Part shown: positions 1 through 64,000 of the stretch, piece by piece
Numbering within the stretch: the first letter of the stretch is position 1
How the letters are laid out: every line of letters starts with the position of its first letter
Assembly (NCBI RefSeq): GCF_033126985.1
Contig: NZ_AP024714.1
Coordinates: 1,628,990-1,692,989 of the forward strand
Direction of reading: 5' to 3'
Length of the DNA stretch: 64,000 nucleotides
DNA from: Methylomarinovum caldicuralii
GTDB taxonomy: Bacteria > Pseudomonadota > Gammaproteobacteria > Methylococcales > Methylothermaceae
Translations under genes and position numbers: made by a program
The notes under the pieces: model-generated
The model's input: only the letters and a program-made list of their open reading frames with translations
What the model was told of the DNA's origin: nothing
The model's database searches: none

Positions 1-517
1 TCAGCTCCCGCCGCCCCTGACTGGCGAGCAGCACTTCCCTGGATGGGTCCGGCAATTTGACGTACAGGACCAAACTGCCGATCCCGTGCAGCAGGCCGGC
101 GACGAACAGACGCTCCGGGTGCAGCACCCCGGCGGCCCGGGCCAGCAGGCGGGCGACCACGCCGCAATAGGTGCTCTGCACCCAGAATTCGTCCATGTCG
201 ATCAGATGGGCGGGAATGCCCCGGAAGACGCTGACCGCGGTGGTCGCCAGCGCCAGATGATAGATAGGCTCCAGTCCCACCAGGGTCACCGCCCGGCTGA
301 TAGTGTCGATACGGCCGCCGAAACCGTACAGCGGGCTATTGGCCAGCTTCAGCAACCGGGCGGTCAGAGCCGGATCACTGGCGATGATCTCGGCCAGGGT
401 GTCGGCGGTGGAGGCCGGATCGTCGATGGCGGCCCGAAGCCGGACCACCACGTCCGGCAGGGAGGGCAATTCCCGGTCATCTTCCAGCAGTTGTGCGGGA
501 GAGAGGGGTTGTGTCAT
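1..517 (-). CDS. HDOD domain protein (partial, runs off left edge)
   Basis: Reading the minus strand from the ATG at 517 gives 172 codons with no stop before the window ends, so the C-terminus is missing. The visible part looks like an HDOD domain: LPSLPDVVVRLR near residue 18, SDPALTARLLKLANSPLYG at residues 47-65, and a long helical run up to LLHGIG near residue 142, where many relatives have LLHDIG. HDOD proteins are non-enzymatic relatives of HD phosphohydrolases and usually act in signalling. The start lies one base beyond the stop of the upstream transglycosylase gene, so the two are probably co-transcribed. The missing part could carry a further output domain. Confidence 0.75.
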   Translation of the reverse strand, partial: MTQPLSPAQLLEDDRELPSLPDVVVRLRAAIDDPASTADTLAEIIASDPALTARLLKLANSPLYGFGGRIDTISRAVTLVGLEPIYHLALATTAVSVFRGIPAHLIDMDEFWVQSTYCGVVARLLARAAGVLHPERLFVAGLLHGIGSLVLYVKLPDPSREVLLASQGRREL

Positions 518-518
518 G

Positions 519-1088
519 TCAGGACCCATAAAATTGCATGACCCGCGCCACGTAGCGGCGGGTTTCCCGGTAGGGCGGGATGCGGTTGCCGTATTTCTCC
601 ACCGCCGCCTCCCCGGCATTGTAGGCCGCCACCGCCAGTCTGACATCCTTGAAGCGGCGCAGCAAATCCCGCAGGTAACGGGCCCCTGCCTCGAGATTGG
701 CCTTGGGATCGCGGGGGTCGTCGATGCCATAGCGACGGGCGGTCCGGGGCAGCAGCTGCATCAGCCCGACCGCCCCCTTGGGGGAAACCGCCTTGGGGTC
801 GTAGGCCGATTCCGCCCGGATCACCGCGTGCAGCAGGCGGGGATCGAGGGCGTATTTTTTGGCCACCTGTTCAATGAGGGGGGCGAAACGGCTGCGCCGC
901 CGCGGCAGCATCCCGCCGCCGGATGCCGGACGGGGCCTGGGGGTGCGGATGATGAGACGGTAGCCGGGGTGCTTGCGCTCGTCGGCGTAATACACCCGGC
1001 CGTTGGCATCGACGTATTTATAGACGTCCGCCCCCGCCACCGGAACCCAGCCCGTCAGCCACAGCAACCATCCCAGTCGTCGCCACAT
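519..1088 (-). CDS. Lytic transglycosylase with N-terminal DUF4124-like segment
   Basis: A 189-residue secreted protein. Residues 1-20 form a signal peptide (MWRRLGWLLWLTGW then AGA). Residues 21-40 (VYKYVDANGRVYYADE) match the short DUF4124 motif that often precedes SLT domains. The rest is an SLT/goose-lysozyme fold: catalytic Glu93 in RAESAYDP, then GAVGLMQLLPRTARRYGI and AVAAYNAG. Such enzymes cleave the peptidoglycan glycan strand and form 1,6-anhydromuramyl ends in the periplasm. The frame is open further upstream to 1331, but that part is antisense to purT; the ATG at 1088 is preferred because it starts the signal peptide. The HDOD gene follows immediately. Confidence 0.85.
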   Translation of the reverse strand: MWRRLGWLLWLTGWVPVAGADVYKYVDANGRVYYADERKHPGYRLIIRTPRPRPASGGGMLPRRRSRFAPLIEQVAKKYALDPRLLHAVIRAESAYDPKAVSPKGAVGLMQLLPRTARRYGIDDPRDPKANLEAGARYLRDLLRRFKDVRLAVAAYNAGEAAVEKYGNRIPPYRETRRYVARVMQFYGS

Positions 1089-1125
1089 CGAACGCTTGCA
1101 CCCTGTTGTTCGTCCCTGTTTCAGT

Positions 1126-2322
1126 TTAGCCCAATTCCGGGCGCACCCCGGCGGCGCAGCGCCGGGCCCCCTGCCGGGCCGCTTCGATGGTTTCCGCCGT
1201 CGCCAGCGCCACCCCCATGCGCCGGCGCGGATAGGCGAGCGGTTTGCCGAACAGGCGCAGGCTGGATTCCGGCACCGCCAAGGCGTTTTCGATTCCTTCG
1301 TACACCAGCCCCGCCCCTTCCACGCTGCCATAGATCACGGCGCTGGCCCCGGGCCGTCGCAGCGTGGTGTCCACCGGCAGGCCCAGAAAGGCGCGCACGT
1401 GCAGCTCGAACTCGCTTTGCACCTGGCTCGCCATGGTCACCATACCGGTATCGTGGGGTCTGGGGCTGACCTCGCTGAACCAGACCTGATCGCCTTTGAC
1501 GAACAGCTCCACCCCGAACAGCCCCAGCCCGCCCAGGGCCTCGACCACCCTGGCGGCGATGGCCTGGGCGGCTTCCAACGCCTTGGGGGTCATGGGCTGG
1601 GGCTGCCAGCTTTCCACGTAATCGCCCTGTTCCTGACGGTGGCCGATGGGCTGGCAGAAATGGATCTGCGACCGGCCGCTTTCATCCAGCGCCCGCACCG
1701 TCAGCAGGGTGATCTCGAAGTCAAAATCTATCTTTTCCTCGACGATCACCCGCCCCCGGTCCACCCGCCCGCCGCTTCGGGCCTTGTCCCAGGCGGCGGA
1801 TATCTGATCCGGGGCGGTCAGGTGCGACTGGCCCTTGCCGGAGGAGGACATGGTGGGCTTGACGAAACAGGGCAGCCCCACTCCCTTCACCGCCGCCTCC
1901 AGTTCCTCCAGGGAGGCGGCGAAGGCGTAACGGGAGGTGGGAAGCCCCAGCTCCTCGGCGGCCAGGCGGCGGATGCCTTCCCGGTCCATGGTCAGTTGCA
2001 CCGCCCGGGCGCAGGGCACCACGGTGGCAAGCCCTCGTTCCTCGATCCGCGCCAGGGTATCGGTGGCCAGGGCCTCGATCTCCGGCACGATCCAGTGAGG
2101 TTTTTCCCGCGCCAGCAGGGCCTCGAGCTGGATCGGGTCGGTCATGTCGATGACGTGGGCCGAATGGGCCACCTGCTGGGCCGGGGCATTTTCATAGCGG
2201 TCCACGGCGATCACTTCCAGGCCGAGGCGCTGGCAGCAGATTGCAATCTCCTTGCCCAGCTCGCCGCTGCCCAGAAGCATGACCTTGGTGGCGCTGGCGG
2301 TCAGAGGGGTGCCGATGTGCAT
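1126..2322 (-). CDS. purT: Formate-dependent phosphoribosylglycinamide formyltransferase
   Basis: A 398-residue ATP-grasp enzyme that makes formyl-GAR from GAR, formate and ATP, the third step of purine synthesis, without needing formyl-tetrahydrofolate. Near the N-terminus is the nucleotide-binding GSGELGKE, followed by [15 protein letters not shown]. In the middle are [12 protein letters not shown] and [12 protein letters not shown], and near the end [20 protein letters not shown], which carries the metal-binding acidic residues. Length and motif order agree with the E. coli enzyme. The gene stands alone between the transglycosylase gene and a repeat that follows hrpA. Confidence 0.95.
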
Positions 2323-2350
2323 GAATGAATCTCCACATCAATTAACAAAA

Positions 2351-2456
2351 GACCGCTGCGGGAGGCAGGCTGAAGGCCGTACCCGGCCTGGATGGCCGGG
2401 TCCGAGCCCCCAAGGACGGGTTCACGGCGTGCCTGAAGCCTGGCTCCCGCAGCGGC
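2351..2456. repeat. 106-bp palindromic repeat, copy 1
   Basis: An interrupted palindrome filling most of the purT-hrpA gap and ending two bases before the hrpA stop codon. Outer arms GACCGCTGCGGGAGGCAGGC and its near-complement at 2437-2456 pair with few mismatches, and there are inner palindromes around ACCCGGCC/GGCCGGGT. Read in reverse complement it aligns along its whole length, with the same 106-bp size, to the copy inside lhr at 61251-61356; both share a core ACGCCGTGAACCC. It may act as a transcript end for hrpA, but it lacks a T-run. Confidence 0.8.
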
Positions 2457-2458
2457 CA

Positions 2459-5400
2459 TCAGGCGGCCTGGTATTCCGCCCAGGCCTTGGCCAGACGCTT
2501 TTCCGACACCGGATAGGCGGTCTTGATCTGCTGGGCGAACAGCGACACCCGGAACTCCTCCAGGCTCCAGCGGAAGGGGTCGGAATCCGGGTCTTCGATG
2601 GTGCCGGCCTCGGCCTGCCGCCAGTAGGCGTCCCAAAAAGGGCGGATCTTCGCCACCCGCGCCTCGTCCTTGGCCAGTTCGTATTCTGCCTTGTCGAGCC
2701 GGTATTGCAAGGCCTTGAGATAGCGCGGCAGGTGTTGCAGCTGCGCCATCGGGATGCGGGCGACGAAGCCCTGGTACCCCAACAGGGTCAGCTGCTGGTC
2801 GATGTCGGCGCCGCTGGGGGACTTCTCCAGATGCTTCAGTTCGCCGCGGCGGCGGCGACAGGCCTGCAGTCCCTGGAGGATGTCGCGCACCAGCGTCCCC
2901 AGGCGCTGGGCGGTTTCGAACAGCCGGCTGCGGTGGGCGGCCAGACAGGATGCCAGGGCCTCGGCGTCGCGGATGTCGGGGTCGTCGCCGAGGAATACCT
3001 CCTCGATCACCCGGTCGGCCACCTCGTCCAGCAGCGGGCGCCGGGGGCCGGTGTCGCGCCAGGGATGGGCAGGCAAGCGGGCATAGGCGATCTCGTCGGC
3101 GGTGCTGAAGGGCAGCTGCTTTTTGAGACGGCGGAAATCGCCGCCGAGCTGGAACTGGAGCATGCGGATCAGGCCGCGGCGGTGGGCGCGGCGCGCCTCA
3201 CCCGAGGTGGGAAACAGACGCACAGCGCAGCTGTCGCCCTCGTCCACCAGCGCCGGAAAACCGATTACCAGCTGGCCCTTCCGCCTCATCTTGTGGGACC
3301 GGGGCAGCGGGCCGAAGTCCCAGCGTTTCAGGCCGGTGCGGGTCAGATCGCCGGCATCGCTGCGGGCGAAGGTTTCCCGCGCCGACAGCGCCAGCTTGGT
3401 CTTGAGCCGCTCCAGATCCCGCCCCTGAGCCAGCACCCGGCCGCGCTCACCGAGGACCTGGAAGTTCATCTGCAGATGGTCGGGCAGTTCCACCGTCTTG
3501 AGGGCATCGGCGCCGACCTCGACCCCCGTGACCCGCAGCAGCGCCCGCGATAGCTCGGCCCAGAAATCCCCGTCCCGGCCCTGCAGTTCCCGGCAGACCC
3601 GCCAGGCGGTATCGGGAATCGGCACCAGCCGGCGGCGCAGGCTGCGGGGCAGGCCCTTCAGGATAAAGACCACATTTTCCTCCAGCAGCCCCGGCACCAG
3701 CCAGGCGAAGGGCCGCGCATCGAGCTGGGGCAGCACCGCCACCGGCACCAGGACGCTGACGCCGTCGGCCTCGTGCCCCGGCTCGAAGCGGTAACGCAGC
3801 GCCAGACGCAGGTCGCCGTCTTCCCAGTGGTCGGGGAAATCGGCCTGATCGACGCCGTCGAGATGGCGGATCACCGCGTCGCGGTCGAGCTTGAGCAGGT
3901 CCGGACGGTTGCGGACCTGGCGCCGGTACCAGCGTTCGAAATCGTCGGCATTGGCTAGACGTGCCGGAATCTGGCGGTCGTAGAAGTCGTAGAGCCAGCG
4001 CTCGTCCAGCAGCAGATCCCCCTGGCGGGCCTTGTGCTGGAGCAGGTCCAGTTCCCGCAGCAGGGCCCGGTTGTGGCAGAAGAAGTCGAGATTGCAGTCG
4101 TAGTCCTGCTGCACCAGGGCCTGGGCGATGAAGATCTCCCGCGCCTTTTTGGGATCGATCTTCTCGTAGGCCACCTTGCGCCGCTCCACCAGGGTGAGGC
4201 CGCACAGGGTGACGCGCTCGAAGGCCGCCACCCGGCGGGCCTTGCGCTCCCAGTGGGGATCGTAATGGTGGCGCTTGAGCAGATGGCCGGCGCACTGCTC
4301 GATCCAGGCCGGCTCCACCTGGGCGTTGATGCGGGCGTACACCTTGCTGGTTTCCACCTGTTCGGCCGACACCAGCCAGCGCGGGCGGGTCTGGAACAGG
4401 CCGGAGCCGGGGAAGATGAAGAACTTCAGCCCCCGCACCCCCTCGTACTCGTACTTGTCGCGGCGGAAGCCGATCTGGGACAGCAATCCGCTGAGGATGG
4501 CGCGGTGGATGGCGTCGTATTCCGCCGGCTGCTGGTTGGGGCGCCAGCCCAGTTCCCCCTTGACGATCTCCAGCAGCTGGCCGTGGAGGTCGAGCCACTC
4601 GCGCATGCGCAGATAGGACAGGAAATGGGCCTTGCACCACTTGCGCAGCTGGGTGTTGGAGAGATGGCGGCGCTGCTGCTGATACCCATTCCACAGCTTG
4701 AGGAAACCGAGAAAGTCGGACTTCTCGTCGCGCCACAGGGCATGCTTCTCGTCGGCGGCCTGGGCCTGGTCGGCGGGCCGCTCGCGCGGGTCCTGGATGC
4801 TGAGGGCGGCGGCGATGACGGTCAGCTCGGTCAGGCAGTTCTCATCCCGGGCCGCCACCAGCATCCGCGCCAGCCGCGGGTCGATGGGGAACTTGATGAG
4901 CTGCCGGCCGATGGCGGTCAGTTCCCCCTTCCCGTCCAGAGCCTGGAGTTCCTGCAGCAGTTTGATCCCGGCGCGGATCTGCCTGGGGTCGGGGGGATCG
5001 ATGAAGGGGAAAGTCTCAATGTCCCCCAGGCGCAGGGCCTTCATCTGCAGGATAACCGCCGCCAGGTTGGTGCGGCGGATTTCCGGATCGGTGAAGGCCG
5101 GACGGCTGAGGAAATCCTCTTCGGAATACAGCCGCAGGCACACCCCGGGGGCGATGCGGCCGCAGCGCCCAGCCCGCTGCCGGGCCGATGCCTGGGAGAC
5201 GGGTTCGATGGGCAGGCGCTGGAGCTTGCTGCGGGGACTGTAGCGGCTGATGCGCGCCAGGCCCGAATCGATGACGGCGCGGATGCCGGGCACCGTCAGG
5301 GAGGTTTCCGCCACGTTGGTGGCCAGCACGATCCGGGGCCTGCCGCCCGGTTGGAACACCTTCTGCTGTTCGCGGGCGCTGAGGCGGGCGTACAGGGGCA

Positions 5401-6325
5401 GGATCTCGTACTTCTCCGGATGGTGCTTGCGCAGGGCCTCGGCGGCATCGCGGATGTCGCGCTCGCCGGTGAGGAACACCAGGATGTCGGCCAGGCGCTC
5501 GGCCGCCAGTTCGTCGACGCCCTCCAGAATCGCCTGGATCAGATCCTGGTCGCTGCTTTCCCCTTCGCCCGCCAGGGGACGGTAGCGGACCTCGACCGGA
5601 TAGCTGCGCCCGGACACCTCGATGATCGGCGCCCCGCCGAAGTGCTCGGAAAAACGCTGGGGGTCGATGGTAGCGGAAGTGACGATGAGCTTGAGATCGG
5701 GCCGCCGCGGCAGCAGCCACTTGAGGTAGCCGAGGAGGAAGTCAATGTTGAGGCTGCGCTCGTGGGCCTCGTCGATGATGAGGGCGTCGTACTGGGTCAG
5801 ATAGCGGTCGCTTTGGGTTTCCGCCAGCAGGATGCCGTCGGTCATCAGCTTGACCAGGGTTTCCGGCCGGGTGTGGTCGGAAAAGCGCACCTTGAATCCC
5901 ACCAGCGCCCCCAGCGGGGTCTTGAGCTCGGCGGCGATGCGGGCGGCGACGCTGCGGGCGGCGATGCGGCGCGGCTGGGTGTGGCCGATCATGCCGCGGG
6001 TGCCGCGACCGATCTCGAGACAGATCTTGGGCAGCTGGGTGGTCTTGCCCGAGCCGGTCTCGCCGCAGACCACGACCACCTGGTGTTCCTGAAGGGCGGC
6101 GGCGATGTCGTCCTTCTTGGCCGCCACCGGCAGCTCGGGATACGCCAGCGGCGGAATGCGGGACCGGCGGGCCTCGGTGGCGGCGACGGAAGCCTCCAGC
6201 TCCCGGCGCAAGCGTTCCAGCCGCGCCGGGTCCAGATCCTTCAGGCGCTGCAACTGACGCGCCAGCCGATGGCGGTCCCGGCTCTGGCAGCGTTCCAGCT
6301 GAGTCTGCAGTTCGTCGAGATTCAT
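2459..6325 (-). CDS. hrpA: ATP-dependent RNA helicase HrpA
   Basis: A DEAH-box helicase of 1288 residues, close to the usual HrpA length. Walker A GETGSGKT is at residues 88-95, the DEAH box at 185-188 (IIDEAHERS), motif III as TSATID, and motif VI as QRAGRCGR. These are followed by the ratchet/OB region and the long C-terminal half typical of HrpA. The family unwinds RNA; in E. coli it has been tied to fimbrial mRNA processing and to rescue of stalled ribosomes. It starts at the first ATG, 69 bp from a divergently transcribed cyclase gene, so their promoters share this gap. No downstream partner follows; a palindromic repeat lies just after the stop. Confidence 0.95.
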   Translation of the reverse strand: MNLDELQTQLERCQSRDRHRLARQLQRLKDLDPARLERLRRELEASVAATEARRSRIPPLAYPELPVAAKKDDIAAALQEHQVVVVCGETGSGKTTQLPKICLEIGRGTRGMIGHTQPRRIAARSVAARIAAELKTPLGALVGFKVRFSDHTRPETLVKLMTDGILLAETQSDRYLTQYDALIIDEAHERSLNIDFLLGYLKWLLPRRPDLKLIVTSATIDPQRFSEHFGGAPIIEVSGRSYPVEVRYRPLAGEGESSDQDLIQAILEGVDELAAERLADILVFLTGERDIRDAAEALRKHHPEKYEILPLYARLSAREQQKVFQPGGRPRIVLATNVAETSLTVPGIRAVIDSGLARISRYSPRSKLQRLPIEPVSQASARQRAGRCGRIAPGVCLRLYSEEDFLSRPAFTDPEIRRTNLAAVILQMKALRLGDIETFPFIDPPDPRQIRAGIKLLQELQALDGKGELTAIGRQLIKFPIDPRLARMLVAARDENCLTELTVIAAALSIQDPRERPADQAQAADEKHALWRDEKSDFLGFLKLWNGYQQQRRHLSNTQLRKWCKAHFLSYLRMREWLDLHGQLLEIVKGELGWRPNQQPAEYDAIHRAILSGLLSQIGFRRDKYEYEGVRGLKFFIFPGSGLFQTRPRWLVSAEQVETSKVYARINAQVEPAWIEQCAGHLLKRHHYDPHWERKARRVAAFERVTLCGLTLVERRKVAYEKIDPKKAREIFIAQALVQQDYDCNLDFFCHNRALLRELDLLQHKARQGDLLLDERWLYDFYDRQIPARLANADDFERWYRRQVRNRPDLLKLDRDAVIRHLDGVDQADFPDHWEDGDLRLALRYRFEPGHEADGVSVLVPVAVLPQLDARPFAWLVPGLLEENVVFILKGLPRSLRRRLVPIPDTAWRVCRELQGRDGDFWAELSRALLRVTGVEVGADALKTVELPDHLQMNFQVLGERGRVLAQGRDLERLKTKLALSARETFARSDAGDLTRTGLKRWDFGPLPRSHKMRRKGQLVIGFPALVDEGDSCAVRLFPTSGEARRAHRRGLIRMLQFQLGGDFRRLKKQLPFSTADEIAYARLPAHPWRDTGPRRPLLDEVADRVIEEVFLGDDPDIRDAEALASCLAAHRSRLFETAQRLGTLVRDILQGLQACRRRRGELKHLEKSPSGADIDQQLTLLGYQGFVARIPMAQLQHLPRYLKALQYRLDKAEYELAKDEARVAKIRPFWDAYWRQAEAGTIEDPDSDPFRWSLEEFRVSLFAQQIKTAYPVSEKRLAKAWAEYQAA

Positions 6326-6394
6326 AAAACAATCAAAAAATGAAGCTACAATAATTGGTCAGCAACAACAGAAAATAGCCTGACAAAACCTCAC

Positions 6395-7459
6395 ATGGCT
6401 GAAGACCGCATCTCCTTCATCCCCCGCTATCACGAGACGCCCGATCAGGCGGCCGAATATCTCCGCCTGACCCTGCCCTTGCTGAGCAAGCACCGGCTAC
6501 CGGTCAATCCAGTCAATTATGCCATAGGCTACGACTACGTCGCCGGCAATAACCGCCCTCTGCGGGAGGCCATCGACCGGCTCCAGCAGACCCACCAGCC
6601 CCTGACGCCGGAGCTGTGCATCCGCTTCTACAAGGAATACATCCTCGATGAGGCCGCCCGCCGCTTCGAGAAGGTCGGCGACTCACTCCAGCATCTAGTT
6701 GGCAACACCCTGTCAGAAGTGGAAAAGACCGAAACCCAAGCGGGCCACTCGGCCGCCACGCTGGAGCAGCAGGCCGCCCTGCTGCAGCAACAGGAGCCGG
6801 CACAGATCGCCGAGGTCCTCCAGAACGTGATCCAGGAAACCCGCAACCTGGCCGCCGCCGGCAGTGAACTGCGCAGCAACCTGCAGGCCACCAACCGGGA
6901 AATCCACCAACTGCGGGCCGAGCTGGAAATGATGAAAGAGGCTGCCTTCACCGACGCCCTCACCGGCCTGCTGAACCGCCGGGCCTTCGACATGAAGATC
7001 CAGCAGTTGCTCGCCAACGCCCCGGTCGGCACCAGTTTTCTGCTCCTCTTGGACCTGGATCACTTTAAAAAGATCAACGACCAATACGGTCATCTGACCG
7101 GTGACAAGGTCCTGCGCTTCACCGCCGAGGTCATCAGGAAACACCTGCCCCCGGGCCAGATCGCCGCCCGCTACGGTGGTGAGGAAATGGCCGTCCTGCT
7201 GCAGGGCTTCGACCGCGCGCAAGCACTCCGCCTGGCCGAGCAGATCCGCGAGACCCTGGCCAAAAGCCGCCTGAAACGGCGCGACAACGAGGAAACCCTC
7301 GGCCAGGTCACCCTCTCCATCGGCATTGCGGGCCTCGAGGAGAACGACACCGTCGACAGCCTCATTGAGCGCGCCGACCAGGCCCTTTACGAAGCCAAGC
7401 GCCAAGGCCGCAACCGGGTCATCGACGACCGCGGGCTGATACGACGCGAAAGCTCCTGA
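6395..7459 (+). CDS. Diguanylate cyclase (GGDEF)
   Basis: A 354-residue soluble protein with no membrane segments. Residues 1-100 form a helical N-terminal domain of unknown ligand (HRLPVNPVNYAIGYDYV), followed by a Gln/Glu-rich coiled coil up to about residue 180. A complete GGDEF domain spans roughly 183-345: DALTGLLNRRAF, then DLDHFKKINDQYGH, then the active-site GGEEM at 261-265. GGEEM is an accepted active form, so the protein probably makes cyclic di-GMP from two GTP. The residues five before it (PGQI) are not RxxD, so the classic product-inhibition site is absent. It is divergent from hrpA. Confidence 0.88.
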   Translation: MAEDRISFIPRYHETPDQAAEYLRLTLPLLSKHRLPVNPVNYAIGYDYVAGNNRPLREAIDRLQQTHQPLTPELCIRFYKEYILDEAARRFEKVGDSLQHLVGNTLSEVEKTETQAGHSAATLEQQAALLQQQEPAQIAEVLQNVIQETRNLAAAGSELRSNLQATNREIHQLRAELEMMKEAAFTDALTGLLNRRAFDMKIQQLLANAPVGTSFLLLLDLDHFKKINDQYGHLTGDKVLRFTAEVIRKHLPPGQIAARYGGEEMAVLLQGFDRAQALRLAEQIRETLAKSRLKRRDNEETLGQVTLSIGIAGLEENDTVDSLIERADQALYEAKRQGRNRVIDDRGLIRRESS

Positions 7460-7551
7460 CATCCCCCTCCCGGGAGGCGGCTATGGCTTTCAGGCCCCAT
7501 CGGCCTTACCATAATGCCTGTCCGCAAAATCTTCATCCAGGAGGTGTCTCC

Positions 7552-7797
7552 ATGAGCGAACCTGTCGTGGCGCAGAAATCCCCCATCCCCGTCGAGGTCG
7601 AGGCCGGCAAGACCTATTACTGGTGCAGCTGCGGCCGCAGCAAGGATCAGCCCTTCTGTGACGGCTCCCACAAGGGAACCGGGTTCACCCCTCTGGCCTG
7701 GAGCGCGGACAAAAGCGCCACCGTCTATTTCTGCGCCTGCAAACACACCAAAAATCCCCCCCTGTGCGACGGCAGCCACAAGGCCCTCGACGACTGA
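7552..7797 (+). CDS. CDGSH-type iron-sulfur protein (two motifs)
   Basis: An 81-residue protein with two tandem CDGSH iron-sulfur motifs: CSCGRSKDQPFCDGSH and CACKHTKNPPLCDGSH. Each has the three Cys and one His that bind a 2Fe-2S cluster, the arrangement of the bacterial double-CDGSH (mitoNEET-like) family. The role is probably electron or cluster transfer in the cytoplasm; the exact partner is unknown. The ATG at 7552 is chosen over an upstream in-frame start because AGGAGGT lies just before it. The next gene begins one base after its stop, so the two are translationally linked. Confidence 0.88.
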   Translation: MSEPVVAQKSPIPVEVEAGKTYYWCSCGRSKDQPFCDGSHKGTGFTPLAWSADKSATVYFCACKHTKNPPLCDGSHKALDD

Positions 7798-7798
7798 G

Positions 7799-8287
7799 AT
7801 GGCACTGGAAATCGAGCGCAAGTTTCTGGTGCGGGACGACCGCTGGCGCGCCCTGGTGTCACGCCAGAGCCGTATCCGCCAAGGATATCTAAACCAGGCC
7901 AAAAACTGTTCGGTGCGGGTCCGCAGCGCCGACGGACACGGCTGGCTCAACATCAAAAGCGTCACCATCGGCGCCCGGCGTCACGAATACGAGTACGAGA
8001 TTCCCTGGCAGGACGCCGAGGAGATGCTGGACACCCTGTGCCGGCCTCCCCTGATCGAAAAGACCCGCTATTTCGTGGAACACCAAGGGCATCTGTGGGA
8101 GATCGACGTCTTCGAAGGGGACAACGCCGGACTGGTGGTGGCCGAAATCGAACTGAACCATCCCCATGAACCCTTCGTCAAACCACCCTGGATCGGCCGC
8201 GAAGTGACCGAAGATCCGCGCTACTACAACACCTGCTTGGCCCAGAATCCCTATCGGAACTGGCGGGATCAGGCACCGGCGCCCTAA
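7799..8287 (+). CDS. CYTH domain protein (triphosphate tunnel metalloenzyme)
   Basis: A 162-residue protein starting MALEIERKFLV, which contains the ExExK signature (E4, E6, K8) of CYTH/triphosphate tunnel enzymes. Further strands carry paired basic and acidic residues facing a tunnel: SVRVRS, WLNIKS, HEYEYEIP, KTRYFV, WEIDVFEG, AEIEL. Bacterial members of this short class hydrolyse inorganic triphosphate or act as adenylate cyclases; triphosphatase is the more likely activity, by inference only. It is probably co-translated with the CDGSH gene, overlapping its ribosome landing area. Confidence 0.85.
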   Translation: MALEIERKFLVRDDRWRALVSRQSRIRQGYLNQAKNCSVRVRSADGHGWLNIKSVTIGARRHEYEYEIPWQDAEEMLDTLCRPPLIEKTRYFVEHQGHLWEIDVFEGDNAGLVVAEIELNHPHEPFVKPPWIGREVTEDPRYYNTCLAQNPYRNWRDQAPAP

Positions 8288-8364
8288 AGCCATGGACGTG
8301 TTTCTGACGGAACTGGCCCTCAGGCCGGGCCAACCGGCGCGGATCGAACACCTGCAGAAACGGC

Positions 8365-9180
8365 TCACAGGGATTCCGGAAGATAGCGCAGCCAGTCGCG
8401 GGAATCGTCGCCGTAGGCCAGAAAGTAGGGATTCAGCACCGACGCCTTGGTGTTGTAGCGCAGCGGTTTGCCGCTCAGATCGACGACGAAGCCCCCGGCC
8501 TGCACCACCACGCAATGGGCGGCGGCGGTATCCCACTCGGAGGTGGGCCCCAGGCGTGGATAGAGATCGGCACTGCCCTCGGCCACCAGGCAGAATTTGA
8601 GGGAGCTGCCGATGGAGATCAGTTCATAGTCGCCGTCGAGGCGGCGGAGATATTCGGCAAATTCCGGCGTCTGGTGGGAACGGCTGCCGACGATGACCAG
8701 CCTCTCCGGCACCGGCTTCCGCACCCGGATCGGCTGCGGCGAGCCATCGGCAACCTGCTTGAAGGCTCCCTGGCCTGCAGCACCGTAATAGAGCGTCCCT
8801 TCCGCCGGAACGTAAACCACCCCGAGCACCGGTTCGTGATCGTGAACCAGGGCGATGTTGACGGTAAACTGGCCGTTGCGGTGGATGAATTCCTTGGTGC
8901 CGTCGAGGGGATCGACCAGCCAGTAGGTGCGCCACTGGCAGCGCTCCTCGTAGGGAAGGTCGCTGGCTTCCTCGGAGAGGATGGGAAACGCCGGATCGAG
9001 CCGGGACAGGGAATCGACGATACAGCGGTGGGCAGCAGTGTCGGCGGCGGTGAGCGGGGATCGATCGTCCTTGAACGCGACGTTGAAATCCGACGCGTAG
9101 ATTTTCATGATCCGCTGCCCGGCCCAGCGCGCGGTGTCGATGACCGGCGTCAGCAGGCGCGCCAATGGCAGATTTTGCAT
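8365..9180 (-). CDS. cysQ: 3'(2'),5'-bisphosphate nucleotidase CysQ
   Basis: A 271-residue inositol-monophosphatase-fold enzyme. Metal-binding motifs are visible in order: LSEEAS, then VDPLDGTKEFIHRNGQFTVN, then SEWDTAAAH near the C-terminus. CysQ removes the 3'-phosphate from PAP, the by-product of sulfate activation and of PAPS-dependent sulfotransferases. That matters here because a sulfotransferase is encoded at 57571. It is convergent with the CYTH gene, and its start overlaps the upstream leader of the divergent yrfG-like gene. Confidence 0.92.
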   Translation of the reverse strand: MQNLPLARLLTPVIDTARWAGQRIMKIYASDFNVAFKDDRSPLTAADTAAHRCIVDSLSRLDPAFPILSEEASDLPYEERCQWRTYWLVDPLDGTKEFIHRNGQFTVNIALVHDHEPVLGVVYVPAEGTLYYGAAGQGAFKQVADGSPQPIRVRKPVPERLVIVGSRSHQTPEFAEYLRRLDGDYELISIGSSLKFCLVAEGSADLYPRLGPTSEWDTAAAHCVVVQAGGFVVDLSGKPLRYNTKASVLNPYFLAYGDDSRDWLRYLPESL

Positions 9181-9218
9181 TGCTCCTTACCTCGGTTGAA
9201 CAAAGGCAACATTTTACT

Positions 9219-9923
9219 ATGACTGCCTCCCCGCAAACGAACCGGCCCGCCTTGTCCTGGCAGGAGATCGACCTCGTGCTCATGGACATGGACGGCACGC
9301 TGTTGGATCTCAACTTCGACAATCACTTCTGGCTCGAATTCGTCCCCGCCCGCTATGCCGAGAAACACGGCCTGACGGTCGCCCGCGCCAAGGCCGAGCT
9401 GATGCCCCGCTTCGAGGCCCTGAAGGGCAAACTGGAATGGTACTGCCTGGATTACTGGAACCGGGAACTTCGCCTCGACCTGGCGGGTCTGAAGGCGGAA
9501 ATCGCCGGTCTGATCCAAACCCTGCCCCATGTCGACGATTTCCTCAGCGCCGTCAACGACGCCGGTCAGCGCCTGTGGCTGGTGACCAACGCCCATCCCC
9601 AGGCCCTGGCGCTGAAGCTGGAGCGCACCTGCCTGCAGCGCTTCTTCGACCGAATCGTCTGCAGCCATCACTACGGGCACCCCAAGGAATCACAGGCGTT
9701 CTGGCAGGCATTGCACCGCGAGCACCCGTTTCCGCGGGAACGGGCGCTGATGATCGACGACAGTCTGCCGGTGCTCGAAGCGGCCCGGCGATTCGGCATC
9801 GCCCACCAGATCGCCATCAGCCGCCCGGACAGCCGCCAGCCTGAGCGCCGCATCGATGGCTTTCCGGCGGTGGAAGACTTACAATGCCTGCTCCCACCCG
9901 GCTCCGACGGCGGAAACACTTGA
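9219..9923 (+). CDS. yrfG: HAD-family nucleotidase, YrfG-like
   Basis: A 234-residue haloacid dehalogenase-family hydrolase. Motif I is VLMDMDGTLLDLNFDN, motif II is LVTNAHP, and the C-terminal motif is ALMIDDSLPVLEAA. The pattern LDLxFDN(x)FW near the start and WYCLDYW in the cap match E. coli YrfG, which dephosphorylates GMP and IMP. The ATG at 9219 begins the conserved part; an upstream in-frame start at 9165 would overlap cysQ and add residues without family support. It precedes trxA on the same strand. Confidence 0.8.
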   Translation: MTASPQTNRPALSWQEIDLVLMDMDGTLLDLNFDNHFWLEFVPARYAEKHGLTVARAKAELMPRFEALKGKLEWYCLDYWNRELRLDLAGLKAEIAGLIQTLPHVDDFLSAVNDAGQRLWLVTNAHPQALALKLERTCLQRFFDRIVCSHHYGHPKESQAFWQALHREHPFPRERALMIDDSLPVLEAARRFGIAHQIAISRPDSRQPERRIDGFPAVEDLQCLLPPGSDGGNT

Positions 9924-10018
9924 AATTCAGCAACGATTAAGCTGAAATGTCCGGCAAATCGGAGCCTGCCGGAGTCTTTCCGATTCAACTTCCTGAAACT
10001 GCCCATGTGGTGACCCGC

Positions 10019-10345
10019 GTGAGTGACGCAATCGTTCATGTAACCGACGACAATTTCGAAGAAGAAGTACTAAAATCCAAATTGCCGGTGCTGGTGGACT
10101 TCTGGGCGGAATGGTGCGGCCCCTGCAAGATGATCGCCCCCATTCTGGACCAGATCGCCGAGGAATATCAGGAGCGTCTCAAAGTCGCCAAGCTGAACAT
10201 CGACGAGAGCCCCAAGACCCCGCAGCATTACGGGGTTCGCGGCATTCCGACCCTGATGCTGTTCAAAGACGGTGAAGTGGAGGCCACCAAGGTGGGGGCC
10301 CTGAGCAAATCCCAACTGGAGGCTTTCCTGGAACAGAACCTCTAA
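10019..10345 (+). CDS. trxA: Thioredoxin
   Basis: A classical cytoplasmic thioredoxin of 108 residues with active site WCGPC, preceded by VLVDFWAE and followed by the cis-proline loop GIPTLMLF. It reduces protein disulfides with electrons from thioredoxin reductase. The start is taken as GTG at 10019, giving the standard family length; the frame is open to an ATG at 9947, which would add 24 residues not seen in the family. It lies upstream of rho, the same order as in E. coli. Confidence 0.92.
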
Positions 10346-10463
10346 CTTCCAGGCACGCCCGCCCTCTTCCGGAGCGCGGGCTTCCCTCCCGCCGTCCCCA
10401 CGCTCTTCCTCCCCGCTTCCCGGCGGACCCGAATCTTTACAACATCCAATCCGCAATCCGACT

Positions 10464-11723
10464 ATGAACCTTACCGAACTGAAACGCAAATCCGCGGCCG
10501 AGTTGCTGGAAATCGCCGAATCCCTCGGAATCGAGGGGGTTTCCCGCAGCCGCAAGCAGGATCTGATCTTCGCCATTCTCAAGAAGGTCGCCAAAAACGG
10601 CGAGGACATCTACAGCGAAGGGGTGCTGGAGATCCTCCAGGACGGCTTCGGCTTCCTGCGCTCGCCCGACGCTTCCTACCTGGCAGGGCCGGATGACATC
10701 TACGTCTCCCCCAGCCAGATCCGCCGCTTCAGCCTGCGCACCGGAGACACCGTCTCCGGCAAGATCCGCCCGCCGAAGGAAGGCGAACGCTATTTCGCCA
10801 TGCTCAAGGTGGAGAAGATCAACTTCGAGCCACCGGAGAACGCCAAGCACAAGGTGGATTTCTCCAACCTGACGCCGCTGTTCCCCCAGGAACGCTTCGT
10901 GCTCGAGATCGGCAACGGCAGCACCGAAGACCTGACCGCCCGGGTCATCGACCTGGTCGCCCCCATCGGCAAGGGCCAGCGCGGCCTGATCGTCTCGCCG
11001 CCGAAGGCGGGCAAGACCATGATCCTGCAGAACATCGCCCACTCCATCGCCATCAAGAACCCGGAATGCTACCTGATCGTGCTGCTGATCGACGAGCGTC
11101 CAGAGGAAGTGACGGAGATGACCCGCAGCGTCCGCGGCGAGGTGGTGTCGAGCACCTTCGACGAGCCGCCGGCCCGCCACGTCCAGGTGGCGGAGATGGT
11201 GATCGAGAAGGCCAAACGCCTGGTGGAGCACAAGCGCGACGTGGTCATCCTGCTCGATTCCATCACCCGCCTGGCACGGGCCTACAACACCGTGGTGCCC
11301 TCCTCCGGCAAACTGCTGACCGGCGGCGTGGACGCCAACGCCCTGGAAAAGCCCAAGCGCTTCTTCGGCGCCGCCCGCAACATCGAGGAAGGCGGCAGCC
11401 TCACCATCATCGCCACCGCGCTGGTGGAAACCGGCTCACGCATGGACGATGTCATCTACGAGGAATTCAAGGGCACCGGCAACATGGAGCTGCACCTGGA
11501 ACGCAAGATCGCCGAAAAGCGCATCTACCCGGCCATCAACATCAACCGTTCCGGCACCCGCCGCGAGGAGTTCCTGGTGCCTCCGGACGAACTGCAGAAG
11601 GCCTGGATCCTGCGCAAGATCCTGCAACCGATGGACGAGATCGCCGCCATCGAATTCCTCCTCGACCGCCTGCGCAAGACCAAGACCAACGCGGAGTTCT
11701 TCGAGGCGATGAAACGGGCCTGA
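10464..11723 (+). CDS. rho: Transcription termination factor Rho
   Basis: A 419-residue hexameric RNA-dependent ATPase that ends transcription at C-rich sites. The N-terminal helical region ([14 protein letters not shown]) is followed by the cold-shock-like RNA-binding domain with GFGFLR, the P-loop SPPKAGKT, Walker [17 protein letters not shown], and the Q/R loop region (GGVDANAL). Length equals the E. coli protein. The 118-bp gap after trxA holds a GCCCGC/GCGGGC hairpin without a T-run, which could be part of a rho leader rather than a terminator. No functional gene follows on this strand. Confidence 0.97.
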
Positions 11724-12177
11724 CGGCAATCCCAAACCCGCCACAGCGGCGGCTGCGCCTGTCGGGCCTCGGCACACCATTCTACCGCCTGCACGTCGGC
11801 CAGCAAAACCTGCAGCGCCTCCGGATCGAAACCCTCCGCCTCGGTGGCGAACCACAGCCGACCGCCGAACGTCCGCTGCAACCTGAGCCCTCCGACCGCA
11901 CCCGAGCCAGACCGTCGCCAGCTGGAACCGGCTCGCCCACAGCCGCAGTACCAGGGCGCCATCGTCGGTGATCGCTTTGAGCAGCACCAGCGCTTCGGGA
12001 TGACCGACGTGAAACCGCGGCAACACCGGCACCCGGGTCAAACTCAAATCCACCTCCGGCGTCAGCCAACGCACGTCACGACCGGGCCGGCCGCCACCGC
12101 ACGGAAAAAGACGAAAAAGCCGCCCAGTGGGGATGCCGGGCGAGCCATTGAGAGATCTGGGTCAGCAGCGGGGACAT
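11724..12177 (-). pseudogene. Decayed DedA/LssY-like gene remnant
   Basis: No intact gene fills the rho-hemL gap, but the minus strand holds protein-like fragments in shifting frames. From ATG at 12177: MSPLLTQISQWLARHPHWAA, resembling the start of DedA-type membrane proteins. From about 12074: LTRVPVLPRFHVGHPEALVL and LVLRLWASRFQLATVWLG, resembling the C-terminal LssY-type domain of DedA/PAP2 fusions. After a further frameshift come GLRLQRTFGGRLWFATE and VEWCAEARQAQPPLWRVWD, up to the rho stop. The middle membrane part is missing, so this looks like a deleted and frameshifted gene. The family assignment is from memory of motif style and is tentative. Confidence 0.45.
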
Positions 12178-12208
12178 CGGTGACGGACGGCCGTCCCCGG
12201 ACGCGGCC

Positions 12209-13495
12209 TTACAGGCGGCGCAGCACCCGTTCGGCCGCGGCCAGGGTGGCGGTAATGGCGTCGTCGTCGTGGACGGCGGAGACGAAACCGGCCTCGAACG
12301 CCGACGGCGCCAGATACACCCCCTCTTCCAGCATACCGTGGAAGAAGCGTTTGAAGCGTTCCTGGTCGCAGGCCATCACCGCGGCAAAATCGGCCACCTC
12401 GTCCGCCTCGGTGAAGAACAGGCCGAACATGCCGCCGACGCAGTTGGTCCGCAGCGCCACCCCCGCCGACTCGGCCCGCTGGCGCAGGCCGGCGCACAAG
12501 GACTCGGTCTTCTCCTCCAGGCGCTCGAAGAAGCCGGTTTCGGACACCAGTTCGAGGGTTCTAAGACCTGCGGCCATGGCCACCGGATTGCCCGACAGGG
12601 TGCCGGCCTGATACACCGGCCCGACCGGGGCCAGCCGTTCCATGATCTCCCGCCTGCCGCCGAAGGCCCCCACGGGCATGCCGCCGCCGATGACCTTGCC
12701 CAGACAGGTCAGGTCCGGGGTGATGCCGAAACGCTGCTGGGCCCCGCCCAGGGCGACGCGGAAACCGGTCATGACCTCGTCGAAGATCAGCACCGCCCCG
12801 TGGCGGTCGCACACTTCCCGCAGGGTCTGGAGAAAACCGGGCTTTGGCGGCACGCAGTTCATGTTGCCGGCCACCGGCTCGACGATGATGCAGGCGATCT
12901 CCCCGCCCTGGCGCTCGAACAGTTCCCGCACCGCGTCGCTGTCGTTGTACGGCAGGGTCAGGGTGTGTTCGGCGACGCTGGTCGGGACCCCGGGGGAACC
13001 GGGCACCCCGCAGGTCAGGGCGCCGGAGCCGGCCTTGACCAACAGGGCGTCGGCGTGGCCGTGATAACAGCCCTCGAACTTCACCACCTTGTCGCGCCCG
13101 GTGTAGCCGCGGGCCAGACGGATGGCGCTCATGGTGGCCTCGGTGCCGGAATTGACCATCCGCACCATTTCCAGCGACGGCACCAGGCGGCACAGCAGCT
13201 CGGCCATGCGCACCTCGATCTCGGTGGGAGCGCCGAAGCTCAGGCCCTTTTCCGCCGCCGCCCGGACTGCCGCGAGCACCTCCGGATGGGCGTGGCCCAG
13301 GATCATCGGCCCCCAGGATCCGACGTAATCGATGTAACGCCGTCCCTCCACGTCGTACACGAACGGCCCCTTGGCCCGTTCGATGAACGGCGGGGTGCCA
13401 CCCACCCCCTTAAAGGCCCGCACCGGGGAGTTGACCCCGCCGGGAATCACCTGCTGGGCACGTTCGAACAATTGTCGGGAAGATTTCATCGGCAT
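12209..13495 (-). CDS. hemL: Glutamate-1-semialdehyde 2,1-aminomutase
   Basis: A 428-residue PLP enzyme that converts glutamate-1-semialdehyde to 5-aminolevulinate, the second step of C5-type haem synthesis. Typical sequences: [20 protein letters not shown] at the N-terminus, [17 protein letters not shown], the PLP-phosphate region, [13 protein letters not shown], and the PLP lysine in [17 protein letters not shown]. Full length. It is followed downstream by the LssY-like remnant and lies four bases after the thiSG stop region, so it may be read with thiSG and the DAHP synthase gene as one transcript. Confidence 0.96.
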
Positions 13496-13498
13496 ACT

Positions 13499-14494
13499 TC
13501 AGAAAAAGGTTCCGTCCAGGGGCGAGGAAGCCGAGGCATAACGGCGCCGCGGCATCCGTCCGGCCAGATAGGCCTTGCGGCCGGCTTCGACGCCCAGCTT
13601 CATGGCCTCGGCCATCAGCACCGGATTTTTGGCCTCGGCGATGGCGGTGTTCATCAGCACCCCATCGCAGCCCAGTTCCATCGCCACCGCCGCATCGGAG
13701 GCGGTCCCCACCCCGGCGTCCACCAGGATCGGCACCGAGGCGTTTTCGACGATGGTGCGGATGTTGTAGGGATTGCGGATGCCAAGGCCGGAGCCGATGG
13801 GGGCCGCCAACGGCATCACCGCGATGCAGCCGACGTCCTCGAGCTTTTTCGCCACCACCGGGTCGTCGTTGGTGTAGACCATGACCTCGAAGCCGTCGTC
13901 CACCAGGATCCTGGCCGCCTCCAGGGTGGCGACCACGTCCGGATAAAGGGTCTTCTCGTCGCCCAGCACTTCCAGCTTCACCAGTCGGTGACCGCCGAGA
14001 AGCTCCCGCGCCAGCTGACAGGTGCGGACGGCGTCCGCCACCGTGTAGCAGCCGGCGGTATTGGGGAGGATGGTGTATTTTTCCGGCGAAATCACGTCGA
14101 GCAGGTTAGGCTCGTCGGCATGCTGACCGATGTTGGTACGACGGATGGCGACGGTGACGATCTCGGCGCCGCTGGCCTCGATCGCCGCCTTGGTCTCGGC
14201 CAGATCCTTGTACTTGCCGGTGCCCACCAGCAGGCGGGAGCGATAAGTCCGACCGGCGATCACCAGAGGATCGTCCCCGCCCTGACCGCCGCCGATGGCG
14301 CGGACGATCTCGACGCGGTCGCCGGCGGCCAGGCTTTCTTCCCGGTAGTGGTCACGGGGGACGATCCGACCGTTGCGCTCGACCGCGATCCGCTGACCGA
14401 CCAGCCCCAGCTCGGCCACCAGATCCGCCACCGAACTGCCGACCGCGACCCGGTGGCACTCGCCGTTGACGAAAATCTCCACCGTGGTGCTCAT
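13499..14494 (-). CDS. thiSG: ThiS-ThiG fusion (sulfur carrier / thiazole synthase)
   Basis: A 331-residue fusion. Residues 1-70 are a ThiS ubiquitin-like sulfur carrier ([20 protein letters not shown], ending AIGGG). Residues 74-331 are ThiG, thiazole synthase, with the Schiff-base lysine in VKLEVLGD (Lys173), the phosphate loop [12 protein letters not shown], and [12 protein letters not shown]. Free ThiS needs its C-terminal Gly-Gly to carry a thiocarboxylate, but here GG is internal, followed by QGGDDP. Either the linker is cut or another carrier is used. It makes the thiazole phosphate of thiamine. It overlaps the upstream DAHP synthase gene by 4 bp. Confidence 0.93.
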
Positions 14495-15558
14495 ACGCCG
14501 TTACCCCGCCGCTCCCGCACGGCTTCCGCCAGCTTCTGCAGCACGTGTTCGGTATCCTCCCAGCCGATGCAGGCGTCGGTGATGCTCTTGCCGTATTCCA
14601 GCGGGACGCCGGGCTTGAGATCCTGACGGCCTTCCTTGAGGTTGCTCTCCACCATCACCCCGATGATGCGGTCGTCACCGGCGGCGATCTGGCCGGCGAC
14701 GTCGTCGCACACCAACAGCTGGCGCTTGTACTGTTTGAGGCTGTTGCCGTGGCTGAAGTCGATCATCAACCGCGGCGGCAGGCCCGCCTGTTCCAGGGAT
14801 TCGGCGGCCTGGTTGACGCTTTCGGCGTCGTAATTGGGATGCCTGCCGCCGCGCAGGATCAAGTGGCAGTCCTCGTTGCCGGTGGTGGAGAAGATCGCCG
14901 AGCGCCCCTCCTTGGTAAGGGACAGGAAGTGGTGCGGGCGGCTGGCAGAGGCAATGGCGTCCACCGCCACCTGGACGGTGCCGTCGGTGGCGTTCTTGAA
15001 GCCGACCGGACACGACAGCCCCGAGGCCAGTTCCCGATGGACCTGGCTTTCGGTGGTGCGGGCGCCGATGGCCCCCCAGGAAACCAGGTCGGCAAGGTAC
15101 TGGGGCGTGATGAGATCCAGAAACTCGGTCGCCGCCGGCAGCCCCAGATCGTTGATATCCAGCAGCAGCCGGCGGCCGATTCTGAGGCCCTTGTTGATGT
15201 TGAAGCTTTCGTCCAGATCCGGATCGTTGATCAGCCCCTTCCAGCCGACCCGGGTGCGGGGCTTTTCGAAATAGACCCGCATCACCACCATCAGCTCGTC
15301 GGCGAGGGATTCCCGCCACTTCACCAGGCGACTGGCATATTCGCGGGCGGCATCGGGATCGTGGATGGAACAGGGACCGATGACCACCAGCAGGCGGTCG
15401 TCGTCACCGCTGAGAATGTCGTGGATCGCCCGGCGGGCTTCGAACACGGTGTGGGCGGCGGTTTCCGTGATGGGCAATTCCTCGTGCACCTGCACGGGCG
15501 GAATTACCTCCTTGAGCTCGCGGATGCGCAGATTCTCGGTCTGATAACGATTGGGCAT
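14491..15558 (-). CDS. aroG: 3-deoxy-7-phosphoheptulonate synthase, class I
   Basis: A 355-residue type I DAHP synthase that joins phosphoenolpyruvate and erythrose 4-phosphate, the entry step of aromatic amino acid synthesis. Motifs include [33 protein letters not shown], the metal/substrate region [28 protein letters not shown], and [15 protein letters not shown]. Which of the three E. coli feedback classes it belongs to cannot be read by eye, so the symbol is approximate. Its last bases overlap the thiSG start, showing translational coupling, although the two pathways are unrelated. Confidence 0.92.
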
Positions 15559-15636
15559 AGCGGCATGTCCTGCAATTTAGATATGGAGCCGAGAAGGCTT
15601 GGAAAATTCGCTCATTCTATCATTTTGAGGCCGCAG

Positions 15637-16200
15637 TCAGCGACCCCGCATCAGCGCCGGCCAGGCCGCCCGCAGATAGTTGACCATCGACCACAGGGTC
15701 ATGACCGCGGCCAGGTACAAACCCGCCCGTCCCAGCGGCCACAGCACCCCATGCCACCATTCGATTCCGAACAGCAGCAGGGTGATCGCCGCCATCTGCA
15801 GCGTGGTCTTGACTTTGCCGAGCCAGGACACCTCCACCACACCGCGCTGCCCGATCTCCGCCATCCATTCCCGCAGCGAGGCGATGGTGATCTCGCGGCC
15901 GATGATGATGACCGCGGCGATCGCCATCCCCGGCTCCGGATCGTACTGCACCAGCAACACCAGGGCCGAGGCCACCATCAGCTTGTCGGCCACCGGATCG
16001 AGAAAGGCGCCGAAGCGGGTGGTCTGGCCCAGGCGACGGGCCAACCAGCCGTCGAGCCAGTCGGTCACCGAAGCGACCACGAATACGAAGGCCGCCAGCA
16101 CCCGCATTCCCGGCCAGGGCAGATAGAAGCAAACCACCAGCACCGGAATCAGGGCGATGCGCAGCAAGGTCAGCCAGGTGGCGAGATTGAATCGGGACAT
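15637..16200 (-). CDS. pgsA: CDP-diacylglycerol--glycerol-3-phosphate 3-phosphatidyltransferase
   Basis: A 187-residue integral membrane enzyme that makes phosphatidylglycerophosphate. The CDP-alcohol phosphotransferase motif DG(x2)AR(x8)G(x3)D(x3)D is complete: DWLDGWLARRLGQTTRFGAF followed by LDPVADK. About four to five hydrophobic segments follow, starting with NLATWLTLLRIALIPVLVV. It begins one base after the uvrC stop, reproducing the uvrC-pgsA pair of E. coli, so it should be co-transcribed with uvrC. Confidence 0.95.
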   Translation of the reverse strand: MSRFNLATWLTLLRIALIPVLVVCFYLPWPGMRVLAAFVFVVASVTDWLDGWLARRLGQTTRFGAFLDPVADKLMVASALVLLVQYDPEPGMAIAAVIIIGREITIASLREWMAEIGQRGVVEVSWLGKVKTTLQMAAITLLLFGIEWWHGVLWPLGRAGLYLAAVMTLWSMVNYLRAAWPALMRGR

Positions 16201-16201
16201 G

Positions 16202-18028
16202 TCAGGTTTCCGGTGCGTGGAAGGTTTCGTAAATGCGGCGCGCCAGGGTCGGGCTGATGCCCTCCACCGAAGCCAGAGCCTCGACGCTGGCCTTCTTGAT
16301 CGCCTGCAGGCCGCCGAACTGCTGCAACAGGCGCTGACGCCGCCGGGGGCCCAGTCCGGCGATGGCTTCCAGGGGCGAGGTGCGCTTGGCCCTGCCGCGG
16401 CGCTGGCGGTGGCCGCCGACGGCGAAACGGTGGGCCTCGTCGCGTAGCTGGCGGATCAGCAGCAGCCCCGGATGGTGTTCACCGGGATGGAGCCAGCGCC
16501 CGCTCCAGGCCAGGTACAGGTCCTCGTCGCCGTCGCGGCGCGCAGGCCCTTTGGCCACCCCAACCACCGGCAGATCCCCCAGCCCCAGTTCCTTTAGCAC
16601 CGGCAACACCGCCTGCACCTGCCCCTTGCCGCCGTCGATCAGCAGCAGGTCCGGCGGGCTTTTGCCTTCCCGCTGCAGGCGCTGAAACCGGCGCTGTACC
16701 GCCTGGGCCAGGGCGGCATAATCGTCGCCGGGGGTGATCCCTTCGATGTTGAAACGGCGGTAGGCGGACTTGACCGGACCCTCGGCATCGAAGACCACGC
16801 AGGAAGCCACCGTCTGCTGCCCCTGGAGGTGGCTGATGTCGAAACACTCGATCCGCGCCGGGGGCGTTTCCAAACCCAATAGCGCCTGCAGGGCTTGGCG
16901 CCGCTGCTGCTGGCCGGCCCGCAACGCCAGGCGCTGGCGCAGGGCGACCTCGGCATTGGCCCGGGTCATCTCCAGCCAGTCGCGGCGCCGCCCCCGGGGG
17001 GCGCTGACCCAGCGCACCTGACGCCCGGCCTGGTCGCTGAGCATGGCCCGCAGCAGCTCGGCGTCCTCCGGTTCGTGACTGAGGAGGATCTCCGCCGGCA
17101 CCGGCTTGTCGAGATAATACTGTCCCAGGAAGGCAGCCAGTATCCGGGCCGCGCCGTGGCCCTCGCTGCGGCTGGGGAAGTAGGCTTTGTCCCCCAGATA
17201 GCGGCCGCCGCGGATCCAGGCCACCTGGATACAGGCGATGCCCCCCTCGATGTGACAGGCGATCACGTCCAGATCGCCGCCGGGGCCGGCCACCACCTGG
17301 GTTTCCAGAATTTCCCGCAGGGCGGCGATCTGATCGCGGTAGCGGGCGGCCCGCTCGAAATCCAGTTCCGCCGCGGCCGCCTCCATGCGCCGCACCAGGT
17401 CGTCCACCACCGCCTGACCGTCGCCCTCGAGGAACCGCAGGGTGTCCTCCACGTCGCGGCGGTAGGTTTCCCGGTCCACCCGGCCGACGCAGGGAGCGGT
17501 GCAGCGTTTGATCTGGTACTGCAGGCAGGGGCGGCTGCGGTGGGCGTAATAGCTGTCCTCGCACTGGCGCACCGGAAACGCCCGCTGCAGCAGTTTCAGG
17601 GTCTGGCGCACCGCCGAGGCGCTGGGATAAGGGCCGAAGTAACGCCCCGGGCGTTTGTGGGCGCCGCGGTGGAAGGTCACCCGCGGGAACGGGTGTTCGG
17701 TGGCGACGTAGATGTAGGGGTAGCTCTTGTCGTCCTTGAGGCAGATGTTGTAGCGGGGCCGGTGGCGCTTGACCAGCTGATGCTCGAGCAGCAACGCCTC
17801 CCCCTCGGTGCGGGTGACGGTGACCTCGATCCGCGCCAGCTTGGCGAGCATGGCCCGCTGTTTGGGCGCGGGGGTGCCGCGGAAATAGCTGGAAACCCGT
17901 TTTTTGAGATTGGCGGCCTTGCCGATGTACAGCGGCCGTCCTTCGGCATCGAGCATCTGGTAGACGCCCGGACAGGTGGTCAGGGTGGCGAGAAAGGCTT
18001 CGACATCGAAGGCCGGAACGCTGCTCAT
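16202..18028 (-). CDS. uvrC: Excinuclease ABC subunit C
   Basis: A 608-residue nucleotide-excision repair nuclease. The N-terminal GIY-YIG domain is CPGVYQMLDAEGRPLYIGKA (residues 19-38), followed by the Cys-rich CEDSYYAHRSRPCLQYQIKR, a UVR domain near residue 210 (ELDFERAARYRDQIAAL), the RNase H-like domain (IECFDISHLQGQ, LLLIDGGKGQ), and tandem helix-hairpin-helix motifs at the end (IAGLGPRRRQRLLQQFGG). It cuts on both sides of UvrB-marked lesions. The pgsA gene follows within one base. Confidence 0.97.
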   Translation of the reverse strand: MSSVPAFDVEAFLATLTTCPGVYQMLDAEGRPLYIGKAANLKKRVSSYFRGTPAPKQRAMLAKLARIEVTVTRTEGEALLLEHQLVKRHRPRYNICLKDDKSYPYIYVATEHPFPRVTFHRGAHKRPGRYFGPYPSASAVRQTLKLLQRAFPVRQCEDSYYAHRSRPCLQYQIKRCTAPCVGRVDRETYRRDVEDTLRFLEGDGQAVVDDLVRRMEAAAAELDFERAARYRDQIAALREILETQVVAGPGGDLDVIACHIEGGIACIQVAWIRGGRYLGDKAYFPSRSEGHGAARILAAFLGQYYLDKPVPAEILLSHEPEDAELLRAMLSDQAGRQVRWVSAPRGRRRDWLEMTRANAEVALRQRLALRAGQQQRRQALQALLGLETPPARIECFDISHLQGQQTVASCVVFDAEGPVKSAYRRFNIEGITPGDDYAALAQAVQRRFQRLQREGKSPPDLLLIDGGKGQVQAVLPVLKELGLGDLPVVGVAKGPARRDGDEDLYLAWSGRWLHPGEHHPGLLLIRQLRDEAHRFAVGGHRQRRGRAKRTSPLEAIAGLGPRRRQRLLQQFGGLQAIKKASVEALASVEGISPTLARRIYETFHAPET

Positions 18029-18081
18029 GGCTGCAATCTTTCACATGCTTGAGGCTGCGGGAAAACGGCCCCCCTGCCCCA

Positions 18082-20769
<2,688 letters not shown>

Positions 20770-20849
20770 GGTGACTCCCTAGGCTGAATCGAGCCGGAAA
20801 GTATAGCGCAGGCGGCCGCAGGCGGCCAAACGGAGGCCCGAACCCGAAT

Positions 20850-21578
20850 CTATGCCACCCAGGCGACCGGTGTGCCGATGGCCAGTCCCAGCGCTTGGGC
20901 GGCGCTGCCGCGGTTGACGGCGATCTCCACCAGTCCCGTGGAATTGCAGTACCAGAAGGCCGCCCCTTCGGGAACCTCGCTGAAGGTCCCGGCCTGGGGG
21001 ATTTCACGACCGGCGGCCCGCAGGACTTTCCCCTCCCGGTCATGGCGGAAGGTCAAACCGGTGATGGCGTTGCCGTAATGATCGAGATAGACGACCTCCG
21101 CCAGATCCGCCGGCCAGGCGCTCAGATCCGGTCCCTCCCAGGGCCGCAGCATTCCCTCGGCTTTGCCGCAGGCAAGGGCCGCTGCCACCGGGGCGAACAG
21201 GTCGCGGCCGTGAAAACTGGCCGACAGCTGCGGCGGACGCCAGACGATCTCGAACCAGTTCACAGGATCGCCGCGCTGCACCGCCACGGGGTTGAACAGC
21301 CCGTTGTCCGGCCCGACGAACCATTTGCCGTCGGCCTCCAGCACCACCGGGCGGCGCCTGCCGCCGACGCCGGGATCGACCACGGCCAGGAATACCGTTC
21401 CCCCGGGCCACCAGCGCGCCAGGGCGGCGAGCAGATAGGCGCTGTGCCCGGGATCGGTGCGCGGGGCGTCGTTGACCAGGTCGATGACGTCGATGCCGGG
21501 GGCCTCACGCCGCAGCACGGCCTCCATCTGGCCCAGATAGGGACCGTGACAGCCGAAATCGGTGAACATCACGATCAT
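20850..21578 (-). CDS. SAM hydroxide adenosyltransferase (DUF62 family)
   Basis: A 242-residue protein of the fluorinase-like DUF62 family. It begins MIVMFTDFGCHGPYLGQMEA and contains LVNDAPRTDP, AVVDPGVGG, FVGPDNGLF and VVYLDHYGNAITGL. Known bacterial members split S-adenosylmethionine with water or hydroxide into adenosine and methionine. The ATG at 21578 is chosen because it starts the conserved TDFG motif, although the frame is open to 21713. It is divergent from the thiamine-binding protein gene with a 70-bp shared gap. Confidence 0.88.
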   Translation of the reverse strand: MIVMFTDFGCHGPYLGQMEAVLRREAPGIDVIDLVNDAPRTDPGHSAYLLAALARWWPGGTVFLAVVDPGVGGRRRPVVLEADGKWFVGPDNGLFNPVAVQRGDPVNWFEIVWRPPQLSASFHGRDLFAPVAAALACGKAEGMLRPWEGPDLSAWPADLAEVVYLDHYGNAITGLTFRHDREGKVLRAAGREIPQAGTFSEVPEGAAFWYCNSTGLVEIAVNRGSAAQALGLAIGTPVAWVA

Positions 21579-21648
21579 GGCGTGTGTTCCTGTCTTTCCG
21601 TGGGTGGGGGGATTATGATAGCGGCGATCCCATTCATGGAGACGCCCC

Positions 21649-21960
21649 ATGCAAATCCAAGTGGAATTTTCCATCGTCCCAATCGGCGGCGATCCGCACC
21701 TGGCCCGCGACATCGCCCGCTGTCAGCAGATCCTCCTCGAACACGGCCTGCACGTGGAACTGCATGCCATGGGCACCAACATCGAAGGCGACTGGGATAC
21801 GGTGATGACGGCCATCCGCGCCTGCCACCAGGCGCTGCATCAGGCCGGCAGACCGCGCCTGTACGGGGTGCTCAAAATCGTCAGCGCCGGCGACGGAGAA
21901 AAGCCGTTCGAGGACAAGGTCAACCGGGTGCAACAATTCATGGTCGCCGGGGCCGATTAG
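21649..21960 (+). CDS. MTH1187-family thiamine-binding protein (DUF77)
   Basis: A 103-residue small alpha/beta protein with the DUF77 pattern: [35 protein letters not shown] and [10 protein letters not shown]. Solved members form tetramers and bind thiamine or related pyrimidines, which may link it to the thiSG gene elsewhere in the window, by inference. The last bases overlap the end of the convergent ttcA gene by 4 bp. Confidence 0.85.
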
Positions 21961-22835
21961 AATTCGGCCCAGTCCAGCGGTGCGTCATCGGCCCCGGCGG
22001 GCGCCTCGGCACCGAGACGCCGCTGCTCCAGGCCGACGAAGTCGAACAGCTTACGGTCGGCCAGCTGAGAAGGAGAGACGTTCTGCAGCGCCCGGAAGAT
22101 GGTCTCCAGGCGGCCGGGATGGCGCTGCTCCCAAGCCTGCAGCATCGCCTTCATGGCCTGACGCTGCAGGTTGTCCTGGGAGCCGCACAGGTTGCAGGGA
22201 ATGACGGGGAAGCCCATGGCCTCGGCGTAGGCGGCGATGTCGCTTTCCCGGCAATAGGCCAGGGGGCGGATGACGATGTGCTTCTTGTCGTCGCTGAGCA
22301 GCTTGGGCGGCATGGCCTTGAGGCGGCCGCCGTAGAACAGGTTGAGGAAGAAGGTTTCCAGGATGTCGTCGCGGTGGTGGCCGAGGGCGATTTTGGTGAA
22401 ACCGTGCGCTTCGGCAAAGCCGTAGAGAATGCCGCGGCGCAGGCGCGAACACAGGCCGCAGGTGGTCTTGCCCTCGGGGACGATCTCCTTGACCACGCTG
22501 TAGGTGTCACGCTCGATGATGTGATAGGGCACGCCGCGCCGCTGGAAATAGCGCGGCAATACGTCGGCGGGAAAACCGGGCTGCTTCTGATCCAGATTGA
22601 CCGCGTGCACCTCGAAGGCAACCGGCGCGGTCCGCTGCAGATTGAGGAGAATCTCCAGCAGGGTGAAGGAATCCTTGCCGCCGGAGACGCAGACCATCAC
22701 CTTGTCGCCGTCCTGGATCATGGCGTAATCGGCGATGGCCTGCCCCACCTGGCGGCGCAGGCGCTTCTGCAGCTTGTTGAATTCGTAGCGCCGTTTTCCC
22801 GTCAGGGCATCGGCCGGTTTGCGTGCGGCCTGCAT
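21957..22835 (-). CDS. ttcA: tRNA 2-thiocytidine biosynthesis protein TtcA
   Basis: A 292-residue tRNA thiolase that makes 2-thiocytidine at position 32. The PP-loop is [13 protein letters not shown] and the two CxxC motifs that bind its iron-sulfur cluster are [11 protein letters not shown] and [10 protein letters not shown], with [10 protein letters not shown] between. The ATG at 22835 overlaps the fabB stop codon by one base, so translation is probably coupled to the fabA-fabB operon, although the pathways are unrelated. Confidence 0.94.
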
Positions 22836-24052
22836 CAATCCCGGTAGCGTTGCAGGATCAGGGTGGCGTTGGTGCCGCCGAAGCCGAAGCTGTTGGACAT
22901 CACCGTGTTCAATTCCACCCCGTCGATACGCTCGCGGACGATGGGAATCCCCTCGGCACCCGGATCGAGGTTTTCGATATTGGCCGAAGCGGCGATGAAA
23001 CCGTTTTCCATCATCAGCAGACTGTAGATCGCCTCCATCACCCCGGCCCCGCCCAGCGCATGGCCGGTGAGGGATTTGGTGGAACTGACCGGCGGCACCG
23101 CATCCCCGAAGACTTCGCGCAGCGCCTCCAGCTCCTTGATGTCGCCCACGGGGGTGGAGGTGCCGTGGGCATTGATGTAATCGATCCGGCCCCCGGTGGT
23201 GGCCAGGGCCTGGCGCATGCAGCGCACCGCCCCTTCGCCGGAGGGCTGGACCATGTCGTAACCGTCGGAGGTGGCGCCATAACCGACCACCTCGGCATAG
23301 ATCCTGGCGCCGCGGGCTTTGGCCACTTCCAAATCTTCCAGCACCACTACCCCGGCGCCGCCGGAGATCACGAAACCGTCGCGATTGGCGTCGTAGGGCC
23401 GGGAAGCGGCCTGGGGCCGGTCGTTGTACTTGGTGGACAGCGCCCCCATGGCGTCGAAGGTCAGGGTCAAAGTCCAGTGAATCATTTCGCCGCCGCCGGC
23501 GAAAACCCGGTCCTGCTTGCCCATCTGGATCAGTTCCACCCCGTGACCGATGCAGTGGGCGCTGGTGGAACAAGCGGAACTGATGGAGTAGTTGACCCCC
23601 TTGATCCTAAACGGCGTGGCCAGGCAGGCGGAATGGGTGCTCGACATCACCCGCGGCACCCGGTAGGGTCCGACCCGCTTGATCCCTTTCTCCCGCAGGA
23701 TGTCGGCCGCCTCAACGATGTCCTTGGTGGAAGGCCCCCCGGAGCCCATGACGATGCCGGTGCGCTCGTTGGAAACCTCACTTTCCTCCAGACCGGCGTC
23801 GGCGATGGCCTCCTGCATGGCGATGTAGTTGTAGGCCGCCCCCTCCCCCATGAAGCGCAGGATCTTGCGGTCGATGTGCTCGGCCGGATCGAGCCGGATC
23901 GGACCGTAGACGTGACTGCGCAGCCCCAGATCCCGGTATTCCTCGGAGAATTCGATCCCGCTGCGACCTTCGCGCAGGGAGGCGAGCACCTCGTCCTTGT
24001 TGTTGCCGATGCTGGAAACGATGCCAAAGCCGGTAACGACCACCCGTCTCAT
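22835..24052 (-). CDS. fabB: 3-oxoacyl-ACP synthase FabB
   Basis: A 405-residue KAS I condensing enzyme, the same size as E. coli FabB. The active-site Cys is in [12 protein letters not shown], the two catalytic His are in [11 protein letters not shown] and [13 protein letters not shown], and the C-terminal loop is [10 protein letters not shown]. It extends unsaturated acyl chains made by FabA. The ATG at 24052 ([14 protein letters not shown]) is the family start; an open extension to 24127 would overlap fabA. It lies two bases after the fabA stop and overlaps ttcA. Confidence 0.95.
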
Positions 24053-24054
24053 GC

Positions 24055-24573
24055 TCAAAATCCCTCCGTCGATGTGAACAGTCCAACCCGAAGATCTCTG
24101 GCCTCGTACAAGGTCCTGCCGTCGCACGCCAGGGTGGCGTCGGCGATGCCCATCACCAGCTTGCGCAGCATGACCCGCTTGAGGTCGATGTGGTAGGTCA
24201 CTTTCTGGTAGTGGGGCAATACCTGGCCGCGGAACTTGACCTCACCGGCGCCCAGGGCGCGGCCGCGTCCCGGCGCCCCCATCCAGCCGAGGAAAAAACC
24301 CACCAGCTGCCACATGGCGTCGAGACCCAGACACCCGGGCATCACCGGGTCGGATTCGAAGTGGCATTGGAAGAACCACAGGTCGGGTTTGATGTCGAGC
24401 TCAGCCACGATCTCCCCCTTGCCGAACCGCCCCCCTTCGTCGCTGATATGGGTGATGCGGTCTAACATCAGCATCGGCGGCAACGGCAGGCGGGCGTTGC
24501 CGGGGCCGAACAGTTCGCCATGCCCACAGCGGATCAGATCCTCGTAGTCGTAACGGCTTTGTTTTTGCTGCAT
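24055..24573 (-). CDS. fabA: 3-hydroxydecanoyl-ACP dehydratase/isomerase FabA
   Basis: A 172-residue hot-dog-fold enzyme that dehydrates 3-hydroxydecanoyl-ACP and isomerises the double bond, starting anaerobic unsaturated fatty acid synthesis. The catalytic His is in [19 protein letters not shown] and the Asp lies in the [10 protein letters not shown] helix. The start at 24573 ([14 protein letters not shown]) reproduces the E. coli length; starts at 24591 or 24594 would add six or seven residues and cannot be excluded. fabB follows two bases later. Confidence 0.95.
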
Positions 24574-24634
24574 GAAACCAGGCCAGTCCATCAAAAATAC
24601 AGCCCGCTATTATCCAACAGATGGCGGATAAATT

Positions 24635-26575
24635 CTAATCGGCAGGACAGCGCGCGGGAGGCGGCGCCTCCGGCCGGGGACGGCCCGGAACCGGCGCCGT
24701 GTAATCGCTGAGACGGTGCCGGTTTTCGTCCAGACGCTTCTGATAGATCATCGCGTAGGCGAGCACGGCGCGGACGTAACGGCGAGTCTCGCGAAAAGGG
24801 ATGGTCTCGATCCAGATGTCGGCGGGCAGCGTTTGCGCCGGCAGCCAGCGCTCGACCCAATGGGGTCCGGCGTTGTAGGCGGCGGTGGCAAGCACGAAAT
24901 GGCCCTCGAAGCGCTCCAGCAGAGTGCGGAAATAGGCGGTGCCGTAACGGATGTTGGTCTCGGGCCGTTCCAGGCGCCGCAGGGAAGGCAGCCGCTCACC
25001 GAGCCGTCTGGCGACCCGCCGCGCAGTCGCCGGCATCAACTGCATCAGGCCGCGCGCCCCCACGCCCGAGCGGGCCCGGACGTCGAAGGCGCTTTCCCGG
25101 CGGATGATGCCGTAGACATAGGCCGGATCGAGCCGTTGCGCGCCGGCGTGACGCCGCACCTGGGCGAGAAACTGCAGCGGGAAACGGACTTCCAGATCGT
25201 CCCAATGCGCCGCCCGGGCGGCGGCGACGATCGCCATCTGCGGCCATTCCATTTCCTGCGCCACCCGGGCGGCCGCCAGCAAGGTATCGTGAGCGGCGTG
25301 CTGGAGCAGGTGCCACCACTCCCGCCGCGCGTCCCAATAGCGGTCGAGGGCGAAAAATTCCCGCACCGCCGCCAGCGAACGGCTACCGCGCAATGCCGCC
25401 AACGCCGCTTCAGAAGGGGCGATGGGACGATGATCGATGGCATAGTCTTGCCTCAGGCGGTCGGCGGCGAGAAAGCCGTAGAAGTCGGCCGACTGGGCGG
25501 TGGTGCGATAGAGCGGCAGGGCGGCTTCTTTGCCCTGGATCCGTTCCTGCACCCGCGCCTCCCAGTAACGCCATTGCGGCGTCACCTGCAACGCCCGCGG
25601 CAGGCGCTTCAGGGCTTCCGCCGCCTGCTGCCAGCGTTGCTGCCGCAGGGCGCTGCGCACCCGCCAGGCGGCCACGTCGGCATCGCCGGCGGTATCGGGC
25701 AGCGCCGCCAACCAGTTCCAGGCGCGGGGATCGTGACGCCAGGCAAGACGCAATCCCAAGGCGCGCATCGCCTCGTGACGCTGTGCGGCGGTCAGGGGAA
25801 ACGTCCCGGCGGATTCCCGCCACCACGCCAGGGCCCGGGGCAGATCGTGCCTTGCCAGGCGTTTGAGGCCGTGGACGAAGATTTCCCCGTCCCGGCGCCA
25901 GGCTTTGGGCCATGGACGGCAGACGAAGCGGGCCGGATCCCGGTGGACCTGAAGCCAGAATTCGGCCCGCTGCCGCCGCTTTCCGCGCAATTGCCGCGCC
26001 AGGTAAGCCGCCAGCTGCGGATGGTTTTCCGCCAGCGCCAGGCGGAAGCGCTGTTCGATCAGTTTGGGACCGATTCTCCCCTTGTTCCGCCACAGGGCGA
26101 ACACCCGGTCGCAGGCCTTGGGCTGGGAGCGCCCCGCCAACCAGAGCGCACGCGCCGCCTTCCAGGCGGCATCGGCTTTCCCCACCCGATACAGGCCCCA
26201 GGCCCGGTGGCACGCCAGGGCCGAGACGCCCGAATCGCGGTAAAGACGCAGAAAGTCGCCCCACCGTCCCGTCTCGGCCAGGTGTTTCAGCAGGGCGATG
26301 CGCACCGGCCTGGCATAAGGCGTCTGGCGGTAACGCTGCAGGAAATCCTCGACCTCGGCCACGGGCTCGGGGCTGCGGCGGTAGTGGCGGGCCCACAGAT
26401 AAGGTGCCAGGGGATAATCCGCCAGCTGGGCCATGAGCTGACGGAATCGCTCGATCTTCCCGCCCGCCAGGGCTTTTTCCGCCTCAAGGAAACGGGCGCG
26501 GCGGGAATCCGGCTCCGTGGCCGCCACCGCCACGCCCACCATGCCGGCCAGCAGCCAGACAACCAGAATGCGCAT
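24635..26575 (-). CDS. slt: Soluble lytic murein transglycosylase Slt
   Basis: A 646-residue periplasmic enzyme of Slt70 type. Residues 1-19 form a signal peptide (MRILVVWLLAGMVGVAVAA). A long alpha-helical U/L-domain follows, rich in W/A/R repeats. The C-terminal SLT domain holds the catalytic Glu in IIRRESAFDVRARSG, then GARGLMQLMPATARRVA and TAAYNAGPHWVERW. It releases 1,6-anhydro-muropeptides from glycan chains. Length is nearly identical to E. coli Slt70. It is divergent from nhaD. Confidence 0.93.
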   Translation of the reverse strand: MRILVVWLLAGMVGVAVAATEPDSRRARFLEAEKALAGGKIERFRQLMAQLADYPLAPYLWARHYRRSPEPVAEVEDFLQRYRQTPYARPVRIALLKHLAETGRWGDFLRLYRDSGVSALACHRAWGLYRVGKADAAWKAARALWLAGRSQPKACDRVFALWRNKGRIGPKLIEQRFRLALAENHPQLAAYLARQLRGKRRQRAEFWLQVHRDPARFVCRPWPKAWRRDGEIFVHGLKRLARHDLPRALAWWRESAGTFPLTAAQRHEAMRALGLRLAWRHDPRAWNWLAALPDTAGDADVAAWRVRSALRQQRWQQAAEALKRLPRALQVTPQWRYWEARVQERIQGKEAALPLYRTTAQSADFYGFLAADRLRQDYAIDHRPIAPSEAALAALRGSRSLAAVREFFALDRYWDARREWWHLLQHAAHDTLLAAARVAQEMEWPQMAIVAAARAAHWDDLEVRFPLQFLAQVRRHAGAQRLDPAYVYGIIRRESAFDVRARSGVGARGLMQLMPATARRVARRLGERLPSLRRLERPETNIRYGTAYFRTLLERFEGHFVLATAAYNAGPHWVERWLPAQTLPADIWIETIPFRETRRYVRAVLAYAMIYQKRLDENRHRLSDYTAPVPGRPRPEAPPPARCPAD

Positions 26576-26600
26576 CACCGTTACCCCGTCTTCAATTCAA

Positions 26601-26606
26601 TATAAT
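26601..26606 (+). promoter_or_regulatory. Likely -10 element for nhaD
   Basis: A TATAAT hexamer in an AT-rich stretch (AATTCAATATAATATAGGG) between the divergent slt and nhaD genes, about 50 bp before the nhaD ATG. The matching -35 is weak, so only the -10 is called. Confidence 0.4.
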
Positions 26607-26657
26607 ATAGGGCAATCTCCGCCAGGATGTCGTCAATAACAATCAGGAGTTCACCCG

Positions 26658-28016
26658 ATGTCGCGTTTTTTCCTCCTGCTGTCGCTGTGCCTTCCTTCCC
26701 TGGCCTGGGCCACCCACGAAATGCCTCCCCTGAAGATGCCGCTGGTGGACCATCCGGTCGCCTTGGCCTGCGTGGCCATCTTCGCGTTCGCCTACGTCCT
26801 GGTCATGCTCGAAGACGTGCTGGAGCTGCGCAAATCCAAGCCCATCCTGCTGGCGGCGGCGGTCATTTGGGTGCTGATCTCCCTGCTCGACCGGCACCTG
26901 GGGATTCTGCCCGCCAGGGCCAGGTACGTGCTGCGCGCTGAGTTGGTGGAATACGCCGAGCTGTTCCTGTTCCTGCTGGTGGCCACCGTTTACGTCAACC
27001 TGCTCGACGAGCGCGGCCTGTTCAAAATGCTGTGCTGCCGCATCGCCTCACGCCGGATCGATTACCGCAGCCTGTTCTGGATGCTCGGCTGGATCAGCTT
27101 CCTGCTTTCCACCGTGGTCAACAACCTGACCACGGCCCTGATCGTCGCCACCGTGACCTTGATGATCGGCCGCGACAATCCCCGCTTCATCGCCCTCACC
27201 TGCCTGAGCGCGGTAATCGCCTCCAACGCCGGCGGCGCCTTCAGCCCCTTCGGCGACATCACCACCCTGATGGTATGGCAGCAGGACAAACTGGATTTCG
27301 TCCAGTTCTTTCCGCTGTTCCTGCCGGCGCTGATGAATTTCCTGGTGCCGGCGCTGTGCCTCCACTGGGCCGTCCCCAAAGGCGTCCCCCCCTACCCGGA
27401 AGTCTGCGAACTGGGCACCAGGCGGGGCACCTGGATCATCCTGGCGTTGTTCTTCACCACCATCCTCATCGCCGTGGTGTTCGAGCAGGTGTTCGAACTG
27501 CCTCCTTATCTGGGGATGATGGCGGGCCTGGCGCTGCTGATGTTCTACGCCTATCACATGGAACGGCGCCATCCCGATGAAAGTTTCGACATCTTCCATC
27601 AGATGCGCACGGTGGAATGGGACACCCTGCTGTTCTTCTTCGGGGTAGTGTTTGCGGTCGGCGGCCTGCGCTATCTCGGCTATCTGGCCCTGGCCTCGAA
27701 AAAGATCTACACCGATCTGGGCCCTGACATCGCCAACATTCTGGTGGGCTTCCTGTCGGCGGTGGTGGACAACGTTCCGGTGATGCTGGCGGTGCTGCAG
27801 ATGGAGCCGGAGATGGACGTGTTCCAGTGGCAACTGGTGACGCTGACCGCCGGGGTCGGCGGTTCGATGCTGGCGGTGGGCTCGGCCGCGGGGGTGGCGA
27901 TGCTGGGCCAGGCGCGCGCCTACTACACCTCCCTGCTGCATCTGCGCTGGAGCCCGGTGATCGTGCTGGGCTACGCCGCCAGCATCGTGGCGCACTACCT
28001 GCTCAACGGGTCCTGA
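26658..28016 (+). CDS. nhaD: Na+/H+ antiporter NhaD
   Basis: A 452-residue inner-membrane carrier of the NhaD/ion transporter superfamily. An N-terminal cleavable hydrophobic segment (FFLLLSLCLPSLAWA) is followed by about a dozen membrane spans. Conserved polar motifs lie in the half-buried helices: FLLSTVVNNLTTALI, SNAGGAFSPFGDITTLMVWQ and AVVDNVPVMLA, the family's ion-binding repeats. It exchanges Na+ or Li+ for protons and is typical of marine, haloalkaliphilic or salt-exposed bacteria. A Shine-Dalgarno CAGGAG lies upstream. The 3' end overlaps the convergent MFS gene by 14 bp. Confidence 0.93.
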   Translation: MSRFFLLLSLCLPSLAWATHEMPPLKMPLVDHPVALACVAIFAFAYVLVMLEDVLELRKSKPILLAAAVIWVLISLLDRHLGILPARARYVLRAELVEYAELFLFLLVATVYVNLLDERGLFKMLCCRIASRRIDYRSLFWMLGWISFLLSTVVNNLTTALIVATVTLMIGRDNPRFIALTCLSAVIASNAGGAFSPFGDITTLMVWQQDKLDFVQFFPLFLPALMNFLVPALCLHWAVPKGVPPYPEVCELGTRRGTWIILALFFTTILIAVVFEQVFELPPYLGMMAGLALLMFYAYHMERRHPDESFDIFHQMRTVEWDTLLFFFGVVFAVGGLRYLGYLALASKKIYTDLGPDIANILVGFLSAVVDNVPVMLAVLQMEPEMDVFQWQLVTLTAGVGGSMLAVGSAAGVAMLGQARAYYTSLLHLRWSPVIVLGYAASIVAHYLLNGS

Positions 28017-29139
28017 CCGGCAGGGCGATCAGGCAGGCCAGCAGGCTGACCCCGGCGGCGGCGTCGAACACCCACGCCGCCCCCCAGGACTGCCAGTACA
28101 GCCCCGCCAGATAGCTGCCGGTCATGCTGCCGAGGCCGAAGCTGAGGCTGCTGTAGAGCGCCTGCCCCTTGCCCTGATGCCGGGGGCCGAAGAACTGGCG
28201 CAACAGCTGCATCGCCACCGCATGGTTGACGGCGAAGGTGGCCGCATGGAGGGTCTGGGCCGCGGCCAGAACGGCAAGATCGTCGGGATAGTGGCCGATC
28301 AGGTGCCAGCGCAGCGCCCCCAGGGCGATGCTCGCCAGCCACAGGCCGCGCAGCGGCAACCGGCGCAGCAGCCAGGGAAAGATCAGGAACAGGGCGATTT
28401 CGGCGATCACCCCCAGGGTCCACAGCCCGCCGATCAGGGCGCCCGAACAGCCGTGGGCCTGAAGATGAAGGGAATAAAAGACGTAATAGGGACCGTGGGC
28501 GACTTGGATCAGGAAGATCACCGCCAGGAAGGCCAGCACCTTCAGGCGCCACAGCAACCGCCCCCAGGGCTCGTGGTGGGCCTGAAGCGGGGGCGGCGGT
28601 TCCGGCACCACCTGGGTGCTGAGCCAGATCAGCCCCAGAATCCCCGCCACCACCCGGGGCAGCAGCCCGGTGCCGTAACGGTCGAGCCCCATCCCCAGCG
28701 CCAAAACGGCAACGATGAAGCCCACCGATCCCCACAGCCGCACCCACGGATAGCGGTCGATGCGGTCGTGCAGATGCGCCAAGGTCACCGCCTCGAACTG
28801 GGACAGCGCCGCACTCCAGCAGAAGCCGAAGGCCAGCGTCGCCGCCAGCAGCTTCGGATAGTCGCGCAGATACAGGAACGGCAGGAAGAATGTCGCCGCC
28901 AGCAGGCAAGCCACCCGCACCCAGGGAATCCGCCGCCCGGTATGGTCGGCGATCCAGCCCAGCAGATTGGGGGCGGCGACCTTGGTGGCCGACAGCAACG
29001 CCATGACCGTGCCGATCTGCAGCGGTTTCAGCCCCAGGTCGCGCAGGTACAGGCTCCAGTAAGGCAGCAGCGCCCCCAGGGAGGCGAAATAGAAAAAGTA
29101 GAACGCCGCCAGCCGGGCATAGGGAACCGCAGCGCTCAT
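28003..29139 (-). CDS. MFS transporter (LacY/HcaT-like nucleoside or sugar type)
   Basis: A 378-residue major facilitator with about 12 membrane helices. It begins YARLAAFYFFYFASLGALLP, has the loop 2-3 signature GWIADHTGRR, and FGFCWSAALSQFEAVTLAHL in helix 4. The overall style is that of the MFS_1-like/HcaT branch, whose substrates are mostly unproven. The ATG at 29139 is selected because GGAAGGA lies just upstream; the open frame continues five codons further. The substrate cannot be told from sequence. Confidence 0.82.
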   Translation of the reverse strand: MSAAVPYARLAAFYFFYFASLGALLPYWSLYLRDLGLKPLQIGTVMALLSATKVAAPNLLGWIADHTGRRIPWVRVACLLAATFFLPFLYLRDYPKLLAATLAFGFCWSAALSQFEAVTLAHLHDRIDRYPWVRLWGSVGFIVAVLALGMGLDRYGTGLLPRVVAGILGLIWLSTQVVPEPPPPLQAHHEPWGRLLWRLKVLAFLAVIFLIQVAHGPYYVFYSLHLQAHGCSGALIGGLWTLGVIAEIALFLIFPWLLRRLPLRGLWLASIALGALRWHLIGHYPDDLAVLAAAQTLHAATFAVNHAVAMQLLRQFFGPRHQGKGQALYSSLSFGLGSMTGSYLAGLYWQSWGAAWVFDAAAGVSLLACLIALPVRTR

Positions 29140-29212
29140 GGAATCCTTCCGCACCAGACGACCTCATGCGCAGGCGGCTGGCCGCATCCACCCGCCATCC
29201 ACGAATGGGAGA

Positions 29213-30307
29213 TCAGCCGGCCGCTCCCGGAATCGGCACCAGCGGCGGGGTCACGTCGAGATTCTGGGCCCGGTGGCGCAGATAATGGTCCATCAGCACG
29301 ATGGCCGTCATGGCCTCGGCGATGGGCACGGCGCGGATGCCGACACAGGGATCATGCCGCCCCTTGGTGACCACTTCCACCGGCCGGCCGTGAACGTCGA
29401 TGCTGCGCCCCGGAATCGGCAGGCTGGAGGTGGGCTTGAGGGCGATGTGGGCGACGATGTCCTGACCGCTGGAGATGCCGCCGAGGATGCCGCCGGCGTG
29501 GTTGCTCAAAAAGCCTTCCGGGGTCATCTCGTCACGGAATTCGGTGCCGCGGGCATCGACGCACTTGAACCCGTCGCCGATCTCCACCCCCTTGACCGCG
29601 TTGATGCTCATCAGGGCGTGGGCCAGCTCGGCGTCGAGGCGGTCAAAGATCGGCTCCCCCAGCCCCGGCGGCACCCCGGTGGCCACCACCGTCACCTTCG
29701 CCCCCACCGAATCCCCCTTGAGGGACTTCATGAAGCGCTCCAGCGCCGGGACCTTGTCCGGATCCGGGCAGAAGAAGGGGTTCTGGGCCACCGCCTCCCA
29801 CGACACCAGTTCCAGCTCGATGGGACCGAGCTGGGACAGGCAGCCGCGGATCTCCACCCCCAGCCGCTGGCGCAGATACTTTTTGGCGATGGCGCCGGCC
29901 GCCACCCGCATCGCCGTCTCCCGGGCACTGGCGCGGCCGCCGCCGCGGTAGTCGCGAAAACCGTACTTCTGGGTGTAGACGTAATCGGCATGGCCGGGAC
30001 GGAAGCGGTCGGCGATATTGGAATAATCCTTGGAGCGCTGATCCACGTTCTCGATCAGCAGGCCGATGGGGGTGCCGGTAGTACGCCCCTCGAACACCCC
30101 GGAGAGAATCCTGACCCGGTCCGGTTCGCGCCGCTGGGTGGTGAAGCGCGACTGGCCCGGACGGCGGCGGTCGAGCTCCCGCTGCAGGTCGGCTTCCGTC
30201 AGCTCCAGCCCCGGCGGGCAGCCGTCGACGATGGCCCCCAGGGCCGGGCCGTGGCTTTCGCCGAAGGTGGTGACGGTGAACAGTCTGCCAAAGGTGTTTC
30301 CCGACAT
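29213..30307 (-). CDS. aroC: Chorismate synthase
   Basis: A 364-residue FMN-dependent enzyme that converts EPSP to chorismate. Signature stretches: [20 protein letters not shown] at the start, [32 protein letters not shown]-type region with [11 protein letters not shown], and [20 protein letters not shown] near the end. The ATG at 30307 is the family start; five further codons are open upstream. It lies 11 bp after prmB, giving the common prmB-aroC pair. Confidence 0.97.
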
Positions 30308-30318
30308 GAATCCAATCC

Positions 30319-31233
30319 TCAATCGCTGCTGAAATCGTCGCGGTGGCGGCGCACCTGCTCGGCGCTGAGCAGAAACACCCCCTCCCCGCCGCGCTCAAAC
30401 TCGAGCCACAGGAACGGCACCTGGGGGCAGCGGCGCCGCAGCGCCTCGGCGCTGGCGCCCACCTCCACCACCAGCACGCCGTCATCGCTGAGGTGGTCCC
30501 CGGCTCCGGCGAGAATCCGCAGCACGCAGTCCAGCCCCTCGGGGCCGCTTTCCAGCCCCATTTTCGGTTCGGCGTGATATTCCGGCGGCAGCTTCCGCCA
30601 TGCCTCCCGGCCTACATAGGGGGGGTTGCTGACGATGAGCTGATAACGGCGCCCTGCCACCGGCTCGAACAGATCACCGGCGAGCAGCTCGATCCGCTCT
30701 GCCAGATGGTGACGGCGGACGTTGATGCGCGCCACCTCCAGGGCGTCGGCGGACAGATCCACCGCATCCACGCGGGCTTCGGGAAAGGCGTAGGCACAGG
30801 CGACGGCGATGCAGCCCGAGCCGGTGCACAGATCGAGGACCCGCTCCACCCCGACACCGTCGAGCCACGGGGAGAAGCGCTGTTCGATCAGCTCCGCGAT
30901 GGGCGAGCGCGGCACCAGCACCCGCTCGTCCACGTAGAAGGACAGACCGCAAAACAGGGCTTCGTGGGTGAGGTAGGCGGCAGGCTTGCGGGTTTCGATG
31001 CGGCGGTCGAGAATGTCCGCCAGCTGGCGTTTCTCCTCCGGAGTGAGACAGGCCTCGAGATAGAAGTCCGGCAGGTCGTAGGGCAGGTGCAGGCTGTGGA
31101 GCACCAGGGCGGCGGCCTCGTCCAGGGCATTGTCGGTCCCGTGCCCGAAGTGCAGGCCGGCGGCGTTGAAGCGGCTCGCGCCCCAGCGGATGAAGTCCCG
31201 GATGGTGTGGAGGTGATCGAATGCGGCGGTCAT
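30319..31233 (-). CDS. prmB: Ribosomal protein L3 glutamine methyltransferase
   Basis: A 304-residue class I methyltransferase. The SAM-binding motif is [16 protein letters not shown], the acidic post-I motif [10 protein letters not shown], and the N5-glutamine signature NPPY is in [13 protein letters not shown]. The extra N-terminal helical domain ([20 protein letters not shown]) marks PrmB rather than PrmC/HemK. It methylates a glutamine on ribosomal protein L3. It sits upstream of aroC on the same strand. Confidence 0.94.
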
Positions 31234-31335
31234 GGGGGGAATCCGGAAAAAGCGGCATTATAGCGCAACCGGCGACCTCAGGCCGAGACGAAAACCGACT
31301 ATGCTAAAGAACGGGGAAGACACACGGAGCACGAC

Positions 31336-32679
31336 ATGAATCCAGCGGGGTGGCTTGCGGTATTGCTGATGGGGATGGGGGCGGCGATGGCCGGCGAGGC
31401 GGATCTGTTCGCGGATGACGAAACCACCATCGAGCTCGATTCCGGCGAAGAAACCCTGGAACCGGGCGGCGAAGCGGAAGGGGCGGACCTCTTCGGGGCG
31501 GTGGAGGAAACTTCCCCACCGGCGCCGGCGCCGTTTCCGGTGAAATTCGGCGGAGATGTGGGGCTGGAATACCGCTTCTTCCACGACCACGGCCTCGACT
31601 CGGGCATGGACTACCACCACAACTTCTCCTTCTATCTGCAGCCGGAATTCAGCTACCGCAGCGGACGCCACCGGTTTCGCTTCAAACCCTTCTGGCGCTA
31701 CGACCAGCACGACAGCCGCCGCACCCATTTCGACATCCGCGAACTGGTCTGGCAGGGAAGCTGGGACAAATGGACCGTGCACGCCGGCATCGACAAGGTC
31801 TTCTGGGGGGTGACCGAATCCCGCCACACCGTGGACATCATCAATCAGACCGACCTGATCGAAAACAGCGACACCGAGGAAAAACTGGGCCAGCCGATGC
31901 TGCGCATCGACTACAGCGACCTGCGCTGGGGCACGGTCAGCGCCTTCTATCTGCCGGTGTCGCGCAAGCGCACCTATCCCGGCAGGCACGGCCGTCTGCG
32001 CCCGCCGCTGCCCATCACCGCCTCCGTCGATCACGACGGCAACGCCAGTCCCACCCACCCGGATTTCGCCCTGCGCTGGGCCAGAACCTTCGGCTACTGG
32101 GACGTGGGCCTGACCTATTTCCACGGCGTCACCCGCCGCCCCCGCTTCCGGGTCCAGTTCAACGAATTCTTCCGCCCGGTCAGCCTACGGCCGGTGTACG
32201 AAGTCATCGACCAGGTCAGCCTCGACGTCCAGGGCGTCACCGGCAACTGGCTGTGGAAGTTCGAGGGCTTCCACCGTGCCGGCCAGGGCAAGACCTTCCA
32301 GCAGCTGACCGCCGGCTTCGAATACACCTTCAGCGGCGTGTTCGGCACCGGGGCCGACTGGGGCTTCCTGATGGAATTCCTCTACGACAACCGCGAAAAC
32401 CAGCTGCCGCTGCTCAATTTCGTGCCGTTCGAGAAGGACATTTTCGTCGGCACCCGCCTGGCCCTCAACGACGTCCAGAGCACCGAACTGCTCGCCGGCG
32501 CCATCATGGATTTCGACACCGGCACCACCGCCTACAACGTCGAGGCCAGCCGCCGCTTCGGCGAACACTGGAAGGTGTATCTGGAAATGCGCGGTTTCGT
32601 CAACACCGACCCGAAGGACGCCGGCCACGTGTTCCGCAAGGAGAACTACATCCAGGCGGAGCTGCAGTACTACTTCTGA
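31336..32679 (+). CDS. Outer-membrane beta-barrel protein, unknown substrate
   Basis: A 447-residue exported protein: signal peptide MNPAGWLAVLLMGMGAAMAG, then an acidic Glu/Asp- and Pro-rich stretch (residues 20-70), then a long region of alternating hydrophobic and polar residues (VGLEYRFFHDHG, FSFYLQPEFSYR, RFRFKPFWRY) ending in AELQYYF. The final aromatic and strand pattern indicate an outer-membrane barrel with about 14-18 strands. The family is not recognised with confidence; it may be a porin or lipid/polymer exporter. A Shine-Dalgarno ACGGAG lies upstream. Its 3' end overlaps the convergent gene by 10 bp. Confidence 0.72.
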   Translation: MNPAGWLAVLLMGMGAAMAGEADLFADDETTIELDSGEETLEPGGEAEGADLFGAVEETSPPAPAPFPVKFGGDVGLEYRFFHDHGLDSGMDYHHNFSFYLQPEFSYRSGRHRFRFKPFWRYDQHDSRRTHFDIRELVWQGSWDKWTVHAGIDKVFWGVTESRHTVDIINQTDLIENSDTEEKLGQPMLRIDYSDLRWGTVSAFYLPVSRKRTYPGRHGRLRPPLPITASVDHDGNASPTHPDFALRWARTFGYWDVGLTYFHGVTRRPRFRVQFNEFFRPVSLRPVYEVIDQVSLDVQGVTGNWLWKFEGFHRAGQGKTFQQLTAGFEYTFSGVFGTGADWGFLMEFLYDNRENQLPLLNFVPFEKDIFVGTRLALNDVQSTELLAGAIMDFDTGTTAYNVEASRRFGEHWKVYLEMRGFVNTDPKDAGHVFRKENYIQAELQYYF

Positions 32680-34016
32680 AGCCGGGCCGGCAGGCAGCGG
32701 CAATCAAGCACCCCCAGCGCCGGATTGCGGTATTCGGCCAGCCTGACCGCATAGCGCCGCGCGCCGGCGACCAGCACCACCACCGCCTCGGCCTCCAAAG
32801 GCTGGGATGCCAGCAGCAGGCGGGGAGGCTCTTCGTCATGCACCAGCAGGGCACGCTGATAGCGGCTCCCGCCCGGCAGGTGGGCCGGCTGCAGGCCGAC
32901 GGCCGTCACCTCCTCCGCCAGGAGGTGCCAGTTCAGTTCCACCCGCTCCGGGGCCGGCTGACGCAAATGGGTGATGACCCCGAGCTGCAGCAGGGAGTAG
33001 TTTCCGGCTTCGAACACCCCCACCAGTTCCCCCGGCTGCCAGGCGCCGCCCTTCACCTCCCAGTGGGACTGCCGCCGGCGCGCCGTCTCGCGCCGAACCG
33101 CCTCCCCCCGCAGACAATCGAAAATCGACGCCAGTCCGGCCACCAATTCCACGGATTCAGCGGCGGCCGGCGCAAATTCGGCCATCCGCCCCTGCCAGCG
33201 CTCCAGCAGAGCTTCAAGCCAGTCACAGCTGATGGTTTCAGAAGGCTGGCGGAGAGCCTCGTAACGCCCCTGCTCGGCCGCCAGATCCCGGTGCGCCGTC
33301 AGCATGTCGAACAACCGCTGCAGATCCACCCGCCAGGCGCGGTCGCCGGCCGCCTGCCAGCGGGCCGGAACCGGCGCCTCGGTATCGATCCGCCAACCCG
33401 CTTCTTGACTTTCTTCGACCGCAAGCAGAGGCGCCCATTTTTCGCTCAGGGCGTCGAGCATCGCCACTTCCCGGGCATGGAGACCGGGAAGGTCCGCCAG
33501 GCCCAGCAACAACAGACGCAGGTAATGCCGCGCCGCCTGGGAAAACGCCCGGTCACGGCGACCGGCCCGCCCCCGGGCGTCGAGATAGAGACGGTGGATC
33601 TCCGGCCACAACGCCGCCGGCCAGGGCTGATGCGCCTGGGCCGCCGTCACCAGGGAGCGGCGGAGACAGTCGAGCAGCTGCGCCAGATAGCGGAATTGCG
33701 CCGGCTGCCCCAGATAGATCCGCGTGTAGCCGCGCGCCGCTTCCAACCAGAGCCGGCTCATATCGTGATAACGCGCGTATTCCGCCTCGTCCAGGGGGAA
33801 ACCCTGCGGCAACGGCCATCGCGCCTGCAGCGTTTCCAGGCGTTGCAGGGTCTGTGCAAGCGCGCGTTCGTGGTCCCGGGAATCGGGCCATGCCGCCAGC
33901 GTTTCTAGCCAGCGCGGCAGACTGGCTTCTTCCAGCGGCTGTTGCAAACAGCGCTGCAGCGCTTCCGGGGTCAGGGTGGCGGTCGGCTCTCGGGCCAGTT
34001 CGGGTAATTGCAGCAT
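32670..34016 (-). CDS. Uncharacterised protein, possible atypical PilZ-like C-terminus
   Basis: A 448-residue soluble protein, mostly alpha-helical for its first 300 residues (EALQRCLQQPLEEASLPRWL, RRDRAFSQAARHYLRLLLLG). The C-terminal 120 residues switch to beta strands (WQPGELVGVFEAG, YSLLQLGVITHLRQ, AVVVLVAGARRYAVRLAEYR). That tail faintly resembles atypical PilZ-like modules, but the RxxxR and DxSxxG motifs that bind cyclic di-GMP are not clear. I do not recognise the family. The ATG at 34016 is chosen because the extension to 34205 overlaps the divergent MATE gene. Confidence 0.6.
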   Translation of the reverse strand: MLQLPELAREPTATLTPEALQRCLQQPLEEASLPRWLETLAAWPDSRDHERALAQTLQRLETLQARWPLPQGFPLDEAEYARYHDMSRLWLEAARGYTRIYLGQPAQFRYLAQLLDCLRRSLVTAAQAHQPWPAALWPEIHRLYLDARGRAGRRDRAFSQAARHYLRLLLLGLADLPGLHAREVAMLDALSEKWAPLLAVEESQEAGWRIDTEAPVPARWQAAGDRAWRVDLQRLFDMLTAHRDLAAEQGRYEALRQPSETISCDWLEALLERWQGRMAEFAPAAAESVELVAGLASIFDCLRGEAVRRETARRRQSHWEVKGGAWQPGELVGVFEAGNYSLLQLGVITHLRQPAPERVELNWHLLAEEVTAVGLQPAHLPGGSRYQRALLVHDEEPPRLLLASQPLEAEAVVVLVAGARRYAVRLAEYRNPALGVLDCRCLPARLQK

Positions 34017-34085
34017 GTCGTCGACTCCAGAGGGATACCGCAATCTTAGTACAATCCTCACCTTTGACCGAAAAACCGACGACCG

Positions 34086-35384
34086 ATGCACAGCGACCGT
34101 CTCCGGCGTGAATTCTGGCGGCTGGCCCTGCCGATGATGCTCTCCAACCTGTCCGTGCCGCTGCTGGGCATGGTCGATACCGCGGTCGTCGGTCATCTCG
34201 AGCATCCTTACTATCTGGGCGGCGTCGCCCTGGGCGGGACGATCTTCAGCTTCCTTTACTGGGGATTCGGTTTCCTGCGCATGGGAACCACCGGCATCAC
34301 CGCCCAGGCGCTGGGAAAGGATGACGGACTGCAGGTGAACGCCACCCTGGGCCGCGCCCTGTTACTGGCCCTGCTGTTGGCGGGCATCCTGATCCTGTCG
34401 AGGAAGCTTGTGAGCGAACTGGCCTTCGCCCTGCTGCAGGGCAGCCCGGCGGCCGAAGCCCAGGCCCGCCGTTATGTGGCGATCCGCATCTTCAGCGCCC
34501 CGGCCACCCTGATCAACTACGCCTGTATCGGCTGGTTCATCGGCCTCCAGAACACCCGCCTGCCCCTGGCACTGATGCTCCTGGCCAATCTGTGCAACAT
34601 CGTCCTGGACTTCTGGTTCGTCTGGGTCTGGCACTGGCAGGTCGCCGGCGTGGCCCTGGCCTCGGTGCTGGCCGAATACCTAGGCACCGCCGTGGCCCTT
34701 CCCCTGGCCTGGCGGCGCTGGCGTCAGCGCCCCACGCCTGCCTGGCGCCAGATTGTCCAGTGGCGGGAATGGCGGCGCCTAATTGCCGTCAACCTGCACC
34801 TGTTCGTCCGGACCCTGCTGTTGTTGTTCGCCTTTGCCTTCTTCACCGCCCAAAGCGCCCGCCTGGGCGATGTGATCCTCGCCGCCAACACCATCCTCCT
34901 CAATTTGCAGAGCTTCATGGCCTACGTGCTCGATAGCTTCGCCCACGCCGCCGAGGCCCTGGCGGGACGGGCCAAAGGGGACGGGAACCGGATATTGCTG
35001 CGCCGCACCGTCCGGCTCGCCGCCGTTTTCTCCCTGGGATTCGCCGCCCTGTTCAGCCTGACCTATGCTGTCGGCGGACACCGGCTCATCGCCCTGCTCA
35101 CCGACCAGGAACCGGTACGCCGCATGGCGGTCCAATTCTTGCTTTGGGCGGTCATCCTGCCGCTGATTTCCGCCTGGAGTTTCGTGCTCGACGGCGTCTT
35201 CATCGGCCTGACCCGGGCACGGGAAATGCGCAACGTCATGGCCGTCAGCGTATTGCTGGTCTATCTGCCCGCCTGGTGGTGGTCGCGTCCCTGGGGCAAC
35301 ACAGGGCTGTGGTTCGCCTTCTGCGCCTTCATGGCCGTGCGCAGTCTGGGAATGGAACTTTGTCGTCGCCGCCTTGGCATCTGA
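34086..35384 (+). CDS. MATE family efflux transporter (DinF-like)
   Basis: A 432-residue inner-membrane protein with 12 predicted helices in two related halves. MATE hallmarks: FWRLALPMMLSNLSVPLLGM, DTAVVGHLEHPYYLGGVALG, FGFLRMGTTGITAQALG, and AANTILLNLQSFMAYVLDSF in the second half. The pattern resembles the DinF branch, which exports toxic organic compounds using Na+ or H+. The tRNA promoter lies within its last codons, so it does not need to be read into the tRNAs. Confidence 0.87.
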   Translation: MHSDRLRREFWRLALPMMLSNLSVPLLGMVDTAVVGHLEHPYYLGGVALGGTIFSFLYWGFGFLRMGTTGITAQALGKDDGLQVNATLGRALLLALLLAGILILSRKLVSELAFALLQGSPAAEAQARRYVAIRIFSAPATLINYACIGWFIGLQNTRLPLALMLLANLCNIVLDFWFVWVWHWQVAGVALASVLAEYLGTAVALPLAWRRWRQRPTPAWRQIVQWREWRRLIAVNLHLFVRTLLLLFAFAFFTAQSARLGDVILAANTILLNLQSFMAYVLDSFAHAAEALAGRAKGDGNRILLRRTVRLAAVFSLGFAALFSLTYAVGGHRLIALLTDQEPVRRMAVQFLLWAVILPLISAWSFVLDGVFIGLTRAREMRNVMAVSVLLVYLPAWWWSRPWGNTGLWFAFCAFMAVRSLGMELCRRRLGI

Positions 35385-35402
35385 AGGAATTCCCGCTATA
35401 AT
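35374..35402 (+). promoter_or_regulatory. Promoter for tRNA-His/tRNA-Lys
   Basis: A -35 TTGGCA (35374-35379) and a perfect -10 TATAAT (35397-35402) are separated by 17 bp, 14 bp before the first tRNA base. The -35 overlaps the last codons of the MATE gene. Confidence 0.75.
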
Positions 35403-35416
35403 TACCGATCTCCGAC

Positions 35417-35493
35417 GGTGGGTGTAGCTCAGTTGGTAGAGCCCTGGATTGTGATTCCAGTGGTCGCCGGTTCGAGTCCGGTCACCCACCCCA
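35417..35493 (+). tRNA. tRNA-His (GTG)
   Basis: A 77-nt tRNA with encoded CCA. Anticodon loop TTGTGAT gives anticodon GTG. The extra 5' G typical of tRNA-His is present, pairing opposite the discriminator C. D-loop AGCTCAGTTGGTAGAGC and T-arm GGTTCGAGTCC are intact. Confidence 0.96.
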
Positions 35494-35497
35494 CTTC

Positions 35498-35573
35498 GGG
35501 CCATTAGCTCAGCTGGTAGAGCAGCGGACTCTTAATCCGTAGGTCGTAGGTTCGAATCCTACATGGCCCACCA
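35498..35573 (+). tRNA. tRNA-Lys (CTT)
   Basis: A 76-nt tRNA with encoded CCA. The anticodon loop CTCTTAA gives CTT, reading the Lys codon AAG. Acceptor GGGCCAT pairs with ATGGCCC; the T-arm is AGGTTCGAATCCT. It lies four bases after tRNA-His, in one transcript. Confidence 0.95.
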
Positions 35574-35585
35574 ATCAATACAGTG

Positions 35586-35614
35586 AAAAAGGCCGGCTCA
35601 TCGCCGGCCTTTTT
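35586..35614 (+). terminator. Rho-independent terminator after tRNA-Lys
   Basis: A-run, then GGCCGGC, a short loop, GCCGGCC, then TTTTT. It marks the end of the tRNA transcript and of the ordinary chromosome before the integron island. Confidence 0.9.
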
Positions 35615-35702
35615 CGTTGGTGCCGCAGGCGTCAAAATTACACTACAATTTAGATCAACTGCATGTAAGGTTCGGCTACGAGAAATGATGCTGGAGATTT
35701 GA

Positions 35703-36056
35703 ATGCGCGTTCTGGCATTGGCTGTTTCGGTCTTCTGCGTCCTGTTGGCGCTTTTCGTGTTCCTACGAAAGGCGCGGACCGTGCTTGGCAGAAGGACCTC
35801 GCATGCCGAGAAGATGGTTGGCGCTGTCGGATTCGCCCTTCAGCCGATTACGCCGGGGAAGAAGGGTGATATCCGGATACGCGAGTTCGTCTGGCTAGCG
35901 TCATCGGATTTCACCATCAGCAAAGGCGAACCTGTCCGTGTGCTTGGTGCTCTGGACGAGAAATGCCTTGCGATCGTACCGGCGGGTTTGCAGATTGGGG
36001 ATGAAAACGAGGAAAAAACGCTTCTGAATCCTCCCCGTCGTTCAGCTCCGCGATAA
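35703..36056 (+). CDS. NfeD-like small membrane protein with altered C-terminus
   Basis: A 117-residue protein: one N-terminal membrane helix (VLALAVSVFCVLLALFVFL) and a domain resembling the NfeD C-terminal OB fold (MVGAVGFALQPITPGKKGDI, GEPVRVLGA). NfeD-type proteins partner stomatin-like membrane proteins. The last residues (NPPRRSAPR) and the TAA stop are supplied by the palindromic element at 36037-36082, which also ends an unrelated reading frame near 50216. The natural C-terminus has therefore probably been replaced. It reads opposite to the integron cassettes. Confidence 0.55.
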   Translation: MRVLALAVSVFCVLLALFVFLRKARTVLGRRTSHAEKMVGAVGFALQPITPGKKGDIRIREFVWLASSDFTISKGEPVRVLGALDEKCLAIVPAGLQIGDENEEKTLLNPPRRSAPR

Positions 36057-36082
36057 GCGGCCCCAGGACGGGTCCGCTTATC
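36037..36082 (-). repeat. GATAAGC palindromic mini-element, copy 1
   Basis: GATAAGC (36052-36058) and GCTTATC (36076-36082) are the ends of a 31-bp palindrome with loop CCCAGGACGGG. It is flanked on the left by GTCGTTCAGCTCCGC. The same unit recurs at 50197-50242 and, cut by IS66, at 49379-49392. The ends look like degenerate integron cores (GTTRRRY with one T changed). The partner arm of an attC is not found here. Confidence 0.7.
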
Positions 36083-36145
36083 GTCTCGTCTATGTGATGG
36101 AACATATAGAAATTCATCAAAAAGTGACACTTGTTTACCCTCCAT
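36083..36145 (-). pseudogene. 5' fragment of a cassette gene
   Basis: Directly after the attC core GTTAGGC a reading frame starts (ATG at 36145, or GTG at 36130 behind GGAGG) and encodes SLFDEFLYVPSHRRDD. It is cut at the palindromic element at 36082, so only the N-terminus remains. Product unknown. Confidence 0.45.
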
Positions 36146-36151
36146 TATTCA

Positions 36152-36248
36152 GCCTAACGCCTTGCTCAGCGGCAATTAAAAGCAACGCGTTTTTGCGAAT
36201 GCAAAACAAGTGCCGCTTTGAATTGTCCGCTGGAGCTATTTGTTAGCT
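36152..36248 (-). other. attC recombination site (integron)
   Basis: A 97-bp imperfect palindrome in the form of an integron attC. On the minus strand it reads R'' AGCTAAC, L'' GCTCCAGCGG, a variable centre, L' CCGCTGAGC, spacer AAGGC, and R' GTTAGGC. The L boxes pair with one unpaired C, as expected for the strand-selecting extrahelical bases of attC. Its orientation fits cassettes running away from the intI at 51012. Confidence 0.8.
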
Positions 36249-36470
36249 TCTTTGATATTCAATGTTGTCTCAATAACCAAAATATAACGTTGAAGTTTAT
36301 GGATAAAGAACAATATTGGAACCGCTACGATATAGATGCCCATTAATCCATAAAGCAGCCAGTCTACCTCACTAAAAACCAATGCTCCTTTATCAAAGTA
36401 TTTGTAGGCCGCCAAAACCCAAGTAACAGCTACAGGTAAAATTCCTACTTTATCAATTGCACCGACTAAT
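36236..36470 (-). pseudogene. Integron cassette gene for a small membrane protein, 5'-truncated
   Basis: The minus strand encodes a C-terminal fragment of 77 residues, including DKVGILPVAVTWVLAAYKYF, WLLYGLMGIYIVAVPILFFI and TTLNIKEANK, then a TAG stop that lies inside the attC. There are at least two hydrophobic helices. The 5' end is lost where IS481 begins at 36471. The DNA is AT-richer than the flanking chromosome, as is usual for cassettes. Function unknown. Confidence 0.65.
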
Positions 36471-37373
36471 TGTCAAGCCCCGTGAGATTGTATACACGTT
36501 TTTTGAAGAGCTCCGGCCGCTTCTTCTGCCAGTCTTTGAGGGCCGGTACTGGTGATATGTGTCCCAGGGCCTTCTGGGGGATCTGATGGTTGTAGACACT
36601 GGCATACTGCATCAAGGTCCGTTCCAGATCCTGGCTGCTGCGGAAGCGGGTGGTTTTGAGGATCTCGGCGATCCGACCGTTGAAACGTTCTACCATGCCG
36701 TTGGTCTGCGGGTGTTTGGGTGGGATGAGGCGGTGCTCGATGCCATGGCGTTGGCAGGTCTGGTCGAAAAGGTGACGGCCGGTCGGTTCGCGTTCCCCGG
36801 TGGCGCAGAAGCGGTCAGTGAACTCTTTGCCGTTGTCGGTCAGGACCTTGGTGATTTTGAAGGGGGCCTTGGCGATCAGGCGGTCGAGGAAGCCGGCGGC
36901 GACCTGGGCTTCCTTGGTGGGATGGATTTCCAGGCAGACCCGGCGACTGGCCCGGTCGATGGCGACGAAGAGGTAACGGCCCCGAGTCTCATCGGGCATC
37001 TTGGGCAGGTACTTGATGTCGATGTGGACAAACCCGGGCTCGTAGTCCTTGAAGCCTTTCTTTTTGGCCTTGGCGGGGGCGTTCTCCCCTTCCTTGGCAG
37101 CGATCAGTTCCTTGAGATTGGAGACCCCATGGCGGCGCAGCAGCCGGTCCAGAGCCGAGCGGGACATCTTGGGATGGATGAAGCGGTGCACGACCGCCAG
37201 CAGGTCGTCCAGGGGCAGCAGCAGGGTTTCGCGCAGACAGACGGCGATCGCTTCCTGCTGCGGGGTCAGGGTGGCATGGATGCGATGGGGCCGGTGCGAG
37301 GCGTCCTCGACCGAATCGCGCTGGCGCCACTTGCGGATGGTATGACGATGAACGCCGTATTTCCTGGCTAGGA

Positions 37374-38831
37374 CCACCCTATTACCCACATCTCTCGCCC
37401 CTGCAGTAAGATATTGATTTCTTTGGATAGGCGTTGACATGAGCTGGGCTGAACAAGAATTTTTTCCCTGGCGCTGGGCGATGCCCGCCTGAACCGGCGG
37501 CTGTGCCGGGTGATAGAAGCGATGGCAAGCGATCCGATGGCGAGCGTTCCCAACGTCTGCGGGGGTGGCTGGGCGGAGACCAAGGCGGCCTACCGGCTGC
37601 TGGACAATGCCAGGCTGGATTTTCGGGAGGTGTTGCGGGCCCACAGTGTGCCGACCCTGGAACGGATCCGGCAGCAGTCGCGGGTGCTGTGCCTGCAGGA
37701 CACCACCGAGCTGGATTATTCCGGGTGGCCGTCGATGGCGGGGTTGGGACGGCTGAATTACGAGCAGCGTCAGGGGTTGTACCTGCATCCGACGCTGGTG
37801 ATCAGTGAGGCGGGCGTGGCCCTGGGGGTGACCGACTGCTGGCACTGGGCGCGTTTGCCCAAGGGGGAACCGGACCTGGCCGAAAGCCTGCGTTGGGTGG
37901 AAGGTTATGAGCGGGTGGCCGAGATGGCCGCCCTGGCGCCCGAGACCCGGCTGGTGTATGTCGCCGACCGCGAAGGTGACCTTCGGGCCCTGATCGACCG
38001 GGCCGAACAGCTGGGCTTTGCCGCCGATTACCTGATCCGGGTGCAGCACGACCGTAAGCTCAACGACCCTCTCGATGGCAAACTGCGGGCCGCGGTCGAA
38101 GCCCAGCCGGTGTTGGGGACGATCGCCTTTGACCTGCCGGCCGGCGGCAACCGCCCGGCCCGGCAGGTCACACAAACAATCCGTCTCGCCCGGGTCGAAC
38201 TGAAGACCCGCAGCGGCCCGGGTCCCCAAGTCACCGTCATCCTGGCCCGGGAAGAGGCGCCCCCCGAAGGCCAGGAAGCGGTCGAATGGTGCCTGATCAC
38301 CAACGAAAAGATCACCACCCTGGAACAGGCCAGAGCGCGCATCGAATGGTACCGCAAACGCTGGTGGATCGAGGTCTACTTCCGCATCCTCAAAAGCGGC
38401 TGCCGCATCGAAGCCCTGCAACTTCGCACCCGGGAACGCCTGGAACGGGCCCTGGTGCTGTATCTGATCGTCGCCTGGCGCATCCTGATGCTGATGACGC
38501 TCGGGCGGGAACATCCCGAGTGGTGCTGTGAAGTGGTGTTCTCTGTCGAAGAATGGCAGACCGCCTGGGCCATCCACCATCGCACCCCGCCGCCCGCGAC
38601 GCCGCCGGATTTGGGCGCCATCGTCCGCATTGTGGCCGGCTTTGGCGGCTGGCTGGGGCGCAAGAACGATCCCCCACCCGGCCCCAAAGCCCTGTGGCAG
38701 GGCATGACCAAACTGAGCGCCTACGTGGAGGCCGTGACCGCCATCCGGGCGGCTGAGATCAAGTTCCCTCAGAGAAAACGGATAAGACATTGATTCCTAT
38801 GAGAAGGGGGAAGATATGGGTAATAGGGTGG
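37374..38831 (+). mobile_element. IS4-family insertion sequence, copy 1 (1458 bp)
   Basis: Ends CCACCCTATTACCCACATCT and its inverted counterpart ATATGGGTAATAGGGTGG; target duplication GCTAGGA at 37367-37373 and 38832-38838. Inserted in the IS481 transposase gene. Copy 2 at 39845-41302 has identical length and ends. Confidence 0.93.
37439..38793 (+). CDS. IS4-family transposase (needs a -1 frameshift near start)
   Basis: A DDE transposase with the IS4 Y(2)R(3)E(6)K signature: YRKRWWIEVYFRILK. Counted from the in-frame ATG at 37510, D64 is in CLQDTTELDY, D153 in VADREGD and E288 in the YREK motif. The family's N-terminal domain starts earlier, at ATG 37439 (MSWAEQEFF), and joins the main frame (SLALGDARLNRRL) only by a -1 shift at a run of six T (37460-37465). 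The same T6 and shift occur in copy 2, so this may be programmed slippage rather than decay. Without it, a shorter protein could start at 37510. Confidence 0.8.
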
Positions 38832-39844
38832 GCTAGGACCGTGGCCGGCAGATCGGAGTTCTGGATCTCCCGGCGGATCTCAGGGGTGGTGCGGGCTTTC
38901 TTGTGAAGACGGATGACCATAACTTCCTCCTCGTCCGTCAGGCTTGAGTCGTCTTTCTGGCCTGGGCCTCTGCCATCAGCTCACTCAGAATATCCCAGGC
39001 ACGGAACAAAGGATAGCTCCTTTTGGGAATATGATCACACGGGACCCAACAGGTAATAGGGTGGTACCCGTTCACGGTCTTGCCAAGTGCCTGAAGAACC
39101 AAGAGAATACGGGCCATGGAAAGACTTGATCTGGACCTGAGCCGCCCACCTCCCTTGCCCGGGACAGTGGAGGAATGCCACCGGGTGATCGAAGCGCTTT
39201 GGCGGGCGCTGGGAGAATTTCAGCAGATCCAGGCGCGAGTGGAAGAACTGGAGGAACAGTTGGCCTTGGGGTCCGACAATTCCTCCCAACCACCTTCCCA
39301 GGACAGCACGAAGAAGCGCGCCGAGCGCAAGGGCAAGCGACCGACGGGACGCAAGAAAGGGGCGCAGGTGGGACATCCCAGGCACGAGCGGGCTCTGGTT
39401 CCGGCAGAAGCAGTGGACGAGGTCCGGCATTACTTTCCCCATGGCCGCTGCGAGTGCGGTGGGTCGGTGGCGGTGCGGGGATTCCGTCCCCATCAGGTGT
39501 TCGACCTGCCCGAGATTCGTTACCGGGTGGTCGAACACCGGGTGTATGAAGGCCGCTGTGGGTGGTGTGGTCAGAAGCACCAGGGGCGGCTACCGGATGA
39601 GGTTCCCCGCGGCCAGATGGGACCTGGGCTGGTGGCGTGGATTGGCTTGATGACGGGGCGCTATCACCTGTCGCTGCGGGAAGTCGAAGCGCTGCTGGAA
39701 GAACAATGGGGTCTGAGATTCAGCCTGGGGGCGATCAGCCAGAGCCAGATCCCGCTGCAGGCGTGGCTGGGTCCGGTCTACAACCAGATTGGCGAGGCGG
39801 TCAGAAAAGCGCTGATCGCCCATGCCGACGAGACCCGCCACTAC

Positions 39845-41302
39845 CCACCCTATTACCCACATCTTCCCCCTTCTCATAGGAATCAATGTCTTATCCGTTT
39901 TCTCTGAGGGAACTTGATCTCGGCCGCCCGGATGGCGGTCACGGCCTCCACGTAGGCGCTCAGTTTGGTCATGCCCTGCCACAGGGCTTTGGGACCGGGC
40001 GGGGGATCGTTCTTGCGCCCCAGCCAGCCGCCAAAGCCGGCCACGATGCGGACGATGGTGCCCAAATCCGGCGGCGTCGCGGGCGGCGGGGTGCGATGGT
40101 GGATGGCCCAGGCGGTCTGCCATTCTTCGACAGAGAACACCACTTCACAGCACCACTCGGGATGTTCCCGCCCGAGCGTCATCAGCATCAGGATGCGCCA
40201 GGCGACGATCAGATACAGCACCAGGGCCCGTTCCAGGCGTTCCCGGGTGCGAAGTTGCAGGGCTTCGATGCGGCAGCCGCTTTTGAGGATGCGGAAGTAG
40301 ACCTCGATCCACCACCGTTTGCGGTACCATTCGATGCGCGCTCTGGCCTGTTCCAGGGTGGTGATTTCTTCGTTGGTGATCAGACACCATTCGACCGCTT
40401 CCTGGCCTTCTGGGGGCGCCTCTTCCCGGGCCAGGATGACGGTGACTTGGGGACCCGGGCCGCTGCGGGTCTTCAGTTCGACCCGGGCGAGACGGATTGT
40501 TTGTGTGACCTGCCGGGCCGGGCGGTTGCCGCCGGCCGGCAGGTCAAAGGCGATCGTCCCCAGCACCGGCTGGGCTTCGACCGCGGCCCGCAGTTTGCCA
40601 TCGAGGGGGTCATTGAGCTTACGGTCGTGCTGCACCCGGATCAGGTAATCGGCGGCAAAGCCCAGCTGTTCGGCCCGGTCGATCAGGGCCCGAAGGTCAC
40701 CTTCGCGGTCGGCGACATACACCAGCCGGGTCTCGGGCGCCAGGGCGGCCATCTCGGCCACCCGCTCATAACCTTCCACCCAACGCAGGCTTTCGGCCAG
40801 GTCCGGCTCCCCCTTGGGCAAACGCGCCCAGTGCCAGCAGTCGGTCACCCCCAGGGCCACGCCCGCCTCACTGATCACCAGTGTCGGATGCAGGTACAAC
40901 CCCTGACGCTGCTCGTAATTCAGCCTTCCCAACCCCGCCATCGACGGCCGCCCGGAATAATCCAGCTCGGTGGTGTCCTGCAGGCACAGCACCCGCGACT
41001 GCTGCCGGATCCGTTCCAGGGTCGGCACACTGTGGGCCCGCAACACCTCCCGAAAATCCAGCCTGGCATTGTCCAGCAGCCGGTAGGCCGCCTTGGTCTC
41101 CGCCCAGCCACCCCCGCAAACGTTGGGAACGCTCGCCATCGGATCGCTTGCCATCGCTTCTATCACCCGGCACAGCCGCCGGTTCAGGCGGGCATCGCCC
41201 AGCGCCAGGGAAAAAATTCTTGTTCAGCCCAGCTCATTTCAACGCCTATCCAAAGAAATCAATATCTTACTACAGGGGCGAGCGATGTGGGTAATAGGGT
41301 GG
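39845..41302 (-). mobile_element. IS4-family insertion sequence, copy 2 (1458 bp)
   Basis: Same ends as copy 1 (CCACCCTATTACCCACATCT at the left) in opposite orientation. Target duplication CCACTAC at 39838-39844 and 41303-41309. The empty site is seen in the intact IS66 transposase of copy 2, which confirms the boundaries. Confidence 0.94.
39883..41237 (-). CDS. IS4-family transposase, copy 2 (same -1 shift)
   Basis: Nearly identical to the copy-1 protein; visible differences include Trp to Arg at residue 73 (DYSGRPS) and Lys to Glu at residue 267 (TNEEITT), counted from the ATG at 41166. All DDE and YREK residues are kept. The upstream ATG at 41237 and the six-base T run (41211-41216 on this strand) are the same, so both copies need the same frameshift to make the full N-terminal domain. 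Probably functional if the shift occurs. Confidence 0.8.
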
Positions 41303-42038
41303 CCACTACCGGGGCCGCAGCATCTATTGGCTGTGGGCGCTGACGACCGATCAGATGGCGTATTTCCTGACCCATTATTCCCGCGGCAAGGGTGCGGCCG
41401 GTGAGCTGTTGGGGGATTTCCAGGGAATCCTGGTGACCGACCGCCACGGGGCCTACAACGACCATCCCCAGGACTCACACCAATACTGCTGGGCGCATCT
41501 CATCCGCAACCTGGAACGGATCGCCGGGCGCAAGGGACAGGCCGGCGAAGATGGCGAACGCCTGCTCCGGGCCGCCCGCCTGACGGTTCACTGCGGCAAG
41601 CTCTGGCAACAGAGCCATTACCCATCCGACCGCTACCGAAGGCGATTGGAACGCCTCAAAGCCCTCTTCCGGCGCGAACTGGAACAGGCCGCCCAAAGAC
41701 ATGGCGACAACAAAACCGGTCGCAGCTGCCGCAAGTTGTTGGACGATTTTCCCAGGTTCTGGACCTTCCTGGACCATCCCGGGGTACCGATGACCAACAA
41801 CACGGCAGAGCGTGCCCTACGCCCCTATGTCATCTGGCGCAAGACCAGTTTCTTCAGCCAGTCGCATCGCGGTGACTGCTTCCGACCCATGATCCTGTCG
41901 CTGGTCGAAACCTGCAAGCGCCTCAAGATCGGCGTCTATCAGACCCTGCGGACCATCTGCGCCCAGGGCATGGCAGAGGGCGAGGTCACCTTCCGCCTGC
42001 CCCTGCCGGAACCTCAACCACTTCCAGTGGCAAGCCCG

Positions 42039-44025
42039 GCCGGGTGACCGCGGGCGATTGCTCACCCGCGGTTCCCACAGATCCGGACGTGCCCGATTAA
42101 GGCATCCGGCTCCTCGGACTATGGCGTCGCTACGCAACGGGCAATTCCGTGAACCACGCGCGGTGGGGGGAGTGGGTATCGTTTGTACAGCCGCCCAAAA
42201 TGGTCCCGGTTCATCCGTTCCCGGTTGCGGCGGGACAACCATTTGTACCAGCGCCGTCTGACCTCGTACAGGAAGCGGGCCAGCGATTGGCTGTTGCCGA
42301 CGATCCCATAGTAGGCATAATGCCCCTTGAGTTTGCGGCTCAGGGCCGCTTGTTGGTCTGCAACCGGCCAGTGGCGGTGCATCCGGCACCAGTGGTTGAT
42401 CGCCTGCAGGGAGCGGCTGAGCCGGGCTTGGGCGGTCTTGCGTTTGACGACCCAACGCCCTTTCCTTGAGCGTCCCCAGTAGTGGGTGAATCCCAGGTAT
42501 TGGAAGCTCTGGCCTTTCCGTCCGGGTTTTCTGAAGTCGAGCAGGCGGGTTTTGTCCGGGTGCAGGCGCAGGCCGTATTTGGCCAGGCGCTTGCCCAGAA
42601 CGGCCAATACCCGCCGGGCGTCTTCTTCCCGTTTGAACACCAGGACCGCATCGTCGGCGAACCGGACTTCGAAGGCGCTGCCTTGCAGTCGCGGTTTGAC
42701 CGTCTGCTCGAACCACAGGTCGAGCACGTGATGCAGGTAGAGGTTGGCCAGCAGTGGGGAGATCACCCCACCTTGCGGTGTCCCTTGTTCGGGGTAGTGA
42801 AGCTGTCCGCCTTCCATGACACCGGCATTCAGCCATTTACCGATCACGCGGCAGATCACGCCGTCGCGCACCCTCTGCCCCAGAAAGTTCCGCAGCCGGT
42901 CCCGGTCCACATCGTCGAAGAAGTTTTGGATGTCCAGGTCGATGACCCAGCCACCGCCCATGGCCATCAGCCCGCCCCATAGCCTCTCCAGGGCCTGGTG
43001 GGCACTGCGTCCGGGCCGGAACCCGTAGGCGCAGTCGAGAAAGTCCTGCTCGAAGATGGGTTCCAGCGCCATCAGCACCGCCCGTTGCAGCACCTTGTCT
43101 TCCAGCGTGGGAATGCCGATCGGGCGGGTCTTTCCCGTTCCCGGCTTGGGCAGGTGGACGCGCCGTACCGCAGGCGCCCGATACCGGCCGGTCTTGAACC
43201 GTTCCAGCAGGCGCGTCAGGTTCTCCTCTAAGTCGGCTGCGTATTGGGATGCAGTCACGCCGTCCACCCCGGCGGCCCCGTCCTTGCGGGTGCGCCGCCA
43301 GGCTTCTTCCAGCCACACCACGTCGATGTGGTGGGCAATCGTGGTCAGTTCCAGCTTCGGTTCGATCCGGGCCAGTTCCGCTAGCTTCCGTTGTCGTGTT
43401 GAGATGTTCTCCTGGCTCGATGTCCCGGCCATCTGTCCCTCCGAAAGCCCCATCGTCCGACCTGCCGCTTCCCTCCATCGGGTCCCTTGGGGCAGGTTCC
43501 CCGACTTCCCAGGTACTATCGGCAGGCTCCGATTGCTCGATCACCTTCCCAGCGCGCTTCGTCGCCTTCGCGCGCCGGTACCCTGCTTCGTGTCCCGTTC
43601 GCTCCCATCGGCCGGACACCGCTCCGATGGGCCTGGGCCTTTTCTCACACGGCGCCCGCACCGCTCTTCCCGCAAGGAGTGATCGAGCCCTCCCAGGTTC
43701 CTGGGCGACCCTTGCCCTGCATGCCCCGCTCTTCGACCCCGGCGGAGGGATGATGCCAGGCCAGTACAGCACCACCCCTGTTGCCTTCCGTCCGTTCAAC
43801 AACGTCGGCTCCGCATTCCGTACTTTCGAGGCTCCATCACGCGGCCTACAGGCCCCCTGTGTACGCTTCGCAGTCGGGATCGCTCCTCGACCACGCAACA
43901 CTCGGTTCCGGCTGGTGGCCAGCCTTGGCCGGACAGGACTTGCACCTGTCAGGTCGCTCTGAAGGTTTCAGCGATGTCTTTCCTTCTACATAACTTCCTC
44001 CTTCTCCAGGCTTGGCCTGGCGCAA
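42039..44025 (-). mobile_element. Group II intron, copy 1 (1987 nt) in the right IS66 end
   Basis: Boundaries come from comparison with the uninterrupted IS66 right end at 45871: exon ...CCGTTCA, intron TTGCGCC...ACCCGGC, exon CGGGCTTGCC. The 5' end is TTGCG rather than GTGYG. A domain V hairpin (GAGCCGGATGCC...CGTCCGGATC, 42080-42112) lies seven bases after the reverse transcriptase stop, followed by a domain VI-like hairpin ACCGCGGG/CCCGCGGT. The single ORF lies in domain IV. Features suggest a bacterial group IIC-like intron. It is antisense to the IS66 gene. Confidence 0.88.
42119..43432 (-). CDS. Group II intron reverse transcriptase/maturase, copy 1
   Basis: A 437-residue RT of intron type. 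RT blocks: [72 protein letters not shown], and the catalytic FADD in [12 protein letters not shown] maturase X domain follows ([17 protein letters not shown]). No HNH endonuclease is visible, so mobility would use single-stranded or stem-loop targets, as in group IIC introns. The ATG at 43432 is preferred over 43453 because GGAGG is five bases upstream. Only a few residues differ from copy 2. Confidence 0.92.
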
Positions 44026-44048
44026 TGAACGGTAACATAGGGTGGCCT

Positions 44049-45857
44049 TTATACCTCCCTCACCACAAAGGTATTGCCGCCTTGATGCTTGGCGGCCTTT
44101 TTGGCTTTGGTCGCTTCCGAGGCCAGTTTTTGCGGGTGTCCAATGTTTTGCGGATTGACCTTTAACACCCCCAACGACAAACTCATCAGAGGAAAGAAAA
44201 CCTCTTCGCCCTCTCGGTTTAACGCTCGAATACCGCCGCGCTTCTGGTCTTCCGGCGAGTAAAAACGCTCAATATTACTTCTAAATTCCAACAAAATTCT
44301 TTCGCAAACCTGCTGAATCGGCTTGTCGCCATCCATAATTAAAACAAAGTCATCTCCACCGATGTGTCCGACAAAACTACCGTACTGGCTTGAGACTTTC
44401 GACAAGATTCGTGCAATTTCAATAATGACCTGATCCCCCTCTTCAAAACTGTAATGGTCGTTGAAGGGTTTAAAGTTATCCACGTCCACATAGATGACCG
44501 CAAAAGGGTTAGTTCCAGACAGGTGCTTTTGAATGCACTGCTTTATCGGCTTATTGCCTGGCAATCTGGTGAGTGGATTGGCATATTGGGCGCTTTGAAT
44601 CTGTAGATTGGTCATTGCCTTAAGCAACGAAATGAAAGAGGCCACGCCCATTAATTTTCCTGTTGCTTCATTGCGCACCACGAATGCGTTTCGTTTGCCA
44701 CTTTTTTTATTGGTAAACCGGCGACTGGCTTCTATCAAAGAGGTACTGGAGTCAAACACGAATAGCTCTTTATCCATCAACTCAGTTACTTTTTTACGGG
44801 TATAAAGCTCGCGCATAAACGGCTTTGCCAAAGTGCTAACGAACTGATCCCGGTAAAACATTCCCATGGGCTTATGATTTTTATCGACGACAACCACCCA
44901 CTCCAAATCGTTCTCCTTCAAGAACAGGGTTCCCAATTCAGAGGCGGAAAAGTCTTCCGGCACCGTCACGCAATCCTCTATCAAGCTCTCCACGCGCTCC
45001 TCAAACCCGATTTCGTGCGCACTAGTTCTGTGCTGCCATTGAAATTTCGGTTGCATTACAATTTGGGGTTGCGGCCTTGCCAACAGAAACCCTTGAACAT
45101 AATCCACTCCCAGCGTCTCTAAAACACTCAACTCTTCAGGAGTTTCAATTCCTTCTGCAATGACCTTTGTCCCCATCTTTTTGGACAAGGAGACCATGAC
45201 CTCCAAAAAGTTTTGCTTCTCCGGGTATCGGTGAATCTCTTGAATAAAGTGGCGATCGATTTTCACATAATCGGGCTTGACCTCCGACCAGATCCGCAAG
45301 CCGTTGTAACCGCTACCCAAATCATCCACTGAAACGGAAAACCCCATCTCGCGATAGTAGCGGATGGAGCTTAAAAACTGCTCGTAGTTTTCTACCGGCT
45401 GAAGCTCGGTCAACTCAATGACCACTTGCGCTGGGCTCAGCCCCAAATCACGCAAACACTCCAGGGTTCTTCCCTGTTGCATCCCTTTTTGCAACAGGTT
45501 AACCGTTACGTTTAAAAAAAGTTTGACCCGGTTTTGGTGAATGCCGACCATCTCTTTATAGCTGCCGATGGCTGTCTGGCGAGCCAGCCAATCCATCTCC
45601 TCCAAACAGTCCAGATCGCTGGCCGCTCTAAACAGGTTTAAGGGACTAAACAGCGCCGACTGCTCCGGCCCTCTGGTCAAGGCTTCCACCGCATAAACTT
45701 GATGCGACTGAAGGTCTACGATGGGCTGAAAATACGTCGTTAAGTTCTGGGTGGAAAAGATTTCAATTAAGCTTCTGCCTAATGCGGACTGAGAAAGTTG
45801 CGACAACTTTCGCTCATCCAAAATCTCAGATCTCACATGGGTAAAAAACTCAACCAT
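44049..45857 (-). CDS. EAL-CBS-GGDEF cyclic di-GMP protein
   Basis: A 602-residue soluble protein. The EAL domain (about residues 35-275) keeps the catalytic set: VEALTRGP, FLNVTV, VIELTE, DDLGSGYNG, VKIDRHF, AEGIETPEEL and YVQGFLLARPQ, so phosphodiesterase activity is likely. A middle region has two CBS-like halves (VVVVDKNHKPMGMFYRD, FVVRNEATGKLMGV). The C-terminal GGDEF domain has GGDDF and no RxxD site. Its DNA is clearly AT-richer than the chromosome, so it is foreign. It lies between two inverted IS66 copies, with only 13 bases between its ATG and the IS66 end, so its own promoter is probably lost. Confidence 0.9.
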   Translation of the reverse strand: MVEFFTHVRSEILDERKLSQLSQSALGRSLIEIFSTQNLTTYFQPIVDLQSHQVYAVEALTRGPEQSALFSPLNLFRAASDLDCLEEMDWLARQTAIGSYKEMVGIHQNRVKLFLNVTVNLLQKGMQQGRTLECLRDLGLSPAQVVIELTELQPVENYEQFLSSIRYYREMGFSVSVDDLGSGYNGLRIWSEVKPDYVKIDRHFIQEIHRYPEKQNFLEVMVSLSKKMGTKVIAEGIETPEELSVLETLGVDYVQGFLLARPQPQIVMQPKFQWQHRTSAHEIGFEERVESLIEDCVTVPEDFSASELGTLFLKENDLEWVVVVDKNHKPMGMFYRDQFVSTLAKPFMRELYTRKKVTELMDKELFVFDSSTSLIEASRRFTNKKSGKRNAFVVRNEATGKLMGVASFISLLKAMTNLQIQSAQYANPLTRLPGNKPIKQCIQKHLSGTNPFAVIYVDVDNFKPFNDHYSFEEGDQVIIEIARILSKVSSQYGSFVGHIGGDDFVLIMDGDKPIQQVCERILLEFRSNIERFYSPEDQKRGGIRALNREGEEVFFPLMSLSLGVLKVNPQNIGHPQKLASEATKAKKAAKHQGGNTFVVREV

Positions 45858-45878
45858 TACGCTGCCTTTTGTTACCGT

Positions 45879-47339
45879 TCACGGGCTTGCCACTGGAAGT
45901 GGTTGAGGTTCCGGCAGGGGCAGGCGGAAGGTGACCTCGCCCTCTGCCATGCCCTGGGCGCAGATGGTCCGCAGGGTCTGATAGACGCCGATCTTGAGGC
46001 GCTTGCAGGTTTCGACCAGCGACAGGATCATGGGTCGGAAGCAGTCACCGCGATGCGACTGGCTGAAGAAACTGGTCTTGCGCCAGATGACATAGGGGCG
46101 TAGGGCACGCTCTGCCGTGTTGTTGGTCATCGGTACCCCGGGATGGTCCAGGAAGGTCCAGAACCTGGGAAAATCGTCCAACAACTTGCGGCAGCTGCGA
46201 CCGGTTTTGTTGTCGCCATGTCTTTGGGCGGCCTGTTCCAGTTCGCGCCGGAAGAGGGCTTTGAGGCGTTCCAATCGCCTTCGGTAGCGGTCGGATGGGT
46301 AATGGCTCTGTTGCCAGAGCTTGCCGTAGTGAACCGTCAGGCGGGCGGCCCGGAGCAGGCGTTCGCCATCTTCGCCGGCCTGTCCCTTGCGCCCGGCGAT
46401 CCGTTCCAGGTTGCGGATGAGATGCGCCCAGCAGTATTGGTGTGAGTCCTGGGGATGGTCGTTGTAGGCCCCGTGGCGGTCGGTCACCAGGATTCCCTGG
46501 AAATCCCCCAACAGCTCACCGGCCGCACCCTTGCCGCGGGAATAATGGGTCAGGAAATACGCCATCTGATCGGTCGTCAGCGCCCACAGCCAATAGATGC
46601 TGCGGCCCCGGTAGTGGCGGGTCTCGTCGGCATGGGCGATCAGCGCTTTTCTGACCGCTTCGCCAATCTGGTTGTAGACCGGACCCAGCCACGCCTGCAG
46701 CGGGATCTGGCTCTGGCTGATCGCCCCCAGGCTGAATCTCAGACCCCATTGTTCTTCCAGCAGCGCTTCGACTTCCCGCAGCGACAGGTGATAGCGCCCC
46801 GTCATCAAGCCAATCCACGCCACCAGCCCAGGTCCCATCTGGCCGCGGGGCACCTCATCCGGTAGCCGCCCCTGGTGCTTCTGACCACAACACCCACAGC
46901 GGCCTTCATACACCCGGTGTTCGACCACCCGGTAACGAATCTCGGGCAGGTCGAACACCTGATGGGGACGGAATCCCCGCACCGCCACCGACCCACCGCA
47001 CTCGCAGCGGCCATGGGGAAAGTAATGCCGGACCTCGTCCACTGCTTCTGCCGGAACCAGAGCCCGCTCGTGCCCGGGATGTCCCACCTGCGCCCCTTTC
47101 TTGCGTCCCGTCGGTCGCTTGCCCTTGCGCTCGGCGCGCTTCTTCGGGCTGTCCTGGGAAGGTGGTTGGGAGGAATTGTCGGACCCCAAGGCCAACTGTT
47201 CCTCCAGTTCTTCCACCCGCGCCTGGATCTGCTGAAATTCTCCCAGCGCCCGCCAAAGCGCTTCGATCACCCGGTGGCATTCCTCCACCGTCTCGGGCAA
47301 GGGAGGTGGGCGGCTCAGGTCCAGATCAAGTCTTTCCAT
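45879..47339 (-). CDS. IS66-family transposase, intact copy
   Basis: A 486-residue single-ORF IS66 transposase (the type that moves without separate TnpA/TnpB). Domains in order: leucine-rich coiled coil (VEELEEQLALGSDNSSQPPS), zinc ribbon with CECGG and CGCCG, a helix-rich DNA-binding part, and the DDE core with ADETRHYRGRSIYWLWALT, VTDRHGAYNDHP and a late Glu in NNTAERALRPYV. The ATG at 47339 is chosen since AGGAG precedes it and copy 1 lacks an upstream ATG. It seems functional, although the intron now sits between it and its outer end. Confidence 0.92.
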   Translation of the reverse strand: MERLDLDLSRPPPLPETVEECHRVIEALWRALGEFQQIQARVEELEEQLALGSDNSSQPPSQDSPKKRAERKGKRPTGRKKGAQVGHPGHERALVPAEAVDEVRHYFPHGRCECGGSVAVRGFRPHQVFDLPEIRYRVVEHRVYEGRCGCCGQKHQGRLPDEVPRGQMGPGLVAWIGLMTGRYHLSLREVEALLEEQWGLRFSLGAISQSQIPLQAWLGPVYNQIGEAVRKALIAHADETRHYRGRSIYWLWALTTDQMAYFLTHYSRGKGAAGELLGDFQGILVTDRHGAYNDHPQDSHQYCWAHLIRNLERIAGRKGQAGEDGERLLRAARLTVHYGKLWQQSHYPSDRYRRRLERLKALFRRELEQAAQRHGDNKTGRSCRKLLDDFPRFWTFLDHPGVPMTNNTAERALRPYVIWRKTSFFSQSHRGDCFRPMILSLVETCKRLKIGVYQTLRTICAQGMAEGEVTFRLPLPEPQPLPVASP

Positions 47340-47380
47340 GGCCCGCATTCTCCTGAATCTTCAGGCACTTGGCAAGACCG

Positions 47381-49367
47381 GCCGGGTGACCGCGGGCGAT
47401 TGCTCACCCGCGGTTCCCACAGATCCGGACGTGCCCGATTAAGGCATCCGGCTCCTCGGACTATGGCGTCGCTACGCAACGGGCAATTCCGTGAACCACG
47501 CGCGGTGGGGGGAGTGGGTATCGTTTGTACAGCCGCCCAAAATGGTCCCGGTTCATCCGTTCCCGGTTGCGGCGGGACAACCATTTGTACCAGCGCCGTC
47601 TGACCTCGTACAGGAAGCGGGCCAGCGATTGGCTGTTGCCGACGATCCCATAGTAGGCATAATGCCCCTTGAGTTTGCGGCTCAGGGCCGCTTGTTGGTC
47701 TGCAACCGGCCAGTGGCGGTGCATCCGGCACCAGTGGTTGATCGCCTGCAGGGAGCGGCTGAGCCGGGCTTGGGCGGTCTTGCGTTTGACGACCCAACGC
47801 CCTTTCCTTGAGCGTCCCCAGTAGTGGGTGAATCCCAGGTATTGGAAGCTCTGGCCTTTCCGTCCGGGTTTTCTGAAGTCGAGCAGGCGGGTTTTGTCCG
47901 GGTGCAGGCGCAGGCCGTATTTGGCCAGGCGCTTGCCCAGAACGGCCAATACCCGCCGGGCGTCTTCTTCCCGTTCGAACACCAGGACCGCATCGTCGGC
48001 GAACCGGACTTCGAAGGCGCTGCCTTGCAGTCGCGGTTTGACCGTCTGCTCGAACCACAGGTCGAGCACGTGATGCAGGTAGAGGTTGGCCAGCAGCGGG
48101 GAGATCACCCCACCTTGCGGTGTCCCTTGTTCGGGGTAGTGAAGCTGTCCGCTCTCCATGACGCCGGCATTCAGCCATTTACCGATCACGCGGCAGATCA
48201 CGCCGTCGCGCACCCTCTGCCCCAGAAAGTTCCGCAGCCGGTCCCGGTCCACGTCGTCGAAGAAGTTTTGGATGTCCAGGTCGATGACCCAGCCACCGCC
48301 CATGGCCATCAGCCCGCCCCATAGCCTCTCCAGGGCCTGGTGGGCACTGCGTCCGGGCCGGAACCCGTAGGCGCAGTCGAGAAAGTCCTGCTCGAAGATG
48401 GGTTCCAGCGCCATCAGCACCGCCCGTTGCAGCACCTTGTCTTCCAGCGTGGGAATGCCGATCGGGCGGGTCTTTCCCGTTCCCGGCTTGGGCAGGTGGA
48501 CGCGCCGTACCGCAGGCGCCCGATACCGGCCGGTCTTGAACCGTTCCAGCAGGCGCGTCAGGTTCTCCTCTAAGGCGGCTGCGTATTGGGATGCAGTCAC
48601 GCCGTCCACCCCGGCGGCCCCGTCCTTGCGGGTGCGCCGCCAGGCTTCTTCCAGCCACACCACGTCGATGTGGTGGGCAATCGTGGTCAGTTCCAGCTTC
48701 GGTTCGATCCGGGCCAGTTCCACTAGCTTCCGTTGTCGTGTTGAGATGTTTTCCTGGCTCGATGTCCCGGCCATCTGCCCCTCCGAAAGCCCCATCGTCC
48801 GACCTGCCGCTTCCCTCCATCGGGTCCCTTGGGGCAGGTTCCCCGACTTCCCAGGTACTATCGGCAGGCTCCGATTGCTCGATCACCTTCCCAGCGCGCT
48901 TCGTCGCCTTCGCGCGCCGGTACCCTGCTTCGTGTCCCGTTCGCTCCCATCGGCCGGACACCGCTCCGATGGGCCTGGGCCTTTTCTCACACGGCGCCCG
49001 CACCGCTCTTCCCGCAGGGAGTGTTCGAGCCCTCCCAGGTTCCTGGGCGACCCTTGCCCTGCATGCCCCGCTCTTCGACCCCGGCGGAGGGATGATGCCA
49101 GGCCAGTACAGCACCACCCCTGTTGCCTTCCGTCCGTTCAATAACGTCGGCTCCGCATTCCGTACTTTCGAGGCTCCATCACGCGGCCTACAGGCCCCCT
49201 GTGTACGCTTCGCAGTCGGGATCGCTCCTCGACCACGCAACACTCGGTTCCGGCTGGTGGCCAGCCTTGGCCGGACAGGACTTGCACCTGTCAGGTCGCT
49301 CTGAAGGTTTCAGCGATGTCTTTCCTTCTACATAACTTCCTCCTTCTCCAGGCTTGGCCTGGCGCAA
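47381..49367 (-). mobile_element. Group II intron, copy 2 (1987 nt) in the left IS66 end
   Basis: The same intron as copy 1, same length and ends. The empty site is the IS66 left end at 39064: exon ACCCGTTCA, intron, exon CGGTCTTGCC. Domain V is at 47422-47454. Here the intron has the same orientation as the transposase and lies in its 5' leader, so splicing would restore the leader. Confidence 0.9.
47461..48774 (-). CDS. Group II intron reverse transcriptase/maturase, copy 2
   Basis: A 437-residue RT almost identical to copy 1; visible changes are Ala to Val (LVELARIE), Asp to Ala (YAAALEEN), Gly to Ser (MESGQLHY) and Lys to Glu (VFEREED). All RT blocks, FADD and the maturase domain are intact. 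The near identity with copy 1 indicates a recent move or copying between the two IS66 elements. The ATG at 48774 lies five bases after GGAGG. Confidence 0.92.
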
Positions 49368-49385
49368 TGAACGGGTACCGGGTCC

Positions 49386-49456
49386 GCTTATCGCACAAGC
49401 TCACCTGCTGCGGTGGAGCGCAGCGGAACCGCAGCAGGTGAAGCAATTTGTTGGGA
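49386..49456 (-). other. attC site after the lipoprotein cassette
   Basis: On the minus strand: R'' TCCCAAC (49450-49456), then CACCTGCTGCGG, a short centre, CCGCAGCAGGTG (a perfect 12-bp pair), and at the R' position GATAAGC instead of GTTRRRY. R'' is the exact complement of the core GTTGGGA that opens this cassette at 49966-49972, as expected for one cassette. Confidence 0.72.
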
Positions 49457-49466
49457 ATTTATGAAA

Positions 49467-49955
49467 TCAATTTATCCTTATCAGCTGGGACTTATACTCT
49501 TCAGGAACATCATCAATCGACATTACATAAATTCCTTTATAATTGATTATTCGTGCTTGTTTTTCATAAAGCGATACAGACACAATTTTTGGAAGTTTCC
49601 ACATTGCTCCGGTTGCTGGGTCTATGATCAGAAAGCCAATGAGCCCACCAAATAATATGTTTCCAATATACCAACCATCAAGTTTACACGACAAAGTTGT
49701 CATTTGAGGCTCATATCCTTTCTTTTTAAAAATAATGGTGTAATCCGCACAATCGAAATAACCTGAGCTTGCAGATAAAGTAACCATTGCGGGAGTTCTT
49801 CCTTTGTGCACAATCATTCCGTCCTCATCCTTGATTTCAAATTCAGCGCCATTTGGAGAACTATTTATTGTGACAGGATAAGTGGAATCGCTAATTATGC
49901 TCGCACATCCCGACATTACAAAAGCAATCACTAACACCAAGAGATAGTTCGACAT
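49467..49955 (-). CDS. Cassette-encoded PEGA-like lipoprotein
   Basis: A 162-residue protein with a lipoprotein signal (LLVLVIAFVMSGCASI; lipidated Cys17). It is followed by a PEGA-like beta domain (INSSPNGAEFEIKDEDG, HKGRTPAMVTLSA, IIFKKKGYEPQ) and a hydrophobic glycine-rich segment WYIGNILFGGLIGFLIIDPA. It probably sits in the envelope; function unknown. The ATG is 16 bases inside the cassette, and its ribosome site GGGAGGA is formed partly by the core GTTGGGA. The DNA is AT-richer than the chromosome. Confidence 0.82.
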   Translation of the reverse strand: MSNYLLVLVIAFVMSGCASIISDSTYPVTINSSPNGAEFEIKDEDGMIVHKGRTPAMVTLSASSGYFDCADYTIIFKKKGYEPQMTTLSCKLDGWYIGNILFGGLIGFLIIDPATGAMWKLPKIVSVSLYEKQARIINYKGIYVMSIDDVPEEYKSQLIRIN

Positions 49956-49965
49956 TCTCTAATCC

Positions 49966-50218
49966 TCCCAACGCGGAGCTGAGCGACTTCCGTTCTGTCG
50001 GCCCTGGATGGGCCGGCAGGACGGATGTTCGACTCTAGCGCCTTGATAGGCGGAGCCCTGCATTGTTCCGTTGATTCTTGGCAGTGTATATTTTTTCATC
50101 GGTGCCACCTTGGCTTCGATTGTCAAAAGGCTCCGCCGTCAAAGAACCCCCCTTCATTCCCTTCAATCCACCATTTTCCTTCCCTGAATCCTTCCCGTCG
50201 CTCAGCTCCGCGATAAGC
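49966..50218 (-). other. Long attC-like palindrome of a geneless cassette
   Basis: On the minus strand GCTTATC-GCGGAGCTGAGCGAC (50218-50197) is matched by GTCGCTCAGCTCCGC-GTTGGGA (49987-49966): a perfect 15-bp inverted repeat carrying R''-like and R' cores in the right order. The 253-bp span is long for an attC. Inside are two more hairpins (GGCGGAGCC/GGCTCCGCC; GTCCTGCCGGCCC with its near-complement). No convincing gene is present in this 49956-50391 gap. Confidence 0.5.
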
Positions 50219-50242
50219 GGGCCCAGGACGGGTCCGCTTATC
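50197..50242 (-). repeat. GATAAGC palindromic mini-element, copy 2
   Basis: GATAAGC (50212-50218) and GCTTATC (50236-50242) bound the same 31-bp palindrome as at 36052-36082, with one base different, followed by GTCGCTCAGCTCCGC. It lies exactly where the R' of one attC-like site and the R'' of the next should be, so it looks like a minimal cassette without a gene. Confidence 0.65.
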
Positions 50243-50364
50243 GGTTTGCGTTACCTGCGTGTGGGCGGGCGTGGACAATGCTTGGGAGCAGGAAAATGCT
50301 GAGGCCAGAAAAATGCTTGTAAATGCCGCAGAATCCCACACGTCAGGTGCACGCTTTGTTGGGC
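50236..50364 (-). other. attC site of the first cassette
   Basis: On the minus strand: R'' GCCCAAC (50358-50364), ACCTGACGTGTGGG, a variable centre, CCCACACGCAGGT, and GATAAGC at the R' position. The arms pair perfectly apart from one unpaired A, an attC hallmark. R'' is the exact complement of the core GTTGGGC at the attI junction (50937-50943). Confidence 0.75.
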
Positions 50365-50391
50365 TGTTTTCATTTTAAAGCAACCTTGCTT

Positions 50392-50886
50392 TTACCGAAT
50401 CAAATTCTCAACCTTGTTCAGGGATTGTTCGGCTTCGTTTCTTGTTTCAAAACTACTTATCTCGATTTTTTGCCCATCCTTGAAGATAAATTGCAGGCTA
50501 TAAGTGGATGGACCATCAGTCCAATCATGTGTGTTGATTGAACTTTTGGCAATATCGCTAAATTTATAAGTTTTCCTTCGGAGAGGCATGAGTGCAGATT
50601 CGTAAGAATGGTGAATGGTCTTGGATTTTGCCAAAAATATAAAAGTTTGATTCAACCCAAAAAGTCCAGCCGCTACAAATAAACCACCTACCAAAATTGC
50701 GCCAACAGAAATGAGAATAGGGATTATCAAATAAAGGCTAAATCCATTCCACTTGGGGCGGATAAGAAGTTCATAAGGCGCAAGGAACATCGGGAATAGA
50801 CCAACGATAGCCAGAAAGATTCTTACTCCATTGGGCACTTTTTCAATGAAAACGATTTGACCATCTGTTTCTTCAACTTTAGGCAT
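50392..50886 (-). CDS. Cassette-encoded membrane protein, unknown function
   Basis: A 164-residue protein with two to three hydrophobic helices (VRIFLAIVGLFPMFLAPYEL; YLIIPILISVGAILVGGLFV) followed by a soluble tail (RRKTYKFSDIAKSSINTHDW). The family is not recognised; the layout is like many small cassette membrane proteins. AGGAG lies before the ATG. It is the first cassette after attI, transcribed away from intI, and AT-richer than the chromosome. Confidence 0.8.
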   Translation of the reverse strand: MPKVEETDGQIVFIEKVPNGVRIFLAIVGLFPMFLAPYELLIRPKWNGFSLYLIIPILISVGAILVGGLFVAAGLFGLNQTFIFLAKSKTIHHSYESALMPLRRKTYKFSDIAKSSINTHDWTDGPSTYSLQFIFKDGQKIEISSFETRNEAEQSLNKVENLIR

Positions 50887-50936
50887 GGTTCATTCTCCTG
50901 ATTAAATATTTTCAGTTATAGATTTTGCAAGGAACA

Positions 50937-50943
50937 GCCCAAC
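50937..50943 (-). other. attI-cassette junction core GTTGGGC
   Basis: Between intI and the first cassette gene the minus strand reads CTGTTGGGCTG. GTTGGGC fits the GTTRRRY integron core and is the complement of R'' in the first attC. The attI proper would be the roughly 70 bp towards intI (50944-51011). No clear LexA box (CTGT-N8-ACAG) is seen there. Confidence 0.65.
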
Positions 50944-51011
50944 AGTAAAATAGACAGAATCCATCTCATCAAGACTAGACAGATTCCGCCTAATCCTCTA
51001 CCATCACCTCC

Positions 51012-52403
51012 ATGGTCGAACCTACCATACGAAAAAGTTCTGAGTCAACCCTCCCTGTCAAGCCCTATTCCAACTGGCAGCGTTATCTCGATCTACTGGA
51101 ACGGCATCAGGTGCCGGAGCGCTGCCGGCGGTGGTACGTCCGTCATGTCGAGGCGTTTCTGGCTGCTTTCCCCGGACGCAGGCTTCGGGAAATCGGCCAT
51201 GACGAGCTGGGCGATTATCTGGCCCAGCTAGCCCGCAACACCCAGGCCGACTGGCAGCTGCGCCAGAAAGTGGATGCGATCCGTCTGCTGCTGGAGTTGG
51301 CGGGAAATCGCCAGGCAATGATGATCGACTGGAATTACTGGGCTGAAATGGGAAAGACGATTTCTCAGGACCACCCAACGCTGGCCCGGGAGCTGCCGCC
51401 TGAGGCGCTGTTGCGCAAGGCGCTTCAGCCGGAGGATTTGCCGGAAGCGTCTCGCGACGCGGTGATCCAGATGGTCAGGATCCTGCGCACTCACCACTAC
51501 TCCATTCGCACCGAAGCGGCTTACCGCGACTGGGTGCTGCGTTTTCTCGCCCTCACCGGCCGTCCGCCGGAGGCGCTGGAATCCAGGGATGTCTGTGCCT
51601 TCCTGTCCCATCTGGCGATGGAAAGACGGGTTTCCCAAAGTACCCAGCGGCAGGCGCTGAACGCCCTCAACTTCTTTTTCCGTCACCTGCTGGAGCGAGA
51701 ACTGGATTTGGGTGACGGGTTTCGCCCCGCCAAACGTGGCCGCCGCCTGCCGGTGGTGTTGAGCCGTGACGAGGTCGCCCGTCTGTTGGATGAGCTGGAA
51801 GGGACGGCACAGCTGATGGCTGGGCTTCTGTATGGCACCGGTATGCGCCTCATGGAATTGATCCGCCTTAGGGTGCAGGACGTGGATTTCGAACGCCAGC
51901 TGATCGTGGTGCGCGACGGCAAGGGGCGCAAGGACCGCGTCGTTCCCCTGCCGCAGCGCTATCGCGACGCCCTGCGGCGGCATCTGGAGGCCCGCCGCCG
52001 TCAGTTCGAACGTGACCGGATCGAAGGACCGATATCCGTCTATCTGCCCGATGCGCTGGCGCGCAAGTATCCCAATGCCGCCACCGACTGGCGCTGGCAG
52101 TATGTGTTCGCCTCCGGCCGTCTGTCCCACGACCCGCGCTCCGGCCAGCGGCGCCGCCATCACATCCACGAGAACACCCTGCAGAAGGCGATCCAGAAAG
52201 CCGCCCAGCGGGCCGCCATTCCCAAACGGGTCAACTGCCACGCCCTGCGCCATTCCTTCGCCACCCATCTGCTGGAGGCCGGCTACGACATCCGTACGGT
52301 GCAGGAACTGCTCGGGCATGCGGACGTTTCCACCACCATGATTTATACTCACGTGCTCAACAAACCTGGCCTGCCGCCGGTGGTCAGCCCGGCGGATTTC
52401 TGA
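51012..52403 (+). CDS. intI: Integron integrase IntI with long N-terminus
   Basis: A 463-residue tyrosine recombinase. Catalytic residues: Arg279 ([12 protein letters not shown]), Lys near 304 (DGKGRKDR), HxxR 410-413 (CHALRHSF), His436 (LLGHAD) and Tyr445 (MIYTHV). The insert that separates integron integrases from XerC/D is present at about 345-387: [33 protein letters not shown]. Typical IntI are about 320-340 residues; here about 125 extra N-terminal residues look like a second core-binding domain ([20 protein letters not shown]). It moves cassettes between attC and attI. Three bases separate its stop from the nif3-like gene. Confidence 0.93.
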
Positions 52404-52406
52404 GCG

Positions 52407-53174
52407 ATGGCGATACGGCGCGACGACCTGACGGCTTTCTTCACCGAACTGCTGCAGCCGGGACGATTCCCGGACTACGGACCCAACGGCCTGCAGATCG
52501 AGGGCTGCGAAAATATCGAAAGGATTGCCTTCGCCGTCTCGGCCACGGTGCAGTCTGCCGAGGCGGCCGTAGCGACCGGCGCCCAGGCGCTGGTGGTCCA
52601 TCATGGCCTGTTCTGGAAGTTCCACGGCGCCCGCCCCCTGACCGGCCCCTTCGCCCGCCGGGTCTTTCCCCTGGTCAGGAATGCGGTCAACCTGTACGGC
52701 TACCACCTGCCGCTCGACGCCCACCTGGAAGTGGGCAACGCCGCCGCCCTGGCCCGGCGCCTGGGGATGAGCGGCTGGGAACCCTTCGGCGATTACCAGG
52801 GGGTCAGCACCGGCGTCCAGGGGCAGCTGCCCGAACCCTGCCGGCCGGCGGCGCTGCGGCAACGGCTGGAGGCGGTTCTCGATCACCCGGTCCTGCTCGC
52901 CTCCCCCGATCCGAAGGCCCCGGTTCGCACCCTGGGCATCATCACCGGCGGCGCCAACGGCGAATGGCGTCAGGCCCTGGCGGCGGGGCTCGACGCTTAC
53001 CTGACCGGGGAGATGAGCGAGCACGACTGGCACGAAAGCCAGGAGGCGGGCATCCACATGTTCGCCGGCGGTCACCACGCCACCGAACAGTTCGGCATCC
53101 AGGATCTGATGGCCAGGGTGCAGGCGGCCTTTCCGGTGGAATGCGTCTATCTGCCCTGCGACAATCCGGCCTGA
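52407..53174 (+). CDS. Nif3-like dinuclear metal centre protein (YbgI family)
   Basis: A 255-residue protein of the NIF3/YbgI family: FPDYGPNGLQIEG near the start, then VVHHGLFWKF with metal-binding His residues, HLPLDAH, and near the end YLTGEMSEHDWHESQEAGI and GGHHATEQFGIQDLM. It forms a toroidal hexamer with two metals per subunit; suggested roles include GTP cyclohydrolase-like or DNA-related hydrolysis, but none is settled. It begins three bases after intI, so it probably depends on the intI transcript or on a promoter within intI. Confidence 0.88.
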   Translation: MAIRRDDLTAFFTELLQPGRFPDYGPNGLQIEGCENIERIAFAVSATVQSAEAAVATGAQALVVHHGLFWKFHGARPLTGPFARRVFPLVRNAVNLYGYHLPLDAHLEVGNAAALARRLGMSGWEPFGDYQGVSTGVQGQLPEPCRPAALRQRLEAVLDHPVLLASPDPKAPVRTLGIITGGANGEWRQALAAGLDAYLTGEMSEHDWHESQEAGIHMFAGGHHATEQFGIQDLMARVQAAFPVECVYLPCDNPA

Positions 53175-53179
53175 AAAGG

Positions 53180-53212
53180 ACGCCGGAACACAATGCTTTT
53201 GCGTTCCGGCGT
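53180..53212. terminator. Hairpin between convergent nif3-like and pntB genes
   Basis: ACGCCGGAAC and GTTCCGGCGT form a perfect 10-bp stem with a 13-base loop (ACAATGCTTTTGC). It sits between convergent genes and may stop transcription from both sides, though there is no long T-run after the stem. Confidence 0.55.
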
Positions 53213-53219
53213 TGAGAGG

Positions 53220-54614
53220 CTATGAGTGCTTTAATGCGCCGAGCACCTTCTCCAGACTATCCTTGGCGTCCCCGAACAGCATCCGGGTGTTGTCGCGGAA
53301 GAACAGCGGATTGTCCACGCCGGCATAGCCGGTGGCCATGCTGCGCTTGAGGACGATGCAGGTCCTGGCCTTCCAGACCTCCAGCACCGGCATGCCGGCG
53401 ATGGGGCTGTCGGGGTCCTCCTCGGCGGCCGGATTGACGATGTCGTTGGCGCCGATGACCACCGCCACGTCGGTTTCCGGGAACGCGTCGTTGATCTCGT
53501 CCATTTCGTAGACGATGTCGTAGGGGATCTTGGACTCGGCCAGCAACACGTTCATGTGCCCCGGCATCCGCCCTGCCACCGGATGGATGGCGAAACGCAC
53601 GTCCACGCCCTTCTCCCGCAGGGTCTTGACGATCTCGGCAACCACGTACTGGGCCTGGGCCACCGCCATGCCGTAACCGGGCACGATGATGACCTTCTTG
53701 GCGTTTTCCAGCAGGGCGGCGGCCTCTTGCGGATCGATAGCCTGCACCTCGCCTTCCACCCTGGCGGCGCCCGCACCGCCCTCGGTACCGAAACCGCCGG
53801 CGATGACGCTGAGGAAGTTGCGATTCATCGCCCGGCACATGATGTAGCTGAGGATGGCCCCGGAGGAGCCCACCAGAGCGCCGGTGACGATGAGCAGGTC
53901 GTTGGAAAGCATGAAACCGGTGGCCGAGGCCGCCCAGCCCGAGTAGCTGTTTAGCATCGACACCACCACCGGCATGTCCGCGCCGCCGATGGCCATCACC
54001 ATGTGCACCCCGAAGGCGAAGGCGATGAGGGTCATCAGGATCAGCGGGATCAGGCCGATCCCGATGCTCTCGGCGTTGAGGAACCACTTGCCCAGCACGA
54101 CCGCCGCCACCAGCAGCGCCAGGTTGATCCAATGCCGCCCGGGCAGCAGCACCGGCTTGCCGGAGATCTTGCCGCACAGCTTGCCCCAGGCGATCACCGA
54201 GCCGGTGAAGGTCACCGCCCCGATCAGGACCCCGAGATAGATCTCCGTCTCGTGAATGGTCTTGGCCACCCCTTCGAAGGCGGCGGTGGGATCGAGATAG
54301 TTGGCGTAACCGATCAGCACCGCCGCCAACCCCACCAGGCTGTGGAGGATGGCCACCAGCTCCGGCATCTGGGTCATCTGCACCTTGCGGGCCACATAAA
54401 TGCCCACCGCCCCGCCGATGGCCATGGCGGCGATCACCAGGCCGTAGGCGTTCACCCTGTCCGACAACACCGTGGCGATGATCGCCAGGGCCATGCCGAC
54501 GATGCCGAACAGGTTGCCCATGCGGGCGGTTTCCGGGTGACTCAGCCCCTTGAGGGCGAGGATGAACAGGATGGTCGCGGCGATGTAGGAAACGATAATG
54601 ACGCTCTCTGGCAT
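53220..54614 (-). CDS. pntB: NAD(P) transhydrogenase subunit beta
   Basis: A 464-residue subunit of the proton-driven transhydrogenase. Eight to nine membrane helices come first ([40 protein letters not shown]), then the soluble NADP(H)-binding domain III with [40 protein letters not shown] and [20 protein letters not shown]. Together with PntA it reduces NADP+ with NADH using the proton gradient. It begins 12 bases after pntA. Confidence 0.96.
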
Positions 54615-54626
54615 GTCACACCTCCT

Positions 54627-56198
54627 TTATTGTCCTTTTTTGAACATGCCGAGCATGCGTTGGGTCACCCAGAAACCGCCGAAGATATTGACGCTGGCGA
54701 TCAGCACCGCGATGAAGGCGAGCAGTTTCAGGACGATGCCCGGTGACGAGATCTGGATCAGGGCACCGATGACGATGATGCCGGAGATGGCGTTGGTGAC
54801 ACTCATCAGCGGCGTGTGCAGCGCCGGGGTGACGTTCCAGATCACCATGTAGCCCACGAAGCAGGCCAGCACGAACACGGTGAAGTGGGACAGGAATTCC
54901 GGCGGCGTCACCAGCCCCAGGCCGTACAGTCCCAGGCCGGCCAGGGCCATCAACCCCAGGGTGATCCATTCCTGCGGAATCCGCTTCTTCTCCGCCTCCG
55001 GTTGCTTTTCCTTCACCGGCGGCGGAGCGGCCGGTTTCTTTTCTTCCTTGGAGACGGGAATCGGCGGCGGCGGCCAGGTGATCTGGCCTTCCTTGACCAC
55101 GGTGGCGCTGCGGATCACCACGTCGTCCATGTCCACGTGGATGATTCCGTCCTTCTCCGGACAAAGCTCGCCCAGCAGATGGCGCAGGTTGGTGGCATAG
55201 AGCTGGCTGGCGGTGGTGGGCATGCGGCTGGGCAGATCGGTGTAGCCGACGATGGTGACCCCGTACTTCTTCACCACCTTGCCCGGCTCGGTCAGTTCGC
55301 AGTTGCCGCCCTGCTCGGCGGCCAGATCGACGATGACGCTGCCGGTCTTCATCGATTCCACCATGCCGGCGGTGATCAGCGTCGGCGCCGGCTTGCCGGG
55401 AATCAGGGCGGTGGTGATGATGATGTCCACCTCCTCGGCCTGGCGGGCGAACAGCTCCATCTCCTTCTTGATGAACGCCTCCTTGACCTCCTTGGCGTAT
55501 CCCCCTTCGGTCTTGACCGCCTCCTCGTCCATTTCCACCTGGAGGAACTCGGCCCCCAGACTTTCCACCTGGTCGCGCACTTCGGGACGGACGTCGAAGG
55601 CGCGCACGATCGCGCCCATGCCCACCGCCGCCCCGATGGCGGCCAGCCCGGCCACCCCGGCGCCGATGACCAGCACCTTGGCCGGGGGCACCTTGCCGGC
55701 GGCGGTCACCTGGCCGGTGAAGAAACTACCGAAATGTTCGGCGGCCTCGATCACCGCCCGGTAGCCGGCACAGTTGGCCATGGAGCTCAAGGCGTCCATC
55801 TTCTGGGCGCGGGAGATGCGCGGAATGCAGTCCATCGCCAGCACCGTGGCCTTTCTGGCGGCGAACTGTTGCAACAAATCCTGATTCTGGGCCGGCCAGA
55901 CGAAACCGATCAGCGTCCCCCCTTCCCGCAACAGTTCGACTTCCGGGCCGCAGAAGGGATGGACCTCGGGCGGGCGGACTTTGAGGACAATGTCGGACTC
56001 GGCCCACAGCCGGCGGGCATCGTCGATGATTTCCGCCCCGGCCTCACGATAGGCGTCGTCAGGGAAGTTGGCCGCTTCCCCGGCGCCCTTCTCGACGGCA
56101 ACCGTAAACCCCAGCTTTCGCAATTGCTCGGCCACCTGGGGGGTCGTCGCCACCCGGCGCTCCCCCTCGTGGACCTCTCTTGGTACCCCGATTCTCAT
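54627..56198 (-). CDS. pntA: NAD(P) transhydrogenase subunit alpha
   Basis: A 523-residue E. coli-type subunit: the NAD(H)-binding domain I ([56 protein letters not shown]) is joined by a Pro/Lys/Glu-rich linker (about residues 390-415) to four membrane helices ([20 protein letters not shown]). Some bacteria split this into PntAA and PntAB; here it is one gene. It leads the pntAB pair, 111 bp downstream of the ELM1-family gene. Confidence 0.96.
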
Positions 56199-56309
56199 GA
56201 CGTTCTCTCTCCCCTTTGATGCTTATTCTTGGTCGCAAGCGATCCCGCCGACGGCGAAGATCAGGCGCCATCGTAGGCACAAAGGGGAAAGCGGGTCAAG
56301 CGGGAGGGG

Positions 56310-57434
56310 TCAGGAAAAAGCGGCGTTCAGCAGCGGCTGAATCCGGGGCTGTTCCCGAAACAGGGCGCGGACGCGTCTTGTCGCCCGTTCGATGTCGGTC
56401 AACGACGGGGGATTGAGGGGGGTGACGGGCCGGGCCGTCTCCCCCAGCCAGACGACCCGTCCTTCGACCGCCAGTTGACGGTGAACCAGGGAGAGATCGC
56501 GGGTCAAACGCTTGGGCAGCCAGTCCATGGCCCAGCGATAGAGCGCCGCCCGCAGGCGTTCGGGGTGCCAGTCCCAGGGGGAACGGCGGACCGCCTCCAG
56601 ATCGAACAGATGGACGGGCTTGCCGGTGGCGCAGGCTTCGGTCAGCATGGACAGACTGTCGCAGGTCACCACGATTTCGTCCGCCAGCGCCAGATAGGCG
56701 AAATAGGGGTTGTCGGGATCGTCGCGGCGCCACTGATAGGCGCACACGGGCACCTCGACGTTTTCCAGAAACGCCTCCAGAACCCCGCGGCGGGTGCGGG
56801 CGCTGGTGGTCACCAGCAGGCTGCCACCCTTGCCCGCCGCCAGCGCCTGGGCCTGCCGCGCCAGCGCCCGGGCCGCGACAGCGTTCATCACGTAAGGGCC
56901 GCTGGAGCCGCCGATCAGCACCGCCACCTTGGGCCCGGGCAAATGGGCGAACCGATCCTGCCAGCGGGCGGCCTCCCCGGCCAGCCGCTGCGGCATCACC
57001 CGGTGCAGGGTGGTGGTGTTGTGGAGCACGTTGGGCCGCCGCGGCAGGCGGTACTGGGGGGTGGTGATCACCAGATCGAAACGATTGAGGCGGTTGAACG
57101 GTCTACCGATATGGACCAGCCGCACCCGGTGGCCGTCGCGGGCGGCCTCACGCTGGATCCAGCGGCAGATGGCCTCGTTGCGGGCGGAGGCGGAAATGAT
57201 CAGATCCGGCCACGGCGGGGTGAGCGGGTCGGAACGCAGGCGGTCGATGGCGGCAAGAGAGGCACCGAGGAGCAGATAGGGAACTCCCCGGCGGTAGGTA
57301 AAGCGCTTGATCTCGAACGGCCAGCCGAGCGCTTCGGCCAGCGCCAGGATCTGGTTGTTCTCACCGGCGCGGTGATTCAACAGCACCCAAACCCGTGGCG
57401 TGACTGTGGCAGCCGATTGTGACTGGCGTCTCAT
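56310..57434 (-). CDS. ELM1/GtrOC1-family protein (DUF1022)
   Basis: A 374-residue GT-B-like protein. It begins VWVLLNHRAGENNQILALAE, has LIISASARNEAICRWIQRE, VHIGRPFNRLNRFDLVITTP, VAVLIGGSSGPYVMN, and VTCDSLSMLTEACATGKPVH. This pattern marks the bacterial relatives of plant mitochondrial fission protein ELM1. In bacteria the family often lies near sugar-transfer genes and may be a glycosyltransferase. Here a sulfotransferase and a glycosyltransferase gene are divergent from it, which supports a surface-glycan role by inference. Confidence 0.8.
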   Translation of the reverse strand: MRRQSQSAATVTPRVWVLLNHRAGENNQILALAEALGWPFEIKRFTYRRGVPYLLLGASLAAIDRLRSDPLTPPWPDLIISASARNEAICRWIQREAARDGHRVRLVHIGRPFNRLNRFDLVITTPQYRLPRRPNVLHNTTTLHRVMPQRLAGEAARWQDRFAHLPGPKVAVLIGGSSGPYVMNAVAARALARQAQALAAGKGGSLLVTTSARTRRGVLEAFLENVEVPVCAYQWRRDDPDNPYFAYLALADEIVVTCDSLSMLTEACATGKPVHLFDLEAVRRSPWDWHPERLRAALYRWAMDWLPKRLTRDLSLVHRQLAVEGRVVWLGETARPVTPLNPPSLTDIERATRRVRALFREQPRIQPLLNAAFS

Positions 57435-57570
57435 CACCGTTTACCCCATCATTCCCTTGTCGCTTAAGGAGGCGGTAGAGAGTATAGCAGACAAAAAACA
57501 ACAAATTGTATTTTTTTTGCAAATCCACTACAGTCTATCCGAAATTTCCTCAACCCAAACCCGACGGCCC

Positions 57571-58482
57571 ATGTACAACCTCTGGAAAATCCTCTCCCGG
57601 CAACTGACCCTGAAACTGGCCTTCTTCCTCCCGGAAGCACGCAAGATCGCCCTGGAGCGCTACCTGCGCGGCAAGGAGGAAGCGCGCAAACTGCGCCTTT
57701 GCGATGCGGTCATCGTCTCCTACGGCAAGAGCGGCCGCACCTGGCTGCGGGTGATGTTGTCGCGTTTCTACAAAACCCGGCACGGCCTGCCCGGCGACCA
57801 GCTGATCGGTTTCGACAACCTGCACCGCAAAGACCCGGCCATCCCCAAGCTGTTCTTCACCCACGACAACTATCTGAAGGACTACACCGGCCACCGCGAT
57901 TCCAAGCAGGACTACTACGGCCACAAGGTGGTGCTGCTGGCCCGCGACCCCCGCGACGTGGCCGTGTCCCAGTTCTTCCAGTGGAAATTCCGCATGCGCC
58001 CGGCGAAGAAGAAGCTCAATCAGTACCCGCCCCACGGGGCCGACATCTCCCTGTACGATTTCGTCATGCACGAAACCGCAGGTCTCCCCAAGATCATCGA
58101 CTTCCTGAACCTGTGGGCCCGGGAGATGCCCAGGATCGAGGAATTCCTGCTGGTGCGCTACGAGGACCTGCGCGCCGACACCCCCGGCCAGCTGCGGCGC
58201 CTGACGGAATTTCTCGGCACCCCCGGCACCGAGGAACAAATCCGGGACGCGGTGGACTACGCCTCGGTGGAGAACATGCGCAAGCTGGAGCAGGAGAAGA
58301 AATTCTGGCTCAGCGGCAGCCGCATGGTCCCCAAGGACAAGTCCAATCCCAATTCCTACAAGGTCCGGCGCGCCAAGGTGGGCGGCTGGCGCGACTATTT
58401 CGACGACGAGCAGGTGGCCCGGATCAACGAACTGGTGGAAAGCCGGCTCGATCCGGTCTACGGCTACACCGAAGCGAGGTGA
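57571..58482 (+). CDS. Sulfotransferase (PAPS-dependent)
   Basis: A 303-residue sulfotransferase. The 5'-phosphosulfate loop is VSYGKSGRTWLRVMLSRF, the 3'-phosphate site is VVLLARDPRDVAVSQFF, and the downstream LLVRYEDLRADTPGQLRRLT is also typical. It transfers sulfate from PAPS to a hydroxyl of an unknown acceptor, probably a sugar on the surface. The ATG at 57571 begins the natural protein; the open frame further up crosses an AT-rich promoter-like region. It lies four bases before the glycosyltransferase gene. Confidence 0.86.
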   Translation: MYNLWKILSRQLTLKLAFFLPEARKIALERYLRGKEEARKLRLCDAVIVSYGKSGRTWLRVMLSRFYKTRHGLPGDQLIGFDNLHRKDPAIPKLFFTHDNYLKDYTGHRDSKQDYYGHKVVLLARDPRDVAVSQFFQWKFRMRPAKKKLNQYPPHGADISLYDFVMHETAGLPKIIDFLNLWAREMPRIEEFLLVRYEDLRADTPGQLRRLTEFLGTPGTEEQIRDAVDYASVENMRKLEQEKKFWLSGSRMVPKDKSNPNSYKVRRAKVGGWRDYFDDEQVARINELVESRLDPVYGYTEAR

Positions 58483-58486
58483 CCCC

Positions 58487-59449
58487 ATGAGCGAAACCAA
58501 AGACTACTGCGTCTTCGTCCACACCAACCACAAGCAGTGGATCGGCGCCCTGGTGGCCCAGTATTCGATGAAGCGCAACTCGGCGAATCCCGACAAGTTC
58601 GACGTACGCATCATCCATCACAAGGATTACCCCTTCTTCCAGGAGATGGAGGGCAAACCCTTCCTGCGCGACGGGGTCGAGCGCATCTGGCGCAACGACG
58701 ACCTCCAGTCCTTCACCCCGCTGCGCTTCATGCCGCCGGAGCTGATGGGTTACCGGGGCCGGGCGGTGGTGGTCGATCCCGACATCTTCGCCGTCGGCGA
58801 CGTGTGGGAACTGCTGTCGCGCGATATGCAGGGCAAGGCGATCCTGTGCCGGCCCCGCTCCGGTCCCAAATGGTGGCTCGACCGCTGCTACGCCTCCAGC
58901 GTCATGCTGCTCGACAACGCCAAGCTGACCCACTGGCGCTGCGAGGATCAGTTCCGCGCCATGTTCGACTTCAAGCTCGACTACATGGACTGGATCGGCC
59001 TGCGCAAGGAACCCAAGGACAGCATCGGCCTGTTCGAGCCGGAATGGAACGACTTCGACAGGCTGACCCCCGCCACCAAGCTGCTCCACAACACCCGCCG
59101 TCTCACCCAGCCCTGGAAGACGGGCCTTCCCATCGACTGGACCCCGGCGGACCGCTTCCGCCTGTTCCCCCCCATCGGCTGGCTGATGCGCGCCCGCCGG
59201 CGCCTGCTGGGCGATCACGCCCTGCTGGGCAGGTACGTGCGCCATCCCGACCGCAACCAGGAACGCTTCTTCTTCGGCCTGCTCAAGGAATGCCTGGAAA
59301 AGGGCATCGTCACCGAAGAACTGCTGCGGGAGGAAATGGCTCAGAACCACATCCGCCACGACGCCTTCGAGGTGCTGGACAAGACCCCGCCCTTGGGCCC
59401 GCCGGGCGATCCCCTCAACCTGGGCTGGAACCTGCAGCAGGCGGCCTGA
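58487..59449 (+). CDS. Glycosyltransferase-like protein (GT-A fold)
   Basis: A 320-residue protein with a nucleotide-sugar transferase look: FVHTNHKQWIGALVAQYSMK at the N-terminus, FDVRIIHHKDYPFF, and the metal-binding acidic motif VVVDPDIFAVGDVWELL. Tyr/Trp-rich segments follow (WWLDRCYASSVMLLDN). GT8-like or a relative; the family is not certain. Its start is four bases after the sulfotransferase stop, so the two probably act on the same glycan. Confidence 0.7.
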   Translation: MSETKDYCVFVHTNHKQWIGALVAQYSMKRNSANPDKFDVRIIHHKDYPFFQEMEGKPFLRDGVERIWRNDDLQSFTPLRFMPPELMGYRGRAVVVDPDIFAVGDVWELLSRDMQGKAILCRPRSGPKWWLDRCYASSVMLLDNAKLTHWRCEDQFRAMFDFKLDYMDWIGLRKEPKDSIGLFEPEWNDFDRLTPATKLLHNTRRLTQPWKTGLPIDWTPADRFRLFPPIGWLMRARRRLLGDHALLGRYVRHPDRNQERFFFGLLKECLEKGIVTEELLREEMAQNHIRHDAFEVLDKTPPLGPPGDPLNLGWNLQQAA

Positions 59450-59460
59450 CCCGGCCGGAT

Positions 59461-59484
59461 GCCGCCCCGGACTACCGGGGCGGC
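59461..59484 (+). terminator. GC-rich hairpin between glycosyltransferase and lhr
   Basis: GCCGCCCCGG-ACTA-CCGGGGCGGC is a perfect 10-bp stem with a 4-base loop, followed by TATTG rather than a T-run. It could stop or attenuate transcription before lhr. Confidence 0.5.
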
Positions 59485-59495
59485 CTATTGCAGCC

Positions 59496-62400
59496 ATGAC
59501 CTTTCCCGACCGTTTCCATCCCGCCGTCACCGCCTGGTTCCGCGGGACGTTCACCACCCCCACCCCCTGCCAGTTGCAGGCTTGGGAGGCGCTGAGCCGC
59601 GGCCGCCACGCCCTCATCGCCGCCCCCACCGGCGCCGGCAAGACCCTGGCCGCCTTCCTCGCCGCCATCGACGATCTGGTGCGCCGGGCCGCGGCCGGCA
59701 CCCTGGCCGATTCGGTCCAGGTGCTCTACGTCTCCCCCCTCAAGGCCCTGAGCCACGACGTGGAGAAGAACCTGAACCAGCCCCTGCAGGCCATCCAGCA
59801 GCAGCTGACCCTGGCTTCCCCCGTCCGCGCCCAGTGCCGCACCAGCGACACCAGCACAGCCGCCCGCCGGGCGATGGCCAAACGCCCGCCCCACATCTTG
59901 GTCACCACCCCGGAATCCCTGTACATCCTGCTCACCTCCGCCAGCGGCCGGCGCATGCTCAGCACGGTGCGGACCGTCATCGTCGACGAGATCCACGCGG
60001 TCATCGCCACCAAGCGCGGCGCTCATCTGGCCCTGTCCCTGGAACGCCTGCAGCGCCTGACCGGGCACGAATTCACCCGCATCGGCCTGTCCGCCACCCA
60101 AAGGCCGCTGAAAACCGTGGCCCGTTTCCTTCTGGGGGCCATCCCCCTGGAGCATTGCACCCTCATCGACGCCGGCCACCTGCGCCGGCTCGACCTGGAC
60201 ATCGAACTGCCGGACCTGCCCCTGGAGGCGGTGCTGTCCCAGGAGGCGGCCAAGTCCATCCACGACCGCATGGCCGGGCTGATCGGCCGCCACCGCACCA
60301 CCCTGATCTTCGTCAACACCCGCCGCCAGGCGGAGCGGGTCGCCCGCGCCCTGAGCGAACGCCTGGGAGAGAACCAGGTCACCGCCCACCACGGCAGCCT
60401 GTCGCGCCAACAGCGCCTCGAGGCCGAGAACCGGCTCAAGGCCGGGCAGCTCAAAGCCCTGGTGGCCACCGCCTCCCTGGAACTGGGCATCGACATCGGC
60501 GATGTGGACCTGGTGTGCCAGCTCGGCGTCACCGACTCGGTCGCCACCCTGCTGCAGCGGATCGGGCGCGCCGGCCACGGCCCGGGCCGCCGTCCCAAGG
60601 GGCGGCTGTTTCCCACCACCCGCGACGAGCTGGTCACCGCCCTGGCCCTGATCGACACCGTGCGCCGCGGTGAACTGGAACCCTGCACCATCGCCCGCCC
60701 CCACCTGGACGTGCTGGCCCAGCAGATCGTCGCCGCGGTGGCGATGGAAGACTTTTCCGAGGACGACCTCTACGCCCTGGTGCGCCGCGCCGCTCCCTAC
60801 CGCGGTCTGCCCCGGGAAACCTTCGACCAGGTCGTCGCCATGCTCGCCGAAGGCTACGCCACCTCCCGCGGGCGCCGCGGCGCCTACCTGCACCGCGACC
60901 GCATCCAGAAACGCCTGCGGGCCCGCCGCGGCGCCCGTCTGACCGCGGTCACCTGCGGCGGGGCGATCCCCGACACCGCCGACTACCGCGTCATCCTGGA
61001 ACCCTCCGGCGAGGTCATCGGCACCGTGGACGAGGATTTCGCCATCGAAAGCCTCGCCGGCGACATCTTCCAGCTCGGCAACAGCAGCTGGCGGGTACTG
61101 CGGCTGGAAAAGGACGGCCTGCGGGTCGAGGACGCCCAGGGCCAGCCGCCCACCATTCCCTTCTGGTTCGGCGAAGCCCCCGGACGCAGCGAAGTGCTGG
61201 CCAATGCGGTGTCGCGGCTGCGGGAGGAAATATGGACAGGAAGTCGGGAAGTGGCGCGGGAGGGCGGTTCTCAGGGACGCCGTGAACCCTTCCCTGGAGG
61301 CTCGAATCGCGGCCATCCGGGCCGCGAACGCCCTGAGCCCCACCCTCCCGCGCCACCCGCCTCGACACAGCACCTCCAGGTCAATCCCGAGGCCGTCCGC
61401 CAGGCCGTCGATTACCTCACCGCCGCCGGCAAGGCCCTGGGCACCATGCCGACCCGGGAACGCATCGTCCTCGAGCGTTTCTTCGACGAAGCCGGCGACC
61501 TGCATCTGGTGATCCACAGCCCCTACGGCAGCCGCCTCAACCGCGCCTGGGGCCTGGCCCTGCGCAAGCGTTTCTGCCGCAGTTTCAACTTCGAGCTCCA
61601 GGCCGCCGCCACCGAGGACGCCCTGCTGCTGTCGCTGGGATCCGGCCAGAGCTTTCCCCTGGAAAGCGTGAAGGCGTTTCTCAGCAGCGCCAGCGTCCGT
61701 CACCTGCTCACCCAGGCGATCTTCGACAATCCCCTGTTCACCGCCCGCTGGCGCGCGGTGGCGACCATCTCCCTGGCGGTGCGCCGCTTCCGCGCCGGCA
61801 AACGCACCCCGCCCTATCTGGTGCGCATGGAAGCCGAGGACCTGGTCACCGCGGTGTTCCCCGACCAGCTCGCCTGCCTGGAGAACATCCAGGGCGACCG
61901 GGAAATCCCCGACCACCCCCTGGTGCGGCAGGCCATCGACGACTGCCTGCGGGAAGCGATGGACGTCGAGGGTCTGGAGGCCGTTTTGCGCGGCATCGAG
62001 ACCGGCGCCATCGAGGTGGTTGCGCGGGAGACCGTGGAACCCTCCCCCCTGGCGGCGGAAATGGTGGGGGCGCGGGTGTACGCCTTCCTCGACGGCGCCC
62101 CGCTGGAGGAACGCCGGGTGCGGGCCGTCTCCCAGCGGCGCTGGCTCGACCCGGCCGAGGCCGGCGATCTGGCCCGCCTCGATCCCAAGGCCATCGAACG
62201 GGTCCGCGCCGAGGCCCGGCCCCAGCCCCGCGACGCCGAGGAGCTGCTCGACGCCCTCCTGGCCTGCGGCTACCTGCTGGATACGGAGATCGAGCCCGGC
62301 TGGCACCCCTGGCTGACGGAACTCCAAGCCGCCGGGCGCGCCTGCCGCCTGGGACCGCGCTGGATCGCCGCCGAGCACTGGCCCCGCTGGCGGTCGATCT

Positions 62401-63617
62401 CTGCGGAACCCCCCCGGCCGCTTCCGGCACTGCCGCCGGAGCTGGCGGCCGAAACCTGGGAAGCGGAGGAAGCCCTGACCGCCATCGTCCGCGCCCGCCT
62501 CGGCATCAGCGGTCCGGTCACCGCCGCCGAACTGGCCGCCGCAACCGGCGTCGGGGCGGCCGCCGTGGAACAGGCCCTGCTGCGGCTGGAACAGGAAGGC
62601 AGCGTGCTTCAGGGCGACTACGGCTGGTGCGAGCGGGGGCTGCTGGCCCGCATCCACCGCCTCACCCTGCAGAAGCTGCGGGCCGAGATCGAGCCGGTGT
62701 CGTCCGCCCGCTTCCTGGCCTTTTTTCTGCAGCGCTGGCAGCACCTTCATCCCGACACCCGGCTGCGCGGCCCCGACGCCCTCAAGGCCGTCCTGGAACA
62801 GCTGGAAGGCTTCGAGGCGCCGGCACCGGTATGGGAACGGGCGCTCCTGCCGGCCCGCCTGCCGGACTACGACCCGGCCTGGCTCGACCGCCTGTGCCAG
62901 TCGGGCCGTTTCGTCTGGGCCCGTCTGACCCCGAGCGGCAGACGCACCCCGGTGCGCAGGCTGCCCGTCGCCTTCCTGCCGCGCCGCCGCCTGCCCCTGT
63001 GGCTCGACCCCGACCGCCCCGCCTCCCAGTCGCCATCCGCCCTGCGGGTGCTGGAAACCCTGGCCCGGGAGGGCGCCCTGTTCTTCGACGAACTCCAGGA
63101 ACTGACCCGGCTGCTGCCGAGCCAGCTGGAGGACGCCCTGGCGGAACTGGCCGCCCAGGGGCAGGTCAGCTGCGACAGCTTCGAGGGTCTGCGGGCGCTG
63201 CTGCTGCCGGAGTCCAAAAAACGCCGTTATCGCCGCCTGCTTTCCGGCCTGGAAAACGCCGGCCGCTGGCAGCGATTGCGGCCGGCCGGGACGGATGCCG
63301 ACGCGGTGGAGCACCGCGCCCGGGTTCTGCTGCGCCGTTACGGCATCGTCTTCCGTGCCCTGGCCGCCAGGGAGGCCGCCATGCCGCCGTGGCTGGAGCT
63401 GGTCCGGGTCTACCGCCGTCTGGAGGCGCAGGGGGAAATCCGCGGCGGCCGTTTCGTCGCCGGCCAGTTCGGGGAACAGTTCGCCCTGCCGGAGGCGGTG
63501 ACGCTGCTGCGCCGGACAGCGACAGACGAACCGCCCGCCGCGCCCGGCAGCGGCGATCCCCTCGCTCTGGTCACCGGCATCCTGCCCGGGCTGGACCGCA
63601 CCGGCGAGCCGGCCTAG
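59496..63617 (+). CDS. lhr: Lhr-family ATP-dependent helicase with repeat-encoded insert
   Basis: A 1373-residue SF2 helicase of the long Lhr type. Walker A APTGAGKT at residues 43-50, DEIH at 164-167 (VIVDEIHAVI), motif III LSATQRPL, motif V/VI ATASLELGIDIG and LLQRIGRAGHGPG. Winged-helix and C-terminal Lhr domains follow (RAWGLALRKRFCRSFNFELQ). It translocates on single-stranded DNA and takes part in DNA repair. Residues about 586-621 (EVAREGGSQGRREPFPGG and Pro/Arg-rich sequence after it) are encoded by the 106-bp palindromic repeat and are likely a tolerated loop insert. The 3' end overlaps the SLC13 gene by 4 bp. Confidence 0.93.
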   Translation: MTFPDRFHPAVTAWFRGTFTTPTPCQLQAWEALSRGRHALIAAPTGAGKTLAAFLAAIDDLVRRAAAGTLADSVQVLYVSPLKALSHDVEKNLNQPLQAIQQQLTLASPVRAQCRTSDTSTAARRAMAKRPPHILVTTPESLYILLTSASGRRMLSTVRTVIVDEIHAVIATKRGAHLALSLERLQRLTGHEFTRIGLSATQRPLKTVARFLLGAIPLEHCTLIDAGHLRRLDLDIELPDLPLEAVLSQEAAKSIHDRMAGLIGRHRTTLIFVNTRRQAERVARALSERLGENQVTAHHGSLSRQQRLEAENRLKAGQLKALVATASLELGIDIGDVDLVCQLGVTDSVATLLQRIGRAGHGPGRRPKGRLFPTTRDELVTALALIDTVRRGELEPCTIARPHLDVLAQQIVAAVAMEDFSEDDLYALVRRAAPYRGLPRETFDQVVAMLAEGYATSRGRRGAYLHRDRIQKRLRARRGARLTAVTCGGAIPDTADYRVILEPSGEVIGTVDEDFAIESLAGDIFQLGNSSWRVLRLEKDGLRVEDAQGQPPTIPFWFGEAPGRSEVLANAVSRLREEIWTGSREVAREGGSQGRREPFPGGSNRGHPGRERPEPHPPAPPASTQHLQVNPEAVRQAVDYLTAAGKALGTMPTRERIVLERFFDEAGDLHLVIHSPYGSRLNRAWGLALRKRFCRSFNFELQAAATEDALLLSLGSGQSFPLESVKAFLSSASVRHLLTQAIFDNPLFTARWRAVATISLAVRRFRAGKRTPPYLVRMEAEDLVTAVFPDQLACLENIQGDREIPDHPLVRQAIDDCLREAMDVEGLEAVLRGIETGAIEVVARETVEPSPLAAEMVGARVYAFLDGAPLEERRVRAVSQRRWLDPAEAGDLARLDPKAIERVRAEARPQPRDAEELLDALLACGYLLDTEIEPGWHPWLTELQAAGRACRLGPRWIAAEHWPRWRSISAEPPRPLPALPPELAAETWEAEEALTAIVRARLGISGPVTAAELAAATGVGAAAVEQALLRLEQEGSVLQGDYGWCERGLLARIHRLTLQKLRAEIEPVSSARFLAFFLQRWQHLHPDTRLRGPDALKAVLEQLEGFEAPAPVWERALLPARLPDYDPAWLDRLCQSGRFVWARLTPSGRRTPVRRLPVAFLPRRRLPLWLDPDRPASQSPSALRVLETLAREGALFFDELQELTRLLPSQLEDALAELAAQGQVSCDSFEGLRALLLPESKKRRYRRLLSGLENAGRWQRLRPAGTDADAVEHRARVLLRRYGIVFRALAAREAAMPPWLELVRVYRRLEAQGEIRGGRFVAGQFGEQFALPEAVTLLRRTATDEPPAAPGSGDPLALVTGILPGLDRTGEPA
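61251..61356. repeat. 106-bp palindromic repeat, copy 2, inside lhr
   Basis: Perfect 14-bp terminal inverted repeats GTGGCGCGGGAGGG (61251-61264) and CCCTCCCGCGCCAC (61343-61356), inner stems TCAGGG/CCCTGA and TCGCGGCC/GGCCGCGA, and core ACGCCGTGAACCC. It aligns end to end with the repeat at 2351-2456 in reverse complement. It is read through in frame as part of lhr. Confidence 0.88.
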
Positions 63618-64000
63618 CCGCCCGCCCCCTCGAACAGCAGCGGGATCAGCCCCGAAGTCAGCGCCACGACCACGGCGATACCGACCAGGTTCAGCAGCAG
63701 GCCGGTCTTCACCATGTCGCCGATGGCCAGCCGCCCGCTGGCGAAGACGATGGCGTTGGGGGGCGTGGCCACCGGAAACATGAAGGCGCAGGAGGCCGAC
63801 AGGGCCGCCGGCAGCATCAGCCACACCGGATCCAGGTGCAGCACGGGGGCGAGGGAGGCCAGCAGCGGCAGCACCAGCTGGGTGGTGGCGGTGTTGGAGG
63901 TCAGTTCGGTGAGGAAGGTCATGCCGGCGGCCACCAGGGTCACCGCCCCGAGGCGGCCGATCCCGGCGACATCCCCCAGACGCGCCGCCAGCCAGGCCGA
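63614..64000 (-). CDS. SLC13/DASS-family anion symporter (partial, runs off right edge)
   Basis: The last 128 residues of a membrane carrier are visible. The signature TFLTELTSNTATTQLVLPLL is the SNT motif of divalent-anion:Na+ symporters, followed by PAALSASCAFMFPVATPPNA (the second motif) and IGDMVKTGLLLNLVGIAVVV. Substrates in the family include dicarboxylates, sulfate and phosphate; which applies is unknown. The N-terminus lies beyond the window. It is convergent with lhr. Confidence 0.85.
   Translation of the reverse strand, partial: SAWLAARLGDVAGIGRLGAVTLVAAGMTFLTELTSNTATTQLVLPLLASLAPVLHLDPVWLMLPAALSASCAFMFPVATPPNAIVFASGRLAIGDMVKTGLLLNLVGIAVVVALTSGLIPLLFEGAGG

Follow-up and report, generated by a model that had tools for sequence, protein, structure and literature searches.

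A putative geneless integron cassette with a GAT-core attC and inverted copies of its attC arms in Methylomarinovum caldicuralii

Integron cassettes are thought to persist through useful genes, the consensus takes the GTT of the core to be invariant, and attG sites tolerate GWT. Cassettes without genes are an established kind; many of them carry promoters (PMC11014356), and sRNAs are also known in them (PMC8876359). ORF-less cassettes, such as those of Vibrio superintegrons and Treponema, have G/TTRRRY junctions (in motifs, a slash marks the crossover or unit boundary) and a 3'-end attC of classical type, and have been reported as promoter or sRNA carriers (PMC11014356, PMC8876359). The locus described here likewise has these junctions, a 3'-end attC and no ORF, but its length is almost all attC plus inverted copies of the attC arms, and its core is GAT. 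It matches the canonical Vibrio attC VCR2/1, in which the extrahelical bases are G16, T20 and T24 (PMC2727003), in spacer length, extrahelical positions (16, 20 and 24) and terminal hairpin; unlike VCR2/1, it has R'' RCCTATC and R' GATRRRY, and upstream a further copy of the L'-R' arm that is perfectly complementary. Unusual targets are tolerated by IntI (PMC12901181). The attG sites and delta-attI cassettes are likewise non-classical sites used by the enzyme, but they are targets or attI-derived ends, whereas the altered part of this unit is its own attC core. In the part of the literature covered by our search, neither a GAT-core cassette nor inverted attC arms within a cassette were described.

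The window (the whole 64,000-nucleotide stretch analyzed) contains one of three copies of positions 49973-50242, all 100% identical, found by searching the entire 2.69-Mb M. caldicuralii genome. The full unit, 49967-50243, also recurs three times at 100% identity, as the window copy (A), at 1741042-1741318 (B) and at 1739964-1740239 (C). Read on the minus strand, which is the array orientation, the copies run from G/ATAAGC through the unit to GCTCCGC/GTTRRRY. All three thus span G/ATAAGC to G/TTRRRY, each between different integron neighbors: an attC of a gene cassette, an attC and an attI on the left, and the cores GTTGGGA, GTTAGGC and GTTAGCC on the right. Each copy lies between attI or attC and another core with the crossover after G, and the junction sequences show entry of the unit, at the point of IntI crossover, into attI and into several attC sites. 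Copy C is preceded by GATTCTGTCTATTTTACT, which also precedes GTTGGGC at the window attI beside IntI (51012-52403), so that one genome holds an occupied and an unoccupied attI. No ORF of at least 90 aa is present in 49973-50242, and the interval counts as gene-less (limit set at 70 aa); shorter open frames are not conserved, and an 89-aa frame in the relative G008 is a chance one. As far as DNA comparison can establish it, the interval is a complete geneless integron cassette that was mobile in the past and whose structure has been conserved. The first-pass annotation had proposed such a cassette, made of little beyond recombination arms and recurring in the array, and the junctions of the three full copies bear this out. 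It had taken 46 bp as the repeated unit; the repetition is real, but the mobile unit is about 270 bp and the 46 bp are its leader.

The 31-nt GATAAGC...GCTTATC palindrome had been located correctly at 36052 and 50212 (36052-36082 and 50212-50242), and a half copy lies at 49379-49392. It has 13-bp arms with one G.T pair and a 5-nt loop, and is more exactly an entry core, a short hairpin and the complement of the core. This palindrome occurs only four times in the genome. A 60-bp end is found at 36024-36083 (95% identity) and a relic at genome position 848383 (82% identity). In the latter (L011, 985-1029) the leader reads GGTAAGC and GCTTAAC beside an attC-like hairpin, and is perhaps an ancestral canonical-core form. 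The copy at 49386 is indeed interrupted; what ends it is flanking sequence of a group II intron (RF02005, 49069-49284) rather than IS66 as had been suggested, the IS66 transposase (45879-47348) lying farther from the half palindrome than the intron.

A transposase-moved MITE or REP-like repeat with terminal inverted repeats, which merely lands near integrons, would also have inverted arms, a palindrome and several copies, and some copies in the relatives G142 and G008 do lie outside gene-cassette arrays. We consider this highly improbable, since copies per genome are few, the crossover at attI and attC is exactly that of IntI, there is no target duplication and an attC with extrahelical bases lies inside. 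Dispersed copies independent of integron cores were not found. Many copies away from integron cores had been named as the sign of an ordinary REP-like repeat; in this genome they are few and all at integron cores or attC remnants, which speaks against that repeat.

From its entry, the unit consists of GATAAGC, a 17-nt hairpin, GCTTATC, the leader arm of 15 nt, a body of about 130 nt, and the attC (Table 1). The leader arm GCGGAGCTGAGCGAC and the attC arm GTCGCTCAGCTCCGC are perfectly complementary over 15 bp, as noted earlier. Overlooked at that stage was the normal attC with extrahelical bases that forms the final 86 nt. Its order is GCCTATC-AAGGC-GCT[A]GAG[T]CGA[A]C (extrahelical bases in brackets), hairpin, GTCGCTCAGCTCCGC and G/TT; counted from R'', positions 8-12 are the 5-nt spacer, L'' begins at 13, and extra bases stand at 16, 20 and 24. 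The core is GAT/ATC where GTT/AAC is normal. A 3'-end position, R''/R', L''/L', a spacer and extrahelical bases are thus all present, although weak in Thiorhodococcus, and each of the eight sequences examined has its extra base at position 16 (A, A, T, G, G, C, G and A). The ordinary cassettes on both sides have normal attC sites. An earlier reading as a single 250-nt attC without extrahelical bases was superseded by the 86-nt inner attC. A small protein encoded by the conserved GCCTATCAAGACGCT block was rejected because the Thiorhodococcus sequence has a stop there and the changes affect codon positions one and two.

Table 1. Features of the proposed cassette and its surroundings (window coordinates).
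Feature	Position	Strand	Evidence or remark
Complete geneless cassette (proposed), copy A	49973..50242	- (array orientation)	identical full-length copies at two other integron junctions
Entry core R' GATAAGC, GAT replacing GTT, crossover G/ATAAGC	50236..50242	-	junctions of copies A, B, C
P0 palindrome: entry core, 17-nt hairpin, leader R'' GCTTATC	50212..50242	.	hairpin retained with changed bases in relatives
Leader arm GCGGAGCTGAGCGAC, inverted copy of attC L'-R' arm	50197..50211	-	perfect 15-bp complement; covaries in relatives
P2 5' strand GGCGGAGCC	50129..50137	-	pairs with 50049-50057; counterpart strands in relatives
P2 3' strand GGCTCCGCC, overlaps attC R''	50049..50057	-	pairing with 50129-50137
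Cassette's attC, 86 nt	49966..50051	-	R'' GCCTATC 50045-50051, spacer 50040-50044, L'' 50037-50039
attC extrahelical bases	16 at 50036, 20 at 50032, 24 at 50028	-	
P3 hairpin, attC variable terminal structure	49989..50025	.	
attC L'-R' arm GTCGCTCAGCTCCGC	49973..49987	-	
Exit core GTTGGGA, part of next cassette	49966..49972	-	
Truncated copy, leader end only	36024..36083	-	array's far end, beside NfeD-like gene
Half palindrome GATAAGCGGACCCG	49379..49392	-	cut at flank of group II intron
Group II intron 5' domains (RF02005)	49069..49284	-	maturase ORF (RT/maturase) 47461-48795
Ordinary attC of upstream gene cassette	50236..50364	-	ORF 50392-50886
Ordinary attC of downstream gene cassette, R' now GATAAGC	49386..49456	-	ORF 49467-49955
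attI, core GTTGGGC at 50937-50943	50937..51000	-	identical sequence before copy C at 1739.9 kb
Integron integrase IntI, 463 aa, N-terminal extension	51012..52403	+	TIGR02249 435.6 bits

The same architecture, with compensatory changes, recurs in another species of Methylothermaceae, in a MAG of Thiorhodococcus and in two further gammaproteobacterial families. In G008, a Methylothermaceae MAG of the same genus (JALSIB010000006.1), the leader reads GATAAGC-GGCGCC-ATCCT-GGCGCC-GCTTATC. The Thiorhodococcus copy (JARIBS010000129.1) is located at attI and has the arms GCGGAGCTGTGCGAC and GTCGCACAGCTCCGC. G142 carries a 173-nt short form in five copies, identical apart from a 1-nt change in one of them; four occupy attI-like sites and the fifth follows an attC. 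The attI core of G142 is followed by GATAAGC...GTTAGGC, where in the congener G258 attI is followed directly by GTTAGGC. The G257 copy lies between attC and GTTAGCC, and its core covaries as GATAGGC with GCCTATC. In G002 and G005 there are attC parts, and those of G005 include a compensated G-to-A/C-to-T pair. Across relatives the attC is 81-98 nt long, with extrahelical base, spacer and terminal hairpin, and base changes on both sides occur in P0, P1 and P3; RNAalifold found 15 pairs changed on both sides with pairing preserved. The P1 covariation could alternatively come from gene conversion between inverted repeats.

An architecture-only scan of 4.5 million strand-bases, requiring a core, its near-complement within 45 nt and an arm whose complement precedes G[AT]T, yielded six distinct units, whereas shuffled copies yielded none. 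All six enter with GAT, although GTT was permitted, and exit with GTT; in place of the GTTRRRY core and RYYYAAC inverse core of integron cassettes, they have a GAT core and RYYYATC. One, in a congener (G005, L016:2349-2539), is unrelated in sequence and follows the same plan, with arms GGATCAGCTGTTGAG, R'' GCCTATC and L'' GTT[C]GAGCC/GGCTCAAC. Another explanation is that decayed attC remnants in a dead array combine GTT-to-GAT core decay with a chance inverted duplication. Truncated copies exist, at 36 kb, at 848 kb, in L092 and in L093. However, the GAT/ATC changes have compensating partners in three boxes and are common to four families, and the identity of copies at different junctions implies that they moved recently, so that we give decay very little credence.

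The unit is rare and patchy. Among 311 order genomes, model R1 recovered it in M. caldicuralii, G008 and G004 (degenerate), among 369 class genomes in M. caldicuralii, G142 and G257, and among 398 phylum genomes credibly in M. caldicuralii only. Weak model matches in G424, G124, G247, G965 and G1008 were in coding-like DNA or too weak, and an internal-motif match in G249 was in coding-like DNA with the leader absent. Plasmid, phage and E. coli collections gave no match to the unit; IMG/VR held no exact internal motif, and its palindrome matches had chance-level scores with the covariance model. Taken together, the comparisons indicate that a 270-base geneless piece has moved among the integrons of bacteria from several families.

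Six complete copies occupy first place at an attI or attI-like site (copy C, Thiorhodococcus and four in G142), which may reflect recent entry or blocked further entry. Two G142 sites are between chromosomal genes far from IntI, with flanks that we take to be cobS/cobQ and a 345-aa ORF/YjbQ-like gene. The G008 copy has no recognizable attI or attC in front. Dispersed attI-like sites away from intI were seen in G142 (C13, C17 and C54; L080, L081 and L083), with a geneless cassette in each; in G258 the C13 site is at the orthologous place and the contig ends after GTTA. G142 also has reduced versions beside chromosomal genes, one of leader plus arms only, about 68 nt (L092, 1500-1560), and one of leader palindrome only (L093, 1500-1545).

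The unit folds strongly (z-score -8.2 against dinucleotide shuffles). In silico, the P1 fold of the bottom strand is more stable than the leader-blocked fold by 8.5-18 kcal/mol. Blocking the leader gave an attC with unpaired bases 16 and 20 in M. caldicuralii and G008; L'' was still folded into P2 in G142 and G005b, and the full L''/L' stem was not formed in Thiorhodococcus, where L''/L' pairing is imperfect and IntI has decayed. In the short form the 5' strand of P2 is nearly complementary to the R''-L'' arm (G142, CTGCTCCATCATCTTGAAAGGC versus GCCTATCAAGACGCTGGAGCAG), and the inverted R''-L'' arm copy is clearest in this type. VCR mutants without extrahelical bases and with a paired spacer show an 8.5x10^4-fold loss (PMC2727003). 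The favored P1/P2 fold together with this loss led us to propose masked and open states.

Under this proposal, the single-stranded bottom strand would alternate between two folds. In the open one the attC hairpin would be free for IntI, which should recognize the attC in the final 81-98 nt, to excise or insert the cassette. In the masked, more stable fold (P1+P2) both attC arms would be held in stems without extrahelical bases, the pairing abolishing these bases and the unpaired spacer that IntI needs, and such stems would be a very poor substrate for recombination. We infer from the modeled folds that P1/P2 pairing masks attC and regulates recombination. The leader could thereby keep a cassette without a selectable gene stable after insertion, and a unit placed first behind attI with a GAT core might hinder further insertions there. 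Overall, the unit is probably a pure recombination unit, in which a GAT-core attC and inverted arms would form a switch between two folds.

Strong folding and conserved stems would also fit an ordinary ORF-less cassette whose cargo, a promoter or small RNA, acts at the RNA or transcriptional level and pairs in RNA, as cassettes with promoters or sRNAs are known (PMC11014356, PMC8876359). We regard this as unlikely: the window copy has no sigma-70-like promoter consensus, the conserved bases coincide with attC boxes, and no Rfam family reached its gathering score. Clostridiales-1 scored 41.9 against a 48-bit cut-off at one G142 locus only, driven by a hairpin.

About 60 kb away (L010, genome 1737000-1744500) there is a second partial integron, in which attI and the truncated start of intI are accompanied by two cassettes with genes and two without; a group II intron and a transposase flank it. 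Near-identical group II introns occur in the array region at 43727-43942 and 49069-49284, and a third at genome 1739.5 kb. The window IntI has an N-terminal extension of about 150 aa resembling a second core-binding (SAM-like) domain, seen also in G142, G008, G002, G005 and about 40 other genomes. Co-evolution of the unit with N-extended IntI was considered and dropped; the extension matches 46 of the 369 class genomes, with none found in G257, which argues against a tight link.

That these units form a distinct class of selfish self-masking cassettes, combining a GAT-core attC with "anti-attC" switch arms and possibly plugging attI, is a tentative suggestion to which we give somewhat less than even chances. 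A gene-free GAT-core family conserved across several families would, if true, be a minimal parasite of integrons, and would show that the core can change when both partners change. Searches that require GTT would miss such cassettes. The unit may also serve as a natural construct for asking whether a cassette regulates its own mobility.
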